Assembly: GCA_030427885.1 (NCBI GenBank)
Contig: JAUICM010000004.1
Coordinates: 310,001 to 374,000, forward strand
Reading direction: 5' to 3'
From: Rhodothermia bacterium
GTDB taxonomy: Bacteria > Bacteroidota > Rhodothermia > Balneolales > Balneolaceae
Length of the DNA stretch: 64,000 nucleotides
Under the pieces are notes generated by a model that was not told the origin of the DNA, ran no database searches, and saw only the letters and a program-made list of their open reading frames with translations. Positions 1 to 64,000 of this stretch are shown piece by piece; within the stretch, counting starts at the first letter, position 1; each line of letters starts with the position of its first letter. The position numbers were made by a program, and so were the translations under genes.

Positions 1-45
1 ATCTTTCATCTTGAATGTTGAATTCACGAAGCGGAGCGAAGTGCA

Positions 46-2301
46 ATGAACATCAAGAATTTCATATCAGAGCTAAAACGAAGAAACGTCTTCAAGATAG
101 CGGTAGCTTACGGTATTGCGGGCTGGTTGATCATTCAGATCGTGACGGTAGTGGAAGAACCGCTCTCTATTCCGGATTGGGTGGATACGGTTGTGATCCT
201 GTTTGTTGGACTAGGGTTTCCTCTGGCACTGGTTTTTGCGTGGGCTTTTGAGATCACTCCTGAAGGTCTAAGAAAAACACAGGAAGTAGATGCTGAGGAA
301 TCAATCACTCCTAAGACGGGTAAAAAACTCAATAGTATTATAATTGCAGTACTGTCTGTAGCACTGTTCTTTGTGTTGATCGAACGTGTGTTTTTTGCGC
401 GGTCCAATCTTCTCGAGAATTCTGAAACAGCCAATATAGAAACAGCTTCAGTGGCCGTACTTCCTTTTGTGAACATGAGCTCAGATCAGGAAAATGAATA
501 TTTTTCAGACGGATTATCTGAGGAGTTACTCAATGTGCTGGCTAAAGTAGACGATCTGAAAGTAGCCGGACGAACCTCCTCCTTCAAATTCAAAGGGCAT
601 AATGAAAACCTGTCTGATATCGCGGCAGAGTTGGGAGTATCTTATATCCTTGAAGGCAGTGTGCGTAAATCTGGGAACAGGTTGCGAATTACTGCACAGC
701 TCATCAAGGCGAATGATGGATATCATATGTGGTCGGAAGCATATGACCGGGAATTAACCGCAGACGGAATCTTTGAGATACAGGAAGAGATATCGCGACA
801 CGTAATGGAAGAATTGAAAGTGCGTTTACTACCGGAAGATGAAGTACAACTGGCCGACCGGCCAACAACGGATATCGAAGCTTATAACGCCTTCCTGGAA
901 GCAACCCAGCGGGAGATCACCTACCAACCCGATGACCTGGAATTTGCAATACAGAAATACAAAGAGGCAATCAGATTGGATCCGACTTTTGCCGAAGCCT
1001 ATGCCCGGTTGTCAATCGCTTATGGATATCTGCATTCCAACGGGAATATCAATGCGGATGAGACCAAGATCCTGATGAGGGAAAATGCGGAGATGGCAGT
1101 CTCATTGGATAATGATTTAGGTAAAGCACATGAAGCATTAGGATTTTATCTGCAAACCGAGTTTAAATATGACGAAGCTCAACAGGAGTTTAAGAAAGCA
1201 GTTGAGCTGTCTCCGAATGATGCATCTGCCCGAATGAAGTACAGAGGGGTGTTAGCAAGGGCAAACAAAATAGAGGAGTCCAGAGCAGAATTATATAAAG
1301 CATATGAATTAGATCCTTTAAGTCCGGATATAAGTAACTCTTATGCCAATCATTTGGTGAGGGTGGAGAACAGATATGAAGAAGCTATGGATATCATTAA
1401 CCGGAATATTGAGCGAACCCCGGATTACAATGGATCCTATTATACTAAAGCATGGTTATTACGTGATGTACCCTATGGTGAGTTAGACAATGCATTCATG
1501 TTTGCATATGAGGCCTATCTGAAAAACCCGGATGACATGGATTTCATGTGGATGGTATCTGATATTGCACGGGACCTGAATATGACTAACCTCGCTGAAT
1601 ATTTTGGGAAAAGGATCAAGCAGTTATTCCCTGAGAATCATGCTGGTCCCAGAAACCTGCTGGCGACAAACCAGACAAGGGGAGATTTTGATGCTTCCAA
1701 ACAGATCGTGGATGATCTGGCGATAATCTATGGAGAGAGAACCCCCGAGTATTTTGTGATACAGCTCTCAGCATATTATTACGCTCATAAAGAATATCAA
1801 ACAGGTATTGACCTGCTCCGGCAAAGATTCGGGGATGTTATGGATGGTACGCTAAATGAAGTTGAAAATGATGATCAGCGAACAGCAGCGATCTATTACC
1901 TGACATTTCTGGATAAAATAGGGGAAGACGAAAAAGTACAGACATTGAAAGAGAATATCTGTACTTATAAAGACAAGCGGCTGGCAGAAATGCGGGAAAG
2001 CGGTCATATCGAGATCTATAATGAACTGGATGTAAAATTCTGGTGTCAGATTGCTTCGGAAGAGTATGATGATGCAGCCAGAACGCTGGAAAGACTCCAC
2101 TTCGAACTTAATTCCAAAGCTAATTGGCCAATGATCCTGACTTCCGAGATCCCGTACTATCGAATGGAAGATTCTCCGGAATATAAGCGGGTCAAAAACA
2201 GGATCTTTGATGATCTGACCGTGATGCGGGGCAATGTTGTAGAATATTTGAAGGACAAAGGCGAATGGCGGGAAGACTGGGGTACTGATAATTCAAAATG
2301 A
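46..2301 (+). CDS. membrane-anchored TolB-like/TPR protein, paralogue 1
   Basis: A 751-residue protein with an N-terminal motif ELKRRNVFKIAVAYGIAGWL and three predicted membrane helices at about residues 15-35, 45-68 and 97-118. It continues into a TolB-like domain (about 130-265; motifs VAVLPFVNMSSD, FSDGLSEELLN, AGRTSSFKFK, YILEGSVRKSG), as found in CadC- and cyclase-associated TPR proteins, and ends in about 450 residues of TPR-like helices. There is no enzymatic domain, so a scaffold or sensor role at the inner membrane is inferred. ATG at 46 lies 9 nt after GGAG inside a repeated upstream sequence. It is the first of three tandem paralogues. Its last codons lie in an inverted repeat that follows. 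Specific function is unknown. Confidence 0.85.
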   Translation: MNIKNFISELKRRNVFKIAVAYGIAGWLIIQIVTVVEEPLSIPDWVDTVVILFVGLGFPLALVFAWAFEITPEGLRKTQEVDAEESITPKTGKKLNSIIIAVLSVALFFVLIERVFFARSNLLENSETANIETASVAVLPFVNMSSDQENEYFSDGLSEELLNVLAKVDDLKVAGRTSSFKFKGHNENLSDIAAELGVSYILEGSVRKSGNRLRITAQLIKANDGYHMWSEAYDRELTADGIFEIQEEISRHVMEELKVRLLPEDEVQLADRPTTDIEAYNAFLEATQREITYQPDDLEFAIQKYKEAIRLDPTFAEAYARLSIAYGYLHSNGNINADETKILMRENAEMAVSLDNDLGKAHEALGFYLQTEFKYDEAQQEFKKAVELSPNDASARMKYRGVLARANKIEESRAELYKAYELDPLSPDISNSYANHLVRVENRYEEAMDIINRNIERTPDYNGSYYTKAWLLRDVPYGELDNAFMFAYEAYLKNPDDMDFMWMVSDIARDLNMTNLAEYFGKRIKQLFPENHAGPRNLLATNQTRGDFDASKQIVDDLAIIYGERTPEYFVIQLSAYYYAHKEYQTGIDLLRQRFGDVMDGTLNEVENDDQRTAAIYYLTFLDKIGEDEKVQTLKENICTYKDKRLAEMRESGHIEIYNELDVKFWCQIASEEYDDAARTLERLHFELNSKANWPMILTSEIPYYRMEDSPEYKRVKNRIFDDLTVMRGNVVEYLKDKGEWREDWGTDNSK

Positions 2302-2464
2302 AAAATTCAAAAATAATTATAGCCTCTGTAGTCATCCTGAGGATACTTCCGAAGGATTTTTTCGATTATACGACAAGGTTCTTCGCGTTCTCTCAGAATG
2401 ACTTTATAGGTAGTGGCTATTTTAATTTTTTCATCTTGAATTTTGAATTCACGAACGGAGCGAA
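2290..2464. repeat. nested inverted-repeat element between TPR paralogues 1 and 2
   Basis: The inner arms GTCATCCTGAG (from 2332) and CTCAGAATGAC (to about 2403) pair with one mismatch around a loop of about 50 nt. Outer AT-rich arms also pair imperfectly: AATTCAAAATGAAAAATTC at the end of gene 1 matches the complement of the TTTTTTCATCTTGAATTTTG stretch before gene 2, with TATAGCC/GGCTAT inside them. The left outer arm includes the stop codon of gene 1, and the right one runs into the start-proximal motif of gene 2. It resembles palindromic intergenic repeats common in Bacteroidota. No ORF is present. Confidence 0.7.
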
Positions 2465-4684
2465 GTGAACCTGAAAAACCTCATATCTGAACTGAAAAGA
2501 CGAAATGTCTTTAAAGTAGCTACGGCCTACGGAATAGCTGGCTGGCTGATCATACAGGTATCAGATACGGTGTTTCCACGCTTTGGCTTTCCCGACTGGA
2601 CCGTAACTTTTGTAATTACTTTGGTATTCATCGGGCTGCCGATCTCGCTGATCGTTGCCTGGGCATTTGAGCTAACTCCTGAGGGACTGAAAAAGACTGT
2701 TGAAGTAGATACAGAGGAGTCTATAACTCCAAATACGGGTAAGAAGCTCAATAAGGTCATTATCTCGGTACTGTCGATCGCGGTAATGTTTTTATTGGTG
2801 GAGCGGATATTCTTTGCGAATGTGGTTTCAGAATCAGATACACTCTCGGTACAATCAGCTTCCATAGCTGTGCTCCCCTTTGTAAATATGAGCTCAGATG
2901 CTGAAAATGAGTTCTTTTCAGACGGGCTATCAGAAGAACTACTCAACGCACTGGCTAAGATCGAGGATATGAAAGTGGCCGGGCGTACTTCCTCCTTCAA
3001 ATTCAAAGGACAGAACGAGAATCTTTCTTTGATCGCCGAAGAGCTTGGTGTGAAATATATTTTGGAAGGAAGTGTTCGAAAAGCGGGAAATCAGGTGCGA
3101 ATTACTGCTCAGCTCATAAAAGCGGAAGATGGATATCATATTTGGTCGGAAGCTTATGACCGGGAACTGACCACGGAACAGATCTTTAATATTCAGGAAG
3201 AGATCACCAGACATGTGGTGGAAGAACTGAAAGTAAAACTTCTTCCGGGTCAGAAAGAGCTGATTGTGGAAAGAGCAACCGATAATCTGGAAGCTTATGA
3301 ATACTTTTTAAAAGCATCACAAACCCGGTTCTCATTCAAACCAGATGATATTGAAGAAGCTATTGAGCTTTATCAGAAAGCCATAGATCTGGATTCAGAC
3401 TATACTGAAGCCTATGCCCAACAAGCGATTTCTTATTCCATGCTGTATTCCTTTGGGAATATATCACGGGAATATACCCTGGAGAAAATGAAGGAGAGTA
3501 TAGACCAGGCAGTACTGTCTGATCTTAATTCAGGAGAAATTTATTTTGCATTGACCTTCTATCACAATTTGAATGGGGATGGAGAAAAAGCAGAAGAAGC
3601 ATTATTAAAAGCGGTGGAATTGTTGCCAAATAATGCATTGGTAATGATGGCTTATGCAACGCAAAACAATAACAGATACAGGGACCAGGTGAATGTTGAA
3701 AGGATAAACAGAGCTTATGAGCTGGATCCCGACCACCCTTTAGTAGCTACAGAATATGCCAATTATTTATATTTGATCGATGAGTTCGATGAATCGATGA
3801 AGTTAATAGACAAAGTTATAGCAGAATATCCGGACTATAACTATGTGTACAGAGAAAAGATCGGCCAGTTAATGGATGCACCATATGGGGAACTGGATGA
3901 AGCATTTAAAATAGCGTGGGAGAGGTATCAGATGTTCCCTGAGGATGTAGAAGTGATAAGCAGGATCATTGATGCAAGTACCAGTCTGCGTATGTTTGGC
4001 CTGGCTGAAGAGATCATAGGGCAAATGAAGAGAGATCTACCAAATAACCCGAGTAGTTTCAGGCAGGAAAGGATTTTATATTTCGCTACAAAGGATACCA
4101 CTGCTATATCTGAAATGGGAACCAGGATCGAAAAGGAATTTGACCTGGATAATGAAAATGGTAAAGTCTTGCGCAGATGGGTGAATTATTATCTGGCGGG
4201 AGATTATGAAACATTGATCAAGACGCTGGAAGATGCTAATCCGGGGCTTAAAGAAAAAAAACCGGATAGTGACCTTCCATTAGGTTTTTATTCTTTTTTG
4301 TTGATCAAAGCCGGAGATGTAGAGAGGGGAAGAGAAATCGGCAGTCTGGATTGTGACCGGTCATTAAGCAGGATAGAAACTCAGCCAGATGAAACATACA
4401 GAGTTAATGACAACTGGGTGCGTCTGGGCTGTCAGGCTGTTCTGGGTGAATATGAAGAGGCCTACAAAACATTGAGAACCCTGCATTTCGAACAGAAATC
4501 AAAGGCAAACTGGGATTACTTCAACATTGCAAATCCTTCAAGGCAGCTATTATATGACCAACCTATGTTTGATGATCTGGTGGAAGAGATTGAAACAGAC
4601 ATCAGGCAAATGCAGTCAAACGCGATCGAGTATCTTAAGTCCAGAAGCGAATGGAAAGAGGAATGGGAACCAAACAATAATTAA
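2465..4684 (+). CDS. membrane-anchored TolB-like/TPR protein, paralogue 2
   Basis: A 739-residue paralogue of the preceding gene with the same order: ELKRRNVFKVATAYGIAGWL, three membrane helices, then a TolB-like domain (IAVLPFVNMSSDAENEFFSD, YILEGSVRKAGNQVRITAQL) and a TPR-type helical region to the C terminus. The match to paralogue 1 is strong across the first 270 residues and looser in the TPR part, which suggests the C-terminal half carries the specificity. The start is GTG at 2465, four bases after GGAG in the motif CGGAGCGAAGTG shared with the other copies. It is probably an inner-membrane scaffold or sensor; the ligand is unknown. Confidence 0.85.
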   Translation: MNLKNLISELKRRNVFKVATAYGIAGWLIIQVSDTVFPRFGFPDWTVTFVITLVFIGLPISLIVAWAFELTPEGLKKTVEVDTEESITPNTGKKLNKVIISVLSIAVMFLLVERIFFANVVSESDTLSVQSASIAVLPFVNMSSDAENEFFSDGLSEELLNALAKIEDMKVAGRTSSFKFKGQNENLSLIAEELGVKYILEGSVRKAGNQVRITAQLIKAEDGYHIWSEAYDRELTTEQIFNIQEEITRHVVEELKVKLLPGQKELIVERATDNLEAYEYFLKASQTRFSFKPDDIEEAIELYQKAIDLDSDYTEAYAQQAISYSMLYSFGNISREYTLEKMKESIDQAVLSDLNSGEIYFALTFYHNLNGDGEKAEEALLKAVELLPNNALVMMAYATQNNNRYRDQVNVERINRAYELDPDHPLVATEYANYLYLIDEFDESMKLIDKVIAEYPDYNYVYREKIGQLMDAPYGELDEAFKIAWERYQMFPEDVEVISRIIDASTSLRMFGLAEEIIGQMKRDLPNNPSSFRQERILYFATKDTTAISEMGTRIEKEFDLDNENGKVLRRWVNYYLAGDYETLIKTLEDANPGLKEKKPDSDLPLGFYSFLLIKAGDVERGREIGSLDCDRSLSRIETQPDETYRVNDNWVRLGCQAVLGEYEEAYKTLRTLHFEQKSKANWDYFNIANPSRQLLYDQPMFDDLVEEIETDIRQMQSNAIEYLKSRSEWKEEWEPNNN

Positions 4685-4691
4685 AAATTAT

Positions 4692-4824
4692 GGATTCTGA
4701 ATTTTGAATCATAAAAACGTCATCCAGAGCGAAGCGAAGGATCTACAAAAAGGTCTTTCTGTAAGAAAAGCTGTGTGGGCTCTTCGCTTCGCTCTGAGTG
4801 ACACTCATTCAAAATTCAGAATCC
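4692..4824. repeat. nested inverted-repeat element between TPR paralogues 2 and 3
   Basis: The outer arms GGATTCTGAATTTTGAAT (4692-4709) and its exact complement at 4807-4824 form an 18-bp perfect inverted repeat. Inside them, 4719-4739 and 4782-4802 pair over 21 bp with two mismatches (core GAGCGAAGCGAAG). The enclosed loop is about 42 nt. This equals a stem-within-stem element of 133 bp, clearly related to the one at 2290-2464 and ending next to the start-proximal motif of paralogue 3. It is either a mobile palindromic repeat or an RNA structure in a shared transcript. Confidence 0.8.
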
Positions 4825-4852
4825 AGAATCTATAATTCACGAGCAAAGCGAA

Positions 4853-6664
4853 GTGAACCTGAAAAACATCATATCGGAACTTAAAAGGCGTAATGTCATA
4901 AAGGTGGCAACGGCATATGCAATTGCCGGCTGGCTGATCATACAAATCGCGACCTCAGTATTTCCAGCTTTTAACTTTCCCGAGTGGACCTCACAATTTG
5001 TCATTATTCTTGTGGGGATCGGATTCCCTATCTCACTGATCATAGCCTGGGCATTTGAGTTAACTCCGGAAGGTCTGAAAAAAACAGAAGAAGTGGATGC
5101 TGAAGCTTCCATAACGCCCAAGACCGGCAAGAAGATCAATTCAGTTATTATTCTAAGTTTGAGCCTGGCAGTAATTTTTCTTTTGGTGGATAAATTTCTG
5201 ATCAGTGCCCCAAATGTAGTGGATGCCCCCGCAGCATCGGTTTCAACAATCTCTGATAAATCAATAGCGGTACTTCCATTTGATGACTTTAACGCTGGCG
5301 GGGATCAGGAGTATTTTGCGGATGGACTTACGGAAGAAATACTGAATGTTCTGGCTAAAACGCCGGATCTGAAAGTGGCATCACGAACCTCCTCCTTTCA
5401 ATTCAAAGACAAGAATTCAAATATTACTGAAGTAGCAAAGACACTTGGAGTGGCTCATATTCTGGAAGGCTCAGTGCGTCAGTCTTCATCCAGGATCAGG
5501 GTAACAGCTCAGCTGATCAGGGCATCGGATGGCTTCCATTTGTGGTCTGAGAATTATGACGAGCAGCCCGAAGATATCATTCAGGTACAGGAAGATATCG
5601 CCTTTAAGATCGCCGGCGCTTTGGAGACAGCAATGGATCCCGAAGCGCTCGCTGAAATGGTTAAGTCAGGTACGAGCTCAGTGGAAGCATATAATGCATA
5701 CCTGAATGGAATGACTGACGGGGATGACCGCCAGGATTCAAAAAGAGCCTACGAGAAGTTTGAGGAAGCAAGAAGACTGGACCCGACATTTGCCGAGGCG
5801 CATTATAAAGCTTCTACGTTTTGGCGCCAGCAGTTAACAACTACTGTAATGTCGGCTGGTCAGACGGATAAGACCTATCTGGAAATGATGAAGGAAGCTA
5901 ACGATCGTCTCGACCTGGCGATCGAATATGCTAACCCGGTAGATAAACTCAAGTATCAGTCAGATAAAGCAGTACTAAACCTGCAATTCAGAAAGGCTGC
6001 TGACCTGATAAAAGAATACCTCGAAAAAAGACCTTCAGATAAGGAGCAGACTGTTGCCGGGATAAATATTATGAATATTCTTGGAGACGAAACAGGGCAA
6101 TATAAGTACGCAAAGCATCTGGAGGAGATCTCCCTTGAGAATCCCAACGATTATAACTTTGTTATGCTGGGTTATTTTTGGGTATACGATATTCCTGACG
6201 CAGCAAGAATAGCCAGAAAGGCCATTGAAAAATTTCCTTATGAAGATTTCATGTTATACCAGGCCCATCGCGTGTTGTTATGGGATGGAGCCGTTGAGGA
6301 AGCAGGGGAACTGACATCAAGAATAACCGGAGAGCAGGTTGGAGAACAGAACCTTCCAATTGTTGCACTCAGGCAGGCTTGTGCCGAAGGGGATAAAGAA
6401 AAAGCGTTGCAGATCTTCAATAATGAAGACGTCTTTAATGAAAGTGTCTCTATAAGATGGCTTGGCTTAGAACTGCTGGGAAGAAAGAAGGAAGCAAAAG
6501 AATTGTTGATGCCGATACATGATCGCAATGAGTTATTCAGCCTGTCTTCATGGATGTACTACCGGTATTATAATGTCTATGATTATCCGAAATTAAAACG
6601 GATGCTTGAAACCGAAGGGGCTGTGCTAAGAGAACCAATAGAGATACCATTCGCATGTAAATAG
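4853..6664 (+). CDS. membrane-anchored TolB-like/TPR protein, paralogue 3
   Basis: A 603-residue, shorter and more diverged member of the family. The N terminus ELKRRNVIKVATAYAIAGWL and three membrane helices are kept, followed by a TolB-like domain (IAVLPFDDFNAGGDQEYFAD, ASRTSSFQFKDK, HILEGSVRQSSSRIRVTAQL). The TPR part is about 140 residues shorter than in the upstream paralogues. It starts at GTG 4853 after the motif CACGAGCAAAGCGAAGTG. It ends 9 nt before the small membrane gene at 6674, whose ribosome site overlaps its stop, so the two are probably cotranscribed. The function of the family is unknown. Confidence 0.85.
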   Translation: MNLKNIISELKRRNVIKVATAYAIAGWLIIQIATSVFPAFNFPEWTSQFVIILVGIGFPISLIIAWAFELTPEGLKKTEEVDAEASITPKTGKKINSVIILSLSLAVIFLLVDKFLISAPNVVDAPAASVSTISDKSIAVLPFDDFNAGGDQEYFADGLTEEILNVLAKTPDLKVASRTSSFQFKDKNSNITEVAKTLGVAHILEGSVRQSSSRIRVTAQLIRASDGFHLWSENYDEQPEDIIQVQEDIAFKIAGALETAMDPEALAEMVKSGTSSVEAYNAYLNGMTDGDDRQDSKRAYEKFEEARRLDPTFAEAHYKASTFWRQQLTTTVMSAGQTDKTYLEMMKEANDRLDLAIEYANPVDKLKYQSDKAVLNLQFRKAADLIKEYLEKRPSDKEQTVAGINIMNILGDETGQYKYAKHLEEISLENPNDYNFVMLGYFWVYDIPDAARIARKAIEKFPYEDFMLYQAHRVLLWDGAVEEAGELTSRITGEQVGEQNLPIVALRQACAEGDKEKALQIFNNEDVFNESVSIRWLGLELLGRKKEAKELLMPIHDRNELFSLSSWMYYRYYNVYDYPKLKRMLETEGAVLREPIEIPFACK

Positions 6665-6673
6665 GAGGTAGTT

Positions 6674-6994
6674 ATGGAATATACATTCAAACAATTGAAG
6701 CGTGTTTACCTGTTTAAGATAGCAGTGATATTTACCATAGCTACTTTTCTGATTAATCAGGGCATTGAGGCAATGGTGGTAGCAGAATTTATTCCGGTTC
6801 TTTCACTTCGTTTTTCACTGATCGCAACGGCCATTGCCTTTCCATTTGTGATGTACATCGCCTGGGTAATTGTGAACAAACAAAAAGAGGAGGAGAAAGA
6901 AACCTATGAGGAAAAAGTACTCAATGTTTGGTTGCTGATCTTCTCGATTCTTGTGTTAGGCTATGCTATCATAGAGCAGATATATGCACATTGA
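6674..6994 (+). CDS. small membrane protein matching the TPR paralogues' N-terminal module
   Basis: A 106-residue protein of three predicted membrane helices and short charged loops. Its layout matches the first 120 residues of the three upstream proteins: FKQLKRVYLFKIAVIFTIATF corresponds position by position to their ELKRRNVFKIAVAYGIAGWL start, FPFVMYIAWV to FPLALVFAWAF, and a last helix plus IIEQ to the third helix region. It lacks the TolB-like and TPR domains. A strong ribosome site GGAGG precedes ATG by six bases. It could form mixed membrane complexes with the paralogues; that is inference. It ends 4 nt from the convergent permease gene. Confidence 0.75.
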   Translation: MEYTFKQLKRVYLFKIAVIFTIATFLINQGIEAMVVAEFIPVLSLRFSLIATAIAFPFVMYIAWVIVNKQKEEEKETYEEKVLNVWLLIFSILVLGYAIIEQIYAH

Positions 6995-6998
6995 TTGA

Positions 6999-9632
6999 TT
7001 AGTCATTCATCAGCGTTTCTGCCGGATTGGTTGAACCCGCACGTATTGTTTGCACACTAATAGTGATCAGGGAAATAGTGAGTACAAGTACCGCAGCTAT
7101 GATAAAATGAACTGGCCCTATTGAAATATGGTATGCGAAATTAGTCAACCACTGATTCATAAAGTACCAGGCTATTGGGGTAGCTATAAATACTCCTAAA
7201 GCGACAAGCTTCACAAAGTCCTTAGCAAATAAACTGGTGATTTGGGTAATAGTAGCTCCCAATACTTTTCTGATACCAACTTCCTTCTCCCGGCTGGAAA
7301 CTGTTAAGGTAACCAGACCAAATAATCCCATACAGGCGATTAGAATGGCAAAGAAAGAAGAATAATTAATGATAGTTGTCCAGCGTTGGTCGTTCTGATA
7401 AATTTTATTCAGCTCATCATCCAGGAAGCTATATGAGAAAGGGATTTCAGGAACCAGAAGCTTCCAGGTATCACTTATTAATGCCAGGGATTGCTGTGTG
7501 TTCTCGGGCCTGATGCGAATAAGTAAACTACTATGCCCCCATACAGGATTGATAGTAAAGAACGCAGGTTCCATAGAGTTATACATCGACTGAAAGTAAT
7601 GATCCTTTACAACGCCTATAATGACTGGCTTGCCGTGGTTTTGTGAATCAAAACCAGGGATTTCCTTTCCAACCGGATCCTCCAATTCCAATTCTTTAAC
7701 CAGCGTTTCGTTAACCAGAACTGAATTCAATGAATCAGTACTAAGATCAGGATTGAAATTTCTACCGTCAACCAACTCTAGTCCCAGGATATCCAGGTAA
7801 TTACTTTCTATGGTAAACACATTTAGTGATACGTGTTGATCGTTGTAATTATATCCATAACCATAAGACCCTCTCCGTCCCAATGAATTTCCCATCGCGC
7901 TTATATCTACAATACTAGCTTCATCGCCAATGGTATTCCGGAATTGATTTGCAAGCTTGATCCCATCCATACCATTCAGATCGATCGTAACCACCTGCTC
8001 TTTATCATAACCAAGATCTTGTTCCTGAATGAAATCCATTTGATTCTTCATCACAAGCGTTCCAATGATCAATAGTACCGAAAGAGCAAACTGAACAACC
8101 ACTAATGAACGTGTGAACAAATTGGCTCCGTTTAGTTTGAAGGAGCCCTTAAGAGTAACTACAGGTTTGATTCCCGACAAGATCACAGCAGGATAGCTAC
8201 CAGCTAACAATCCGGTGAACACTACAAAACCACCAAGCACTAACAAGGTCACCCGATTATCAAAGTAATTGAAGTTCAGCATCTTACCGGAAAGAGAATT
8301 GAATACGGGCAATGCAGCTTCAGCCAGAACAATTCCCAGTATCAAAGAAATAAAACAAATCACAAATGCTTCACCCCAGAACTGAGCCATAAGCTGATGA
8401 CGGTAAGCCCCGATAACTTTTCTTAGTCCAATTTCTTTAGAACGTTTTGATGAACGACCAATGGAGAGCGTCATAAAATTTATACATGCAATCAGCAACA
8501 TTCCTAAAGCAATCCCTGAAAGGATAAAAGAATACATTGGGTCACTAACGGAGTTCAGATGAATATCGGTTAGTTTATTTAAGCGGTAAGAAAGAGGTTG
8601 TGCATCAGAGGCAAGAGACTGCTGCTCTCTGACACGAGCGATATAATCATCGTGGTATTTATTGAAAAAATCATCCAGGTTTGGATTCAGATCTTCACCT
8701 TCGATTTGATCGTTAACTAAAACATAGGTGTGGTAAATACTCATGGACCAACGGTCAATAAAGTCCGGTGTATAGTAAGGGCTCACAGCAATCGGTAAAA
8801 CGATATTGAAATCCACCGTAGAGTTTTTAGGCTGATCCAGATATACCCCGGTAACAGTAAAAGGTTCATAGGTTTGATCAAGACGAACTTGCAATGTTTT
8901 GCCTAAAGGATCTGTATTATTAAAATATTTACGGGCTGCGGAATATGAAATTATTACAGAGCCTGGGTTCGAAAGTGCATTTTCAGGGTTTCCTGAGATA
9001 AAAGTAAAAGAGAATATGTCGGTAACTTCCGGGTCAGAAAAAGTGATCAACTCCTGAATAGGATCCCCATCGGATTTTACAAATAAGGACTCATTATACA
9101 GTCTTGTGAATGTCGATATTCCGGGAATATCCTGTACCAAGGCGGGTCCCAGTGGAATGGAGTTATTAGGATTATTACCATGTATTGTGCCATCAGATTC
9201 AAGGCTAACACGTTCAACCCGGTATATGCGATCTCCTTTTTCATGAAAGTTATCGAAACTAAGTTCATCCTGAACATAAAGGAAGATAAGGCAACAGAAG
9301 GCGAGCCCCATTGCAAGGCCGAGTATATTTATGGAAGTATAGATCTTCTGTTTTCGGAGATTCCGAAAGGTGACTTTCATGTAATTTTTAAACATAGAAA
9401 AAGTATTAAGGTGGGTGAATTCAAATTCTTCGAACCAGCTTCTCCGGCTCCAGATACTGAGCACATCTCTCCAATATTGACGACGGGCATACTTGAGACC
9501 ATGATTGGCTAGCCGGATCTGGAATAACTCATTAAGATCAGTTTCGGCTTCCTCTTTGAACTTCCAGGCCACACTTATGGAAAGTAAAAGCACTGCCAAT
9601 TTTGGCGGAGAATGTGTTTTGGGTTTACTCAT
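6999..9632 (-). CDS. FtsX/MacB-type ABC transporter permease with PadR-associated prefix domain
   Basis: An 877-residue permease. Residues 1-75 form the cytosolic permease prefix seen in PadR-linked transporters. After it come a membrane helix (about 97-118), a periplasmic MacB-PCD domain, a three-helix FtsX core with an SSKRSKEIGLRKVIGA motif, a second periplasmic domain, and a second FtsX core with VSSREKEVGIRKVLGA. This doubled layout is typical of Bacteroidota-type permeases that work with a separate ATPase, which is not encoded here. ATG at 9632 is 3 nt after the stop of the PadR gene, so translation is probably coupled. The substrate is unknown; peptide or lipid export or cell-envelope signalling are the usual roles. 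Confidence 0.88.
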   Translation of the reverse strand: MSKPKTHSPPKLAVLLLSISVAWKFKEEAETDLNELFQIRLANHGLKYARRQYWRDVLSIWSRRSWFEEFEFTHLNTFSMFKNYMKVTFRNLRKQKIYTSINILGLAMGLAFCCLIFLYVQDELSFDNFHEKGDRIYRVERVSLESDGTIHGNNPNNSIPLGPALVQDIPGISTFTRLYNESLFVKSDGDPIQELITFSDPEVTDIFSFTFISGNPENALSNPGSVIISYSAARKYFNNTDPLGKTLQVRLDQTYEPFTVTGVYLDQPKNSTVDFNIVLPIAVSPYYTPDFIDRWSMSIYHTYVLVNDQIEGEDLNPNLDDFFNKYHDDYIARVREQQSLASDAQPLSYRLNKLTDIHLNSVSDPMYSFILSGIALGMLLIACINFMTLSIGRSSKRSKEIGLRKVIGAYRHQLMAQFWGEAFVICFISLILGIVLAEAALPVFNSLSGKMLNFNYFDNRVTLLVLGGFVVFTGLLAGSYPAVILSGIKPVVTLKGSFKLNGANLFTRSLVVVQFALSVLLIIGTLVMKNQMDFIQEQDLGYDKEQVVTIDLNGMDGIKLANQFRNTIGDEASIVDISAMGNSLGRRGSYGYGYNYNDQHVSLNVFTIESNYLDILGLELVDGRNFNPDLSTDSLNSVLVNETLVKELELEDPVGKEIPGFDSQNHGKPVIIGVVKDHYFQSMYNSMEPAFFTINPVWGHSSLLIRIRPENTQQSLALISDTWKLLVPEIPFSYSFLDDELNKIYQNDQRWTTIINYSSFFAILIACMGLFGLVTLTVSSREKEVGIRKVLGATITQITSLFAKDFVKLVALGVFIATPIAWYFMNQWLTNFAYHISIGPVHFIIAAVLVLTISLITISVQTIRAGSTNPAETLMND

Positions 9633-9635
9633 GGT

Positions 9636-9965
9636 CTAAGCCCAGGCCGGACTCCATTGAAATTTGTTCCAAAGTGTAAGGCGGGAATCATGAGCTTCAC
9701 GAAGTGCACACTCACCTTCATAAGTAACCTCATAAACACGTTTGCTTTTTCCGCCACGTTCCGCGACCGGGTTGGTCATTTCAGATGTAGCAAATCCCTT
9801 TTTGGATAATCGCTCAAGCGAGGTGTAAAGAGCTCCCATACTAATAGATCGGTTAGTGTGTTTTTCAAGAAATTGCTGAATAGATACGGTATAAGCTTCT
9901 TCTCTTAATCCGCCAATTGCTAATAGAATAAGCTCTTCCAGTTCTCCAAGTTTTTGAACAGTCAT
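9636..9965 (-). CDS. PadR-family transcriptional regulator
   Basis: A 109-residue winged-helix protein. The first 80 residues match the PadR family: GELEELILLAIGGL, the recognition-helix region MGALYTSLERLSKKGF and the wing GKSKRVYEVTYEG. It lacks the long C-terminal coiled coil of PadR-s1 proteins, as is usual for the short PadR-s2 class. It is the first gene of a two-gene unit with the permease and probably represses that unit until its ligand is bound. A palindrome AGAAATTTATTTCT lies 16 nt upstream of its start and is a plausible autoregulatory site. Confidence 0.9.
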   Translation of the reverse strand: MTVQKLGELEELILLAIGGLREEAYTVSIQQFLEKHTNRSISMGALYTSLERLSKKGFATSEMTNPVAERGGKSKRVYEVTYEGECALREAHDSRLTLWNKFQWSPAWA

Positions 9966-9980
9966 AGTTTAAATCAGTTT

Positions 9981-9994
9981 AGAAATTTATTTCT
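9981..9994. promoter_or_regulatory. palindrome upstream of padR, candidate operator
   Basis: AGAAATTTATTTCT is a perfect 6-bp inverted repeat with a 2-nt spacer, 16 nt upstream of the PadR start on the minus strand. PadR proteins commonly bind palindromes in their own promoter. The AT-rich setting makes chance occurrence quite possible. Confidence 0.35.
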
Positions 9995-10053
9995 TTCTAA
10001 TTGTAGGGAATATAGACGGAAGAAAAAATGATTAGTTACAAACGGATGAAATT

Positions 10054-10524
10054 TTAAGAGAGATTGGAAAAATAATACCAGCCCATCACACCGGCGGCCA
10101 TTACTTTCAAACCGGTTGCAGCCATAAACCCAACAAAAGAACCTAAGGCTGCTTTAAAGGCTTTGTCCGATTTATTCCCTGCAATGATCTCACCGATAAA
10201 AGCGCCAATCAATGGGCCGAAGATAAATCCCAAAGGAGGGAAAAATAAACCTGCGATCATCCCGATTATACTACCGGTTACGCCCATTTGAGATCCGCCA
10301 AATTTCTTGGTGCCCCAGGCGGGCATAGCATTATCAAGAAACATCAGTGACACAACAAGAACCGCCCAAAACACCATAAATGTTGTTGTAAAAGGAGTGT
10401 ACAGTAATTGAAGGACCACTAATCCAAGATAGCTGAAAGGAAGTCCGGGCATAACTGGAAGCAAAGCCCCAATGAGTCCAATAATGATAAGAAGTGCTCC
10501 AAGTACGATCCAGATAATTTCCAT
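10054..10524 (-). CDS. DUF456 family membrane protein
   Basis: About 156 residues from the chosen ATG (MEIIWIVLGALLIIIGLIGA). The protein is almost wholly hydrophobic with glycine-rich motifs LLPVMPGLPFSYLGLVVLQL and a GPLIGAFIGEIIAG stretch, which are characteristic of the DUF456 family, with a glycine-zipper-like arrangement. The biochemical function of the family is not established. A longer form is possible from TTG at 10587, overlapping the stop of the upstream gene as TTGA, but its extra 21 residues are polar and unlike the family, so ATG 10524 is preferred. It is third in a minus-strand run after the cyclase and a small protein. Confidence 0.85.
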   Translation of the reverse strand: MEIIWIVLGALLIIIGLIGALLPVMPGLPFSYLGLVVLQLLYTPFTTTFMVFWAVLVVSLMFLDNAMPAWGTKKFGGSQMGVTGSIIGMIAGLFFPPLGFIFGPLIGAFIGEIIAGNKSDKAFKAALGSFVGFMAATGLKVMAAGVMGWYYFSNLS

Positions 10525-10583
10525 AGTATCATTAGTTATAGTGGGATTTTGTTCACGTAATGCCGGGATTGAAGTTTCAGGAA

Positions 10584-10892
10584 TCAATCATTTTGGCGGT
10601 CAACAATATTATTGTTTTCATCAATGAAGCCCTCATACCGGGCTAAGTGTACTAAAGTAGTCGATAAAAGTTGATCGATATTAATAGCTGACGACTTAAG
10701 CCATTTATGTGTATCACGGTCCTCAGGATATTTTTCAATACAATCTTCGGTATATCTGGTAAAGTCCCTGACCACATCAAGGATGTCCAAAAGTTTATTA
10801 GGGCACTGACATTCGATCATATCAGCATGCTTCCGCAATTCATTAGCAGCTTCATTACTTATCTGTGTTCCATCGGTAATTGTGATTTTCAT
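10584..10892 (-). CDS. small hypothetical protein downstream of cyclase
   Basis: A 102-residue acidic, apparently soluble protein. It has an IECQCPNK motif near residue 27 and helical segments after it, with no signal peptide or membrane helix. I do not recognise the family. It starts 6 nt after the stop of the cyclase gene, so the two are very likely cotranslated. This gene pair suggests a partner, regulator or effector of the cyclase, but no sequence feature proves it. Confidence 0.75.
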   Translation of the reverse strand: MKITITDGTQISNEAANELRKHADMIECQCPNKLLDILDVVRDFTRYTEDCIEKYPEDRDTHKWLKSSAINIDQLLSTTLVHLARYEGFIDENNNIVDRQND

Positions 10893-10898
10893 AACTGA

Positions 10899-11483
10899 TT
10901 ATTGATTAAGTGGTGTTAGCCAATAAGTTTGAACAGGATATTTCTTTCCCGGTATACTTTTAAGTGGCATGGATTTAAAAATAAATTGGTTTGAAACTTC
11001 ATGGTAGGTTGATTCAGAAACCAGGATATCGACCATAAAATACTTGGTCATTTGCTCGATCCGTGATGCAACATTTACTGTATCGCCCATTACTGTTTTT
11101 TGGTTCAATTGCTTTGTTTCAATCTCACAATATGCAGTGACGCCTGTATTTATTCCAACCCCTATTGTGATCACAGATTCATCTTTAAAATAACGGGCGG
11201 AATTTATCTCTGTAAGTTTTTTTCTCAGGCTAATCGCTGCATTACAAGCGAGTAATGCATGGTGATCAGTATCATGTAAAAATCCAAAATGAGCTAGGAA
11301 TCCATCTCCTGTAAATCGATCAACCACACCGTTATAGTCCTCAATAGTCTCACCCAAGACAGCCAGAACAGAATTAGCAAATTCAACAGCATCAATTGGG
11401 TCACGTTCATCAAAAAGTGAAGTAAAGTTTCTTATATCACAAAACAGAATAGAACCTGTTTTTTTAATTGCATCAGCAGCCAC
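10899..11483 (-). CDS. class III adenylate/guanylate cyclase catalytic domain protein
   Basis: A 194-residue protein consisting almost only of a class III cyclase domain. Both metal aspartates are present, in ILFCDIRNFT (D16) and FTGDGF (D60), as are the transition-state residues of GDTVNVASRIE (N137, R141). The purine-selecting lysine position, usually VDKFxGD, is arginine here (VDRFTGD, R56), and the second selector is threonine (T130), as in class IIIb enzymes. No sensor or membrane domain is fused, which is unusual. The product (cAMP or cGMP) cannot be assigned. The start is GTG at 11483; no better start is visible. A CNBD kinase elsewhere in the window (33 kb) is a possible but unproven target. 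Confidence 0.87.
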   Translation of the reverse strand: MAADAIKKTGSILFCDIRNFTSLFDERDPIDAVEFANSVLAVLGETIEDYNGVVDRFTGDGFLAHFGFLHDTDHHALLACNAAISLRKKLTEINSARYFKDESVITIGVGINTGVTAYCEIETKQLNQKTVMGDTVNVASRIEQMTKYFMVDILVSESTYHEVSNQFIFKSMPLKSIPGKKYPVQTYWLTPLNQ

Positions 11484-11678
11484 GAAAAAATTAAGTATTA
11501 TGATATGGAAGTTATTTGCTGACCAATAATAGTGTTCTCGACTTAATTATAGAAATGTTCGGTGACATGTTTCATTGAAGGGCTCAAATTCAATGACACG
11601 TTCAAATCTTGCACTCAAGTTTGGGTTTAACTATCATCAACAGATTTTATCTGAATAAAAATAATTAAAAGCAGTCTT

Positions 11679-13358
11679 ATGGCAACAGTGGGCAATGTGC
11701 AAACCAACGATTTCTTCGGGCATCCGAGAGGTCTTTCAACTTTATTTTTTACGGAGCTCTGGGAGCGATTCAGTTATTATGGAATGAGGGCCCTGCTGGT
11801 GCTCTTCATGACGGCTGAAGCTATTGGAGATAATCCGGGTCTTGGATTTAGTGTTGGGGAGGCGGCTGCGATCTATGGAATCTATACCTTTTTTGTATAT
11901 GTACTTTCTTTACCAGGTGGCTGGGTAGCAGATAACCTGTGGGGTCAAAAGAAATCGGTGTTTGTTGGAGGTTGTATCATAGCAGCCGGTCACTTTAGTA
12001 TGGTGGTTCCAACCACAACTTTCTTCTTCATTGGTCTGCTGCTGATCGTGATCGGAACCGGGCTACTGAAACCGAATGTAAGTTCAATGGTAGGGGATCT
12101 TTACCCTGAAGGCGGAGCACGAAGGGATGCCGGTTTCTCAGTATTTTATATGGGGATCAACTTTGGTTCTATTTTAGGACCGCTTCTATGTGGTGTGCTG
12201 GGTGAAGGTTATAACTGGCACTACGGATTTTCATTAGCAGGTATCGGTATGGTACTGGGATTAGTTTCTTATAAACTCGGTGATAAATACCTGGATAATG
12301 CCGGTAATCTTGAAACAGATGCAACTCCGGAAGCCATTAAAAAGAAAACAAGGCTTTTCTATGTGATATCCTCTGTATTTGCTGCATCCATTGTGATCTT
12401 TGGATTTTTGTTAAGCTCCGGCGCTATTGATGTGGCACTTCAGTCGATAGCTCAAAACCTCGGCATCGTGGCAGTAATTATTACCATTCTGTTTTTTGTT
12501 TACATCATTTTCTTTGGTGGACACACAGAAACCGAGAAAAAACGTCTGGGAGTGATCTTCTGGTTGTTTATTCTCGCAGCTGTGTTCTGGAGCGGTTTTG
12601 AACAGGCAGGATCATCCCTGAATTTGTTTGCATCCGAACTGACTGACAGAGATGCAGGGCCGGTTGGTTTCCTGAATGGATTCGGCTCAATATTGATTAC
12701 TATCATCCTGGGAATACCGATCGCGTACTATGTTCAGAAGATCTACAAAAAGGATTCGATCTGGGGTATGGCTAAATTTGCCGTTGTCATTTCTTCTGTA
12801 GGTCTGCTTGGACTCATCTATTGGGTACTCACAAATATCGGCATGGGATGGATCATTCCTGCAAGTACACTTCAACTGATCAATGGTACCTTTATCGTCA
12901 TCTTTGCGCCGCTATTTGGAATGCTCTGGACCTGGCTGGCATCGATCAATAAGAATCCTTCCATTCCTGTAAAATTTGCTCTTGGTTTGTTGGGACTGGC
13001 TGCTGGTTTCTTTGTGTTGGCCTGGGGTTCAGCAAATGCTTCGGCTGATAACCTGGTATCTCCGGCCTGGTTGATCGTCACCTATTTCTTACACACGGTT
13101 GGTGAACTTTGCTTGTCGCCTGTGGGTTTATCTTCTATGACAAAACTTGCTCCGAAAAATCGTGTAAGTCAGATGATGGGAGTTTGGTTTGTTGCAACAG
13201 CGCTTGGTAACCTCATGGCTGGACTGGTTGCAGGTCAATTAGAGAACCTGGCACCTTCGGGATTATTCCAGACCGTAGCTATTATTATTGGTGGTGGTGG
13301 AATAGTGGCACTGCTTGCGGCACCGGGTGTTAAAAAACTCATGGGTAACGTGGAATAA
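11679..13358 (+). CDS. POT-family proton-dependent oligopeptide transporter
   Basis: A 559-residue major-facilitator protein with about 14 membrane helices. The POT/PTR2 signature is clear: ELWERFSYYGMRALLVLFMT in the first helix (the ExxERFxYYG motif), GGWVADNLWGQKK in loop 2-3 and FYMGINFGSILGPLL in helix 5. It also has FWSGFEQAGSSLNLFA, typical of bacterial DtpT/YjdL-like members. The role is uptake of di- and tripeptides with protons across the inner membrane. The gene stands alone and is followed by a strong terminator. Substrate range is inferred from the family. Confidence 0.93.
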   Translation: MATVGNVQTNDFFGHPRGLSTLFFTELWERFSYYGMRALLVLFMTAEAIGDNPGLGFSVGEAAAIYGIYTFFVYVLSLPGGWVADNLWGQKKSVFVGGCIIAAGHFSMVVPTTTFFFIGLLLIVIGTGLLKPNVSSMVGDLYPEGGARRDAGFSVFYMGINFGSILGPLLCGVLGEGYNWHYGFSLAGIGMVLGLVSYKLGDKYLDNAGNLETDATPEAIKKKTRLFYVISSVFAASIVIFGFLLSSGAIDVALQSIAQNLGIVAVIITILFFVYIIFFGGHTETEKKRLGVIFWLFILAAVFWSGFEQAGSSLNLFASELTDRDAGPVGFLNGFGSILITIILGIPIAYYVQKIYKKDSIWGMAKFAVVISSVGLLGLIYWVLTNIGMGWIIPASTLQLINGTFIVIFAPLFGMLWTWLASINKNPSIPVKFALGLLGLAAGFFVLAWGSANASADNLVSPAWLIVTYFLHTVGELCLSPVGLSSMTKLAPKNRVSQMMGVWFVATALGNLMAGLVAGQLENLAPSGLFQTVAIIIGGGGIVALLAAPGVKKLMGNVE

Positions 13359-13381
13359 AAAAGTGATATTCAAAAAGAAAA

Positions 13382-13415
13382 GGCTTCCTCTCTATCCAGA
13401 AGGAAGCCCTTTTTT
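13382..13415. terminator. rho-independent terminator after the POT transporter
   Basis: The stem GGCTTCCT/AGGAAGCC (13382-13389 and 13401-13408) is followed by CTTTTTTGTTTT. A-rich sequence precedes it, so it can also serve the convergent ankyrin gene on the minus strand. Confidence 0.9.
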
Positions 13416-13447
13416 GTTTTGGGTCGGAGCTTTGTCTGTGTCAAAGA

Positions 13448-14101
13448 TCAGAATGAAGTACTGGCTAGTTGTTCTTCAATAGCAGCTGCGACGGTAACAT
13501 GTCCTGATTTTTTGGCCCAGCTCAGAGCGGTTTCACCAAAGTTATTTGGGGTATCTACGGCATTATTCTCAAGGAGTAAGCGAACGATCTCAAGATGGCC
13601 TTTATGTGCAGCAAACATGATGGCAGTAGTACCATTATTACTTTGCTTGTTTACACTTGCTCCGTGAGCAATTAGAGTTTTGACGGTTGCGAGATTTCCA
13701 TTGAGAGCTGCAATATGGATAGCTGTACTGCCATCTTTGCGTTCAAGGTCGGCATCAGCACCAGCTTCGAGCAGGGCATTTACGGCTGCTACATTATCAA
13801 AAGATGCAGCGATCACGAGTGGGGTATTCTCATTTTTATTTGGAGTATTGAGTTCAGCCCCATACTCGGCTAGTTTTTGAATGGAATTGGCCTGATTATT
13901 AAGTGCCGCATAAAATACAGGCGAATTACCAAGGCGGTTTACGATATTAGGATTTAATCCTCCAACAACTACCTGTTCGATAGTTTCTGTATCTCCATTA
14001 ATAGATGCAGCATAAAGCGCGACGCTATTATTTGTTTGAGCCTGAACAACAGCTGCCAACAGGCCAAAAACCAGTAATAATAAAGTTGATTTCGTTTTCA
14101 T
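13448..14101 (-). CDS. secreted ankyrin-repeat protein
   Basis: A 217-residue protein with a signal peptide (MKTKSTLLLLVFGLLAAVVQAQ, cleavage after QAQ) and about five ankyrin repeats covering the rest. Repeat cores such as NENTPLVIAASFDNVAAVNA, DGSTAIHIAALNGN and GTTAIMFAAHKGHLEIVRLL are regular. It is expected in the periplasm, binding another protein. Bacterial periplasmic ankyrins are often linked to catalase or other stress functions, but no such gene is adjacent. It is convergent with the POT transporter. Confidence 0.88.
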   Translation of the reverse strand: MKTKSTLLLLVFGLLAAVVQAQTNNSVALYAASINGDTETIEQVVVGGLNPNIVNRLGNSPVFYAALNNQANSIQKLAEYGAELNTPNKNENTPLVIAASFDNVAAVNALLEAGADADLERKDGSTAIHIAALNGNLATVKTLIAHGASVNKQSNNGTTAIMFAAHKGHLEIVRLLLENNAVDTPNNFGETALSWAKKSGHVTVAAAIEEQLASTSF

Positions 14102-14325
14102 GGTTGTGTGTGTATTTGGTTTTACATTGAATGAACGTCACTCCCTTTTGACCATAAAAGAAATGATATACCCTGATTACGCCCGGCAGCAGCTTTAAGT
14201 TCAACGTCTTATCACAAAATGAAGCGCTTCAGCACAAATTCATACCATTTTAACGAAAAGGCAGAGCATGACATGTGGTTCATGGGAATCATTTTATTCT
14301 TAACTTGAAGAATTGGATTAAGATC

Positions 14326-15702
14326 ATGGATCAGGAAATCATTCAACATCCCCCCATTGCTGCTATCGCTACTCCGGTTGGAGAAGGTGGTATTGCTGTG
14401 ATCAGAGTTTCCGGAAAAGAAGCTATTTCAAAAGTAAACCAGAGCTTTAAGGGGAAGGATCTTACAAAGCAGGAATCGCATACTGTACACTTTGGTAAAA
14501 TTCTTGATAAAAATGGACTGCCTGTAGATGAGGTCTTGGTTACCCTGTTCAAATCACCACGATCATATACCGGGGAAGAAACGGTGGAGATATCATGCCA
14601 TGGCGGAGTATTAGTAACGCAGAAAGTGCTGGAAACCATTTTGTCGCTGGGAGTTAAACCAGCTGTTGCAGGAGAGTTTACCCAGCGTGCATTTCTGAAT
14701 GGAAAACTTGATCTTGATCAGGCAGAAGCCGTAGCTGATCTGATCCACGCGAAAAGCATCAAAGCGGTGGACGCCGCTCATCAGCAGTTGGAAGGCCGTT
14801 TAGGCGAACATATCAAAAAGTTCCGCCAACAGATCATTGATGCTACAGCAATGATAGAACTGGAACTCGACTTCATTGAAGAGGATGTAGAGTTTGCAAA
14901 TAAAGAGCAGCTTCAGAAACTACTGGAAGATCTGGAGACTGAGATCACCAGTCTGCTGGTAACCTATGAAACGGGTCGCCTTGTTAAAGATGGAATTAAA
15001 ACCGTATTGATCGGACGTCCGAACGCGGGTAAGTCTACCCTATTAAACACTCTTGTTGGAACAGACCGCGCTATTGTAACTGAGATAGCGGGAACTACAC
15101 GTGACACCATAGACGCCGATTGGAGCTATGATGGATTGCTATTCAAACTGATTGATACCGCCGGACTGAGGGATACAGAAGATATAGTGGAAGCAGAGGG
15201 GGTAAAAAGGTCTCAGAAAGCCTTCGAACTTGCCGACCTGGTCATCTACCTCAAAGATTTGTCGCATCCTTTCAACGACGAAGAAAGAACGGAGATCGCA
15301 GATTTTCAAAAAAGAGCTGGTTCAACTCCCTTTATTCTGATCGGTACCAAATCAGATGTTGAGAGAGATCAGGAATGGAGAACCGAATTCGACCTTAAGA
15401 TATCAGCTAAAGAAGGAGAGAGAGTTGATGTACTTAAGAAACTGTTGAAAGACCGGGCGCTGGAGAATAAACATTATGATGCTTCAAGCTTGTTGGTTAC
15501 ATCCACCCGTCACCGTGATGCTCTCCAAAAATCAAAAGAGCATGTGCAGGCTGCGCTTAATGGACTGGCCATGAATATGACCGGAGACTTCTTATCAATT
15601 GACCTGAGAGCTGCGCTGAATGAACTGGGCTCCATTACCGGTGAGATCACAAATGAGCATATTCTTGATTCCATTTTCTCCCGCTTTTGTATCGGTAAGT
15701 AA
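14326..15702 (+). CDS. mnmE: tRNA uridine-5-carboxymethylaminomethyl modification GTPase MnmE
   Basis: A 458-residue protein from ATG 14326 (MDQEIIQHPPIAAIATPVGE). An N-terminal folate-binding domain (about 1-120; GEGGIAVIRVSG, FLNGKLDLDQAEAVADLI) is followed by a helical domain interrupted by a Ras-like G domain: G1 GRPNAGKST near 230, G2 GTTRDT, G3 DTAGLRD, G4 GTKSD. It ends with the diagnostic FCIGK, whose cysteine is the conserved C-terminal one. With MnmG it installs the xm5U34 wobble modification in tRNAs. An upstream in-frame GTG at 14275 would add 17 residues not found in the family. The gene stands alone. Confidence 0.97.
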   Translation: MDQEIIQHPPIAAIATPVGEGGIAVIRVSGKEAISKVNQSFKGKDLTKQESHTVHFGKILDKNGLPVDEVLVTLFKSPRSYTGEETVEISCHGGVLVTQKVLETILSLGVKPAVAGEFTQRAFLNGKLDLDQAEAVADLIHAKSIKAVDAAHQQLEGRLGEHIKKFRQQIIDATAMIELELDFIEEDVEFANKEQLQKLLEDLETEITSLLVTYETGRLVKDGIKTVLIGRPNAGKSTLLNTLVGTDRAIVTEIAGTTRDTIDADWSYDGLLFKLIDTAGLRDTEDIVEAEGVKRSQKAFELADLVIYLKDLSHPFNDEERTEIADFQKRAGSTPFILIGTKSDVERDQEWRTEFDLKISAKEGERVDVLKKLLKDRALENKHYDASSLLVTSTRHRDALQKSKEHVQAALNGLAMNMTGDFLSIDLRAALNELGSITGEITNEHILDSIFSRFCIGK

Positions 15703-15758
15703 ATTCAGGAATCTTGGCATTTGGTTTTTCTTAAGATAAAGTTGTATTTGGTACAGAC

Positions 15759-16298
15759 ATGATAAAATCAACCCTGACCATAGTTATCATTTCAATTGCT
15801 TCGCTTACCACAAAAGCCCAGGATCGTTCTTTCTGGCTTGATGCCAGTGCCGGCCTATCAACTTATGGCGGGGCAGGTATTACGGTTGGAGCGGGATTTC
15901 TCGGAAAGCCACTGTTGATTCAGTTAAGGATCAGCAGAACAGAAAGTTCAACCTTGCCCACGGCCAACAAATTCAGAGACGGTGCAATATTAGTCGGAAT
16001 AGGAAAGATTATTGATATTGATCGCCCAACAGAAAAAGCATTTTTATATACCCTGACAGCGGGGATTGGCTTTGCCAGAGATACGCAGTGCATCAACAAC
16101 TGCAGATATGAAACGGGCAGGGCAATTTACAGGATATCCAATATTCCGGTATTTCCGCTTGAAGGGAATGCAGTGTTTAAATTTAAAGGAAGGCTGGGAA
16201 TTGGCCTGAAAGGAATTTTAAACCTGAATAGATCCAGTACCTTCGCTTCTCTTGGGCTGGTTGTTCAGATCGGAAGTTCATATTGGAAACAGAATTAA
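15759..16298 (+). CDS. secreted hypothetical protein, possible beta-barrel
   Basis: A 179-residue protein with an N-terminal signal peptide (MIKSTLTIVIISIASLTTKA, cleavage before QD). The mature part is rich in glycine and alternating hydrophobic strands (GLSTYGGAGITVGAGFLGKP, GKIIDIDRP, FKGRLGIGLKGILNLN), consistent with a small outer-membrane barrel. It contains a CINNC pair near residue 110. I do not recognise a family. It starts 56 nt after mnmE and is followed 9 nt later by another secreted protein, with which it probably shares a transcript. Confidence 0.7.
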   Translation: MIKSTLTIVIISIASLTTKAQDRSFWLDASAGLSTYGGAGITVGAGFLGKPLLIQLRISRTESSTLPTANKFRDGAILVGIGKIIDIDRPTEKAFLYTLTAGIGFARDTQCINNCRYETGRAIYRISNIPVFPLEGNAVFKFKGRLGIGLKGILNLNRSSTFASLGLVVQIGSSYWKQN

Positions 16299-16307
16299 CC
16301 ATAGCTT

Positions 16308-17060
16308 ATGAAAAGATCATTTTTGTTATATGTGTTTGTAGTGTTCCCATGTGTCTTGAAGGCCCAGACAGAGCCAATTCAATCCCAATTCATTCAATCT
16401 ATATCGGATCATCAAGCTATTGATGAGTTCATCAGTAAGAACGGGTATTTGTTCTTTAGTGATGAACTGATCTTAAATACCGAGCCTGGAGAAACTGATG
16501 TGATCCTGGATTTTCAGAAGGCTGCAGACGACTACAGATGGTCTAATACTTTCATCAATAATTCGGAGACCAAAATAACTGTTGGATCCTTTAAAAAAGG
16601 AGATTTGAGCATTTTCATTTTAACAGGGTGGAGTGATATTGGATCTGCCTGGAAGAAAGAAGTGGATGTAGTATTGGAAGAAGATCAAAAAATGGGAATC
16701 ACTCTGGATCTTGAGCGCGAACTTGATAAAGAGAGAACAACATGGGAAGAGCTTGCGAATGCACACGATCCTCTTGCTCATACTAACTATTCTTATGCAG
16801 GTGGTGCTGTGTATTTAAGTGGAGGCAGAAGAAATGATGGGCCGGAAGAGATCGCTCAAAGATATTCTTATATGGAGAATCCGGCGTACTCGGTATATCT
16901 GGAAGACATCTTTTTAAAAAGAACTTCAGAAGGCCGTGTAGTTGAGATCGGCCGCTACAGCATTGGCAGCAGAGATAGTAATGGAAAGGGAATGTATCTG
17001 ATAGTATGGGAAAAACAGCCTGAAGGCCGCTGGCAGATAGCCCTGGATTTTAATTTCTAG
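16308..17060 (+). CDS. secreted hypothetical protein with SnoaL/DUF4440-like C-terminal part
   Basis: A 250-residue protein with a signal peptide (MKRSFLLYVFVVFPCVLKAQ). The C-terminal region (YSIGSRDSNGKGMYLIVWEK followed by EGRWQIALDFNF) resembles the last strands of NTF2-like DUF4440 proteins, which typically read GKYLxxWKKxxDGxWK. The duplicated-looking order (a fold near residues 30-130 and another near 140-250) would fit two NTF2-like units. This is a weak assignment made by eye. It is expressed with the preceding secreted protein and is convergent with secG. Confidence 0.65.
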   Translation: MKRSFLLYVFVVFPCVLKAQTEPIQSQFIQSISDHQAIDEFISKNGYLFFSDELILNTEPGETDVILDFQKAADDYRWSNTFINNSETKITVGSFKKGDLSIFILTGWSDIGSAWKKEVDVVLEEDQKMGITLDLERELDKERTTWEELANAHDPLAHTNYSYAGGAVYLSGGRRNDGPEEIAQRYSYMENPAYSVYLEDIFLKRTSEGRVVEIGRYSIGSRDSNGKGMYLIVWEKQPEGRWQIALDFNF

Positions 17061-17071
17061 AAAACAAAAAA

Positions 17072-17094
17072 AGCCCATTCCAGATGAATGGGCT
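17072..17094 (-). terminator. rho-independent terminator of secG
   Basis: The stem AGCCCATT/AATGGGCT has a 7-nt loop. On the minus strand it is followed by TTTTTTTGTTTT, so it ends the secG transcript; on the plus strand the trailing T run is weak. Confidence 0.85.
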
Positions 17095-17124
17095 TGTAAA
17101 AGATCGTTTTAAATGACCAGGAAC

Positions 17125-17508
17125 TTAGTTGTCGCCTGCGTCAGATCCGGCATCATCATTTACCGGAGGAGGAGGTGTCTGAGTTGGTACTGCAGACTGT
17201 GTTTGTGATGGAGCATTGATGTTGTCAATTGGCGCTCCCTGTTGTAAAACACTATTAGTCTGAACTCCCTGGCGATCGATCGCAAAGTTTGCGAGAATGC
17301 AAAGAATCAGAAATGCACCACCAAGGTAAGCGGTTGCTTTAGAAAGAAGATCAGCGGTACGTCGCGCTCCAAGACCAGCGCCACCGCCCATTCCGCCACC
17401 GCCACCGATGCCGGCAAGTCCTTCGCCCTGACCGTTTTGCAGCAACACAACTAATGTAAGTAGTGCGCAAATAATAGTGATAACAGCAATAATGATATTG
17501 TAAACCAT
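17125..17508 (-). CDS. secG: preprotein translocase subunit SecG
   Basis: A 127-residue membrane protein with two helices (about 3-22 and 55-75) and the SecG hallmark between them: LVVLLQNGQGEGLAG followed by a glycine-rich loop and TADLLSKATAYLGGAF. It is part of the SecYEG channel in the inner membrane. The C-terminal tail of about 45 residues, rich in Q, P, D and N, is longer than in E. coli SecG and probably disordered, which is common in Bacteroidota-type SecG. It forms a single-gene unit with its own terminator. Confidence 0.95.
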   Translation of the reverse strand: MVYNIIIAVITIICALLTLVVLLQNGQGEGLAGIGGGGGMGGGAGLGARRTADLLSKATAYLGGAFLILCILANFAIDRQGVQTNSVLQQGAPIDNINAPSQTQSAVPTQTPPPPVNDDAGSDAGDN

Positions 17509-17608
17509 TGTGTAAATAACTTAACTTTTGGAAAAGGCTTTAAAGATATCCAAATTTGCATATTATCCCAAGAAAAACCAGCTATAAATAATTGTATAAT
17601 TATCCATA

Positions 17609-18532
17609 ATGCAGGAGTACACTAACAGTATTATTGACTTCATTCAAAACTCTCCGGATCTCACGAAAAATATCATTGAGACGGTAGGAGTAATTGTTGC
17701 TTTATGGTTGATCCGGCTTATTGTTTTCAGGACTATTGTTAAGAGAACTGAGAGTAAAAGAACACAATATAAATGGCGTAAAAACCTGACCTACATTGCG
17801 GCATTTCTGGGTTTATTGATCATTGGACGTATTTGGTTTTCCGGGCTTGGGGAACTCGCTACATTCTTTGGGCTGCTTTCTGCGGGTATTGCTATTGCCC
17901 TTAAAGATCCTGTTACCGACTTGGCTGCCTGGCTTTTTATAATCTGGAGAAAGCCGTTTGATGTAGGAGACAGGATCGAGTTAGGTCCCTCTAAAGGAGA
18001 TGTGATTGATGTACGCCCGTTTAAGTTTACTATCCTTGAAATTGGAAACTGGGTGGATGCAGATCAAAGTACAGGGCGGGTGATCCATATCCCAAATCAT
18101 CAGGTGTTCACCTATCAGCTGGCTAACTATACCAGCGATTTTGAATTCATCTGGAACGAGATCAAGGTATTGGTCACATTTGAAAGCGACTGGAAGAAGG
18201 CCAAAGAGATCCTGTCAGAAGTCGTAAATGAGGTATCAGCAGATTTCATAGAAAATGCGAAGAAGCAGATCGCAAAAGCGTCTAAATCCTACCTGATAGA
18301 ATATCGTTACCTGACGCCCATAGTTTATACTGATGTAAAAGACAGTGGAGTAAATTTAACGGTTCGCTACCTGACCGATCCAAGGCGCAGAAGGGGAACC
18401 TCGCAGATCATTTGGGAGCATATTCTGGAAGAATATGCCAAACATGATAATATCGACTTTGCCTACCCAACAATCCGGTATTACGATAATCCCAAAGAAG
18501 GCAAACCCGGAACCATTCCGAATAATCAGTAG
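17609..18532 (+). CDS. MscS-family mechanosensitive channel
   Basis: A 307-residue protein with three predicted N-terminal helices (about 22-42, 60-78, 82-105). They are followed by the conserved MscS segment, in which the pore helix GLLSAGIAIALKDPVTDLAA leads to WRKPFDVGDRIELGPSKGDV. A cytoplasmic beta/alpha domain follows to about residue 300. The length is close to that of E. coli MscS (286). It releases osmolytes on hypo-osmotic shock. The start ATG 17609 is divergent from secG. There is no fused regulatory domain. Confidence 0.92.
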   Translation: MQEYTNSIIDFIQNSPDLTKNIIETVGVIVALWLIRLIVFRTIVKRTESKRTQYKWRKNLTYIAAFLGLLIIGRIWFSGLGELATFFGLLSAGIAIALKDPVTDLAAWLFIIWRKPFDVGDRIELGPSKGDVIDVRPFKFTILEIGNWVDADQSTGRVIHIPNHQVFTYQLANYTSDFEFIWNEIKVLVTFESDWKKAKEILSEVVNEVSADFIENAKKQIAKASKSYLIEYRYLTPIVYTDVKDSGVNLTVRYLTDPRRRRGTSQIIWEHILEEYAKHDNIDFAYPTIRYYDNPKEGKPGTIPNNQ

Positions 18533-18533
18533 C

Positions 18534-18576
18534 CAATATTCAACATTGAGTGTTGTGCAATGAATATTGAATGTTG
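18534..18576. repeat. intergenic inverted repeat between mscS and the SRAP gene
   Basis: CAATATTCA (18534-18542) pairs exactly with TGAATATTG (18561-18569), and CAACATT (18541-18547) pairs with AATGTTG (18570-18576). It is an AT-rich hairpin in the short gap between two convergent genes. The word TTGAATGTTGAA also occurs at the left edge of the window. It may act as a weak terminator or be a repeat relic. Confidence 0.5.
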
Positions 18577-18577
18577 C

Positions 18578-19228
18578 TCAGTCTTCGTCCCGTAATTTTG
18601 GGATAGGCTGAACAAGATCCTTCGAGTTATTCGAGACATCATTCACCAGATCGGGCACACGGAAAACAGTCATTTCAGGGAGTAGCAGGGTGTCATTAAA
18701 TCCCAATTCCAGCAGTTTAGGTGCATTTCCATTAAGCCATGAATTGAAATTCATAGGATTCAGGATGCATGGCATGGTATCGTCCAAAGGCTTGATAAGC
18801 ACGTTTGCCTCAGTTGTGAAAGTACAGAAAGTATTGCGCGAATCTTCATTTTCAACATAAAAACCAGCGATACCTAACAATTCCTGTGTATGGATTCTGA
18901 CGAAAAAGGGCAGAGGGTCTTTTACAGATTGCTTCCACTTGTAGAAACCATTGATGGGGATAATGCATGAATTTGATTTCAGAAGCTTCAGATACTCCGG
19001 GTCATGCAGGACCTCATCAGCATTTAAACTGGTAATGGTGGTTTCTCCGTTTTTGATTCCCCAAATAGCAGAGTCCATCTCAAGCACACCTGCGTTAGAC
19101 CTGATGATCGGTAGCGTATGTCCGGTATTTGCATTGAAGTTAGGTTGTAGAAAAGCTTCTGATGCCGAAACGATCCCGAAGACCTCTTCAATGGTATCAG
19201 GGTCTGTATTAATTACGTAACGTTCCAT
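18578..19228 (-). CDS. SRAP (HMCES/YedK)-fold protein lacking catalytic residues
   Basis: A 216-residue protein with the SRAP layout: MxxRY-type start, AIWGI near 55-59, SLNADEV (67-73), IPINGFYKWKQ (90-100), PFFVRI and PLDDTMPCIL (147-156). SRAP enzymes shield abasic sites in single-stranded DNA through Cys2, with Asn, Glu and His helping. Here the start is MERY, so Cys2 is absent; the Glu of GFxEWK is Lys97; the His of HDRMP is Asp149. Only Asn69 remains. No upstream in-frame MCGR start exists. It is therefore probably a DNA-binding pseudo-enzyme or a repurposed paralogue. The SRAP fold call is by motif alignment and fairly secure; the consequence is inference. Confidence 0.8.
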   Translation of the reverse strand: MERYVINTDPDTIEEVFGIVSASEAFLQPNFNANTGHTLPIIRSNAGVLEMDSAIWGIKNGETTITSLNADEVLHDPEYLKLLKSNSCIIPINGFYKWKQSVKDPLPFFVRIHTQELLGIAGFYVENEDSRNTFCTFTTEANVLIKPLDDTMPCILNPMNFNSWLNGNAPKLLELGFNDTLLLPEMTVFRVPDLVNDVSNNSKDLVQPIPKLRDED

Positions 19229-19254
19229 AAATCCCTGTTTGTTTAATGCAGTAT

Positions 19255-19280
19255 GTTTGTATTATCAAGTGTATACAAAC
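19255..19280. promoter_or_regulatory. inverted repeat between divergent SRAP and CPBP genes
   Basis: GTTTGTAT (19255-19262) and ATACAAAC (19273-19280) form an 8-bp perfect inverted repeat with a 10-nt spacer in the 73-nt divergent promoter region. It could be a shared operator or chance in AT-rich DNA. Confidence 0.3.
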
Positions 19281-19301
19281 TGATAAAGTTCCGGATTTAG
19301 T

Positions 19302-20243
19302 ATGAACCCATTTTATAATCCCGCAGAACGAAGGCTCAGAGCTGCTTTCAGAATCATTATTTACATATTCCTGTCTTTCCTGGCAATGGGTTTTAGTTTA
19401 ATGGCTCCTCTTGGCGGGCTTGAATATGTGCTTGCTACGCTGGGAATTTTTGGGATATTCTGGCTGAGTTTCAGGTTTACCGATAACCGGTTGAATATTT
19501 CACAAGCGGGTTTACAGCTTTCGCCGGAGTGGTGGAAGGAATACGGAGTCGGGGTTTCGATAGGTTTTGTGGTAATGACACTCATCTTTGTAACGGAGTT
19601 ATTGATGGGAGACCTGGAGATTACTGGTTTTGGTTGGGAAGCTGTAGGGCATCAGTTTTGGGTAATTCCGGTGTTGATCTTTTTGATACAGATGGGTTGC
19701 GTCGGCTTTTATGAAGAGTTGATTTCCAGAAGCTATTTGATCACGAACTTCAAAGAGGGGTTGACTGTTTTTAATGTTACCCCGGAAAAAGCCACCGTTT
19801 TGGCCATAATTATCAGTTCCTCACTTTTTGGAATAGCCCATGCAGGGAACCCTAATGCAACTATATTTGCGGTTATTAATATCGTGGTAGCTGGGGTAAT
19901 GTTGGCTATTCCATATGTGATGACAGGAAACCTGTCTTATTCGATAGGGCTTCACACCTCATGGAATTTTTTTCAGGCGGGTTTCTTCGGATTTAAGGTA
20001 AGCGGGATAACAGTTCGTAATTCTGTGATCAATATCCGGCAGGGAGGAAATGACCTGTGGACAGGCGGTACATTTGGTCCTGAGGGAGGTATTATAGGAT
20101 TGATAGCTGTACTACTGATTGCTGTATTTTTTGTGGTCTATCTCAGAAAACGCAATAACAGGGTTATGATACATCCGTCATTTCGAAAAACCTTTTTACA
20201 GAACAAAGAAGAAAGTTTAGCAAAATCAGATGAGCTTGCCTGA
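19302..20243 (+). CDS. CPBP-family intramembrane glutamic endopeptidase
   Basis: A 313-residue protein with about eight membrane helices. The three Abi/CPBP motifs are present in order: FYEELISRSYL (EExxxR, near 143), FGIAHAGNP (FxxxH, near 177) and LHTSWNFFQ (HxxxN/B, near 218). The family includes Rce1-type proteases and bacteriocin-immunity proteins; the natural substrate is unknown. The cytoplasmic tail is basic and about 35 residues long. The gene is divergent from the SRAP-like gene and lies 97 nt before the DEAD-box gene. Proteolytic activity is inferred from intact motifs. Confidence 0.9.
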   Translation: MNPFYNPAERRLRAAFRIIIYIFLSFLAMGFSLMAPLGGLEYVLATLGIFGIFWLSFRFTDNRLNISQAGLQLSPEWWKEYGVGVSIGFVVMTLIFVTELLMGDLEITGFGWEAVGHQFWVIPVLIFLIQMGCVGFYEELISRSYLITNFKEGLTVFNVTPEKATVLAIIISSSLFGIAHAGNPNATIFAVINIVVAGVMLAIPYVMTGNLSYSIGLHTSWNFFQAGFFGFKVSGITVRNSVINIRQGGNDLWTGGTFGPEGGIIGLIAVLLIAVFFVVYLRKRNNRVMIHPSFRKTFLQNKEESLAKSDELA

Positions 20244-20252
20244 CAAGTTTTG

Positions 20253-20260
20253 TATATTTG
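20253..20260 (+). promoter_or_regulatory. candidate -7 promoter box for the DEAD-box gene
   Basis: TATATTTG matches the Bacteroidota -7 consensus TAnnTTTG, 80 nt before the start of the DEAD-box gene. The matching TTG -33 box is not at the usual distance (nearest TTG 14 nt upstream), so confidence is low. Confidence 0.3.
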
Positions 20261-20340
20261 TCCCGCTTTGGGTGTTCCCGGAGCATTGATCTTTGAAAAT
20301 TGAACGATAACGCCAAAAAATGAAGAAAGAGGTGTAACCA

Positions 20341-22197
20341 TTGTCTTTTGATGAATATGGCCTGAGCCCCGAAATTTTGAGCGGGCTGGCAGACGTAAGA
20401 ATAGATAAACCTACACCTCTCCAACAAGAAGTTTTAACTCCGGCGCTACAAGGCAAACATATGCTTGTAAAAGCGGAAGACGGAGATGAAGGCATTTTTT
20501 TGATTCCGGCATTACAGAAAATAGCTGGAAACGGAGAGGTAAGTGGCACACAAGTTTTAATACTAACACCATCTATAGAAAGGGCGAATAGAATTGACGA
20601 ATTGGTTTGGGCGATGGGATATCATGCTCAGATCAGTAGCGCACTGCTCTCAATGAAAGGAAATAAGGATGAGCAGGAAAAAGCCGTGATAGATGGGGCT
20701 CCCGTGATTGTAGCAAATCCCGGTAGACTAATTGAAATACTGGAAAAGAATGATGTTGGACTGAATGATCTCAAGCTAATTGTGATCGATGAAGCCCACA
20801 ACATGGATAATTTTAACCTGGTTAACAGGGTGAAGGATATCCTGCGTTTTGTAAAAGGGGAACCACAAACCCTGATCCTATCCAGTTCTCATAATAATGC
20901 AACTAAGCAGCTGGCTGAAGCTGCGCTTAAGAATCCTGAATTAGTAGGATTTGAAGCATCAAATGGTCAGGAGGAAAACGACTCTGAAAGAGTAAGTTCC
21001 GTTGAGGATGTAGATCTGAAAGCGGCTGAAAAGAAGCTCGAGAAAGCAGGTGTGGAAGTAGTGCTTAATCCTGAGAAACAGGAGAAGGAACAAGAGCGGG
21101 AGACCGAAGCCATCGAAGAATCAGAAGTTGATCTCGAGGAAGCGGAGAAGAAGCTTGATGAGGCTGAGGTAGAAGTAGTACTAAACCCGGAAGAAGCTGA
21201 AACTACAAACGAAGAAGCCGAATCTGATAAGGAAGAAAAAGAACAAACCGAGATCGACCTTAAAGAAGCTGAAGAAAAGCTTAAAGAGGTTAGTGTAAAA
21301 GTAGTTCTGAAAAAGGACATTCCTGAGCAACCAAAGAATACTGAAACTGATGATGCTCAGGTGGAAGTAGAGCCTGTGCTCGCTAACAAGATCCTGCAGG
21401 GAGAAGATGAACCTGATTCAATTGAAAAGTCGCTTGAACAAGGATATATCAACGTTCCTCCACGGATGAAAATTTCAACACTGATGGCTCACCTGGAAAG
21501 TACCGGTGCTGGAAAAGTGGCCGTATTTGCCGCTTCCAAAAGAACCACAGATCGACTGTTCCGTATCATCAGGAAGAAGAACTGGGGTGTGGTAAGCATC
21601 AGTGATTCCCTGGACGAAGAAACTTACAACGAACGCTTTGCCAGATTTACCTCAGGTAGTGCACGGGTGCTATTGGTTGGTGGAATTTCCGCTACTAAAG
21701 TTGAGATAGATGCCGTTGAACAGGTTATCAATTATGATGTACCTGATGATGTTGATGAGTACCGTTACCGTGCCGAATTGGTTGGAAATGGAAAAGCATC
21801 CCGTATCGTATCTTTGGTTTCCAAAATGGATAAAGATGATATTGACCGGATAACGAAAGAAGTAGGATATCCACCAAATGAGCTTTCTCTTCCTGTTGAA
21901 GTTGAGGAAAAGAAAAAGAAGAAAAGTGGTAAAAAATCCGGTTCAAAAGGAAAATCCACCGGCAGGTCCAATAACCGAAATAACAACCGAGACAATAATC
22001 GGAGTGGCGGAAAAGGAAGAAATAATAATTCCAGAGGACGGAATAACCGCGGCTCAGTTAAGCCGAAGAGATCAAAGAAAAAAGACGATCTGTCACTTCC
22101 ACGACCAACATATGATGGTCTTTCCGGCGGAAGAGAAGGCAACAAAAAGAAAGAATCCGGCGGAGTATTCGGCTGGGTAAAAAAGCTATTTGATTAA
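20341..22197 (+). CDS. degenerate DEAD/DEAH-box RNA helicase-like protein with acidic repeat insert
   Basis: A 618-residue protein from TTG 20341. The two RecA-like halves are recognisable: Q motif KPTPLQQEVL, IVANPGRL, DEAH (150-153) and VFAASKRTTDRL. Key ATPase motifs are lost, however. Walker A reads AEDGDEGIF (46-54) with no GKT; motif V reads GISATKVEID with no ARGxD; motif VI reads YRYRAELVGNG (474-484) with no HRxGRxGR. Between the halves are three acidic, helical repeats starting at 224, 263 and 305 (pattern DLKEAEKKLxEAxVEVVLNP). The C terminus is a basic KKKSGKKSG and R/N/G-rich tail of about 70 residues, typical of RNA-binding. It is probably an RNA-binding protein without helicase activity. 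A strong terminator follows. Confidence 0.85.
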   Translation: MSFDEYGLSPEILSGLADVRIDKPTPLQQEVLTPALQGKHMLVKAEDGDEGIFLIPALQKIAGNGEVSGTQVLILTPSIERANRIDELVWAMGYHAQISSALLSMKGNKDEQEKAVIDGAPVIVANPGRLIEILEKNDVGLNDLKLIVIDEAHNMDNFNLVNRVKDILRFVKGEPQTLILSSSHNNATKQLAEAALKNPELVGFEASNGQEENDSERVSSVEDVDLKAAEKKLEKAGVEVVLNPEKQEKEQERETEAIEESEVDLEEAEKKLDEAEVEVVLNPEEAETTNEEAESDKEEKEQTEIDLKEAEEKLKEVSVKVVLKKDIPEQPKNTETDDAQVEVEPVLANKILQGEDEPDSIEKSLEQGYINVPPRMKISTLMAHLESTGAGKVAVFAASKRTTDRLFRIIRKKNWGVVSISDSLDEETYNERFARFTSGSARVLLVGGISATKVEIDAVEQVINYDVPDDVDEYRYRAELVGNGKASRIVSLVSKMDKDDIDRITKEVGYPPNELSLPVEVEEKKKKKSGKKSGSKGKSTGRSNNRNNNRDNNRSGGKGRNNNSRGRNNRGSVKPKRSKKKDDLSLPRPTYDGLSGGREGNKKKESGGVFGWVKKLFD

Positions 22198-22220
22198 ATC
22201 TGATCTCTATTCAATGTTTA

Positions 22221-22250
22221 AAGCACCTCAATTTGAGGTGCTTTTTTTTG
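22221..22250 (+). terminator. rho-independent terminator of the DEAD-box gene
   Basis: AAGCACCTC and GAGGTGCTT form a perfect 9-bp stem (extendable to 11 bp) with a short AATTT loop, followed by eight T. Confidence 0.93.
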
Positions 22251-22583
22251 GCCGTTATTCTTATAGTTTCATCACTGGCAGGAATGAGCTTATTTGTCAT
22301 TGCATTTTCATATCAAATGACGGTTGAGAAAGAAGGGGTTAGTTTTCGAAGGCTTTTTTTAAAAGACAAATATGTTAAATACGAAAACCTCCGTGAGATC
22401 GCTCTTGGAGGATATTTTATATATCTGGGTTATTCACGAGGAAGACTGGGAATTGATTTTGTAAATCAGGATTGGAAAAAAACAGCGGAGCTAGTTGTTG
22501 GTTATACTTCTGAAATATCAGGCTTGAAAGTGAGTGGAAATAAGAAAGCTGTTAAAAAATATTTTGGCGACAGAACCGGGTGA
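22248..22583 (+). CDS. small membrane protein, unknown, starting inside a terminator tract
   Basis: About 112 residues: an N-terminal hydrophobic helix (AVILIVSSLAGMSLFVIAFS) and a soluble domain beginning MTVEKEGVSFRRLFLKD that resembles bacterial PH-like domains (YENLREIALGG, LGIDF). The frame is open from TTG 22233, inside the terminator stem of the upstream gene. TTG 22248 is the first start that preserves the whole helix but lies at the end of the T tract. ATG 22284 is the first ATG but cuts the helix in half. It may be a gene whose 5' end was overrun by the terminator, or a truncated relic. Confidence in expression is moderate. Confidence 0.5.
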   Translation: MAVILIVSSLAGMSLFVIAFSYQMTVEKEGVSFRRLFLKDKYVKYENLREIALGGYFIYLGYSRGRLGIDFVNQDWKKTAELVVGYTSEISGLKVSGNKKAVKKYFGDRTG

Positions 22584-22653
22584 TTCTAAACGTATTTATT
22601 TACAATGTCTTTAAATTCATTAGAGTAACTTCTACCAACATAAATGGAGTTAC

Positions 22654-23487
22654 ATGAAAAAGATTTTAGGAATGATCTTGTGTGCGGTTATGATTATGGG
22701 AAATATATTCGCCCAATATTCGGCAATGACCTACAACATTCGATACAGCACACCAAACGACGAAGAAAACTGGTGGGAGAATCGTAAAGAATGGGTTGCT
22801 GATCTGATACGTTTTTATGAACCGGATGTGTTTGGGATTCAGGAAGGACTGGATTCACAAGTTCAATTTTTAGATAGCGCGCTTTCAGAATATAAATTTG
22901 TTGGGGTGGGACGAGATGATGGTAAGAAGGCAGGCGAGTATTCAGCACTTTTCTATAAACCAGATTTGGTAGAGGTTCTTGATAGCGGAACATTCTGGTT
23001 ATCGGAAACACCGGATAAGGTCTCGGTTGGATGGGATGCCTCAATGGAGCGGATTTCAACATGGGCAAAACTGAAAATAAAAAGGACCGGGCAGGAGTAT
23101 TTTGTCTTTAATGCTCATTTGGATCACAGAGGGCCTGAATCAAGACTGAATGCAGTTAAACTGATCTATGAGATAGCCTCAGAGAAGAATAAGGATGGGC
23201 TTCCCTTGATTGTGATGGGAGATCTAAATGCCACACCGCATGACCCACCAATCAAATATTTATCATCAGTAATGAGTGATTCCAGGTTGATCTCTGAAAA
23301 CCCACCTTATGGTCCTGAAGGAACGTTTAATGGCTTTGATACGTCACGGCCTCTCAATGACAGAATCGATCATATTTTTGTAAACGAGATGATAAAAGTG
23401 CAGAAATATGCTGTGATCACTGATACACGTGATCTTCGCACTCCATCAGATCACCTGCCGGTCTACATTGAGTTTCGTTTAAACTAA
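22654..23487 (+). CDS. secreted endonuclease/exonuclease/phosphatase-family protein
   Basis: A 277-residue protein with a signal peptide (MKKILGMILCAVMIMGNIFA) and a complete EEP fold. Metal and catalytic residues are in YNIRYSTPND (Asn), FGIQEG (Glu), FNAHLDHRG (His), VMGDLNATP (Asp, Asn), DRIDHIF (Asp) and SDHLPVY (Asp-His). Bacteroidota-type homologues of this size, secreted and with WWxxRK near the start, are usually annotated as EEP-family hydrolases acting on nucleic acids, sugar phosphates or phospholipids. The substrate cannot be chosen from sequence. It is a monocistronic gene ending at a shared terminator with the oxoamine synthase gene. Confidence 0.9.
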   Translation: MKKILGMILCAVMIMGNIFAQYSAMTYNIRYSTPNDEENWWENRKEWVADLIRFYEPDVFGIQEGLDSQVQFLDSALSEYKFVGVGRDDGKKAGEYSALFYKPDLVEVLDSGTFWLSETPDKVSVGWDASMERISTWAKLKIKRTGQEYFVFNAHLDHRGPESRLNAVKLIYEIASEKNKDGLPLIVMGDLNATPHDPPIKYLSSVMSDSRLISENPPYGPEGTFNGFDTSRPLNDRIDHIFVNEMIKVQKYAVITDTRDLRTPSDHLPVYIEFRLN

Positions 23488-23498
23488 GGGATATTAAA

Positions 23499-23528
23499 AA
23501 ACCCTCTTGGTTCCTACCAAGAGGGTTT
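23499..23528. terminator. bidirectional terminator
   Basis: A 12-bp perfect stem AAACCCTCTTGG/CCAAGAGGGTTT with a 6-nt loop lies between convergent genes. The T run is best on the minus strand. Confidence 0.92.
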
Positions 23529-23562
23529 CAAGCATAGATGACCACTATACTAGTAGCAGCTT

Positions 23563-24789
23563 TTAAGCACTGAGCTTAGCAGCGGCTGCAAACACAAAAT
23601 CCTTAATTGCGGCGAAAGCAGCAAGTGTTTTTTCAATATGTTCGTCATTATGTGCCGCAGTAGGTATCAATCGTATTAAAACAGTGCCTTTTGGCACTAC
23701 CGGATATGCTACTCCGCTTACGAAAACACCATGTTCTTCCCGCAGTTTGCGCATAATGTCCTGGCAGAGGTCTGTACTGCCCTGGGTAAGAACCGGAGTA
23801 ACAGGGCTTTCTGAAGGCAGAACATTATACCCGATCTTTTTTAATCCATCACGTAACTTGATAGTGTTATCCCATAATTTCTCGCGCCATTCCGGATGCT
23901 GGCGAATCATCTTAATGCGCTCACGTGCAGTTACTGTGATTGGCATTGGTAGAGATTTTGCAAAGATCTGGCTTCGTACATTTGCTTTCAGGAATTCAAT
24001 AACGCGTGGCTCAGAAGCAACAAAAGCACCAATAAGTGCAACAGCCTTGGCAAAAGTTCCGAAATAGATATCGATACCATCCTGACAGTTAAGCTGGGTT
24101 CCGGTTCCAGAACCGTCATTACCAAGAGTTCCGAATCCATGGGCATCGTCAACTAAAAGTCTGAATGGAACTTCTTTCTTGAGTTCGATGATCTCAGGAA
24201 GGATTCCAAGATCGCCAGTCATACCAAATACTCCTTCAGTAACAACCAGAATAGAGGAGTTTTCCTTCATTCTGGATTTGGCTCTGAACAGCTGTTTCTT
24301 GAAGCTTTCAATATCGTTGTGCTTGAACACAGATTTTTCGCCCATGGCAAGCTGTTTACCATCAACAATACAGGCATGGCTTAACTCGTCATAGATCAGG
24401 AAATCATTACGATCAACCAGAGCGTGAATTACACTCATGATACCCTGGTAGCCATAGTTCAAAAGAAGAGCGTCAGGTTTGTGTACAAAATCAGCAAGCT
24501 CTTTTTCAAGTAATTCATGTTCGGTAGAATTACCGGTCATGAGACGGGCCCCCATAGGAGCACTTAGAGAGTACTCCGCGGTTGCAGCGGCATCAACTTT
24601 TTTAATCTCTTCATTACTTCCGATACCGAGGTAATCGTTTATACTCCAAACGATCACATCTTTATCATTAAATTTCATTTCAGGGCCCAGTGGTCCTTCG
24701 AGCCTTGGGAAAGTGTAATAGCCATAACCTTCAGAAGTGAAAGGGCCAAGAGGACTTGGGCGTCCCTCGATCTTGTCAAATAAATCCAT
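23563..24789 (-). CDS. alpha-oxoamine synthase family PLP enzyme (SPT/KBL-like)
   Basis: A 408-residue class II aminotransferase-fold enzyme. It has the usual alpha-oxoamine synthase features: SINDYLGIGSN near 50, MGARLMTGNSTEHELLE near 80, YDELSHACIVDG, VDDAHGFGTLG (Asp and His holding PLP) and the PLP lysine in TFAKAVALIGAF. The family condenses an amino acid with an acyl-CoA: serine palmitoyltransferase, glycine C-acetyltransferase or 8-amino-7-oxononanoate synthase. The N terminus (PLGPFTSEGYGYYTFPRLEG) fits the Bacteroidota group often linked with sphingolipid synthesis. No biotin or threonine-degradation gene is adjacent. The acyl and amino donors remain unassigned. Confidence 0.88.
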   Translation of the reverse strand: MDLFDKIEGRPSPLGPFTSEGYGYYTFPRLEGPLGPEMKFNDKDVIVWSINDYLGIGSNEEIKKVDAAATAEYSLSAPMGARLMTGNSTEHELLEKELADFVHKPDALLLNYGYQGIMSVIHALVDRNDFLIYDELSHACIVDGKQLAMGEKSVFKHNDIESFKKQLFRAKSRMKENSSILVVTEGVFGMTGDLGILPEIIELKKEVPFRLLVDDAHGFGTLGNDGSGTGTQLNCQDGIDIYFGTFAKAVALIGAFVASEPRVIEFLKANVRSQIFAKSLPMPITVTARERIKMIRQHPEWREKLWDNTIKLRDGLKKIGYNVLPSESPVTPVLTQGSTDLCQDIMRKLREEHGVFVSGVAYPVVPKGTVLIRLIPTAAHNDEHIEKTLAAFAAIKDFVFAAAAKLSA

Positions 24790-24915
24790 GCAAAAAGACG
24801 TGTTTTAAATATAGTTAGTTAACTTTTTGACCTTTTTTTGTCTAAGCAAATAATCGATAAATGTACGTAAAACTACATTCAACTAAAAAAATGAGAGATT
24901 ATCATTGGATTAAAA

Positions 24916-24945
24916 AAGGCCCGAAAAAGGGCCTTCATGATATGC
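24916..24945 (-). terminator. terminator of the choice-of-anchor-B gene
   Basis: The stem AAGGCCC/GGGCCTT (24916-24922 and 24929-24935) is followed on the minus strand by TTTTTTAAT at lower coordinates. It lies 30 nt after the stop at 24965. Confidence 0.9.
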
Positions 24946-24964
24946 TAAGATATGAAAGTTAAAA

Positions 24965-26347
24965 TCAGAACTCTGGCTTAAGGATAAAAAGCCCATCCCG
25001 AATATCACTAACAACAATCACTCCGCTTTCGAAGAACGGGTAACTGCTCCAGGTTCCGTTGAAGGAAACTTCCTGCTGATCAGGATTAGTAGGTTGAGTA
25101 TCAAAATAAGCCATGAGTGACATATCTGCTTCAGACAGGTCGTTGATCTTTAATACACGCAACCCGGAAGTATAATTTGTTTGATAGACCTTGTTGTTCT
25201 TCACGTACAGATTATGATCAATAGAGGCTGTTCCCTGAGAATAGTAGCCCACAAAAGTTGGGTTTTCGAGATCAGACACATCCCAAACATACGTTTGAGT
25301 TCCACGCCCAATGTATAGTTCGTCCAGTTCATCATCCATAAGGAAGTATTTCTGGTCTTCAGTTAGCCAACCCTGATGCGAGTATCGGAATTCCGGATGG
25401 GCTTTGTAACCAATAGTTGTTGGGTTCGATTTATCAGTTACATCTGAAATTACTATGGTACCCTCAGCGGAGCTGAAACAGAGTTCTTTACCCGCATGTT
25501 CAGTGTCGGGGCCAGTGTAATCAACACATTGGGCATCATGAACATAACCCACACCGGCAGAATATCCATTATCGCCTTCAGTTTCAGGGTCGAAATAGCA
25601 ACCAGCAAAAGTAGGATTCAGCGGGTTTCTGATATCAATGATATGAAGTCCTGTTTCGCTTCTGCTGCCACAAATCTCAGCGCTGGTAACCCCAACGGCA
25701 TAAGCAAACCCGGAATTCTCGTTGATTACAATATTATGGGCATTATCTAAACGATCATAATGCGCATCATGAGTGAATTCCAGATAATCACCATCAAAAT
25801 CACGCAGGTGGGTCAGATCAAAGACCTGCATTCCATGCACCTGTCCGTCGCTTACCACAAACATATGGTTATTGTAAACTTTCATATCTCTCCAGGTAGA
25901 ACCTTCAGTGATTGCTTTAGCTTGCTGGCTGTCTCCAATACCTACAACACAAGCCGGAAAATCTTCAGGGCTAGTAAAAACTGTCTTTTGAGAATTGGAA
26001 GCTGACTCCAATAGTTTTCCTACAACAACAGGATTGTTGGGATCAGAAATATCTACAAAGCTAACACCATCATTGAGTCCAACTAAGGCGTATTCAGTTC
26101 CTGTCTGAGGATCGGTCCAACCCCAGATGTCATTTGCAGCAGCACCGCCTAACTCTTCAGCTGTGATATGAGCGTATAAACTAACTTTCTCGCAATCGTA
26201 TTTTCCTGCTGATTTACCATCTTCGCAAGGAAAGTTAGCTTCGGGAAGATTATTTGGGCTCGTTGGAGAATCTTTACATGCGGTAAGAAAGAGAACTGAA
26301 GAAAAGACCAGAAGTAATGAAAAGCGTGTCATCTTGAATGTATTCAT
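24965..26347 (-). CDS. choice-of-anchor B family lipoprotein (copy 1)
   Basis: 460 residues from ATG 26347, which gives a lipoprotein signal (MTRFSLLLVFSSVLFLTACK, lipobox LTAC). The mature protein has LVIVD-type beta-propeller blades: DIWGWTDPQTGTEYALVGLN, GVSFVDISDPNNP, HIIDIRNPLNPTFAGCYF and VWDVSDLENPTFVGYYS. This is the choice-of-anchor B domain found in large secreted proteins of Bacteroidota and others; the function is unknown and metal binding is possible from HDAH and SHQG motifs. Upstream in-frame codons would extend into the neighbouring gene and lack a signal. It is a tandem duplicate of the next gene on the same strand. Confidence 0.88.
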   Translation of the reverse strand: MNTFKMTRFSLLLVFSSVLFLTACKDSPTSPNNLPEANFPCEDGKSAGKYDCEKVSLYAHITAEELGGAAANDIWGWTDPQTGTEYALVGLNDGVSFVDISDPNNPVVVGKLLESASNSQKTVFTSPEDFPACVVGIGDSQQAKAITEGSTWRDMKVYNNHMFVVSDGQVHGMQVFDLTHLRDFDGDYLEFTHDAHYDRLDNAHNIVINENSGFAYAVGVTSAEICGSRSETGLHIIDIRNPLNPTFAGCYFDPETEGDNGYSAGVGYVHDAQCVDYTGPDTEHAGKELCFSSAEGTIVISDVTDKSNPTTIGYKAHPEFRYSHQGWLTEDQKYFLMDDELDELYIGRGTQTYVWDVSDLENPTFVGYYSQGTASIDHNLYVKNNKVYQTNYTSGLRVLKINDLSEADMSLMAYFDTQPTNPDQQEVSFNGTWSSYPFFESGVIVVSDIRDGLFILKPEF

Positions 26348-26396
26348 AATAATTTGACCTGTACTTATTTTAATAACGCATAGTAATGTATTTCTA

Positions 26397-27815
26397 TTAT
26401 TGAGGAAAGTCCGGTTTAAGTATATATAAGCCTTTTTCAATATCTGTTATCAGAATGATCCCGCTTTCAAAGAAAGGATAGTTACTCCAGGATCCATAAA
26501 ACCCAGCCTCTTCCTGAGTCTCACCATCAGGTTTGGAATCAAAGTAACCAAGCGGACTTAATTGGGCATTACCCAAATCAGAAAGGCTGAACATTCGTAG
26601 TCCAGAATTATAATTAGACATGTAAACTATATTTCCTTTTACGTATAGGTTATGGTCAATGGATTCAGTGGCGTGGATGAATGAATCAATAAAAAATGGG
26701 TTGTCGAGATCAGATACATCAAAAATATGAGTACGGGTATTACGGCCAAGATTGTACTCGTCCAACTCATCATTCATGATGAAATACTTTTGGTCTTCTG
26801 TTAGCCAGCCCTGATGGCTGTACTGAACATTGGGATGGCTGCCAAATCCTAAGGTGATCACACTGTCTTTATCAGTAACATCAGTTATGATCATAGAACG
26901 TTCAGCTGCATTAAAACAAATTTCCCGACCATTATGATCAGCATCGGGACCGGTATAGATCACACACTGTGCATCATGAATGTAAGCAGAATTCTCGTAT
27001 CTGCGGGGCGCGGAAGTATCATCATAGCAACCAGCAAAAGTAGGATTCTCAGGATCTCTGATATCGATCATATGCAGGCCGCCCGAATTACAATCTCCTT
27101 CACCATTGGTTCCGGTTGTATTGGTAGCGCCAACAGCATAGGCAAATCCTGAGGATTCATTAATTACAATGTTATGTGCGTTAGCGATATTTTTATAAAC
27201 GGCATCCTCAGTGAAGTTAATTGGCTCATCATCAAATGTTCTCAATCTGGTCAGGTCAAAAACCTGCATACCATGAGCCTGAGCATCACTTACCACATAC
27301 ATATGGTTGTTATACACTTTGATATCTCTCCAGATCGTGCCCTCCATTCCGGTGGTTTTCTGCTTGTTGGTTCCAATACCGATCATGCAGGTTTCAAAAT
27401 CCGGATCGTTGGTCATTTTAAAATTCTTAAGCTTGCTCTCAGCCAGTCTTCCAACATAGACAGGATCATAAGGATCAGAAAGATCTACGAAGGCAACACC
27501 ATCCACCAATCCAACAAGAGCATACTCGGTGCCAGTATCAGGGTCAGTCCATCCCCAGAGGTCATTAAATTTAACCCCATCAATAGAATTCGAGACATTC
27601 ATTTTTCCAGGATATACATATGACACGAGGTCAATACCTTCACAAGGGTAGTAGTCATTGATCAGCCCTCGGTCACACTTTATCAGGCGGTCTTCAGGTG
27701 TGGTGGGAACTAATTCCTCGGTGTCGTCCTCAATAATGGGTGGATCAGAGGGTGTATCTTTGCAAGACCAGTTTACTAAAAGCAAAATGGAAAGCAGTAT
27801 ATAAGTTGATTTCAT
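26397..27815 (-). CDS. choice-of-anchor B family lipoprotein (copy 2)
   Basis: 472 residues from ATG 27815 (MKSTYILLSILLLVNWSCKD), a type II signal peptide with an unusual lipobox NWSC. The body follows copy 1 blade by blade: DLWGWTDPDTGTEYALVGLV, GVAFVDLSDPYDPVYVGRL, MQVFDLTRLRTF, GLHMIDIRDPENPTFAGCY and YSHQGWLTEDQKYF. The pair clearly arose by tandem duplication. It lies upstream of copy 1 with a 49-nt gap and no terminator, so the two are probably one transcript. It is expected on the outer or inner membrane facing the periplasm or outside. Confidence 0.88.
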   Translation of the reverse strand: MKSTYILLSILLLVNWSCKDTPSDPPIIEDDTEELVPTTPEDRLIKCDRGLINDYYPCEGIDLVSYVYPGKMNVSNSIDGVKFNDLWGWTDPDTGTEYALVGLVDGVAFVDLSDPYDPVYVGRLAESKLKNFKMTNDPDFETCMIGIGTNKQKTTGMEGTIWRDIKVYNNHMYVVSDAQAHGMQVFDLTRLRTFDDEPINFTEDAVYKNIANAHNIVINESSGFAYAVGATNTTGTNGEGDCNSGGLHMIDIRDPENPTFAGCYDDTSAPRRYENSAYIHDAQCVIYTGPDADHNGREICFNAAERSMIITDVTDKDSVITLGFGSHPNVQYSHQGWLTEDQKYFIMNDELDEYNLGRNTRTHIFDVSDLDNPFFIDSFIHATESIDHNLYVKGNIVYMSNYNSGLRMFSLSDLGNAQLSPLGYFDSKPDGETQEEAGFYGSWSNYPFFESGIILITDIEKGLYILKPDFPQ

Positions 27816-27992
27816 AACCGGGACTCTTGTGAACAGAAACAGTAATAATTTTTTGTAAATAGTTCGGTAAGTATACAACAAGTTCTCAGAAAATATATTC
27901 TGAATTTATTTAAACAATGCTATCTAAGGTGGTATCTAAGCGAATTTATAAGTATTTACTGGCATATATTTTTGATCTGAAATTCGATCGAT

Positions 27993-28517
27993 ATGCTCAT
28001 ACTGATTAAATACATCGCTAAGCTGTTAAAGGCGTTGTCTTCTGAAGATTCTCCATGGCAGATTGCCGGGGGATTTGTTCTTGGAATGATAATCGGGTTA
28101 ACCCCGGTATTCTCGTTACACAACCTGATCATTGTCGTCCTGATCCTGATCATTAAAGTGAATATCGGTATGGCGATCCTGTCGTTCCTTGTCTTCAGTG
28201 GATTTGCTTATATAGCGGATCCGGCTTTTCACAATTTTGGAACATGGATGCTTACAAATCCTGATTTGCAGTCCACCTGGACTAGCATGTACGAGAGTGA
28301 ATGGTGGGCGATGACCAGGTTCTATAACACGGTGGTTATCGGTAGTTTTGTGAGTTCGCTCTTACTATCAATACCGGTTTTTCCCGCTGTACTCGTTTTT
28401 GTGAACCAGTACAGAACACATATTCATGCAAAAGTTCAGAAGTGGAAGATTGTGAAAGCATTCAAGGGCACAAAGGTCTATTCGATCTACCAGACATATA
28501 CAAGAGTGAGGGGGTAG
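27993..28517 (+). CDS. TIGR03546 family membrane protein
   Basis: A 174-residue protein with about four membrane helices (MLILIKYIAKLLKALSSED, then GFVLGMIIGLTPVFSLHNLI, and two further helices around 60-80 and 115-135) and a basic C-terminal tail. The start motif LKALSSEDSPWQIAGGFVLG is characteristic of the TIGR03546 family, also related to DUF2062 proteins. The family is found beside TIGR03545 and has no assigned role. The next gene begins one base after its stop, which confirms the known pair and points to joint function. Confidence 0.9.
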   Translation: MLILIKYIAKLLKALSSEDSPWQIAGGFVLGMIIGLTPVFSLHNLIIVVLILIIKVNIGMAILSFLVFSGFAYIADPAFHNFGTWMLTNPDLQSTWTSMYESEWWAMTRFYNTVVIGSFVSSLLLSIPVFPAVLVFVNQYRTHIHAKVQKWKIVKAFKGTKVYSIYQTYTRVRG

Positions 28518-28518
28518 T

Positions 28519-30369
28519 ATGAGAATTAAGGGAATTATTTTTCTAGTGATTATAGCAGGTCTTGGTTTTGCAGCCACTTACTTTATTACGGATGAGTTTA
28601 TTGAAGAAAAGATTGAGTATCAGGCAAGTGTGATAAATGAAGCTAAAGTTGAGATAGATGGATTTGAATTCGATCTCTTTAGCTTGAAAGTTGGCTGGGA
28701 CCGTCTTCAGGTTGCAAATCCTAAGAATACAATGACCAATACATTTGAAACAGGTCGTACCGAATTTAATGTGGACTTCTGGCCCCTGCTTTGGAATAAA
28801 GTGATCGTTGAAAATGTACAAATGACTGGCTTTGAGCTCGAAACGGAACGGGAAACAGACGGTTATTTTGAGATGCCGGTAGATGAGGAAGGCGAAGAAG
28901 AACCCGGAATATTTGCTGAAGTTACCAAACAGGTTGGGGGTGAGATCTCAAAAAATGCGCAAATGAAGTTTACGGCTGTTAAAGATGATATTAATGTAGA
29001 TAGCCTGATGGCAATGGTAGACCTTCAATCCATTGATAAAATGGATTCTCTTAAAAATGGCCTGACTGACAATTACTCAAAATGGGATAGTACCATTAAT
29101 AACAATACCATCATTAGTGATGTGAATAAGATGCGTACAACGCTACAGGCTTTGAATGTAAATGAGATGAAGGATCCTAAGAAGGCAATAGAAGCTCTGA
29201 AAGATATTCAGGGAATGGTAAAAAAAGCCGATTCATTGAAGAAGTCTGTAGTAAACCTGAAAGAGAATTTCACCAGTGACCTGACTGCCTCCAGAAACAG
29301 TCTTGAAAGTATTCCATCATGGGTCCGTGAAGATATCGACAGGGCATCCGGTATTGCTAAATTGCCTGAAATAAATGCTCAAAGTATCGGAACAGCGTTG
29401 TTCGGTTCAAACCTGCTTGGGGATTTCAACAGGTATATGGGATATTTGGGTACGGCCAGAGAATATGGAGCACGACTCAAAGGACCGGAAGATGAGGAAG
29501 AAGAAATAGAGCGGTTTGCAGGGAAGAATTACGAATTTTCTGATAAGTACGACTGGCCGGCATTCTGGGTGAAAAAGATTGAACTTTCTGGTGTCACAAA
29601 AAATGATATAGATCTGCGTGGATTGGTTACGGATGTAAGTAGTGACCAGAACAAAACAGGTAAACCACTTTTGATAGAAATGGGTGGCGCAGATGCGAAC
29701 AATACAAGTTTGAATATCAATGCGGAGATCAATTATCTGGAAGAAAAACCAAGAGAATCTGTTAAGGTAACCTATGCCGGTTTCCCGCTAAAGAATTCAA
29801 GGATTTCACCGTCAGAACTTATTCCCTATGAGCTGAACTCCGGAACAGGAGAATTAAGTCTGGGAGTTGATGTGATCGGAAAGCGTTTTGATAGCGAGAT
29901 CAAGTATCTGGCCTCCAATATCAGTTTTGATTTCAATTCAGCCGGAAAGCCAAAAAATCAGATCGAATCATTGATCAGGACAGCAATTTCCAGCGCCGAC
30001 GATATAAATGCCACGGCATTGGTGGATAATACAACGGGGCCTTTAAGAGTCCGGGTGCGTTCGAATATTGATGATATGTTTCTGAATACACTGAAAAGTA
30101 CTATCTCAAGAGAGGTTGAGAATGCAAAACGTAAGATCCGCAATGAGGTAGAGAGTAGAGTAAATGCCAAAAAACGGGAAGTTGAACAGCTCGTGAAACA
30201 GAAGGAAGCGCAACTACGAGCTGAATACGACAAGTTTGAGAAAAAGGTGAATGACCAGCTTCAAATTGTGGAAGAGAAAAAGAAGGAACTCGAAAAGAAG
30301 AAGAAAGAACTGGAAGATTCAATCAAGAATAAAGCCGTTGACACGATCCGAGATAAGATCGGGTTCTAA
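28519..30369 (+). CDS. TIGR03545 family protein
   Basis: A 616-residue protein anchored by one N-terminal helix (GIIFLVIIAGLGFAATYFIT) and otherwise periplasmic, related in layout to AsmA-like proteins: a beta-rich start (VEIDGFEFDLFSLKVGWDRL), a helical middle (160-320) and a second beta-rich part. It ends in a long charged coiled coil (about 530-610) rich in K and E. The neighbour is its standard TIGR03546 partner. The role is unknown; lipid transport or envelope assembly is suggested by AsmA-like regions. Its stop overlaps the convergent operon's last stop by 4 bp, so neither transcript has a terminator hairpin there. Confidence 0.9.
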   Translation: MRIKGIIFLVIIAGLGFAATYFITDEFIEEKIEYQASVINEAKVEIDGFEFDLFSLKVGWDRLQVANPKNTMTNTFETGRTEFNVDFWPLLWNKVIVENVQMTGFELETERETDGYFEMPVDEEGEEEPGIFAEVTKQVGGEISKNAQMKFTAVKDDINVDSLMAMVDLQSIDKMDSLKNGLTDNYSKWDSTINNNTIISDVNKMRTTLQALNVNEMKDPKKAIEALKDIQGMVKKADSLKKSVVNLKENFTSDLTASRNSLESIPSWVREDIDRASGIAKLPEINAQSIGTALFGSNLLGDFNRYMGYLGTAREYGARLKGPEDEEEEIERFAGKNYEFSDKYDWPAFWVKKIELSGVTKNDIDLRGLVTDVSSDQNKTGKPLLIEMGGADANNTSLNINAEINYLEEKPRESVKVTYAGFPLKNSRISPSELIPYELNSGTGELSLGVDVIGKRFDSEIKYLASNISFDFNSAGKPKNQIESLIRTAISSADDINATALVDNTTGPLRVRVRSNIDDMFLNTLKSTISREVENAKRKIRNEVESRVNAKKREVEQLVKQKEAQLRAEYDKFEKKVNDQLQIVEEKKKELEKKKKELEDSIKNKAVDTIRDKIGF

Positions 30370-32033
30370 AGATTAGAATCAGCTAGGTATTCATGTACAT
30401 ATTTGATGCTCATGGCTCCTTCACCTACAGCTGAGGCCACCCGATTCATAGCACCGGCACGCACGTCACCTGCCGCAAAAATCCCAGGTGAACAGGTCTC
30501 AAGAAGGTAGGGAGTACGTTCCAGTTTCCAGGTTTTTGGGTAGTCTTCATATTTACTGAGTTCCTTGCCGGTTTCAATAAATCCTTTAGGGTTTTTGATC
30601 ACGCTGTTATGAACCCAGTCAGTATAAGGCCGGGCACCAATGAATATAAACAGTCCATCAGCCTCAACATCTCGGAAGTTCTCAGATTCATGATCTTTCA
30701 ACACCAGTTTTTGTAAACGTCCGTTGCCACAGGCTTCCTCAACAAGGGTATTACCCAGCACCTGGATATTGTCCGTTTTATTAATTTGTTCAATCAGGTA
30801 GTGCGACATAGTTGCTACCAGATCTTTCCGGCGTATCACAATAGATACATTTTTGGCGAACGTCGACAGATACATGGCAGCTTGTCCGGCAGAGTTTCCG
30901 CCCCCGACCACGTACACTTCTTTATCTTTAAAGGCATGAGCTTCTGTCATGGCAGCACCATAATAGATTCCCGCTCCGGTGAAGTCGGAAATTCCTTTGC
31001 TATCCAGTTTCCGGTAGTTCACGCCAGTGGTTACAATTACTGCTTTGGAATTCACCGAGCTTCCATCCGACATCCGGATCGTTTTATACTGATCTTCAAC
31101 ATCGATGCCAACCACCTCCATGGGTGAAAGAAACTCAACTCCAAAACGTGTTGCCTGAGTTATAGCTCTTCGGGCCAGATCAGATCCGCTCAATCCATTC
31201 GGGAAACCCAGATAATTTTCAATTCGGGAGCTGGTTCCAGCTTGCCCGCCGGGTGCTCTTCGTTCCACAAGTAAGGTCTTCAAGCCTTCTGAGCCTCCAT
31301 AAACGGCTGCCGCTAATCCTGCCGGTCCGGCGCCAATGATCACCACATCGTAAATAGTTTCAGAAGCGGTAGGGCCTTTACCCAGTTTATCAGCGATCTG
31401 GATTGGGGCAGGATCTTTGATATAACTGCCATCATCAAAAAAGATCACAGGAAGATCGCCGGTCTCCAGTGAATTGGTTTCAAGAAGTTCAGCTGCTTTT
31501 TCGTTACCCTCGATGTCAAGCCAGCGATATGGGATCAGGTTGCCCGATAGGTAATCTTTGATCGTATGAGACTTGGGCGAGTATTGATATCCCACGAGGT
31601 GTATACCGTGGAACTCAGGCTTAAAGTTAGCCTGCCATTCTTCTAACAGATCATTAAGGACCGGAAAAAGTTTTTCTTCGGGAGGATCCCAGGGCTTCAA
31701 CAGATAATAATCGAGTTGGACCTCATTGATCGCTTTAATCGCAGCTTCTGTGTCAGAATAAGCAGTAAGAAGTACCCGCTTGGCATCAGGAAAGAGTTTC
31801 TTTGCCTGTTCAAGGAAATCGACACCGATCATTTCGGGCATTCGCTGATCAGACAGAAACAGTGCGACTGATTCCCCTTGTTTTTTGAGTTCAGGTAAGG
31901 TCTCTAATGCTTCTTTAGCTGAGTTTGTACTCAGAATACGAAACTCGCTTCTGTACTGAGACCGGAGATCACGTGTAACAGCACGAAGTACCTGGGGGTC
32001 ATCATCAATAGCGAAGAGTATTGGTTTCTTCAT
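30366..32033 (-). CDS. response regulator fused to a thioredoxin-reductase-like flavoprotein
   Basis: A 555-residue fusion. Residues 1-125 are a full receiver domain (D10-D12, phosphoacceptor D62 in LSDQRMP, T90, K113 in LLKPW). Residues 140-215 look like a glutaredoxin-type thiol fold without CxxC. From about 228 comes a TrxR-like flavoprotein: VVIIGAGPAGLAAAVYGG for FAD, VVGGGNSAGQAAMYL for NAD(P)H and FAAGDVRAGA. The redox pair CxxC of true TrxR (CATCDG) is replaced by the IYYGAAMTEAHAF segment, so it is probably an NAD(P)H-dependent flavoprotein that does not reduce thioredoxin. It follows the kinase gene by 12 nt, so phosphorylation by that kinase is likely. The fusion occurs elsewhere, but its role is not known to me. 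Confidence 0.93.
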   Translation of the reverse strand: MKKPILFAIDDDPQVLRAVTRDLRSQYRSEFRILSTNSAKEALETLPELKKQGESVALFLSDQRMPEMIGVDFLEQAKKLFPDAKRVLLTAYSDTEAAIKAINEVQLDYYLLKPWDPPEEKLFPVLNDLLEEWQANFKPEFHGIHLVGYQYSPKSHTIKDYLSGNLIPYRWLDIEGNEKAAELLETNSLETGDLPVIFFDDGSYIKDPAPIQIADKLGKGPTASETIYDVVIIGAGPAGLAAAVYGGSEGLKTLLVERRAPGGQAGTSSRIENYLGFPNGLSGSDLARRAITQATRFGVEFLSPMEVVGIDVEDQYKTIRMSDGSSVNSKAVIVTTGVNYRKLDSKGISDFTGAGIYYGAAMTEAHAFKDKEVYVVGGGNSAGQAAMYLSTFAKNVSIVIRRKDLVATMSHYLIEQINKTDNIQVLGNTLVEEACGNGRLQKLVLKDHESENFRDVEADGLFIFIGARPYTDWVHNSVIKNPKGFIETGKELSKYEDYPKTWKLERTPYLLETCSPGIFAAGDVRAGAMNRVASAVGEGAMSIKYVHEYLADSNL

Positions 32034-32045
32034 ACCTGAACAATG

Positions 32046-33428
32046 TTAAATTGGGAATGTTAATTGAAAAACGGTGTCTCCGGGTTTTGAGGACACATCA
32101 ATAGTACCATCGTGTTTTTCAATGATCTTACGAACAACATCAAGTCCAAGTCCGGTGCCGGAACCTACATCTTTTGTGGTGAAAAAGGGATCAAAAATTC
32201 TATTCTTAATATCATCGGGAATTCCCTTGCCATTATCCCGGAAAAAGAGCTGGATAGAATCGTTGGTACTTTTGGCACTGATCTCGATACTTCCGCCTTC
32301 ATCAACAGCATCGATAGCGTTATCCAATAAGTTGGTCCAAACTTGATTGAGTTCTCCAACATACCCGCAGAGTTCCGGTAGTTGTTCCGGGATATTCATA
32401 GAGATCTCAACCTGCTTCGATTTCGATTTATGGTTAAGCATGGTGATTGTACTTTTAACCATTTTACGAAGTTCGACAGCTTCCTTGTCAGTGCCACGAT
32501 CCATATGTGAATAGGTTTTCACCGCAGAAACCAGCTCAGATATCCTTCGGGCTGAATCTTCAATTTCTTCCACCATTTTTTCAGTAGTGAGCACGTCCTC
32601 TATCCAGCCAAGAACAACATGAAGTGAATCGCCGCTGATGGATTTAATATGTTCGAAATCCTCGGTTGTAAAACAATATTCAGCAAAAGTCTCTGCCAAC
32701 TCAAAGCCATTTTCGATAGAATTGTCTTCCATCCAGTCTGCCAGCTCATCTTCCAAAGCAGTACGTTGCATCAAGGGTTGATTGTTCGTGCTGCCCTTTC
32801 CGGCCTTCCTAAATACGATTTTATTGATCGAATCAACTTGTTCGTTTGTAAGCCTGAGATTTATAATCGCCTTGAACTTCTCAGGCTTTGCTTTGAGGTT
32901 CGATCGCAGAGCCGCAGCATTGCTTACCATTGCAGAAGCAGGATTGTTTAATTCATGGGAAAGTCCAGCTGATAATTTTCCGAGTGCAACAAGCTTTTCA
33001 TTCTGATTCTGACGGGTAGTATAACTCCGGATACGGTCTGACAAAGCGTGAACAAAGACTTCGATAAGTTGGTATCGATTTGCCATTTCGGGGAAAACCC
33101 GTTCATGAGTGCGAACAACTAACAATTCCTCTACCACGGTTAGATACGCAAGGGGAGATTGTAATCTTGAGAACGGAATTTTACCTGTGATATCACCTTT
33201 TTCGAGCCTTCCAAGATCAGCAAATTTATTACCGCTCTTAAGCTGAAGTCGTACAGAACCCTCCAATATGATGAGCACCTCACGAATGTCATCACCGGGT
33301 CTGAAGAGTATCTCATCTGCATCATAGCTTCTGACATCTGAGTTTTCAACCAACCATTCCAGCTGTTCCTCAGGAACCTCAGCAAAGACTGGAATATCTT
33401 TTAATTTTGAAATGACCTGATTCGTCAT
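32046..33428 (-). CDS. cyclic-nucleotide-binding-domain histidine kinase
   Basis: A 460-residue soluble sensor kinase. An N-terminal CRP-like CNBD (about 10-125; LFRPGDDIREVLIILEGSVR, GRLEKGDITGK) is followed by a HisKA-type segment with the phosphoacceptor H158 in GLSHELNNP. The C-terminal HATPase has N box NLLDNAIDAV, G1 DNGKGIPDD and G2 GTGLGLDVV. The CNBD lacks the usual GExxL and RxA phosphate-binding residues, so cyclic nucleotide binding is doubtful. There is no membrane helix. It overlaps the zinc-finger gene by ATGA and is directly before the REC fusion, forming a two-component pair. Confidence 0.93.
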   Translation of the reverse strand: MTNQVISKLKDIPVFAEVPEEQLEWLVENSDVRSYDADEILFRPGDDIREVLIILEGSVRLQLKSGNKFADLGRLEKGDITGKIPFSRLQSPLAYLTVVEELLVVRTHERVFPEMANRYQLIEVFVHALSDRIRSYTTRQNQNEKLVALGKLSAGLSHELNNPASAMVSNAAALRSNLKAKPEKFKAIINLRLTNEQVDSINKIVFRKAGKGSTNNQPLMQRTALEDELADWMEDNSIENGFELAETFAEYCFTTEDFEHIKSISGDSLHVVLGWIEDVLTTEKMVEEIEDSARRISELVSAVKTYSHMDRGTDKEAVELRKMVKSTITMLNHKSKSKQVEISMNIPEQLPELCGYVGELNQVWTNLLDNAIDAVDEGGSIEISAKSTNDSIQLFFRDNGKGIPDDIKNRIFDPFFTTKDVGSGTGLGLDVVRKIIEKHDGTIDVSSKPGDTVFQLTFPI

Positions 33429-33688
33429 GCCTCAATGTATTTATTATCAATATAACAAAATGCCCATGACTCCCCGGGCTCTGCAGAACGAATAACCGGG
33501 TGTTCGTTTCTTAAATAATGTTTGCGTGCATGTTTGTTTTTTGATGAATCGCAGCATCCGATATAACCACAAGTCATACACATCCTGAGGTGTACCCAGG
33601 AATCACCTCTTTCAACACAATCTGAACATTCCACAACACCGGCTTCTGGTTCAGTAATTGTGATCATATGTTGGTGTTCGCATGACAT
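33425..33688 (-). CDS. UBP-type (ZnF-UBP) zinc-finger protein
   Basis: An 87-residue protein that is one complete ZnF-UBP domain: CEHQH at the start, VECSDC, SWVHLRMCMTCGYIGCCDSS, the histidine pair in KHARKHYLRNEHP and an aromatic end WAFCYID. In eukaryotes this domain binds the C-terminal Gly-Gly of ubiquitin; bacteria lack ubiquitin, so the ligand here is unknown. It overlaps the kinase gene by 4 nt and starts 2 nt after the antiporter stop. Its tight link to a sensor kinase and flavoprotein suggests it is a regulator or adaptor of that pair; this is inference. Confidence 0.92.
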   Translation of the reverse strand: MSCEHQHMITITEPEAGVVECSDCVERGDSWVHLRMCMTCGYIGCCDSSKNKHARKHYLRNEHPVIRSAEPGESWAFCYIDNKYIEA

Positions 33689-33690
33689 AA

Positions 33691-35259
33691 CTATTTAGCA
33701 TAATCAATTACAAGACTTTTAGATCCAATATACTCGCTGCTTATACTGAGCTCGGCAAGCTTTCGGCCCGCCTGCTTCATTGGCAAACAAACAGAATTAG
33801 CCCCTGCACTGGTAAGAGCCTCCTGCTCTTCATCCCGCATAGTAAGGGCATAAATATCTTTCTTGAATTTATTTTCCCTCAACATCTTCGTGGCTTCTAT
33901 TTTGGCTGTTGTATTCGAAGTAGCAAGCATGATCGCTTCAACTCCTTTCAGGTCCAGGTTTTGCCATAGTTCCGGGTCAGTGATGTCGCCGTATACCACT
34001 CGTCGCTTTTCTTTTAGATTACGTTCTATTCTTGCAGGGTCAATATCCATACCTGTTACTCTCAGATCACGCTCTTTCAGATAATCGTATGCTGCAGCCC
34101 CGGCCTGACCCATTCCAACGATCAGGTAATGTGCACCCCCAAGTGAAACCACAGTCTGACCGGGATGTTTTACATCGCGCTCAAAAGGGATGAGTTTGAA
34201 TTCAAACGCATTCCACAGCTGATCCCGTTTCGATGAAAGAGGAGCATTAAGGGCATAGGAGACTGAAGTCAGGATCGCAAAGACTATGACTATGGATTCC
34301 GGAATAAAACCTGAGGCAGCTGCAACAGAACCGGCAATAAGTGTAAACTCACTATATGAAGTGAGTGTAGTTGTTACGGTGAATGAATTTCTCGATCTGA
34401 GTTTGAAGCCAATAAGCAGGAAGAAATAAAGGATCGACTTTATTGGTAGTATCAATAGAATGATTCCTGCAAAAACGAGATCCCCCATACTTGGCCAGCC
34501 CTGAAGCCCTACTTCAAGGAAAAAGCCAACCAGAAAGGCTTCTTTTAACCCCCAAAGTTTTTTACCCAGTTCGTCAGCTTGTTCATGGCCTGAAACCAGG
34601 GCACCTGCAACCAGGGCACCTAATTCTGATGAAAGGCCCAATTCTCCGAACAGAGTCCCCAGACCGATAGCCATTATCAAACCATACAACAACTGAAGTT
34701 CATCATGTCCACTGGCTACCAGCAGTTTGATTAGGAGAGGCCTTATCAATGGTAGTGCTAATAACCCCAAAGACCAGATGGATGGGATTCCGCCGCCGGT
34801 CAGGGCCAGAATGCCAATGGCAACAAGGTCCTGCAGGATGAGGATACCAATTGATACCCTGGCATGAAATGCACCCAGCTCTCCACGGCTTTCCAGCGCT
34901 TTGGCTGCGATCACTGTGCTTGAGAAACTAAGAAGCAGCCCGATAATAATGGAGGGAATGAGGGCGTACCCAAAAAGTATAGCTATTCCCGTAAATATTG
35001 CGGTGCTTATGATTAGATGTATGCCGCCGGCACCAAGTACCTCAGGCCGGAAAATACTTTTAAAACGGAGGTGCAGGCCAACAGTAAAAAGAAGAAGTAA
35101 AACTCCAATATGCCCAATTTCATGCAGTATTTCCCCGCCCTCAACGCCAAATGCATATAACGCTATTCCGGCACCTAAATATCCGATGAGAGGAGGAAGG
35201 CGGAACGCCTGTAAAACCATGCCGAGAACATAGGCCAGAGCAAGCCAGAGTATTTCCAT
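33691..35259 (-). CDS. Kef-type cation/proton antiporter (CPA2) with RCK/TrkA-N domain
   Basis: A 522-residue protein. The first 385 residues form 11-12 membrane helices of the CPA2 type (YLGAGIALYAFGVEGG, LLLFTVGLHLRFKS, FSSTVIAAKALESRGELG, GALVAGALVSGHEQ). The C terminus has one Rossmann RCK-N domain (YLIVGMGQAGAAAYDYL, VTGMDIDPARIERN, RVVYGDITDPELW, ALTMRDEEQEALTSAGANSV). This matches KefB/KefC and YbaL-type potassium efflux systems. In E. coli, KefB/C open on binding glutathione adducts of electrophiles. It has no KefF/G-type oxidoreductase subunit beside it, but flavoprotein and quinone genes are in the operon. The ion transported is inferred. Confidence 0.9.
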   Translation of the reverse strand: MEILWLALAYVLGMVLQAFRLPPLIGYLGAGIALYAFGVEGGEILHEIGHIGVLLLLFTVGLHLRFKSIFRPEVLGAGGIHLIISTAIFTGIAILFGYALIPSIIIGLLLSFSSTVIAAKALESRGELGAFHARVSIGILILQDLVAIGILALTGGGIPSIWSLGLLALPLIRPLLIKLLVASGHDELQLLYGLIMAIGLGTLFGELGLSSELGALVAGALVSGHEQADELGKKLWGLKEAFLVGFFLEVGLQGWPSMGDLVFAGIILLILPIKSILYFFLLIGFKLRSRNSFTVTTTLTSYSEFTLIAGSVAAASGFIPESIVIVFAILTSVSYALNAPLSSKRDQLWNAFEFKLIPFERDVKHPGQTVVSLGGAHYLIVGMGQAGAAAYDYLKERDLRVTGMDIDPARIERNLKEKRRVVYGDITDPELWQNLDLKGVEAIMLATSNTTAKIEATKMLRENKFKKDIYALTMRDEEQEALTSAGANSVCLPMKQAGRKLAELSISSEYIGSKSLVIDYAK

Positions 35260-35266
35260 GTACTAT

Positions 35267-35938
35267 TTAAGCTTTGAGGTTGATCAACTCCTGAATATGC
35301 TTAATCTCGTCTTCGTTGACAAGGTGTCCCATTCCCGGATAGATGTTTTTTTGAACGGACGCACCCAGCTTGTTAAATACTTTAACGGATTCGTTAATTC
35401 GCTGCTCCGGAATATGAGGATCTATATCGCTGCAACCCATAAAAACGGGTGTCCCTTTCATATCACCGTTATATTTGGATAACTCAACACTATCTCCGAT
35501 CACACCACCGCTCAGAGCAATAATACCGGCATATTTTGCCGGGTGTCTTGCGGCGAATTCACTTGCAAGGCAGGCTCCCTGAGAAAATCCCAGCAGAAAA
35601 ATTTTATCGGAAGAGAAACCTTTAGATTGTACACCTGATATCAGATCATAAATAGCCTGAAGCCCGGAATTCAACCCCGGCTGGTTTTGATCGGTAGGAG
35701 AAAGAAATGAGTAAGGATACCATGTATTGTTAGCTGCCTGAGGAGCCAGAAAAGTGATCTCATCTACATTATCTAACTCACCGGCAAGCCCCAGTATGCT
35801 TTGAGCAGAGGCACCACGACCATGAATCATAATCATCACAGCTTTGGCTGCTGAAAGATCTGCTCCCGCATGAACAATATTCTGCCCCTGATGCGGTCCC
35901 TTAAAATTTGTGTGTTCGTCAATTCGTAAAAAATCCAT
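35267..35938 (-). CDS. mhqD: MhqD-like carboxylesterase/phospholipase (alpha/beta hydrolase)
   Basis: A 223-residue alpha/beta hydrolase with an intact triad: Ser in LGFSQGACLA, Asp in GCSDIDPHIP and His in PGMGHLVNEDE. The oxyanion loop is IMIHGRGASA. Size and motifs match the Abhydrolase_2 carboxylesterase group to which MhqD belongs. In Bacillus, mhqD is paired with the mhqO ring-cleaving dioxygenase and induced by quinones, and the same gene order is found here with a 3-nt gap. The likely role is hydrolysis of quinone-derived or lipid esters in the cytoplasm. The symbol is given by family and context. Confidence 0.85.
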   Translation of the reverse strand: MDFLRIDEHTNFKGPHQGQNIVHAGADLSAAKAVMIMIHGRGASAQSILGLAGELDNVDEITFLAPQAANNTWYPYSFLSPTDQNQPGLNSGLQAIYDLISGVQSKGFSSDKIFLLGFSQGACLASEFAARHPAKYAGIIALSGGVIGDSVELSKYNGDMKGTPVFMGCSDIDPHIPEQRINESVKVFNKLGASVQKNIYPGMGHLVNEDEIKHIQELINLKA

Positions 35939-35941
35939 GAT

Positions 35942-36871
35942 TTATATTTCCAGTGATGGTAATGTCTGTTCAATAAGTGTACGCCTTGGTTCTAGCCATG
36001 GTGGAAGGATGAGTTTTTCACCCAAATGCTCAAAATCCTCATCCACAGCATAGCCCGGATCATCCGATGCCATTTCAAACAAAACGCCACCCGGTTCACG
36101 GTAGTACACTGATTTAAACCAGTGTCGATCGATGATGCCAGTAGGGTTTAGTCCTTTGCTAAGAACATGTTCCCTTAATTGCCCGAGTTCTTCCTCATTC
36201 TCAGCACGGAATGCGACATGGTGAACAATACCCCTTCCACCCCTTCCGTGTTCTTCATCAGCCGTTTCTATAATTAATGAACCGCCAATGTTGGCATCTG
36301 TTTCAAAGAGAGTAAGATTACCATTTGAACTCTTTTCTTCAAATCCGAGAATATTGGTTAGAATATCAACCGTTCCATCGGCTTCAGAAAGCCTGAGACG
36401 GGTGGACTCGAACCCCTGTATTGAATATTCTAACGGAACGGTGCTTTCATAGCTGCTAATTTTTGACTTTGCTTCTCCATCAAAAATAAGGTCTAGTTCC
36501 AAACCGTCAGGGTCTTCAAACCTAATGGCCTGTTTTCCGAATATCTCAAAAGGTTCTGAGCAGGAAATATCCTCATAGGCAAGCCGCTCGATCCAGAAAT
36601 CCTGAGATCCTTCCGGTACTTTGAAGGCCACATTCACAGATTCGCCCGTGCCTTTAGTTCCTTTGTGCGCTCGTGGCCATGGAAAGAAAGTAAGGCTTGA
36701 ACCAGGAGTTGCGGCTTCATTTCCATAGAAAAGATGATAGGTACCCGGATCGTCCTGGTTAACAGATTTCTTAACCATTCTCATGCCCAGCTTGTTCACA
36801 TAAAAATTGTGGTTAACTTTTGGGTCACCAGCCAGTACGCTGATATGATGAATTCCTTTATTGTGTTTCAT
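35942..36871 (-). CDS. mhqO: MhqO-like ring-cleaving dioxygenase (VOC family)
   Basis: A 309-residue protein of two vicinal-oxygen-chelate modules. It opens HNKGIHHISVLAGDPKVNHN with FYVNKLGMRMVKKSVNQDDP. The second module has GRGIVHHVAFRAENEEELGQ. The end YYREPGGVLFEMASDDPGYA carries the metal Glu. This layout is that of MhqO/MhqA/YkcA-type proteins that give resistance to hydroquinones and catechols. It is the first gene of the six-gene minus-strand operon, with a good ribosome site GGAG 6 nt before ATG. A perfect palindrome lies 35 nt upstream. Confidence 0.9.
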   Translation of the reverse strand: MKHNKGIHHISVLAGDPKVNHNFYVNKLGMRMVKKSVNQDDPGTYHLFYGNEAATPGSSLTFFPWPRAHKGTKGTGESVNVAFKVPEGSQDFWIERLAYEDISCSEPFEIFGKQAIRFEDPDGLELDLIFDGEAKSKISSYESTVPLEYSIQGFESTRLRLSEADGTVDILTNILGFEEKSSNGNLTLFETDANIGGSLIIETADEEHGRGGRGIVHHVAFRAENEEELGQLREHVLSKGLNPTGIIDRHWFKSVYYREPGGVLFEMASDDPGYAVDEDFEHLGEKLILPPWLEPRRTLIEQTLPSLEI

Positions 36872-36905
36872 GATTTCTCCATTTATGATGAATGAAGGTA
36901 CATAT

Positions 36906-36923
36906 TAGTTTAATGTTAAACTA
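36906..36923. promoter_or_regulatory. perfect palindrome, candidate operator of the mhqO-led operon
   Basis: TAGTTTAATGTTAAACTA is an 8-bp perfect inverted repeat with a 2-nt spacer, 35 nt upstream of the first gene of the minus-strand operon. MhqO/MhqD genes elsewhere are repressed by MarR-type or DUF24-type regulators that bind short palindromes. No such regulator gene is adjacent here. Confidence 0.5.
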
Positions 36924-36969
36924 TTTATTTATGTAGATAACCCTAATCGATCTTATTTATCAAATCCAC

Positions 36970-36977
36970 TAAATTTG
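36970..36977 (+). promoter_or_regulatory. candidate -7 box for the zinc-ribbon gene
   Basis: TAAATTTG matches TAnnTTTG but has no clear TTG box 19-21 nt upstream. It would imply a leader of about 210 nt for the gene at 37198. Confidence 0.2.
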
Positions 36978-37197
36978 TAATTGCCCATTTAGGTGTAAAG
37001 TATTAGAATTGTATATTCTTACTTTGATTTAATTATTTCCTATCAAGAATTTAGGGTAGAGGGTTAAGTGATGTTTTTTTGAGAGAAATACGTTCATCAG
37101 AAGCTTAGAAAAGTAAGGGCAATAAAATAAATGCCAGAATAGAAAAACGTCGGTTTTTGGCGAATCATAGAGTTAATCAGGATTAATAGGTACAGAA

Positions 37198-37401
37198 ATG
37201 AAAGATAGAGAATCTGAAACGGGGTCAGTTTCAAGGCAATGCAGTTATTGTAACGCAAAAGAACATGAAATCAGGCCTGTAGGTAATTTTAAAGTTGAAC
37301 TTATTAATGTTAAAGTAGAAGGGGAGACAAAATTGGTATGTCAGTCCTGTAAGATCAAAGTGAGAGAAGTAAAAAGGGCTTTATCATCAGGCCCAAACTA
37401 A
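37198..37401 (+). CDS. small CxxC-CxxC zinc-ribbon-like protein
   Basis: A 67-residue protein with two CxxC knuckles, QCSYCNAKEHE near residue 15 and LVCQSCKIKV near residue 50, separated by about 30 residues with alternating hydrophobic positions. This is the usual layout of a small zinc ribbon. There is no signal peptide. The basic C terminus (KVREVKRALSS) would suit nucleic-acid binding. I do not recognise a family. Codon pattern and the ATG after a clear AT-rich leader support it as a real gene, though no strong ribosome site is seen. Confidence 0.6.
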   Translation: MKDRESETGSVSRQCSYCNAKEHEIRPVGNFKVELINVKVEGETKLVCQSCKIKVREVKRALSSGPN

Positions 37402-37449
37402 TCGGCTAAATAAGATTTCAGGTGACTGTTTCAATAGTTATTTTGAAGA

Positions 37450-37938
37450 ATGGCTACTGACCCGCGAATACAAGATGTTCTCGAATTGCTGGATCCTCCT
37501 AAGGGATTTCAACCCTGGCATGGAGGTCCCACCTTGTTTGGTTGTCTGAGGGGAGTATCTGCAGAGGAGGCTAGCTGGAAACCTACACCGGAAAGAAACT
37601 CGATCTGGGATCTGGTTCTGCATATGGCTTATTGGAAATACTCGATCATCAGACAATTAAACCCGGATTTTAAAAAAGGGTTTGAAAGAAGTCCCGCAAA
37701 TTTCCCAGATCATGGAAATACTGATCAGGAGTGGGAATCCGATAAAGCTCTTCTGAAATTAAAGCAGCAGCAATTGGTGGACGAGATCAGATCTTTTCCG
37801 GCTTCAAAACTGGATCAGCCGTCGACTACTAAAAAGAAATGGACCTATGCTCAGTTGATCAGCGGAATTGCTGTACATGATCATTATCATATCGCTCAGA
37901 TCCAGCTTTTGAGAAGATTTCACTCCGAAATGACATAA
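37450..37938 (+). CDS. DinB-family protein
   Basis: A 162-residue four-helix protein with the DinB/YfiT metal site: His in LVLHMAYWKYS near residue 57 and the HxxxH pair in VHDHYHIAQIQLL near 143-148. The N-terminal half has PWHGGPTLFGCLRGVSAEEA and WKPTPERNSIWDL, typical of DinB_2 proteins. Members bind Ni, Zn or Fe and include bacillithiol and mycothiol S-transferases, so a thiol-transferase role is possible but not shown. Its stop overlaps the start of the following protease gene (TAATG). Confidence 0.85.
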   Translation: MATDPRIQDVLELLDPPKGFQPWHGGPTLFGCLRGVSAEEASWKPTPERNSIWDLVLHMAYWKYSIIRQLNPDFKKGFERSPANFPDHGNTDQEWESDKALLKLKQQQLVDEIRSFPASKLDQPSTTKKKWTYAQLISGIAVHDHYHIAQIQLLRRFHSEMT

Positions 37939-39170
37939 TGAATATATACGCGATCATAATTCTGGCTACTATCCTCATTGATTTTATACTGGATGTAGTT
38001 TCGAACCAATTAAACTTAAAAGCACTGACCAAAACTCTTCCTGAAGAATTCGAGGGGGTGTACGATGAAGATACCTACGCAAAATCGCAGGAGTATACTC
38101 GTGTAAGAACGAAGTTTGGTTATTTAACCACTCTCTTTGATCTTGGTTTGTTGTTGGGATTCTGGTTTCTGGGAGGATTTGAAAAACTGGACCAAATTGT
38201 ACGTACATTTGGATTCGGTGAACTTGTGACAGGCCTGTTGTACATTGGAATATTAATGTTAGGAAAGACGATTATTTCCCTTCCATTCAGTATCTATTCA
38301 ACTTTTGTAATAGAAGAGCGATTTGGATTCAATAAAACCACCCCAAAAACTTTTGTGTTGGATTTGGTGAAAGGGTTGATACTGGGTTTGATCCTGGGGG
38401 TGCCGCTATTGGCAGCATTACTTTCGTTCTTCATGTACCTGGGAGACCTGGCCTGGTTGTATGCCTGGGGCTTGGTAACACTCTTTACCTTGGTGATGCA
38501 ATACATTGCACCAACCTGGATCATGCCTTTATTTAACAAATTCACACCACTCGAGGATGGAGAGCTCAGAACGGCCATCGAAGAGTACACTCAAAAAGTA
38601 AATTTTCCACTTCAGGGTCTATTTGTGATCGATGGCTCGAAACGTTCAAGTAAATCGAACGCTTTTTTTACAGGGTTTGGAAAGAACAAAAGAGTCGCCT
38701 TGTATGATACTCTTATTGAAAATCATTCGGTCCCTGAATTGGTGGCAGTACTTGCACACGAGATCGGTCATTACAAAAAGAAGCATATAATAAAAGGGAT
38801 GGCAATAAGTATTCTGCATACGGGAGTTTTGTTCTTCCTTTTGTCTGTATTTTTGAATGCAGAGGGTTTATACGAAGCATTTTATATGAATGAAATGTCA
38901 GTATATGCAGGACTGATTTTCTTTGGAATGTTGTATGCTCCTATTGAAATGATACTTTCCATTTTTATGCAAATGTCGTCCCGGAAACATGAGTACGAAG
39001 CAGATGCTTTTGCAGCTGAGACGACCGGAAAACCAGGCGATATGATCTCAACACTAAAAAAGTTGTCGAAGGATAATCTCTCAAACCTGACCCCTCATTG
39101 GTTTTATGTTTTTTTGAATTATTCACATCCGCCTGTCCTGCAGCGAATAAATGCTATTAAAAACAGCTAA
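37938..39170 (+). CDS. M48 family Ste24/CAAX-type membrane metalloprotease
   Basis: A 410-residue membrane protease. It has an N-terminal Ste24-specific segment (YAIIILATILIDFILDVVSN, LPEEFEGVYDEDTYAKSQEY), about six helices, the zinc motif LAHEIGHYKKKH near residue 274 and a downstream Glu in RKHEYEADAFAAE near 355. It ends with SHPPVLQRI, the usual M48 tail. Homologues cleave prenylated or misfolded membrane proteins; the bacterial substrate is unknown. It is translationally coupled to the DinB gene by a 1-nt overlap. Confidence 0.93.
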   Translation: MNIYAIIILATILIDFILDVVSNQLNLKALTKTLPEEFEGVYDEDTYAKSQEYTRVRTKFGYLTTLFDLGLLLGFWFLGGFEKLDQIVRTFGFGELVTGLLYIGILMLGKTIISLPFSIYSTFVIEERFGFNKTTPKTFVLDLVKGLILGLILGVPLLAALLSFFMYLGDLAWLYAWGLVTLFTLVMQYIAPTWIMPLFNKFTPLEDGELRTAIEEYTQKVNFPLQGLFVIDGSKRSSKSNAFFTGFGKNKRVALYDTLIENHSVPELVAVLAHEIGHYKKKHIIKGMAISILHTGVLFFLLSVFLNAEGLYEAFYMNEMSVYAGLIFFGMLYAPIEMILSIFMQMSSRKHEYEADAFAAETTGKPGDMISTLKKLSKDNLSNLTPHWFYVFLNYSHPPVLQRINAIKNS

Positions 39171-39171
39171 A

Positions 39172-39194
39172 TATTTACTACAATACAGTAAATA
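39172..39194. promoter_or_regulatory. inverted repeat TTACT-N7-AGTAA upstream of lipoprotein/CGS unit
   Basis: TATTTACT and AGTAAATA form an 8-bp perfect inverted repeat with a 7-nt spacer, 14 nt before ATG 39208. The core TTACT-N7-AGTAA equals the operator consensus reported for Bacillus YodB/CatR, DUF24-type quinone/thiol-stress repressors. The match is to a short motif and may be fortuitous. Confidence 0.45.
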
Positions 39195-39207
39195 AGTGAG
39201 TCAACAT

Positions 39208-39933
39208 ATGAGACGACTAAATTTACTGATATTACTAGTTTTGATGGGATGTAATTCCATTTCATACCTCGTTCCCGAAGAAGGACAGAATGGAGTGAGT
39301 GTTCGTCAGCTCGACCTTAAAAAAGTAACATTCTCGGTTCATGACAGTTCAATGATCGCCTTCTATGGTGTGAACGATACCGGTCTTTTAAGGCTGTTTA
39401 TTTTTTTAAAAAATGATTCAGGACGGGATCAAAGTTTTGTACCAGATAGTGTAACGGTTTTCGGAATTGATGGTGAGATTGCAACTCCGTTCTATACCTA
39501 CAATCCAATCGAATATCTTGAGCAGATCAAAACAAAGCAGAAACTAAACCGTGCACTGAATGCCATGGATGAAACCATTGAGTATGCGAATCCGGAGAAT
39601 ATGACCACCACTGTTAACGAGGATGTGACCGAAGCTGATGGATTGATTGATATAAATCCAAATACCGCACAGGAAGACAAAGAAGAAAATATCAATGCAC
39701 GGCAGAAACTGGAACAGGAAGCGATAGAGGCGAAGCGGGCTAACAGAATGGAGCAAGAACTCATTCAGAGTAAATTATTAAGGGATTATACCCTGATCCC
39801 CGGGGAAGCGATATTTGGTGACGTAATGGTCAAAACAAAGCCGTTTACCAAATACAGATTGTCAGTTCCGGTAGGGGATGACATACACGAGATATATTTC
39901 ACACTGGAAAAGAATGAAAAACAAGAAAGCTAA
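39208..39933 (+). CDS. hypothetical lipoprotein
   Basis: 241 residues from ATG 39208 with a type II signal peptide (MRRLNLLILLVLMGCN, lipobox LMGC). The mature part begins with a beta-rich region (VRQLDLKKVTFSVHDSSM, LRLFIFLKNDSGRDQSF) and has a charged helical middle (ARQKLEQEAIEAKRANRMEQ). It ends with beta strands (EAIFGDVMVKTKPFTKYRL) resembling a DUF4352-like or Ig-like fold. The family is not recognised. A GTG at 39196 would add four residues. The last 20 nt overlap the start of the PLP enzyme gene, so the two are coupled. Confidence 0.75.
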   Translation: MRRLNLLILLVLMGCNSISYLVPEEGQNGVSVRQLDLKKVTFSVHDSSMIAFYGVNDTGLLRLFIFLKNDSGRDQSFVPDSVTVFGIDGEIATPFYTYNPIEYLEQIKTKQKLNRALNAMDETIEYANPENMTTTVNEDVTEADGLIDINPNTAQEDKEENINARQKLEQEAIEAKRANRMEQELIQSKLLRDYTLIPGEAIFGDVMVKTKPFTKYRLSVPVGDDIHEIYFTLEKNEKQES

Positions 39934-41050
39934 GCAGCTCGAAACGATCGCCATCCATTCAGGATCTGAACATAGATCCGGTGCCCGTTCGATTGTACCT
40001 CCTGTGGAAATTTCCACAAATTTCGAACACAGTGAATTGGGGTATCAGGATGGGGATTTCATTTACACTCGCTACGAAAATCCAAACAGGCTTCAGTTAG
40101 AACAGGTGTTAAAAGAGATGGAAGGAGGAGAAGCATGCGCCGCTTTTGCTTCCGGAGTAGCAGCTATAAATGCTGTGTTTCAATCCATAGAAAAAGAATC
40201 ACATATTTTACTGCCTCTCGATCTGTACCATGGCTCCCGGGCTCTCCTTGAAAATTATGGAGACCGCTGGTCACTGGAATTTGATTCAGTAGACATGAGG
40301 GACCTGGATGCCTTGAAGAAAGCGTTCAGGTCGAACACAAAACTGGTCCTGCTGGAAACACCTTCCAATCCATTGCTACAGATTATTGATATAGCAGAGG
40401 TAGCTAAAATCGCTCACCAGAATAATGCTGTAGTTTGTGCAGATAATACATTTGCAACACCTTTGAATACCAATCCAATCGAATTTGGTGCCGACCTGGT
40501 GATGCATTCCACCAGTAAATATCTGGGCGGACATTCTGATATCCTTGGCGGGGCGATCATCTCAGCTAAAGAAGATCAACTATTTGAGTCGATCCGGGCA
40601 ATTCAGCGAAAACAAGGTGCGGTTCCATCACCAAGAGATTGCTGGTTGTTATGCAGGAGCATCCGGAGTTTTCCTCACCGGATGAGAGGGCATAATGAAA
40701 ATGCTATGAAAGTAGCTGAATTTCTGAATGGGCACCCGAAAGTAGAGAAGGTGTTTTACCCGGGATTAGCTGATCACAAAGATCATGAGATAGCCAAAAA
40801 ACAGATGAGAGGTTTTGGTGGAATGATATCAATACTTATCAATGGCGACTATAATGATACAATGAAGGTTGTTGCAGGTTCAAAGGTGATACGCAGAGCA
40901 ACCAGCCTGGGTGGCATTGAAAGTACCTGGGAACATCGCAGGTCTAGTGAGTCTGATACCTCCACTACTCCGGATAACCTGATCAGGTTTAGTGTTGGGC
41001 TGGAGCATTTAGATGATCTTGTTGAGGACCTTAAAATAGCTTTAGGATAA
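39914..41050 (+). CDS. Cys/Met metabolism PLP enzyme (cystathionine gamma-synthase type)
   Basis: 378 residues from ATG 39914. It is a trans-sulfuration PLP enzyme: FIYTRYENPNRLQLE (Tyr/Arg phosphate clamp), ASGVAAINAVF, DNTFATPLNTNPIEFGADLV, the PLP lysine in MHSTSKYLGGHSDILGG and VIRRATSLGGIESTWEHR near the C terminus. The family includes cystathionine gamma-synthase, gamma-lyase, methionine gamma-lyase and O-acetyl- or succinylhomoserine sulfhydrylase; residues seen do not separate them, although the pattern is close to bacterial gamma-synthase/lyase. It overlaps the upstream lipoprotein gene, an odd pairing. Confidence 0.9.
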   Translation: MKNKKAKQLETIAIHSGSEHRSGARSIVPPVEISTNFEHSELGYQDGDFIYTRYENPNRLQLEQVLKEMEGGEACAAFASGVAAINAVFQSIEKESHILLPLDLYHGSRALLENYGDRWSLEFDSVDMRDLDALKKAFRSNTKLVLLETPSNPLLQIIDIAEVAKIAHQNNAVVCADNTFATPLNTNPIEFGADLVMHSTSKYLGGHSDILGGAIISAKEDQLFESIRAIQRKQGAVPSPRDCWLLCRSIRSFPHRMRGHNENAMKVAEFLNGHPKVEKVFYPGLADHKDHEIAKKQMRGFGGMISILINGDYNDTMKVVAGSKVIRRATSLGGIESTWEHRRSSESDTSTTPDNLIRFSVGLEHLDDLVEDLKIALG

Positions 41051-41051
41051 A

Positions 41052-41108
41052 ACTTACTATATAGTAAGTGCATAATTGTATTTGCTCAGAACTGACTAAA
41101 TAGTAAGT
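41052..41108. promoter_or_regulatory. twin palindromes upstream of the E2 gene
   Basis: ACTTACTATATAGTAAGT (41052-41069) is a perfect 18-bp palindrome. A second copy, ACTGACTAAATAGTAAGT (41091-41108), matches at 16 of 18 positions and is 7/9 symmetric. Centres are 39 bp apart, and the pair ends 129 nt before the E2 start. Two related palindromes at about four helical turns strongly suggest an operator for a dimeric regulator. Confidence 0.65.
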
Positions 41109-41237
41109 ATAGAAAGCGCTTTTTTGGTATCTCAGTAGTGTTTCTTGATTTTGAACTAATTGGAAATATGCGGAACTTTAGAACTCCTGTTTTTTAATAA
41201 GAAATGAGCCGTTCAGGCGCCAAAACAAAGAAATTTT

Positions 41238-42980
41238 ATGGCTAAAGTAGAAGTAGTAATGCCTCAGATGGGCGAGTCGGTAATGGAAGGAACTGTTATC
41301 GAGTGGTCGAAAAAAGTGGGCGATACTGTTGAAGTGGACGAAACGTTGCTTGAGATCGCGACAGATAAAGTTGATAGTGAAGTTCCGTCTCCTGAAGCAG
41401 GTACTCTTGTTGAGATCCTGGTGGAGGAAGGCGATACTATTGAAGTTGGTAAACCAATCGCCATAATTGAGACGGATGCTGATGCGGTTGAAGAAGCTCC
41501 GGCTAAAGAAGAGGCTAAAGCTGAAGAAACTCCAGAACCTGAGGAAGAAGAAGCCGAACAGGAAGCACAGGAAGCTCCCGTGGCAAATTCAGGTGATGAG
41601 GGAGAAAGAATTGAAGTGGTAATGCCACAAATGGGTGAGTCAGTAGTTGAAGCTACAGTTATTGAGTGGAGCAAGAGTGTAGGTGATACTGTTGAAGAAG
41701 ATGAGACTCTTCTGGAAATTTCTACAGATAAAGTGGACAGTGAAGTACCGTCACCGGCAGCAGGGACTCTGGTTGAAATCAGGGCTGAAGCTGATGAGAC
41801 AATAGAAGTCGGACAGGTTATTGCTGTCATCGCAACTGGAAAAGCAGCTTCGACTCCGGCTCCTAAGAAAGAGTCACCTGCACCTGCAAAGGCTGAAAAG
41901 AAATCGCAGATGACGAAGGATGATGTAGCAAAAATGACGCCTGAGCAATTGTTACAGAGTAACAGTGAAAGCTCAAATGGCTCAGAACCTCAAAGGATGA
42001 GCAGTGATGGTAGATTCTTTTCTCCATTGGTTCGTTCGATAGCGAAGGAAGAAGGAATTTCGCAGCAGGAACTGGAATCCATAGATGGCAGTGGACAGGG
42101 CGGTCGTGTTTCCAAGAACGATATTCTTGCTTATGTGGAGGATCGTAAGTCTGGCAAAGTTTCGGCACCTGCAGCAAAATCAACTCCTGCTCCTGCAAAG
42201 AAGACTTCAACAGATGGCTCTATCAATGCCGGTGAATTGGATGTGTCTCATATGCCTACCGGGGACGTCGAAGTGATCAAAATGGATCGTATGCGAAAGA
42301 TGATCGCAGAACATATGGTCCGTTCAAAACAAACCTCAGCACATGTTACAACGTTTGCGGAAGTGGATGTGACGAACATGGTGAAATGGAGAAATGCTCA
42401 TAAGAATAAATTCCAGAGCAATACCGGTATCAAACTAACCTTTACTCCATTATTTGTAGAGGCCATCATTAAAGCAATGCTGGAGTTTCCATTATTGAAC
42501 AGTTCAGTGGATGGAGATAATATCCTTCTGAAGAAAGACATTAACTTTGGTATTGCGGTGGCTCTTGGCACTGGTGGCGAAGGTGGACTGATCGTTCCGG
42601 TGATCAAAAAAGCTCAGCAGAAGAATCTGGTCGGATTAGCCGAATCAGTGAACGAAGTGGCAGATAAGGCCAGAAGTAAGAAGCTCAGTCCGGATGACCT
42701 GGTGGGTGGAACTATCACGCTTACCAACTATGGAAGTGTGGGTAATCTCATGGGAACACCTATCATCAATCAGCCTCAGGTGGCAATCATAGGAACCGGA
42801 GCTATTGTTAAGCGTCCTGTTGTTATCGAAACAAGCGAAGGGGATGTGATCGGTATCCGTCATATGATGTTCCTATCCATGAGCTATGACCACAGAATCA
42901 TTGACGGTGCACATGGAGGTGCTTTTGTGAACCGTGTAAAAGAAATCCTTGAAGATTTCGATATGGATCGCGCAGTCTAA
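41238..42980 (+). CDS. 2-oxo acid dehydrogenase complex E2 with two lipoyl domains
   Basis: A 580-residue acyltransferase. Two lipoyl domains (about 1-80 and 130-205) carry the lipoyl-lysine motif ATDKVDSEVPSP and STDKVDSEVPSP. Acidic and Ala/Pro linkers separate them. A peripheral-subunit-binding domain lies at about 255-295 (FSPLVRSIAKEEGI, GSGQGGRVSKNDILAYV). The catalytic domain follows from about 350 with H552 and D556 in DHRIIDGAHGG. It is either a 2-oxoglutarate (SucB) or branched-chain E2; lipoyl sequences with KVDSEV are common to both. No E1 or E3 gene lies in the window. A leader of about 190 nt contains twin palindromes. Confidence 0.93.
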   Translation: MAKVEVVMPQMGESVMEGTVIEWSKKVGDTVEVDETLLEIATDKVDSEVPSPEAGTLVEILVEEGDTIEVGKPIAIIETDADAVEEAPAKEEAKAEETPEPEEEEAEQEAQEAPVANSGDEGERIEVVMPQMGESVVEATVIEWSKSVGDTVEEDETLLEISTDKVDSEVPSPAAGTLVEIRAEADETIEVGQVIAVIATGKAASTPAPKKESPAPAKAEKKSQMTKDDVAKMTPEQLLQSNSESSNGSEPQRMSSDGRFFSPLVRSIAKEEGISQQELESIDGSGQGGRVSKNDILAYVEDRKSGKVSAPAAKSTPAPAKKTSTDGSINAGELDVSHMPTGDVEVIKMDRMRKMIAEHMVRSKQTSAHVTTFAEVDVTNMVKWRNAHKNKFQSNTGIKLTFTPLFVEAIIKAMLEFPLLNSSVDGDNILLKKDINFGIAVALGTGGEGGLIVPVIKKAQQKNLVGLAESVNEVADKARSKKLSPDDLVGGTITLTNYGSVGNLMGTPIINQPQVAIIGTGAIVKRPVVIETSEGDVIGIRHMMFLSMSYDHRIIDGAHGGAFVNRVKEILEDFDMDRAV

Positions 42981-43013
42981 CTGTGAAGATCCGCTCAATA
43001 TTTAATAGAATAT

Positions 43014-43041
43014 GAGGCGCTTATTTTAAGCGTCTCTTTTT
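43014..43041 (+). terminator. rho-independent terminator of the E2 gene
   Basis: The stem GAGGCGCTTA/TAAGCGTCTC, with one G-T pair and a 3-nt loop, is followed by seven T. It ends 6 nt before the next start codon. Confidence 0.9.
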
Positions 43042-43046
43042 TTGAA

Positions 43047-43526
43047 ATGGACTTTAGCTCAGTAAAAAAACTTTTGATCGGAAACTGGCACGGTGTCGGT
43101 GTAGCGAGGTATCCAACTATAAAGGAAGCCGGGTATATAGAGGAGTTCAATGTTACGGATCTTGAAGACCTCTCGGTTCTCAGGTATGAGCAGAAGTCGT
43201 GGTATACAAAAAACGGAAGTACGAAAGGTGATGTAGTTTTCTGGGAAACCGGATTCTGGATACTTAAAGATAATGAGCTGAAGATCCTGAGTTCTCAATA
43301 CAGTGGCCGCTTTGAAGAACTTATTCTAAGTTCAGCTGAAAACAAGGGAGCCGAACCAATGGTTTTATTTTTCAAATCGAAAAATATTATCGGAGATCAA
43401 AGAGTTGTTCAATCGACAAGAAAATATCTGCTTGGAGATAACAGGATCAGTTATCAACTTGATATGGAAATGGAAAATCATCGAATCCTGGAAAATCACT
43501 TGTCAGCAAATCTGAGGAAGCAATAG
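43047..43526 (+). CDS. nitrobindin-like heme-binding beta-barrel (FABP-like) protein
   Basis: A 159-residue beta-barrel protein. The pattern follows nitrobindin/THAP4-C: IGNWHGVGVARYPTI at the first strand, SVLRYEQKSWYTKNG, FWETGFWILKDNELK, SSQYSGRFEELIL and the C-terminal NHLSANLRKQ, whose His corresponds to the heme-proximal His of nitrobindins. The proteins bind ferric heme and convert peroxynitrite to nitrate; binding and activity here are inferred. Its stop overlaps the GTG of panC (TAGTG), so it is in one transcript with panC and panD. Confidence 0.75.
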   Translation: MDFSSVKKLLIGNWHGVGVARYPTIKEAGYIEEFNVTDLEDLSVLRYEQKSWYTKNGSTKGDVVFWETGFWILKDNELKILSSQYSGRFEELILSSAENKGAEPMVLFFKSKNIIGDQRVVQSTRKYLLGDNRISYQLDMEMENHRILENHLSANLRKQ

Positions 43527-44377
43527 TGAAAGTTGTAAAAACGATCGAAGAAATCAGGCAGGAAGTCCGTTTTTTGAAAGAAAAAGGACGTAAAGTGGCT
43601 TTTGTACCTACAATGGGTGCCCTTCATGACGGGCACTTGTCCCTGATCCGATTGGCACGAGAACTGGCAGATGATATTGTGGTTTCCATCTATGTGAACC
43701 CAGAACAGTTTGGTCCAAATGATGATCTGGATAGCTATCCATCAAACCTGAAAGACGATCTGGCATTCTGTGAAGAAGAAGGGGTTAGCCTGGTATTCAC
43801 CCCGGATACAAAGATCATTTATGGAGATGAAAAGAAATACTTTAAGATCGAGATCGATGAGTTGAACACACATCTGGATGGAGGAAGCCGCCCAGGTTAT
43901 TTTCAGGGAATTACATTAGTGGTCAATAAGCTATTTAATATTGTGGAGCCAGACCTGGCAGTATTTGGCCAGAAAGATTACCAGCAGTTTCAGATCATTC
44001 AACAGATGGTATACGAGTTCAATCATGATATTGAACTGATCATGGCCCCCATAAAACGGGCAGATGACGGTTTGGCATTGAGCAGCCGAAATGCCTATCT
44101 GAATGAGAAGGAGCGTGCTTTGGCACCATTGTTGTATCAGGGAATGCAAAGAGTGGTGAAAGCTATTCAGGATGGACTGCTGAAGCCAGAAAGTTTGTTA
44201 AAAGAAGTACAAAAAGACTTAGAAGCAAAGAGCTTCAAAAATGATTATCTTGGTGTGTTCTCCATGGATAAAATGGCTCCTGTTACTAGCTTGCAAAAAG
44301 GAAAGAGGTATTTACTTGCCGGAGCCGTTTATCTGGGCAAAGCCAGATTAATAGACAATATTATATTTGAGTGTTAG
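43526..44377 (+). CDS. panC: pantothenate synthetase (pantoate-beta-alanine ligase)
   Basis: A 283-residue enzyme that joins pantoate and beta-alanine with ATP to form pantothenate. HIGH-like motif PTMGALHDGHLSLIRLA near residue 28, VVSIYVNPEQFGPNDD, PGYFQGITLVVNKLFNIVEP, VFGQKDYQQFQII near 150 and KMSKS-type ALSSRNAYLNEKER near 188 are all present. The length matches the family. The start is GTG overlapping the upstream stop; the next gene panD follows 3 nt after its stop. Cytoplasmic. Confidence 0.97.
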   Translation: MKVVKTIEEIRQEVRFLKEKGRKVAFVPTMGALHDGHLSLIRLARELADDIVVSIYVNPEQFGPNDDLDSYPSNLKDDLAFCEEEGVSLVFTPDTKIIYGDEKKYFKIEIDELNTHLDGGSRPGYFQGITLVVNKLFNIVEPDLAVFGQKDYQQFQIIQQMVYEFNHDIELIMAPIKRADDGLALSSRNAYLNEKERALAPLLYQGMQRVVKAIQDGLLKPESLLKEVQKDLEAKSFKNDYLGVFSMDKMAPVTSLQKGKRYLLAGAVYLGKARLIDNIIFEC

Positions 44378-44380
44378 GCG

Positions 44381-44791
44381 ATGAAGCTTACAATGTTTAA
44401 ATCAAAACTGCATCAACTGAAAGTAACTGAAGCAAACCTCATGTACGAGGGGAGTATTACTATAGATCAGGACTTATTAGATGCAGCCCATTTATTACCC
44501 TACGAGAAAGTTCAGGTATTGAATATAACCAATGGAAATCGTCTCGAGACCTATACTATTCCTGGTGAAAGAGGAAGCAGGGTTTGTTGCCTGAACGGTG
44601 CAGCTGCACGACTTACCCAGGTTGATGACAGGATCATTGTGATCAGCTATGCCGAAATGACCCCGGAAGAGGCTAAAGAGTATAAGCCAAGAGTTGTGAT
44701 CGTAGACGAGAATAATGACCCCAAAAGTATTTTAGATTATTCACAGCCCGAAACTATCTTCGATCTGGCCACAGGATTGAAGCAGGTTTGA
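44381..44791 (+). CDS. panD: aspartate 1-decarboxylase proenzyme
   Basis: A 136-residue proenzyme that makes beta-alanine for PanC. The self-cleavage site G24-S25 ([10 protein letters not shown]) that generates the pyruvoyl group is intact, as are Lys9 of the start motif [10 protein letters not shown] and [17 protein letters not shown]. The C-terminal region ([20 protein letters not shown]) is normal. It is the last gene of the nitrobindin-like/panC/panD unit. No clear hairpin terminator is seen after it. Confidence 0.97.
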
Positions 44792-44945
44792 TCAGTTTCT
44801 TCATCGAATGAAATTATTCATGTTTTGGGTTAACGGAATTATGCGGACAACCAAAACCAATGCTCGCAAATTCTGACAAATTATGACCTTGTGAAAGGTT
44901 TTTCAGATCCTCGGGCAACAAAAAATTCTTATCTAAGTTTATTAA

Positions 44946-44966
44946 AAATAGTTTGTAAAACTATTT
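44946..44966. promoter_or_regulatory. inverted repeat upstream of the efflux operon
   Basis: AAATAGTTT (44946-44954) and AAACTATTT (44958-44966) are a 9-bp perfect inverted repeat with a 3-nt spacer, 68 nt before the adaptor gene. A TAGTTT/AAACTA core is also found in the palindrome at 36906. It could be an efflux repressor site. Confidence 0.4.
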
Positions 44967-45034
44967 AATCGGGTAAATCGTCTGTAGCTAAAATGTCTAT
45001 CTTGCTACGAACAAGTCATCGGAGTTTATAAAAA

Positions 45035-46294
45035 ATGCAGAAAAAATTACTTATTCCGGGTATAGTGATAGTACTAGTTGTGGTGTCATGGTATCTCACA
45101 TCAGGAGAATCCACCGAATCCACCGAACTATACACTACCCCTACCATCGGAGAATTCGTTGTTGATGTTACTACATCAGGGGAATTAAGAGCCAAAAATT
45201 CACAAGAGATCAAAGGTCCGCAGGGGGCAAGAGATTTCAGAGTAAACAGTATTCGTATTCAAACACTGATACCTGAGGGTACGATCGTTAAAAAAGGTGA
45301 TTTTGTAGCTGAGCTTGATCGTTCTGAGATCATGGGGAAGTTACAGGATGCTCAACTCGATCTTCAGCAGGCACAATCACAGGTAACCCAGTCTCAGCTG
45401 GATAGTACCCTTGAATTATCTCAGGCGCGGGATAACCTGATTAATCTTGAATACGCACTTGAAGAAAGACAGATCGCTGTTGATCAATCCAAATATGAAT
45501 CACCGGCAGTACAGCGTCAGGCAGAGATCGATCTGGATAAAGCCAGAAGACAGCTGGCCCAGGAAACAAAGAACTACCAGACTAAGATCAAGCAGGCTGA
45601 AGCTAAACTAAGAGACGTTGAAACCGAGCTTACTAAAAAGCAGAATGAGATCGCAAAGATACGTGAGCTGATGGCTCAGTTTACTGTGTATGCCCCTGAT
45701 CAGGGGATGGTGATCTACAATCGTAACTGGGATGGTTCGAAAGTAACGGAAGGTGAAACGATAAGTGCCTGGAGTCCTGTGGTAGCAGAACTACCTGATT
45801 TTACCACCATGGAGTCAGTTACATTCATTAATGAGGTTGATATCCAGAAGGTCGAACTGGGGCAGAAGGTGGAAATCGGATTGGACGCTGTTCCGGATAA
45901 AAAATTAACCGGATTTGTTACCGATGTTGCAAATATCGGAGAGCAGCGAAAAAATTATGATTCAAAAGTATTTGAAGTAATTATTGAAGTGAATGAGAGC
46001 GACAGTCTTCTAAGACCAGCCATGACAACCAGTAACAGAGTGATAATTGACAAAGTTTCGAATGCACTTTTCATTCCACTTGAAACTGTATATGCTGTGG
46101 ATTCATTGAGTTTTGTGTACAAGAAAGACGGCTTATCCCCAATCATGCAGCAAGTTGAACTTGGTCTGATGAATGAAAACTCAGTGATCGTACATCGTGG
46201 CATTTCCGAATCGGATGTGCTATACCTTACTATGCCTGCGGATACTTCGGGCATCGAAAAAATTATGCTGGAAGAACAGCTAACTAAAAATTGA
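45035..46294 (+). CDS. MacA/HlyD-type periplasmic adaptor protein
   Basis: A 419-residue adaptor. It has an N-terminal membrane anchor (LLIPGIVIVLVVVSWYL), a short S/T/E-rich linker, a lipoyl half motif (TIGEFVVDVTTSGELRAKNS), a long coiled coil of about 120 residues (AQLDLQQAQSQVTQSQLDST to KIRELMAQF), a second lipoyl half (VYAPDQGMVIYN) and a beta-barrel domain. It bridges the MacB-type permease at 46309 and the TolC protein at 47657. The operon exports an unknown substrate, possibly a lipid or peptide. Confidence 0.9.
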   Translation: MQKKLLIPGIVIVLVVVSWYLTSGESTESTELYTTPTIGEFVVDVTTSGELRAKNSQEIKGPQGARDFRVNSIRIQTLIPEGTIVKKGDFVAELDRSEIMGKLQDAQLDLQQAQSQVTQSQLDSTLELSQARDNLINLEYALEERQIAVDQSKYESPAVQRQAEIDLDKARRQLAQETKNYQTKIKQAEAKLRDVETELTKKQNEIAKIRELMAQFTVYAPDQGMVIYNRNWDGSKVTEGETISAWSPVVAELPDFTTMESVTFINEVDIQKVELGQKVEIGLDAVPDKKLTGFVTDVANIGEQRKNYDSKVFEVIIEVNESDSLLRPAMTTSNRVIIDKVSNALFIPLETVYAVDSLSFVYKKDGLSPIMQQVELGLMNENSVIVHRGISESDVLYLTMPADTSGIEKIMLEEQLTKN

Positions 46295-46308
46295 TATAAG
46301 GCTGTTCA

Positions 46309-47664
46309 GTGCTGCAAAAAATCCTATACAATTTTGATATAGCCATTGAGGCTATTCAAAGAAATAAACTTCGGGCCTTCCTTACTTCGTTAGGTATCAT
46401 CTTTGGGGTGGCTTCGGTGATCGCCATGCTTGCAATCGGTACCGGAGCCCAGGAAGAAGTACTCAAACAGATGCAGTTGTTGGGTACGAACAATGTGATC
46501 ATTAAACCCGTTGTTGAACAGTACGAAGGTATTGTAGGTGATGGTGATGGAGACGAATCTCAGAAATTTTCGCCGGGTCTGAGTCTGCACGATCTTGAAA
46601 GTATTAAAAATGTTATGCCGGAAGTTGAGTATTTAAGTCCGGAGATCATTTTTGAGACTAATTTCATCAGAAATGCCCGCATGAGAAGCGGAAAGATTGT
46701 GGGAGTTAACGATGAATATTTCAGCATCAATAACTTCAATATAGAAGAAGGGGTTAATTTCAACAGAGAACAGATCGTAGGCTCTGAACCCGTTTGTATC
46801 ATTGGGAATGATGTGAAAACTAAATTCTTTGCCGGTGAAGATCCGATCGGTAAACAGATCAAAGTGGGTAATATCTGGCTTAAGGTAGTTGGAGTCCTTA
46901 AAAAGAAAGATCTGTCAACGGAAAGTATTGAAAGCCTCGGGATCAGAAATTACAACCTCGATATTTTCCTTCCTGCAACCACCATCCTGCTCAGATTTAA
47001 GAACAGAGCTCTGGTAACTAAAGATGACCTGGCGCCAAGCGTCGGGGGTGGAAGAATGGTCATAATCGGAGGTCCTGATCAGGAGGAAGAAGGTGGTAGT
47101 GATGCGAAGAATTATCACCAGCTGGATAAATTAGTTGTTCGGGTTACTGATTCAAGATATAGTGTTTCTGTAGCTGAAGTGTTATCCAGAATGCTTAAAA
47201 GAAGACATAATGGTGTGGTAGATTTCGAGATCATCGTTCCCGAGCAATTATTGCAACAGGAGCAGCGAACTAAAAGAATCTTCAATATTGTACTTTCTTC
47301 AATAGCTTCTATTTCTCTGATCGTGGGTGGGATCGGTATCATGAATATTATGCTGGCTTCCGTGGTAGAACGCTATCGTGAGATCGGAGTAAGAATGGCG
47401 GTAGGTGCTCAGAAAAAAGATATCGAGCTACAGTTTTTAACAGAGGCACTAGCCATCAGTATTACCGGAGGAGTTATCGGTATCATCTTAGGGATGGCAT
47501 TCAGTACAGCTATTGAATTAACGGCTGGCATTGCGACGATAGTAACCCCAATATCCATTTTCATTTCTTTTGGAGTGGCTCTAGTGATTGGAGTGGTTTT
47601 CGGCTACTTCCCAGCAAAAAGAGCTGCACAACAAGATCCAGTACACGCATTAAGACATGAGTAA
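46309..47664 (+). CDS. MacB-type ABC transporter permease without ATPase domain
   Basis: A 451-residue permease. Start GTG 46309; first helix LGIIFGVASVIAMLAIGTGA after AFLTSL; a periplasmic MacB-PCD domain of about 240 residues; then three helices with the ERYREIGVRMAVGA motif and a final AKRAAQQDPVHALRHE. Escherichia MacB carries an ATPase fused at the N terminus; here there is none, so an ABC ATPase must come from elsewhere. It follows the adaptor by 14 nt and overlaps the TolC gene by 8 nt. There is a glycine-rich negatively charged loop near residue 250. Confidence 0.9.
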   Translation: MLQKILYNFDIAIEAIQRNKLRAFLTSLGIIFGVASVIAMLAIGTGAQEEVLKQMQLLGTNNVIIKPVVEQYEGIVGDGDGDESQKFSPGLSLHDLESIKNVMPEVEYLSPEIIFETNFIRNARMRSGKIVGVNDEYFSINNFNIEEGVNFNREQIVGSEPVCIIGNDVKTKFFAGEDPIGKQIKVGNIWLKVVGVLKKKDLSTESIESLGIRNYNLDIFLPATTILLRFKNRALVTKDDLAPSVGGGRMVIIGGPDQEEEGGSDAKNYHQLDKLVVRVTDSRYSVSVAEVLSRMLKRRHNGVVDFEIIVPEQLLQQEQRTKRIFNIVLSSIASISLIVGGIGIMNIMLASVVERYREIGVRMAVGAQKKDIELQFLTEALAISITGGVIGIILGMAFSTAIELTAGIATIVTPISIFISFGVALVIGVVFGYFPAKRAAQQDPVHALRHE

Positions 47665-49129
47665 ACGTATTTATACAGGGCTTTTCATTTTATTAGTTGT
47701 GCTGGTAAGCAACCAGGCAACTGCCCAGACACAGACATTCACACTAGATCAAAGCATTGAATTTGCCAAAGCGAACAGCCCATTGTCTAGAGCGGCACGA
47801 TTTGCAATGCTATCAGCTAAATGGCGGTATAAATCATTTAAAGCAGATCTGTTACCAAGCTTTTCTTTAAACGGAGATGCGCCAAATTATAACAAATCAA
47901 TATTTTCAAATATTCTGGATGACGGTACAGTGACTTTCTCATCGCGTACCCAGTCTGAAGCATCAGCTTCTCTTTCAATAGATCAGAATATTATGCCAAC
48001 CGGTGGGGTGCTTTCATTATCATCGGGAATTACAAGGTTGGGTATTTTTAAGAATGAAAATACTTATTTGTGGCAAAGTACACCTCTTGTCGCCAGCCTT
48101 CGTCAGCCATTATTTCAGTTCAATTCTCTAAAATGGAGAAATAAAACTGAACCACTTCGATTCCGGATCGCACAGAAGCAATTTGCAGAAGATATGGAGG
48201 AAATTGCTTTTACAGTGACACAAAACTTCTTTGATCTGTTGCTGGCAAAGATCAACGTGGAGGTTTCAGAATTCAACGTAACAGTGAATGATTCAATCTA
48301 TAACATTGCTCAGGGTCGCTTTCAGGTGGGTAATATAGCAGAAAATGAGCTATTACAAAGTGAGTTGGAATATCGGAATGCAAGAAATTCATTAACTACA
48401 GCTCAGATTAATTATAAAAGAAATGAGGAGAATTTTAAGGCATTACTAGGTCTGGACGATGCAACAGAGATAGAGATCATTTTACCTCCGGTAGCTCCGG
48501 TAATGGATGTTGATGTAGATCAGGCGTTAGCACTTGCAAGAGAGAACAATAGTACCTCGCTACTATTTGAATTGAATGAAATACAGGCAGATCAAACGTA
48601 TGATCAGGCTAAGAAAAGCACTGGTTTTTCTGCAACTATCCAAGCCAGTTATGGATTAAATCAGACTTCAACAGAATTGAATCAATTATATGAAGATCCA
48701 CAGAACAGGCAATTTTTTACTGTAGGATTTCAGATTCCTTTATTTAATTGGGGTAAGAACATGGCTGAGATCAGATCGGCCAGAAATGAGCAAATGGAGA
48801 CAGCCAACACGATCGCCTATCAACGGCTTCAGTTCGAGCTGGATGTGAAAAGTACGGTTCGTGAATTCCCGCAACTACGGGATCAGGTAGAACTGGCAAG
48901 AATTTCTGATGACATTGCTGCCCGCCGATATGATGTTTCCAAAAACAGATATTTGATCGGAAAGATCGATGTGACGAACCTGTTTATTGCCCAGAATGAA
49001 AAGGATAGTGCGCGAAGGAATTATATCCAGTCACTGCGGAGTTACTGGACCGGGTATTACAATCTGAGACGATTAACCCTATTCGACTTTGAGTCGGGAA
49101 TGCCGATCATCTACAATACCGAATTCTGA
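47657..49129 (+). CDS. TolC-family outer-membrane efflux protein
   Basis: A 490-residue protein with a signal peptide (MSKRIYTGLFILLVVLVSNQ, cleavage near ATA-QT). It shows the twofold TolC repeat of beta strands and long helices: TLDQSIEFAKANSPLSRAAR, NELLQSELEYRNARNSLTTA, then VDQALALARENNSTSLL and FQIPLFNWGKNMAEI. It ends with the usual ENEKDSARRNYIQ-type equatorial segment. It is the third component of the MacA/MacB/TolC-type exporter encoded by the preceding two genes and overlaps the permease by 8 nt. Confidence 0.92.
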   Translation: MSKRIYTGLFILLVVLVSNQATAQTQTFTLDQSIEFAKANSPLSRAARFAMLSAKWRYKSFKADLLPSFSLNGDAPNYNKSIFSNILDDGTVTFSSRTQSEASASLSIDQNIMPTGGVLSLSSGITRLGIFKNENTYLWQSTPLVASLRQPLFQFNSLKWRNKTEPLRFRIAQKQFAEDMEEIAFTVTQNFFDLLLAKINVEVSEFNVTVNDSIYNIAQGRFQVGNIAENELLQSELEYRNARNSLTTAQINYKRNEENFKALLGLDDATEIEIILPPVAPVMDVDVDQALALARENNSTSLLFELNEIQADQTYDQAKKSTGFSATIQASYGLNQTSTELNQLYEDPQNRQFFTVGFQIPLFNWGKNMAEIRSARNEQMETANTIAYQRLQFELDVKSTVREFPQLRDQVELARISDDIAARRYDVSKNRYLIGKIDVTNLFIAQNEKDSARRNYIQSLRSYWTGYYNLRRLTLFDFESGMPIIYNTEF

Positions 49130-49143
49130 TCTGTTATCAATAC

Positions 49144-49187
49144 ACACTGTAAAAACGCAAGATTTTACGTCTTTACAGTGTAAGGTT
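49144..49187. terminator. terminator hairpin between efflux operon and M20 peptidase
   Basis: ACACTGTAAA (49144-49153) and TTTACAGTGT (49172-49181) pair perfectly over 10 bp around an 18-nt loop, and GTTTTTATT follows on the plus strand. It lies between convergent genes. Confidence 0.7.
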
Positions 49188-49188
49188 T

Positions 49189-50562
49189 TTATTCTGAAAA
49201 ATCGGGAAGCAATTCAAAGAAACGGGCAGATGTTTTAATGCCTCTGTAGAAATCCTGAACAGAGAACTTTTCGTTAGGAGAATGAATAGCATCACTAGTG
49301 ATCCCAAATCCCATGAGAATTGATTCTACCCCCAGCACCCGTTTGAAGTCAGCAACAACCGGAATAGAGCCTCCTTCACGGGCAAAAAGAACATCCGTCT
49401 TGTAGATCTCTTCAAATGCTTTAGCACCTGCTTTAAGGCCATAAAAATTCAGATCTGTTACAGAAGCAAATCCGCCATGATGTTCGGTGACTTTTACTTT
49501 CACAGTATCAGGAGCAAGAGACTCGAAATGCTTTTTAAATAATTCAGCAATCTCTTTTGGATTCTGGTCAGGTACTAGGCGCATACTTATTTTTGCACCT
49601 GCTTTTGAAGGAAGCACAGTTTTGGCTCCTTCTCCCTGATAACCTCCCCAAATACCATTTACATCCAATGATGGCCTTGAAGAAGCCCGTTCCAGAGTGG
49701 TATAACCTTTTTCGCCATGAACAGCGTCAATATCCAATGATTCTTTGTAGGAATCTTCATCAAAGGGTAAAGCGGCAGATGCCTCGCGGTCGGCCATTGT
49801 TAAGGGAACAACTTTATCATAAAAGCCCGGAATCTGGATAACACCATTATCATCTTTAAGTTTAGCAACTATCTCACAAAGCACATTCAAAGGATTTTCC
49901 ACTGCACCGCCATATACTCCGGAATGAAGATCACGGTTAGGGCCAACAACCTCTACTTCCATATATGCTAACCCACGCAGGCCATAAGTGATGGAAGGCT
50001 GGTCTTTTCCAAACATTGAGGTATCAGAAATAAGAACCATATCACATTCCAGCATGTCTTTATGTGTCTCTATAAAAGGAACAAGGTTCGGAGAACCGAT
50101 TTCCTCTTCACCTTCAAGTAAAAACTTAACATTCACTGGAATAGGCTGGCCGGATTTTACAAAAGATTCAATTGCCTTGATATGAGTGAATGATTGGCCC
50201 TTATCGTCACTGGCGCCTCGTGCATAGATATTTCCATCTTTGATGGTGGGCTCGAAAGGAGGCGTGTGCCAAAGCTCATCCGGATCGGAAGGCTGAACAT
50301 CATAATGACCGTAAACCAAAACAGTTGGTTTATCGTCATAGGGGCAGTACTCACCAAACACAATTGGATTGCCGGGTGTCTCAAATAGTTCAACTCGAGA
50401 AAGTTCCAGCGACTTCAACTGGTTAATAAGAAAGCCGGCAGCTTTGCGGATATCTTCTTTTCGGGTGGAGTCGGTGCTGATGCTCGGAATACGAAGCAAC
50501 TCGAACAGTTCATCAAGAAATTTGTCTTTGTGTTGTTCGATATATGCTTGTGGATCACTCAT
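49189..50562 (-). CDS. M20-family dipeptidase
   Basis: A 457-residue metallopeptidase. Zinc-site motifs are complete: VLVYGHYDVQPSD (His, catalytic Asp), ARGASDDKGQ (bridging Asp), LEGEEEIGSPNL (catalytic Glu-Glu), VLISDTSMF and the final HSPNEKFS (His). The dimerisation domain lies between about 190 and 330. The family includes carnosinase-like and dipeptidase enzymes, with cytoplasmic hydrolysis of dipeptides as the usual role; no signal peptide is seen. It lies 16 nt after the BatE-like gene and may be cotranscribed. Confidence 0.93.
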   Translation of the reverse strand: MSDPQAYIEQHKDKFLDELFELLRIPSISTDSTRKEDIRKAAGFLINQLKSLELSRVELFETPGNPIVFGEYCPYDDKPTVLVYGHYDVQPSDPDELWHTPPFEPTIKDGNIYARGASDDKGQSFTHIKAIESFVKSGQPIPVNVKFLLEGEEEIGSPNLVPFIETHKDMLECDMVLISDTSMFGKDQPSITYGLRGLAYMEVEVVGPNRDLHSGVYGGAVENPLNVLCEIVAKLKDDNGVIQIPGFYDKVVPLTMADREASAALPFDEDSYKESLDIDAVHGEKGYTTLERASSRPSLDVNGIWGGYQGEGAKTVLPSKAGAKISMRLVPDQNPKEIAELFKKHFESLAPDTVKVKVTEHHGGFASVTDLNFYGLKAGAKAFEEIYKTDVLFAREGGSIPVVADFKRVLGVESILMGFGITSDAIHSPNEKFSVQDFYRGIKTSARFFELLPDFSE

Positions 50563-50578
50563 TATTGTATTCTGTCAT

Positions 50579-51346
50579 TTATAAAATTCGGGTTCCGGAA
50601 CGGGATATCCAGCCAAACTGGCCATTGCCCAGACGAATATAATACCATCCGTCGTGATTCATGCTGGCATTATTATCAATGGTTACAGTGTATCCCTCAT
50701 AGGCGAGACTAACAAGGTTTGAAGTTTCGGAAGCAGCTGATTTGACCTGCTTCTCAATGCTAACGATCACGGCCTCAGAGTATCTGTTATCAACATAATC
50801 TACATAAAATGCGAGGACAATGACCAATACTCCGGCAGAGAAAACTAAGGCTAACACTGTTCGGAATTTCTTAAAGTTAGCCATACCAAACCATTTCAGT
50901 AATACAAGTACCATAGCAAAAACTACAAATACAAATCCAATGATGAATACTCCATCAGAGCCCAGTCCTGCTTTTAATGAGTCAATAGCACGATCCCATG
51001 GAAGTTTTGGCAGCTGTGCTGATTGTCGGCTGAACTGAGAATTGACATATTCAATTCCAATTGTGGCTTGCTCAGTTGTTGTTGGGAATTCAGCAGCCTT
51101 CAGAAAATAATACTTGGCAAGCCCCATAGAATCGAGCTGACTTGCAGCAATACCCATATTCAGGAAAAGGGCACCAGAGACCTGATTAGAAGCATGGATC
51201 TTTCGGTACCGGTTCATAGCTTCCTGGTAATCGCCTTCCTGCAGAAAGGTGTTAGCTTCATCAAAAACAAGCTGGGCACTTTCCTGAGCCCTTACTTCGG
51301 AGGCGAAGAGCAAAACGATCAATAAAAGTAAGTGAGCTGATCTCAT
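50579..51346 (-). CDS. batE: BatE-like TPR and SH3-domain protein
   Basis: A 255-residue protein with a signal peptide (MRSAHLLLLIVLLFASEVRA), TPR helices (about 30-105), two membrane helices (GVFIIGFVFVVFAMVLVLLK and LALVFSAGVLVIVLAFYVDY) and a C-terminal bacterial SH3 (VTIDNNASMNHDGWYYIRLG, FGWISRSGTRIL). This is the domain order of BatE of the aerotolerance (bat) operon. Start codon and stop of BatD overlap as ATGA. It acts in the envelope with other Bat proteins. Confidence 0.85.
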   Translation of the reverse strand: MRSAHLLLLIVLLFASEVRAQESAQLVFDEANTFLQEGDYQEAMNRYRKIHASNQVSGALFLNMGIAASQLDSMGLAKYYFLKAAEFPTTTEQATIGIEYVNSQFSRQSAQLPKLPWDRAIDSLKAGLGSDGVFIIGFVFVVFAMVLVLLKWFGMANFKKFRTVLALVFSAGVLVIVLAFYVDYVDNRYSEAVIVSIEKQVKSAASETSNLVSLAYEGYTVTIDNNASMNHDGWYYIRLGNGQFGWISRSGTRIL

Positions 51347-53091
51347 AGAAGTTTCCCCATACTTTTGATCAGTTCTTCTGTTTTATGGATGTCGGTACTC
51401 ATGGCTTCCTGGGTAGCATTTGGTGCATAGGCGATAGTATCGCACTTGTCCAGGATGCGTTTTACATCCAATGCAATAGTATTTCCAGCTTTAGCTTCTA
51501 ATGCGGCTACTATTTTGTCTGTAGAGAGGCCTGCCTTGGGAAGGTTCAATTTATCAGAAATGAATTGGGTTAAAGCTTTTTGAATGTGATAATAACCTTG
51601 TTTAAGATCTTCCTGATCTCCGGCAAGAGCCAATTCTGCAAACGCCTTATCTTTAGCTTTTTGTGAGCGGGCGAACGCCGTATCAGAATTCATTTTGTCA
51701 GAATAGGTTTTAACCCCATAAGCTACACCGAGAACAAAAAGTGGGGAGACCAGCAACAGCCAAACCCAGGTCTTTGAAGAAAGGGGTTGTTGTTGAACAG
51801 AACTCCATTTAGCCAACCCGGTAATAGGTTCTACATTCAATCGAAGTTCATTAACACTTGGTGTGATCGCCCGGGGATCACGCTCTGCAGTAAGTGATAA
51901 AGCCGGCAAAGTGATGTTGGTATATGAATCGCTAACAGGATTATAGTAGGCAAGTGTTTGAGCGGGAATACTAAAGGATCCTTCCGTACGTGCTATCACA
52001 ATATCAGTAAAAGTTTTTTGTCCTGAGATTACACTGTTTGTCCGGTTTATAGTTGAGCTTTCCTGAGGATTATAAAGTTCCAGTGTCTCGGGATAATCGT
52101 ATTCAGGTTTCACGATCAATGGGATATTGCCTTCTCCGGAAATAGTAGTAACTATTTCGACACTTTCTCCAACATAGGCTTTTGAAGGTTTTATAGAACG
52201 AGTGATCGAGAACTTGCCCACACCGCCAGAAAAGGTGGCATTAGCAAGCTCAGGGAGTGGTTGCACATCTACCTCTACAGGAAGGGTACTAAGTTCAAGA
52301 CGTTCAGAACCTAATCCGAAACTAAAGATATCCCGTTGCCGGTTACGCTGCCGTACCTGAACGATGATATCGAACGGGCTTAGTGTCAGTTTGCCGCTCT
52401 TAGTAGGGAATAAAGCATATTGAAGCAACCGGGCACGTTGATAGCGAATACCATTTATAATGGTCGAAGTTGTACGTGCCTGTTGGCGGGTTTCAAATTC
52501 TTCTTTCCAAAAACCTTCAGCTTTCCAGCCCGGTGTGGCCTGGTAGGATGAAACTTCAACTTCACTTTTAAAATACAGTACCACATCTGCAATAACCTGT
52601 TCACCAACCACAGGTTGTTTATTACTTGGTTCCAGCCGTACATAGATATCCGGGGCACGGTCGGCATCTTCCGTGCCAATATCTTTAGGATCCAGGATCT
52701 TAAATTTGATGACGTTCGTTTCAAATTTCTGGTTATTAACATGTACTGTTAAGGAAGGAAAGGTGTAGCTCCCTGGATTTTGAGCTACAAACTGATAGTC
52801 ATAAGAGTATGAGATATTAGGCCGTCCATTTTTATAGGTAAAACTTTGGGATGAACCTACATTATTAGGAAGCCATCTGAGCCCGTCAACGGGAGGCATC
52901 TGAGGGCGTTCAATGGAGTTCAGAGTTTCTCCCGAGACGGTAATTTTAAGAGTAACCATCTCACCAGAATAGATATTGGTCTCGGTAAGAGAAGCGGATA
53001 CACTTACCTCCTGTGCTGATACCCCAACACTCAGGATAACTGAAAAAAGTAGTGTTGCAATGAAACTGATATACTTACCAGTCTTTATCAT
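51343..53091 (-). CDS. batD: BatD-like protein
   Basis: About 582 residues from ATG 53091 with a signal peptide (MIKTGKYISFIATLLFSVIL, cleavage after SAQ). It has a large beta-rich oxygen-tolerance domain (VSVSASLTETNIYSGEMVTL, APDIYVRLEPSNKQPVVGEQ, WKEEFETRQQAR), a membrane helix near 450 (WVWLLLVSPLFVLGVAYGVK) and a short cytoplasmic helical tail. This is the standard BatD/DUF4381-type order. GTG at 53100 is an alternative start. It overlaps the Q-rich gene by 17 nt and BatE by 4 nt. Confidence 0.9.
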   Translation of the reverse strand: MIKTGKYISFIATLLFSVILSVGVSAQEVSVSASLTETNIYSGEMVTLKITVSGETLNSIERPQMPPVDGLRWLPNNVGSSQSFTYKNGRPNISYSYDYQFVAQNPGSYTFPSLTVHVNNQKFETNVIKFKILDPKDIGTEDADRAPDIYVRLEPSNKQPVVGEQVIADVVLYFKSEVEVSSYQATPGWKAEGFWKEEFETRQQARTTSTIINGIRYQRARLLQYALFPTKSGKLTLSPFDIIVQVRQRNRQRDIFSFGLGSERLELSTLPVEVDVQPLPELANATFSGGVGKFSITRSIKPSKAYVGESVEIVTTISGEGNIPLIVKPEYDYPETLELYNPQESSTINRTNSVISGQKTFTDIVIARTEGSFSIPAQTLAYYNPVSDSYTNITLPALSLTAERDPRAITPSVNELRLNVEPITGLAKWSSVQQQPLSSKTWVWLLLVSPLFVLGVAYGVKTYSDKMNSDTAFARSQKAKDKAFAELALAGDQEDLKQGYYHIQKALTQFISDKLNLPKAGLSTDKIVAALEAKAGNTIALDVKRILDKCDTIAYAPNATQEAMSTDIHKTEELIKSMGKLL

Positions 53092-53611
53092 GTGTGGCAC
53101 TGCTTTGAGTTTTTTGCTTTTTAAAATCTTTAAGTAGCTCCTTCTCTTTTTGAGCTAAGGCTTTCAGTATTTTTTCGGCTTCTTCTTTACTTATTTCCCT
53201 GGGTTGCCCCTGTTGCTCTTGCTCCTGAGGATCCTGCTGTTCGTTATTCTCGCCTTCATTTTGTTGTTGCTCCTGCTGCTCTTGTTCTTGCTGCTCCTGA
53301 TTTTCCTGATCCTGTTGCTGCTGTTGTTGGTCTTGCTGCTGTTGTTGCTGTTGTTGCTGATCCTGATTCTGTTGGTTCTGCTGCTGCTGTTGTTGCTGCT
53401 TTTCCTGTTCTTCCTTCAATTTTTGCAAGAGCTGATTCAGTTTAGGATCGTTTGGATACTGGCTGAGTCCTTGTTGAACCTGTTGTATGGCTCCCTGAAG
53501 ATCAGAATTTATATAGGATTGAGCACCCCCGTGAAAATACACATCCGCATTTTGCGCGAACAAAAAACCGGAGCTGAAAAGGAATGCTATGGCACAAATA
53601 ACTTTCTTCAT
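53075..53611 (-). CDS. secreted Gln-rich TPR-like protein of the bat operon
   Basis: A 178-residue protein with a signal peptide (MKKVICAIAFLFSSGFLFA). It has one TPR-like unit (DVYFHGGAQSYINSDLQGAI) followed by a very long Gln/Glu/Asn stretch at about 72-135 with few other residues. A charged helical tail (EEAEKILKALAQKEKELLKD) closes the protein. It resembles the C-terminal half of BatC/BatB-type proteins, in which TPRs are followed by poly-Q. It lies between the TPR gene and batD with overlap of the latter. The low-complexity run is coding and not a relic, as the frame is preserved. Confidence 0.8.
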   Translation of the reverse strand: MKKVICAIAFLFSSGFLFAQNADVYFHGGAQSYINSDLQGAIQQVQQGLSQYPNDPKLNQLLQKLKEEQEKQQQQQQQNQQNQDQQQQQQQQQDQQQQQQDQENQEQQEQEQQEQQQNEGENNEQQDPQEQEQQGQPREISKEEAEKILKALAQKEKELLKDFKKQKTQSSATHDKDW

Positions 53612-53616
53612 GGTGA

Positions 53617-54252
53617 TCAGTTGTTTATCTCATTAACATTACCGATTCGCTGGATAAAATCGTTGTAGTTCTGAACAGTTTGGTCAACTGAAAGCGCATC
53701 CTGCATTAATTTATGTGCTTCCTGATATTTACGCTCTGCAACCAGTTGCTCAGCACGTTTCTTCATAGCTTTAGCATAATCAGATGGGGGCTCCTGATTC
53801 TGATCTTGCTGTTGTTGTTGCTGATCCTGCTCTTGTTTTTCAGACTCAGCCATGGCTCGTTCAAAATTATGTTTAGCTTCAGGATCAGTGGGATTTAGTT
53901 TGAGCGAGTTTTTAAAATGCTGCGCAGCTGGTTTCCATTTTTCACCTTCAGCCATCATGGAGCCGATGTTATATTCTGCCTTTGCTTTGTCTTCAGGAGT
54001 TTCAGCCAGAGAACGAAATTCCATATATGCCTGAATAGCCTCTTCAACTTTTCCCTGTTTTGCAAGTGCATTACCCAGATTGAAGTACACTTTAGCGTTC
54101 TCAGGGTCTGACTCCAGGGCTGCTCTGTACAGGGTTTCAGCCTGGGAGTAATCGCCTTTCTCATATGCTTCATTGCCTTTTTTAGCATCTCCATCCCCGG
54201 AAGCTGTAAGAATAAAAAATCCTAGTAAATATATTGCCAGTCTGAAAGTCAT
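53617..54252 (-). CDS. batC: BatC-like TPR protein
   Basis: A 211-residue protein with a signal peptide (MTFRLAIYLLGFFILTASG), about three TPRs (GNEAYEKGDYSQAETLYRAA, AKVYFNLGNALAKQGKVEEA, AQHFKNSLKLNPTDPEAKHN), a Q-rich linker (about 145-155) and a further helix. TPRs with Q-rich linkers are typical of BatC. It is the first gene of the minus-strand bat unit; BatA/BatB von Willebrand proteins normally found beside it are not encoded in the window. It starts 5 nt before the Q-rich gene. Confidence 0.82.
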   Translation of the reverse strand: MTFRLAIYLLGFFILTASGDGDAKKGNEAYEKGDYSQAETLYRAALESDPENAKVYFNLGNALAKQGKVEEAIQAYMEFRSLAETPEDKAKAEYNIGSMMAEGEKWKPAAQHFKNSLKLNPTDPEAKHNFERAMAESEKQEQDQQQQQQDQNQEPPSDYAKAMKKRAEQLVAERKYQEAHKLMQDALSVDQTVQNYNDFIQRIGNVNEINN

Positions 54253-54384
54253 AACATCTATTGTTTCTCTGTCACCATTTCACAAATCATTCAGAACGAT
54301 ATGCCATTTAAAAGGATTAAGTTCTAAAATCATTAAATGATCCCCGACCCGGCACCGTTATTGCTGAGTCAAAATAGAAAACAG

Positions 54385-54402
54385 ATTCTGAATATACAGA
54401 AT
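54385..54402. promoter_or_regulatory. inverted repeat between divergent bat and bshA genes
   Basis: ATTCTG (54385-54390) and CAGAAT (54397-54402) form a 6-bp inverted repeat with a 6-nt spacer in the 270-nt divergent promoter region. It could be an operator; the short arms make this weak. The remainder of the region shows nothing else I recognise. Confidence 0.25.
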
Positions 54403-54522
54403 ACATAAACGGTACGAAATATTAAGAATTATACTTGTAGTGTTAAAGGATGTATCATTCGTGCAATCTCATAAGAAGAATGGGTATTTTTGAAATTATT
54501 ATTGTAAAAGGAGTTTAAGGGC

Positions 54523-55662
54523 ATGAATATTGGAATTGTTTGTTACCCTACATTTGGCGGAAGTGGTGTTGTAGCAACTGAGCTGGCGAAAGTACTGGCA
54601 AATAAAGGTCATAAAGTTCACATTTTAAGCTATTCGCGTCCGGCCCGTTTAGAAACCTCTGCTAATATTTCCTATCACGAGGTGTCGATCAATTCCTATC
54701 CATTGTTTGACTATCCGCCTTACGCCCTGGCATTAGCGTCCCAGATGGTAAATCTGATCGAGTATGAAAACCTGGATCTTCTGCATGTGCATTACGCATT
54801 ACCACATGCTACCAGTGCATACCTTGCAAAGCAGATCATGATAGAAAAGGGAAAAACTGTTCCTATTGTCACCACCCTTCACGGGACTGATATCACACTG
54901 GTAGGTAAAGACCCAAGTTATAAACACGTAGTTGAGTTTTCGATCGATAAGAGTGACGGGGTTACAGCGGTGTCTGAATATCTGAAAAAGGAGACCTACA
55001 AGAACTTTGATCTCAAGAAGGACATTAAGGTGATCCCAAACTTTATTGATTTGGAGCGGTTCAAAAAATCCAATAAGAGTCACTTCAAGAAAGCTATTTG
55101 TCCAAACGGAGAAAAAGTGGTGGTGCACGTTTCAAATTTCCGAAAAGTGAAAAGAGTACCTGAAGTTATAACGGTGTTTGCGAAGATCCTTGAGCATGGT
55201 ATTGAGGCCAAGTTATTGTTGGCCGGTGACGGCCCAGATCGACAGAAGGCTGAGCAGCAATGTCGGGAGATGGGTATCTGCGAACATGTTCGGTTCCTGG
55301 GTAAACTGGATGAAGTAGAAGAGATACTATCCATCGCAGATCTGTTCCTTATCCCATCCGGTTCAGAGACCTTTGGTCTGGCAGCCCTTGAAGCAATGAG
55401 TTGTTCGGTACCTGTTATCAGTTCTGATATTGGTGGTCTGCCAGAAGTTAATGTGGAAGGAGTAACGGGTTACCTGTGTGATCTCGACGATACCGAGTGT
55501 ATGGCCAAACATGCGGTTAATATTCTTTCCGATGAAAAACTTCATAAACGTCTTTCTAAAAATGCACGAAAGAGGGCAGAGAAATTCAATCAGGAAACTA
55601 TAGTGAAGATGTACGAAGACTTCTACAAAGAAGTCAATGAAAAAGTACTGCAACCAGGCTGA
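54523..55662 (+). CDS. bshA: N-acetyl-alpha-D-glucosaminyl L-malate synthase BshA
   Basis: A 379-residue GT4 glycosyltransferase that joins UDP-GlcNAc to L-malate in the first step of bacillithiol synthesis. BshA-specific motifs are clear: MNIGIVCYPTFGGSGVVATE at the start, VHYALPHATSAYLAKQI, TTLHGTDITLVGKDPSYK and SNFRKVKRVPEV; the donor-site end SGSETFGLAALEAMSCSVPV is typical. Cytoplasmic. A ribosome site AAGGAG precedes ATG. BshB and BshC genes are not in the window. It indicates that this organism uses bacillithiol as its thiol. Confidence 0.95.
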   Translation: MNIGIVCYPTFGGSGVVATELAKVLANKGHKVHILSYSRPARLETSANISYHEVSINSYPLFDYPPYALALASQMVNLIEYENLDLLHVHYALPHATSAYLAKQIMIEKGKTVPIVTTLHGTDITLVGKDPSYKHVVEFSIDKSDGVTAVSEYLKKETYKNFDLKKDIKVIPNFIDLERFKKSNKSHFKKAICPNGEKVVVHVSNFRKVKRVPEVITVFAKILEHGIEAKLLLAGDGPDRQKAEQQCREMGICEHVRFLGKLDEVEEILSIADLFLIPSGSETFGLAALEAMSCSVPVISSDIGGLPEVNVEGVTGYLCDLDDTECMAKHAVNILSDEKLHKRLSKNARKRAEKFNQETIVKMYEDFYKEVNEKVLQPG

Positions 55663-55717
55663 TCTTCAAATATTCTTTATCTGAATTCTTTTCTTTAAGT
55701 GCTGCCAGTTCATAGTA

Positions 55718-55736
55718 TTTTGATTATAAATCAAAA
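55718..55736. promoter_or_regulatory. palindrome in the bshA-lacZ gap
   Basis: TTTTGATT-ATA-AATCAAAA is an 8-bp perfect inverted repeat 86 nt before lacZ, in a 159-nt AT-rich gap. It is a possible operator of the beta-galactosidase gene; it has no T run on the plus strand, so a terminator for bshA is less likely. Confidence 0.3.
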
Positions 55737-55782
55737 AAAACGCTATTAATCTGAGTAGAATAAGTGTTATAAGTACTCTTAA

Positions 55783-59007
<3,225 letters not shown>

Positions 59008-59030
59008 GGTTTAGACCCTACACAAAAAAA

Positions 59031-59057
59031 GCCCGACCGGAATGGTTGGGCTTTTTT
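59031..59057. terminator. bidirectional terminator between lacZ and sucC
   Basis: GCCCGACC and GGTTGGGC (59031-59038, 59044-59051) form an 8-bp stem with one G-T pair. It is flanked by A7 before and T6 after. Confidence 0.92.
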
Positions 59058-59083
59058 AATTTCAATTTCAGTAAAGCTATTTC

Positions 59084-60289
59084 TTAAGCAAGAACCTTAG
59101 AAACTTCTTCCGCTGCTTCTTTCAATAATACAGCTGAGATCACATTCAGACCAGAGTTGTCGATGATCTCTTTAGCTTCTGCAGCGTTGGTTCCCTGCAG
59201 ACGAACAATGATAGGTACATTCTCTACTTTAGCTGCGATTTCAGGATCTTTAACAGCTTCGATAACCCCATTGGCTACACGGTCGCAACGAACGATACCA
59301 CCAAAGATATTGATAAGGATCGCTTTCACATTAGGGTCGTCAAGGATGATGCGGAATCCGTTCTTAACAGTCTCAACATTGGCTCCACCACCTACGTCCA
59401 GGAAGTTGGCTGGCTCACCACCGGAAAGTTTAATGATATCCATAGTCGCCATTGCAAGTCCGGCGCCATTCACCATACAACCAACATTTCCATCAAGTTT
59501 GATGTAGTTCAAATTGTATTTACCTGCTTCAAGCTCAAACGGATCCTCTTCAGATTCATCCTTGAGTTCAGCAATATCTTTGTGACGATATAATGCGTTT
59601 CCGTCGAAGGTCACTTTTGCATCAAGAGCCAGGATCTCATTGTCTGGAGTCAGGATGAGCGGATTGATCTCGAACATATCAGAATCAATTTCCAGATATG
59701 CGTTGTAGATCGCCATGATGAATTTGATTCCTTTCTTCAGGGCTTCGCCTTCAAGGCCAAGCGCAAAAGCAAGGTGTCGGGCCTGGTTTACCTGAAGCGG
59801 CATTCCCGGCTCCACCCATTCTTTGATGATCTTTTCAGGAGTTTCTTCAGCAACCTGCTCGATTTCAACACCACCTTCGGTTGAAACCATGATCACATTC
59901 TTAGACACTGCACGGTCGAGAAGAATTCCCAAATAAAATTCTTTTTCGATATCCACACCATCAGTCACATATAATCTTTGAACCAACTGGCCTTCGTCAC
60001 CGGTTTGTATAGTAACAAGTACATCACCGAGAAGGGATTCGGCGGCAGCTTTTACTTCCTCAACGGACTTGCACAGGATGACTCCTTTCACTCCATTTTT
60101 CTTGGTGCGGCCTTTACCACGACCACCAGCATGAATCTGAGCTTTCACCACAAAAAGGGTTGCTCCGTTAGCTTCTAATTTTTTGGCGGCGTCAACAGCT
60201 TCATCAACAGTTAGCGCTGCTATTCCGTCAGGAACAGGAACGCCGTAGCTTTTCAGGATCTCTTTGGCTTGGTACTCGTGGATTTTCAT
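59084..60289 (-). CDS. sucC: succinyl-CoA synthetase beta subunit
   Basis: A 401-residue ATP-grasp protein. It begins MKIHEYQAKEILKSYGVPVP, with the loop AQIHAGGRGKGRTKKNGVKG near 50; the beta-subunit end has the CoA-ligase domain with LDVGGGANVETVKNGFRIIL and INIFGGIVRCDRVANG. It makes ATP or GTP from succinyl-CoA in the TCA cycle. The partner sucD is not adjacent, which is common in Bacteroidota-type genomes. The gene has a promoter in the 180-nt gap to wecB. Confidence 0.97.
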   Translation of the reverse strand: MKIHEYQAKEILKSYGVPVPDGIAALTVDEAVDAAKKLEANGATLFVVKAQIHAGGRGKGRTKKNGVKGVILCKSVEEVKAAAESLLGDVLVTIQTGDEGQLVQRLYVTDGVDIEKEFYLGILLDRAVSKNVIMVSTEGGVEIEQVAEETPEKIIKEWVEPGMPLQVNQARHLAFALGLEGEALKKGIKFIMAIYNAYLEIDSDMFEINPLILTPDNEILALDAKVTFDGNALYRHKDIAELKDESEEDPFELEAGKYNLNYIKLDGNVGCMVNGAGLAMATMDIIKLSGGEPANFLDVGGGANVETVKNGFRIILDDPNVKAILINIFGGIVRCDRVANGVIEAVKDPEIAAKVENVPIIVRLQGTNAAEAKEIIDNSGLNVISAVLLKEAAEEVSKVLA

Positions 60290-60469
60290 GAATAGTGGGT
60301 GTTAAATACGTTCTGTTAATACAATTTTCAGGGTGCCAATAATACCGAGAATGGCAACTAAAAGAAAGGCAAAGAATCGCTTTCAAAGTTAGGAGATGTA
60401 TGGGAAAGCCTTTTTTTGGAATGGATTTAATACCTACCTTCAATCGATCTGAAATTGCAAAGAATATTA

Positions 60470-61606
60470 ATGGCAAAACAAAAGATACTTATAGTATTTG
60501 GAACCCGTCCTGAGGCCATAAAAATGGCCCCTGTGGTGATGGAGTTCAGGAAGTATCCGGAGCTTTTTGAGGCCAAAGTGTGTGTGACTGCACAGCATCG
60601 GGAGATGCTGGATCAAGTGATGGATTTCTTTGAGATCGAGGCAGATTATGATCTTGATCTTATGACCCCTGGGCAATCATTACATTCACTAACAGCCAGA
60701 GTGATTCAGGAATTCAAACCCATACTGGACGATTTCGATCCTGACGTGGTATATGTTCAGGGAGATACAACCACCAGCTTTGCTTGTTCGCTCGCTGCAT
60801 TTTATTCAGGGATCAACGTAGCTCACATTGAAGCAGGGTTAAGAACATATAACAAGATGGCTCCTTTTCCGGAAGAGATTAACCGGCAGCTGACCGGGAG
60901 ACTGGCTGATTTCCATTTCGCCCCAACCAAAAACGCGGAAGAAAATCTTCTTTCAGAAGGGATTGTGGCATCTAAGATATTAGTGACAGGCAATACAGTG
61001 ATTGATGCCTTGCAATACACAGCATCAAAAGTAGAATCATTAAGATCAGCTGAGATCACAAAACTGGAGCAGCTGATCGATCCCGATAAAAAACTGATCC
61101 TGGTAACAGGGCACCGACGAGAGAACTTTGGACAAGGATTTCTTCAAATTTGTGAAGCCTTAAAAGAGCTTTCCCAAAACGAAGAAGTCCAGATCATCTA
61201 TCCGGTGCATTTAAATCCAAATGTACAGAAACCGGTGTATGAGCTTCTTGGTGAAGTTGAAAATATCAATCTTATCGATCCGCTTCCGTATGAGGTATTT
61301 ATCTGGCTGATGAAGCAGTCTTACTTCATTTTAACAGACAGTGGGGGAATTCAGGAAGAGGCCCCGGGTTTAGGTAAACCGGTATTGGTGATGCGTGAAA
61401 CCACTGAAAGACCGGAAGCTGTTGAAGCAGGAACGGTAGTGTTAGTCGGAACCGACAAGAAAAAAATAGTAGATGAATGCCTTAACTTGATACAAGATCC
61501 GGCGCGATATGAAGAAATGAGCACTGCACACAATCCATATGGGGATGGCACAGCAGCAAAAAGAATTGTGGAGTTTCAGAAAAAGCTAACAAAGGAGATA
61601 AGCTGA
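60470..61606 (+). CDS. wecB: UDP-N-acetylglucosamine 2-epimerase (non-hydrolysing)
   Basis: 378 residues from ATG 60470 ([20 protein letters not shown]). It has the family motifs [64 protein letters not shown] and [20 protein letters not shown] with the following RETTERPE. It converts UDP-GlcNAc to UDP-ManNAc for surface polysaccharides. An in-frame TTG at 60455 would add five residues. It is 61 nt upstream of pyrR and two genes before a GT2 glycosyltransferase. Cytoplasmic. Confidence 0.96.
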
Positions 61607-61667
61607 TACGTTTTATCCGAAAAGATTTTATATTTAGCGAACCACTGAAAGAAAAGGGATATCACGC

Positions 61668-62219
61668 TTGAATAAAGCACAGATCATGACCGCCGAGGAT
61701 CTACATCGCACCTACCTGCGATTTGCTCATCAATTCCTCGAATCCTACGAAGACCCTACTCGCCTTGCTATTATCGGCATGCAGACTAGAGGAGTATATA
61801 TGGGTAAGAGGATCATCTCAGCAATTAAAAAAGAGTTTGGAATAGATATCGATTTTGGTGTTCTGGATGTGACTTTTTACCGGGATGATTTTCGGAGCAA
61901 ACTCAAGATGCCAGATGTGAAAGTCACAGAAATACCGTTCGACCTGTATGACAGAGATGTGGTGCTGGTAGATGACGTGCTATATACAGGGCGTACAGTT
62001 CGCTCCGCAATGGATGCATTAATGGCATATGGGCGGCCCAGAAAGATCAAGTTTTGCTGTATGATAGATCGTGGACACCGGGAATTACCGATCTCACCGG
62101 ATTACACCGGTATGTATATTGCAACCCAGGAGAAAGAAGAAGTGCAGGTAAAAGTGGAAGAACTGGATGAAGAAGATGCTGTGTATCTGGTAGAAGTTGA
62201 GGAGGGAGCTGATGAGTAA
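61668..62219 (+). CDS. pyrR: PyrR bifunctional pyrimidine regulator/uracil phosphoribosyltransferase
   Basis: A 183-residue type I phosphoribosyltransferase. The PRPP loop VLVDDVLYTGRTVRSAMDAL is intact, as are GVLDVTFYRDDF and IDRGHRELPI of PyrR. Start TTG 61668 gives NKAQIMTAEDLHRTYLRFAH, collinear with Bacillus PyrR (ATG 61686 would cut six residues). PyrR binds pyr mRNA and makes UMP from uracil. The 61-nt leader has no attenuator hairpin I can recognise, and there is none before pyrB, which overlaps it. The C-terminal acidic tail is slightly longer than in Bacillus. Confidence 0.95.
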   Translation: MNKAQIMTAEDLHRTYLRFAHQFLESYEDPTRLAIIGMQTRGVYMGKRIISAIKKEFGIDIDFGVLDVTFYRDDFRSKLKMPDVKVTEIPFDLYDRDVVLVDDVLYTGRTVRSAMDALMAYGRPRKIKFCCMIDRGHRELPISPDYTGMYIATQEKEEVQVKVEELDEEDAVYLVEVEEGADE

Positions 62220-63162
62220 TACTTCTGCTGAATATGAATTTAAACAAAAGCACCTGCTGGGCCTGGCTGATTATTCCGCAGAAGACATTTTATATGTATT
62301 GGATCAGGCACGTTCATTTCGGGAGATACTTGATCGTCCAGTACCAAAAGTCCCAACTCTCAGGGACAAGACAATTGTAAACCTGTTCTATGAGAACAGT
62401 ACCAGAACCAGACTTTCATTTGAATTAGCTCAAAAAAGAATGGGAGCTGATGTCGTTAATTTTTCGGCAAGTAACTCAAGTGCAAAAAAAGGGGAATCCC
62501 TCAAAGACACCATTCGAAATATCAGTTCCATGAAGATAGATATGGTGGTCGTTAGACATGAAAGCCCCGGAGTGCCGCACTTTCTGACCCAATGTGTGGA
62601 TGCGGCAATTCTAAATGCAGGCGATGGGGCACATGAACATCCAACGCAGGCATTGCTGGATATGTTTACAATGCGTCAGATCAGCTCTGAATTGAAAGGA
62701 AGAAAAATTGCTATCATAGGGGATATAAGCCACAGCCGGGTAGTAAGATCTAATATTATCGGTTTGAAAAAACTGGGAGCCGAGGTGGTACTTTGTGGAC
62801 CAAAAACATTCATGCCCGTTTTTGTGGAAGATTATGGAGTGAATGTATCGTATGATCTGGATGAAACACTGGCCTGGTGTGATATTGCAATGGCACTGCG
62901 AATTCAACTGGAACGGCAGGACAGAGCTACTGAACTATTCCCATCTCTCAGGGAATATCATGAAAGGTTCGGGATCAAAATGGGACATCTTGAAAAGTAC
63001 CCGGACTTCAGGATCATGCATCCCGGCCCGATCAACCGCGGTGTAGAAATGGAAAGTGAAGTGGCCGACAGCGACCGGGCGGTGATACTGGATCAGGTTA
63101 CCAATGGAGTAGCAGTCCGAATGGCGGTACTCTATTTGTTAAGTGGTGGCACCAGAGTTTGA
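62212..63162 (+). CDS. pyrB: aspartate carbamoyltransferase catalytic chain
   Basis: 316 residues from ATG 62212, which overlaps pyrR by 8 nt and has a strong ribosome site GGAGGG 5-11 nt before it. Carbamoyl-phosphate motif FYENSTRTRLSFELA near 60, SAKKGESLKDTIR near 88, HEHPTQALLDMFTM near 140 and HPGPINRGVE near 270 are complete. It catalyses the first committed step of pyrimidine synthesis. No PyrI regulatory chain is seen. TTG 62197 would be too early and lacks a ribosome site. Confidence 0.97.
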   Translation: MSNTSAEYEFKQKHLLGLADYSAEDILYVLDQARSFREILDRPVPKVPTLRDKTIVNLFYENSTRTRLSFELAQKRMGADVVNFSASNSSAKKGESLKDTIRNISSMKIDMVVVRHESPGVPHFLTQCVDAAILNAGDGAHEHPTQALLDMFTMRQISSELKGRKIAIIGDISHSRVVRSNIIGLKKLGAEVVLCGPKTFMPVFVEDYGVNVSYDLDETLAWCDIAMALRIQLERQDRATELFPSLREYHERFGIKMGHLEKYPDFRIMHPGPINRGVEMESEVADSDRAVILDQVTNGVAVRMAVLYLLSGGTRV

Positions 63163-63202
63163 TTAATAATCTGTCGAAAAGTTTTAAATTGCCTTTATTA
63201 CC

Positions 63203-64000
63203 TTGTTAGAAGTAGAATCACAGATCTTAAGTGAAAAAAACCAAGGCGCTATTACGGAAACAATAGATACAAATTCCTCACAACCGACTGTTACAATTGG
63301 AATTCCTGTGCTCAACGAAGAAGAGCATATTGAAAGGGTTGTGTCTGGATTCTTGGATGCGGGATACCCAAAACTGGTAGAGATTCTCATAGCTGATGGA
63401 GGAAGTAAAGACAGAACAAGAGAAATAGTTGCGGAACTTTCAAAGAAAGATGCACGGGTCAAACTCATAGATAATCCGGATAAGTATCAGTCTTACGCTC
63501 TGAATAAAATGATCGATGTTGCTGAAGGTGAAGTTTTTCTCAGGGCGGACGGTCATTGTTATTACCAGGATGATTATATTCAAAACTGTTTATCCGTGTT
63601 AATCTCCTCAGGTGCTAGAAATGTGGGTGGAGCACAACGATATAAAGCTTCAAATCTGGTACAGGCAGGTATTGCGTTAGCTGTTAAAAGTTTTTTAGGT
63701 AATGGTGGTGCAAAATATATGCAGGAAAATTATGAAGGGTATGCTGATACAGTATTCCTGGGATGCTTCTGGACAAAAGATTTAAAAGAAATTGGGGGTT
63801 TTAATACTGAAAATATTACCAATCAGGATTCAGAGTTAAACCTGAGATTGATAGAGCATTTTGGGGAAAGTATTTATGTGAGTCCAACAATCAAGAGTTG
63901 GTATTTCCCGAGAGATAGTTTTGGGAAGTTATTTAAACAGTATTTCAGATATGGAAGAGGAAGGTATCTGACAAAGTCGCTTCATCCGAAAAATAGCCCA
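63203..64000 (+). CDS. family 2 glycosyltransferase, 3' end beyond window
   Basis: The reading frame is open from TTG 63203 to the window edge, giving 266 codons without a stop. It begins with about 30 low-complexity residues, then TVTIGIPVLNEEEHIERVVS, LIADGGSKDRTREIVAEL (DGGS nucleotide site), NPDKYQSYALNKMIDVAEGE and FLRADGHCYYQDDY (DxD-type). QDSELNLRLIEHFGES matches the GT2 acceptor-site ED motif region and is followed by RYGRGRYLTK. It is a cytoplasmic or membrane-associated sugar transferase, probably for surface polysaccharide given wecB nearby. A non-ATG start is odd; an ATT is the only other upstream option before a stop at 63185. Confidence 0.85.
   Translation, partial: MLEVESQILSEKNQGAITETIDTNSSQPTVTIGIPVLNEEEHIERVVSGFLDAGYPKLVEILIADGGSKDRTREIVAELSKKDARVKLIDNPDKYQSYALNKMIDVAEGEVFLRADGHCYYQDDYIQNCLSVLISSGARNVGGAQRYKASNLVQAGIALAVKSFLGNGGAKYMQENYEGYADTVFLGCFWTKDLKEIGGFNTENITNQDSELNLRLIEHFGESIYVSPTIKSWYFPRDSFGKLFKQYFRYGRGRYLTKSLHPKNSP

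Follow-up and report, generated by a model that had tools for sequence, protein, structure and literature searches.

Among described systems, the closest to the locus reported here are KefFC and KefGB of E. coli, which share with it a CPA2 antiporter carrying an RCK domain, the conserved Ser/Thr/Gln-Asp residues of the K+ site, and a flavoprotein encoded in the antiporter operon with a link to quinones. In E. coli, Kef acidifies the cytosol under electrophile stress, and its KefF subunit is a quinone reductase required for full KefC activity, with zinc coordinated at the KefC-KefF interface; the glutathione/GSX ligands of KefC have been listed in the same work (PMC10224563). The MhqR regulon of Bacillus and Staphylococcus (mhqNOP, mhqED, mhqRED) has in common with our locus an adjoining dioxygenase and alpha/beta hydrolase pair, and enzymes of the MhqO class act on quinone-S-adducts (PMC6798810). 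A Kef-type antiporter in a further stress locus has been shown to help cells survive chlorine under alkaline conditions (PMC8067161); in the passages compared, that locus is described with neither mhq genes nor a REC-flavoprotein.

The operon described here lies in the window, that is, the whole stretch of 64,000 nucleotides of Balneolaceae DNA that was analyzed. Relative to KefFC and KefGB, it adds a histidine kinase and a UBP zinc finger, and its flavoprotein is thioredoxin reductase (TrxR)-like with a receiver (REC) domain, whereas KefF is flavodoxin-like. Unlike the MhqR regulon, it ties the enzyme pair to an antiporter and a phosphorelay, has no identified MhqR-like repressor, and encodes a hydrolase that falls below the MhqD cut-off. 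Our literature searches returned no paper that joins a UBP finger, a TrxR-like protein and a kinase.

Organization of the operon

The six minus-strand genes that an earlier note had proposed as an operon were all confirmed as open reading frames between positions 36871 and 30366, separated by 3, 7, 2, -4 and 12 nt. Scans for a promoter and a terminator of the operon gave nothing clearly above shuffled sequences. The spacing can be wider in relatives, reaching 170 nt between the kinase and REC-flavoprotein genes and 2.7 kb between mhqD and the antiporter gene, so internal promoters are possible. Upstream and divergent from the operon is a DinB_2-family gene (37450-37938), a possible bacillithiol-transferase relative, which was considered as a member of the module and dropped because no homolog was found next to the cluster in those Balneolaceae loci that were checked. 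Elsewhere in the window, two related proteins, each about 490 aa long, are encoded in tandem at 24965-27881, and their longest readings slightly overlap.

Quinone enzymes and antiporter

The first gene (35942-36871, minus strand) encodes an MhqO/CatE-type ring-cleaving dioxygenase, as judged by its two VOC modules with conserved His/His/Glu (Pfam Glyoxalase, 65.6 bits, in two stretches). Residues H8, H9, H217, H218 and E266 are invariant in 32 homologs, and relatives at 41-44% carry a ring-cleaving dioxygenase annotation. The second product (35267-35938, minus strand) is an alpha/beta hydrolase (Pfam Abhydrolase_2, 86 bits) in which S119, D173 and H205 are invariant in 31/31 sequences; the earlier name MhqD is too specific for it, the NCBIfam equivalog NF047577 being reached with only 27.6 of 325 bits, and we refer to it as mhqD-like.

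The antiporter (33691-35259, minus strand) combines Pfam Na_H_Exchanger with a single RCK domain (TrkA_N) and is best described as a Kef/YbaL-like K+/H+-type protein of the CPA2 family that is neither KefB nor KefC, since it scores 112 versus 804 bits against the NCBIfam KefB equivalog and 104 versus 752 against that of KefC, and also remains below the YbaL cut-off. All four K+-site residues of KefC (S125, T127, Q155 and D156) are identical in the alignment. By contrast with KefC, to which it is 25% identical, it lacks both the C-terminal extension and the glutathione ligands: at Q412, R416, R498, D499, R516 and N551 it has A, D, M, R, L and a gap, respectively. It is therefore unlikely that a thiol adduct gates this protein in the manner of KefC, as the earlier note had implied.

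UBP zinc finger

The fourth gene (33425-33688, minus strand) encodes a stand-alone zf-UBP zinc finger of 87 aa (Pfam zf-UBP, 52.6 bits), the sole zf-UBP of its genome, with 2IDA as a solved relative (E 2.9e-23). In eukaryotic zf-UBP domains, the arginine of the CGR motif grips the C-terminus of ubiquitin. The homology extends to eukaryotic USP16 and the Cys/His pattern is kept, which would accord with the finger belonging to a ubiquitin-like modification or tail-recognition system that acts on the antiporter. We nevertheless consider such a role extremely unlikely, since the position of the CGR arginine is occupied by aspartate (CCDSS) in every one of the 39 bacterial sequences and no conjugation genes were seen near the UBP gene.

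Kinase and REC-flavoprotein

The fifth gene (32046-33428, minus strand) encodes a soluble histidine kinase with an N-terminal domain of the cNMP-binding fold (CNBD; Pfam cNMP_binding, HisKA and HATPase_c), whose phospho-accepting histidine H158 is invariant in 22/22 sequences. Its CNBD carries an invariant G-P-S-R pattern (G82, P85, S87 and R88) that differs from the usual cNMP-binding cassette, and the ligand may consequently not be a cyclic nucleotide.

The last product (30366-32033, minus strand) joins a REC domain, a linker and a TrxR-like FAD/NAD(P)H domain (Pfam Response_reg and Pyr_redox_2). In the REC domain, the phosphoacceptor D62 is invariant in eight sequences together with T90 and K113. 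The linker (residues 140-220) may adopt a glutaredoxin-like fold, as judged by motif resemblance, and is cysteine-free, with SPKSH at the position of the glutaredoxin CxxC. In the TrxR-like part, the FAD and NAD(P)H motifs GGQAGTSSRIENYLGFP and GGGNSAGQAA are conserved, while the score against TIGR01292 is 243 bits (cut-off 343). Alignment to TrxR structures and a motif table over homologs place AAMT, AALT or a similar sequence at the redox-active CxxC site in all homologs checked, whose representatives span five phyla (Bacteroidota, Cyanobacteriota, Pseudomonadota, Actinomycetota and Gemmatimonadota). The linker likewise lacks the glutaredoxin CxxC in these homologs. Without the CxxC of TrxR, the protein cannot be an ordinary disulfide reductase. 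An AlphaFold2 model of the REC-flavoprotein, built from a shallow set of eight Balneolaceae sequences, reached a pLDDT of 51.

A related arrangement occurs in Rhizobium and Rhodococcus, where a CNBD is fused directly to the TrxR-like protein and a UBP gene adjoins it. What these pairs share with the window is a zf-UBP gene accompanied by a TrxR-like module that lacks CxxC, but they carry the CNBD on the flavoprotein, whereas in the window the CNBD is on the kinase and the REC domain on the flavoprotein. From these domain arrangements we infer that one input domain, the CNBD, may be wired to the flavoprotein either directly or through a phosphorelay. On a plasmid of Rhodococcus pyridinivorans, the pair lies in a chaperone operon with the genes dnaK, grpE, a J-domain gene, cbpM, clpB, trxA, UBP, CNBD-TrxR and DUF1931 (locus L068).

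Conservation within Balneolaceae

Among 58 genomes of the family, the dioxygenase is present in 51, the antiporter in 37, zf-UBP in 16 and the REC-flavoprotein in 16, and wherever the last of these occurs the antiporter accompanies it. Adding two genomes from larger samples gives a set of 18, in all of which the antiporter adjoins a full-length REC-flavoprotein (17 on one contig, with G035 split between contigs). The mhqO-mhqD pair stands beside the antiporter in 15 of these 18, whereas L027, L033 and L048 have no mhq genes next to the cluster. Gene order is kept across several Balneolaceae genera, which argues that the operon is more than a chance arrangement. In most relatives, an additional DsbA/Thioredoxin_4 protein with a CPYS motif, which the window lacks, is encoded between the antiporter and UBP genes; in L089 and L090 the CPYS protein is present and the UBP gene is absent.

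Antiporter loci without the trio of UBP finger, kinase and REC-flavoprotein were also found, and mhqO or mhqD still adjoins the antiporter in 13 of the 18 that were fetched; in five of these loci, the protein encoded after the antiporter is another member of the DsbA family, this one with CGWC. In L079 and L080, mhqO-like genes are tandemly duplicated upstream of mhqD and the antiporter. Of the single electrophile unit that had been proposed, the linkage of its two halves holds in 18/18 Balneolaceae genomes with a REC-flavoprotein, and their inseparability does not: the Balneolaceae gene set is a real unit, built from separable sub-modules. The electrophile and quinone theme itself is strengthened, because the slot beside the antiporter repeatedly holds thiol-fold proteins, namely the DsbA-like proteins with CPYS or CGWC or, in the loci described below, a fused glutaredoxin.

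Distribution in other families and phyla

Linkage extends beyond the family. In other Rhodothermia families, the REC-flavoprotein and kinase genes lie on either side of, or next to, an antiporter from another CPA2 lineage, 24-31% identical to that of the window, in 10 of 17 genomes (L034, L035, L037, L105, L107, L108, L109, L110, L111 and L114). The same six parts form one operon in L111, in another order and all in one direction: REC-flavoprotein, mhqO, mhqD, an antiporter-RCK-UBP fusion and the CNBD kinase, with gaps of 5, -4, 20 and 22. Within this second lineage, UBP finger and antiporter form a single polypeptide in L034-L037, L111 and L114 and are encoded by neighbouring genes in L109 and L110. 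The antiporters of L105 and L109 end in a glutaredoxin domain according to Pfam, and those of L107 and L108 resemble them at the C-terminus. Deinococcus plasmids (L058 and L073) carry a UBP-antiporter fusion about 50% identical to the Rhodothermia fusions, and in L113 and L115 the REC-flavoprotein gene is followed by an mhqO homolog. The parts have thus been repeatedly re-assembled with a second antiporter lineage, and function is the best explanation for their rejoining in varied orders, with another antiporter and as domain fusions.

The kinase and REC-flavoprotein are usually found alone in Bacteroidia, where no homolog of either antiporter lies within about five genes of 25 REC-flavoprotein loci, and a cyanobacterial plasmid likewise carries only this pair. 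The trio is consequently not a fixed unit, contrary to what had been proposed, and it is also broken in L089 and L090 by the missing UBP gene. The Bacteroidia loci further indicate that the original job of the kinase and REC-flavoprotein was not antiporter control alone. Together with the 13 trio-less loci in which mhqO or mhqD adjoins the antiporter, these loci are what one would see if two modules shared one transcript, mhqO-mhqD-antiporter serving the electrophile response and the kinase and REC-flavoprotein (with UBP) acting as a general signalling pair for redox or NAD(P)H state, co-expressed under the same stress and not touching the antiporter. We regard this separation as possible but doubtful, given that UBP is fused directly to antiporters in two phyla, that glutaredoxin is fused to the antiporter as well, and that the antiporter gene lies between those of the REC-flavoprotein and the kinase in L105, L107, L109, L110, L111 and L114.

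In Bacteroidota outside Rhodothermia, the REC-flavoprotein is enriched among genomes with zf-UBP (6/9; rough Fisher p of 1e-5 to 1e-4, with the sample size approximated and phylogeny ignored). Matches in a genome contig scan with a single-protein query were confined to Balneolaceae/Balneolales, plus one Gemmatimonadetes match to the REC domain without the TrxR part; no zf-UBP was found among 64 genomes of the phylum of that genome. A long open frame across the Gemmatirosa zf-UBP was considered as a fusion and rejected as a high-GC artefact, and a scan of viral contigs found no relatives.

Proposed function

Our preferred reading, held with about even confidence, is that all six genes belong to a single module responding to quinones and other compounds that react with thiols, with a Kef-like antiporter gated by its partners. 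The dioxygenase and hydrolase would remove quinones, and the antiporter would release K+ in exchange for H+, which would lower the cytosolic pH and make thiolates less reactive, as with Kef in E. coli. Gating would come from partners on the RCK side, namely the UBP finger, the DsbA/Grx-type protein where present and the REC-flavoprotein, rather than from glutathione adducts. The CNBD kinase would phosphorylate the REC domain of the flavoprotein, which most likely serves as a docking partner under the control of phosphorylation and NAD(P)H, as it has neither a DNA-binding nor a disulfide output. It may also act as a quinone reductase, and its role would resemble that of KefF, the flavoprotein that reduces quinones as a subunit of KefC. 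We favour such a protein-gated module over glutathione gating on the strength of the action of MhqO-class enzymes on quinone-S-adducts, Kef acidification, quinone reduction by KefF and the genes resembling those of ergothioneine biosynthesis in L041 described below.

The kept K+ site and the absent glutathione gating residues would also suit K+ or pH homeostasis, in which the kinase and flavoprotein relay energy or NAD(P)H status and adjust antiport to it, the mhq enzymes being unrelated aromatic-degrading passengers. That the mhq genes are missing beside L027, L033 and L048, and that a Paenibacillus mhqO operon can serve lignin-dimer degradation (PMC12673573), points the same way. We judge this account unlikely, because mhqO or mhqD adjoins the antiporter both with and without the trio and stands beside the REC-flavoprotein in another family (L111, L113 and L115), and because thiol-fold partners recur.

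The partner-gated module resembles the "electrophile alarm" of E. coli KefC and appears to be a new bacterial form of it. If true, it would explain how Kef-type electrophile protection is gated in bacteria without glutathione, and it would provide a first function both for the widespread bacterial zf-UBP proteins and for the TrxR-like proteins without CxxC, which annotation pipelines label as thioredoxin reductases. More tentatively, the cysteine-less TrxR-like flavoprotein could be a direct, phosphorylation-controlled subunit of a K+/H+ antiporter, with UBP as a ubiquitin-independent adaptor, replacing glutathione sensing in bacillithiol users. A two-component system would then act directly on transport, its output being an ion transporter and not a gene.

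Low-molecular-weight thiols

The window also contains bshA of bacillithiol biosynthesis (54523-55662, plus strand; TIGR03999, 556 bits, cut-off 273.7), which had been taken as a pointer to bacillithiol as the thiol of the system. The gene was confirmed and the cell probably makes bacillithiol, but bshA shows only that, lying about 18 kb away and outside the operon. In L041 (7336-13301), the UBP, REC-flavoprotein and kinase genes adjoin those for an EgtD-like histidine-specific methyltransferase and an EgtB-like DinB-FGE-sulfatase protein, a neighbourhood that suggests a link to ergothioneine, another low-molecular-weight thiol.
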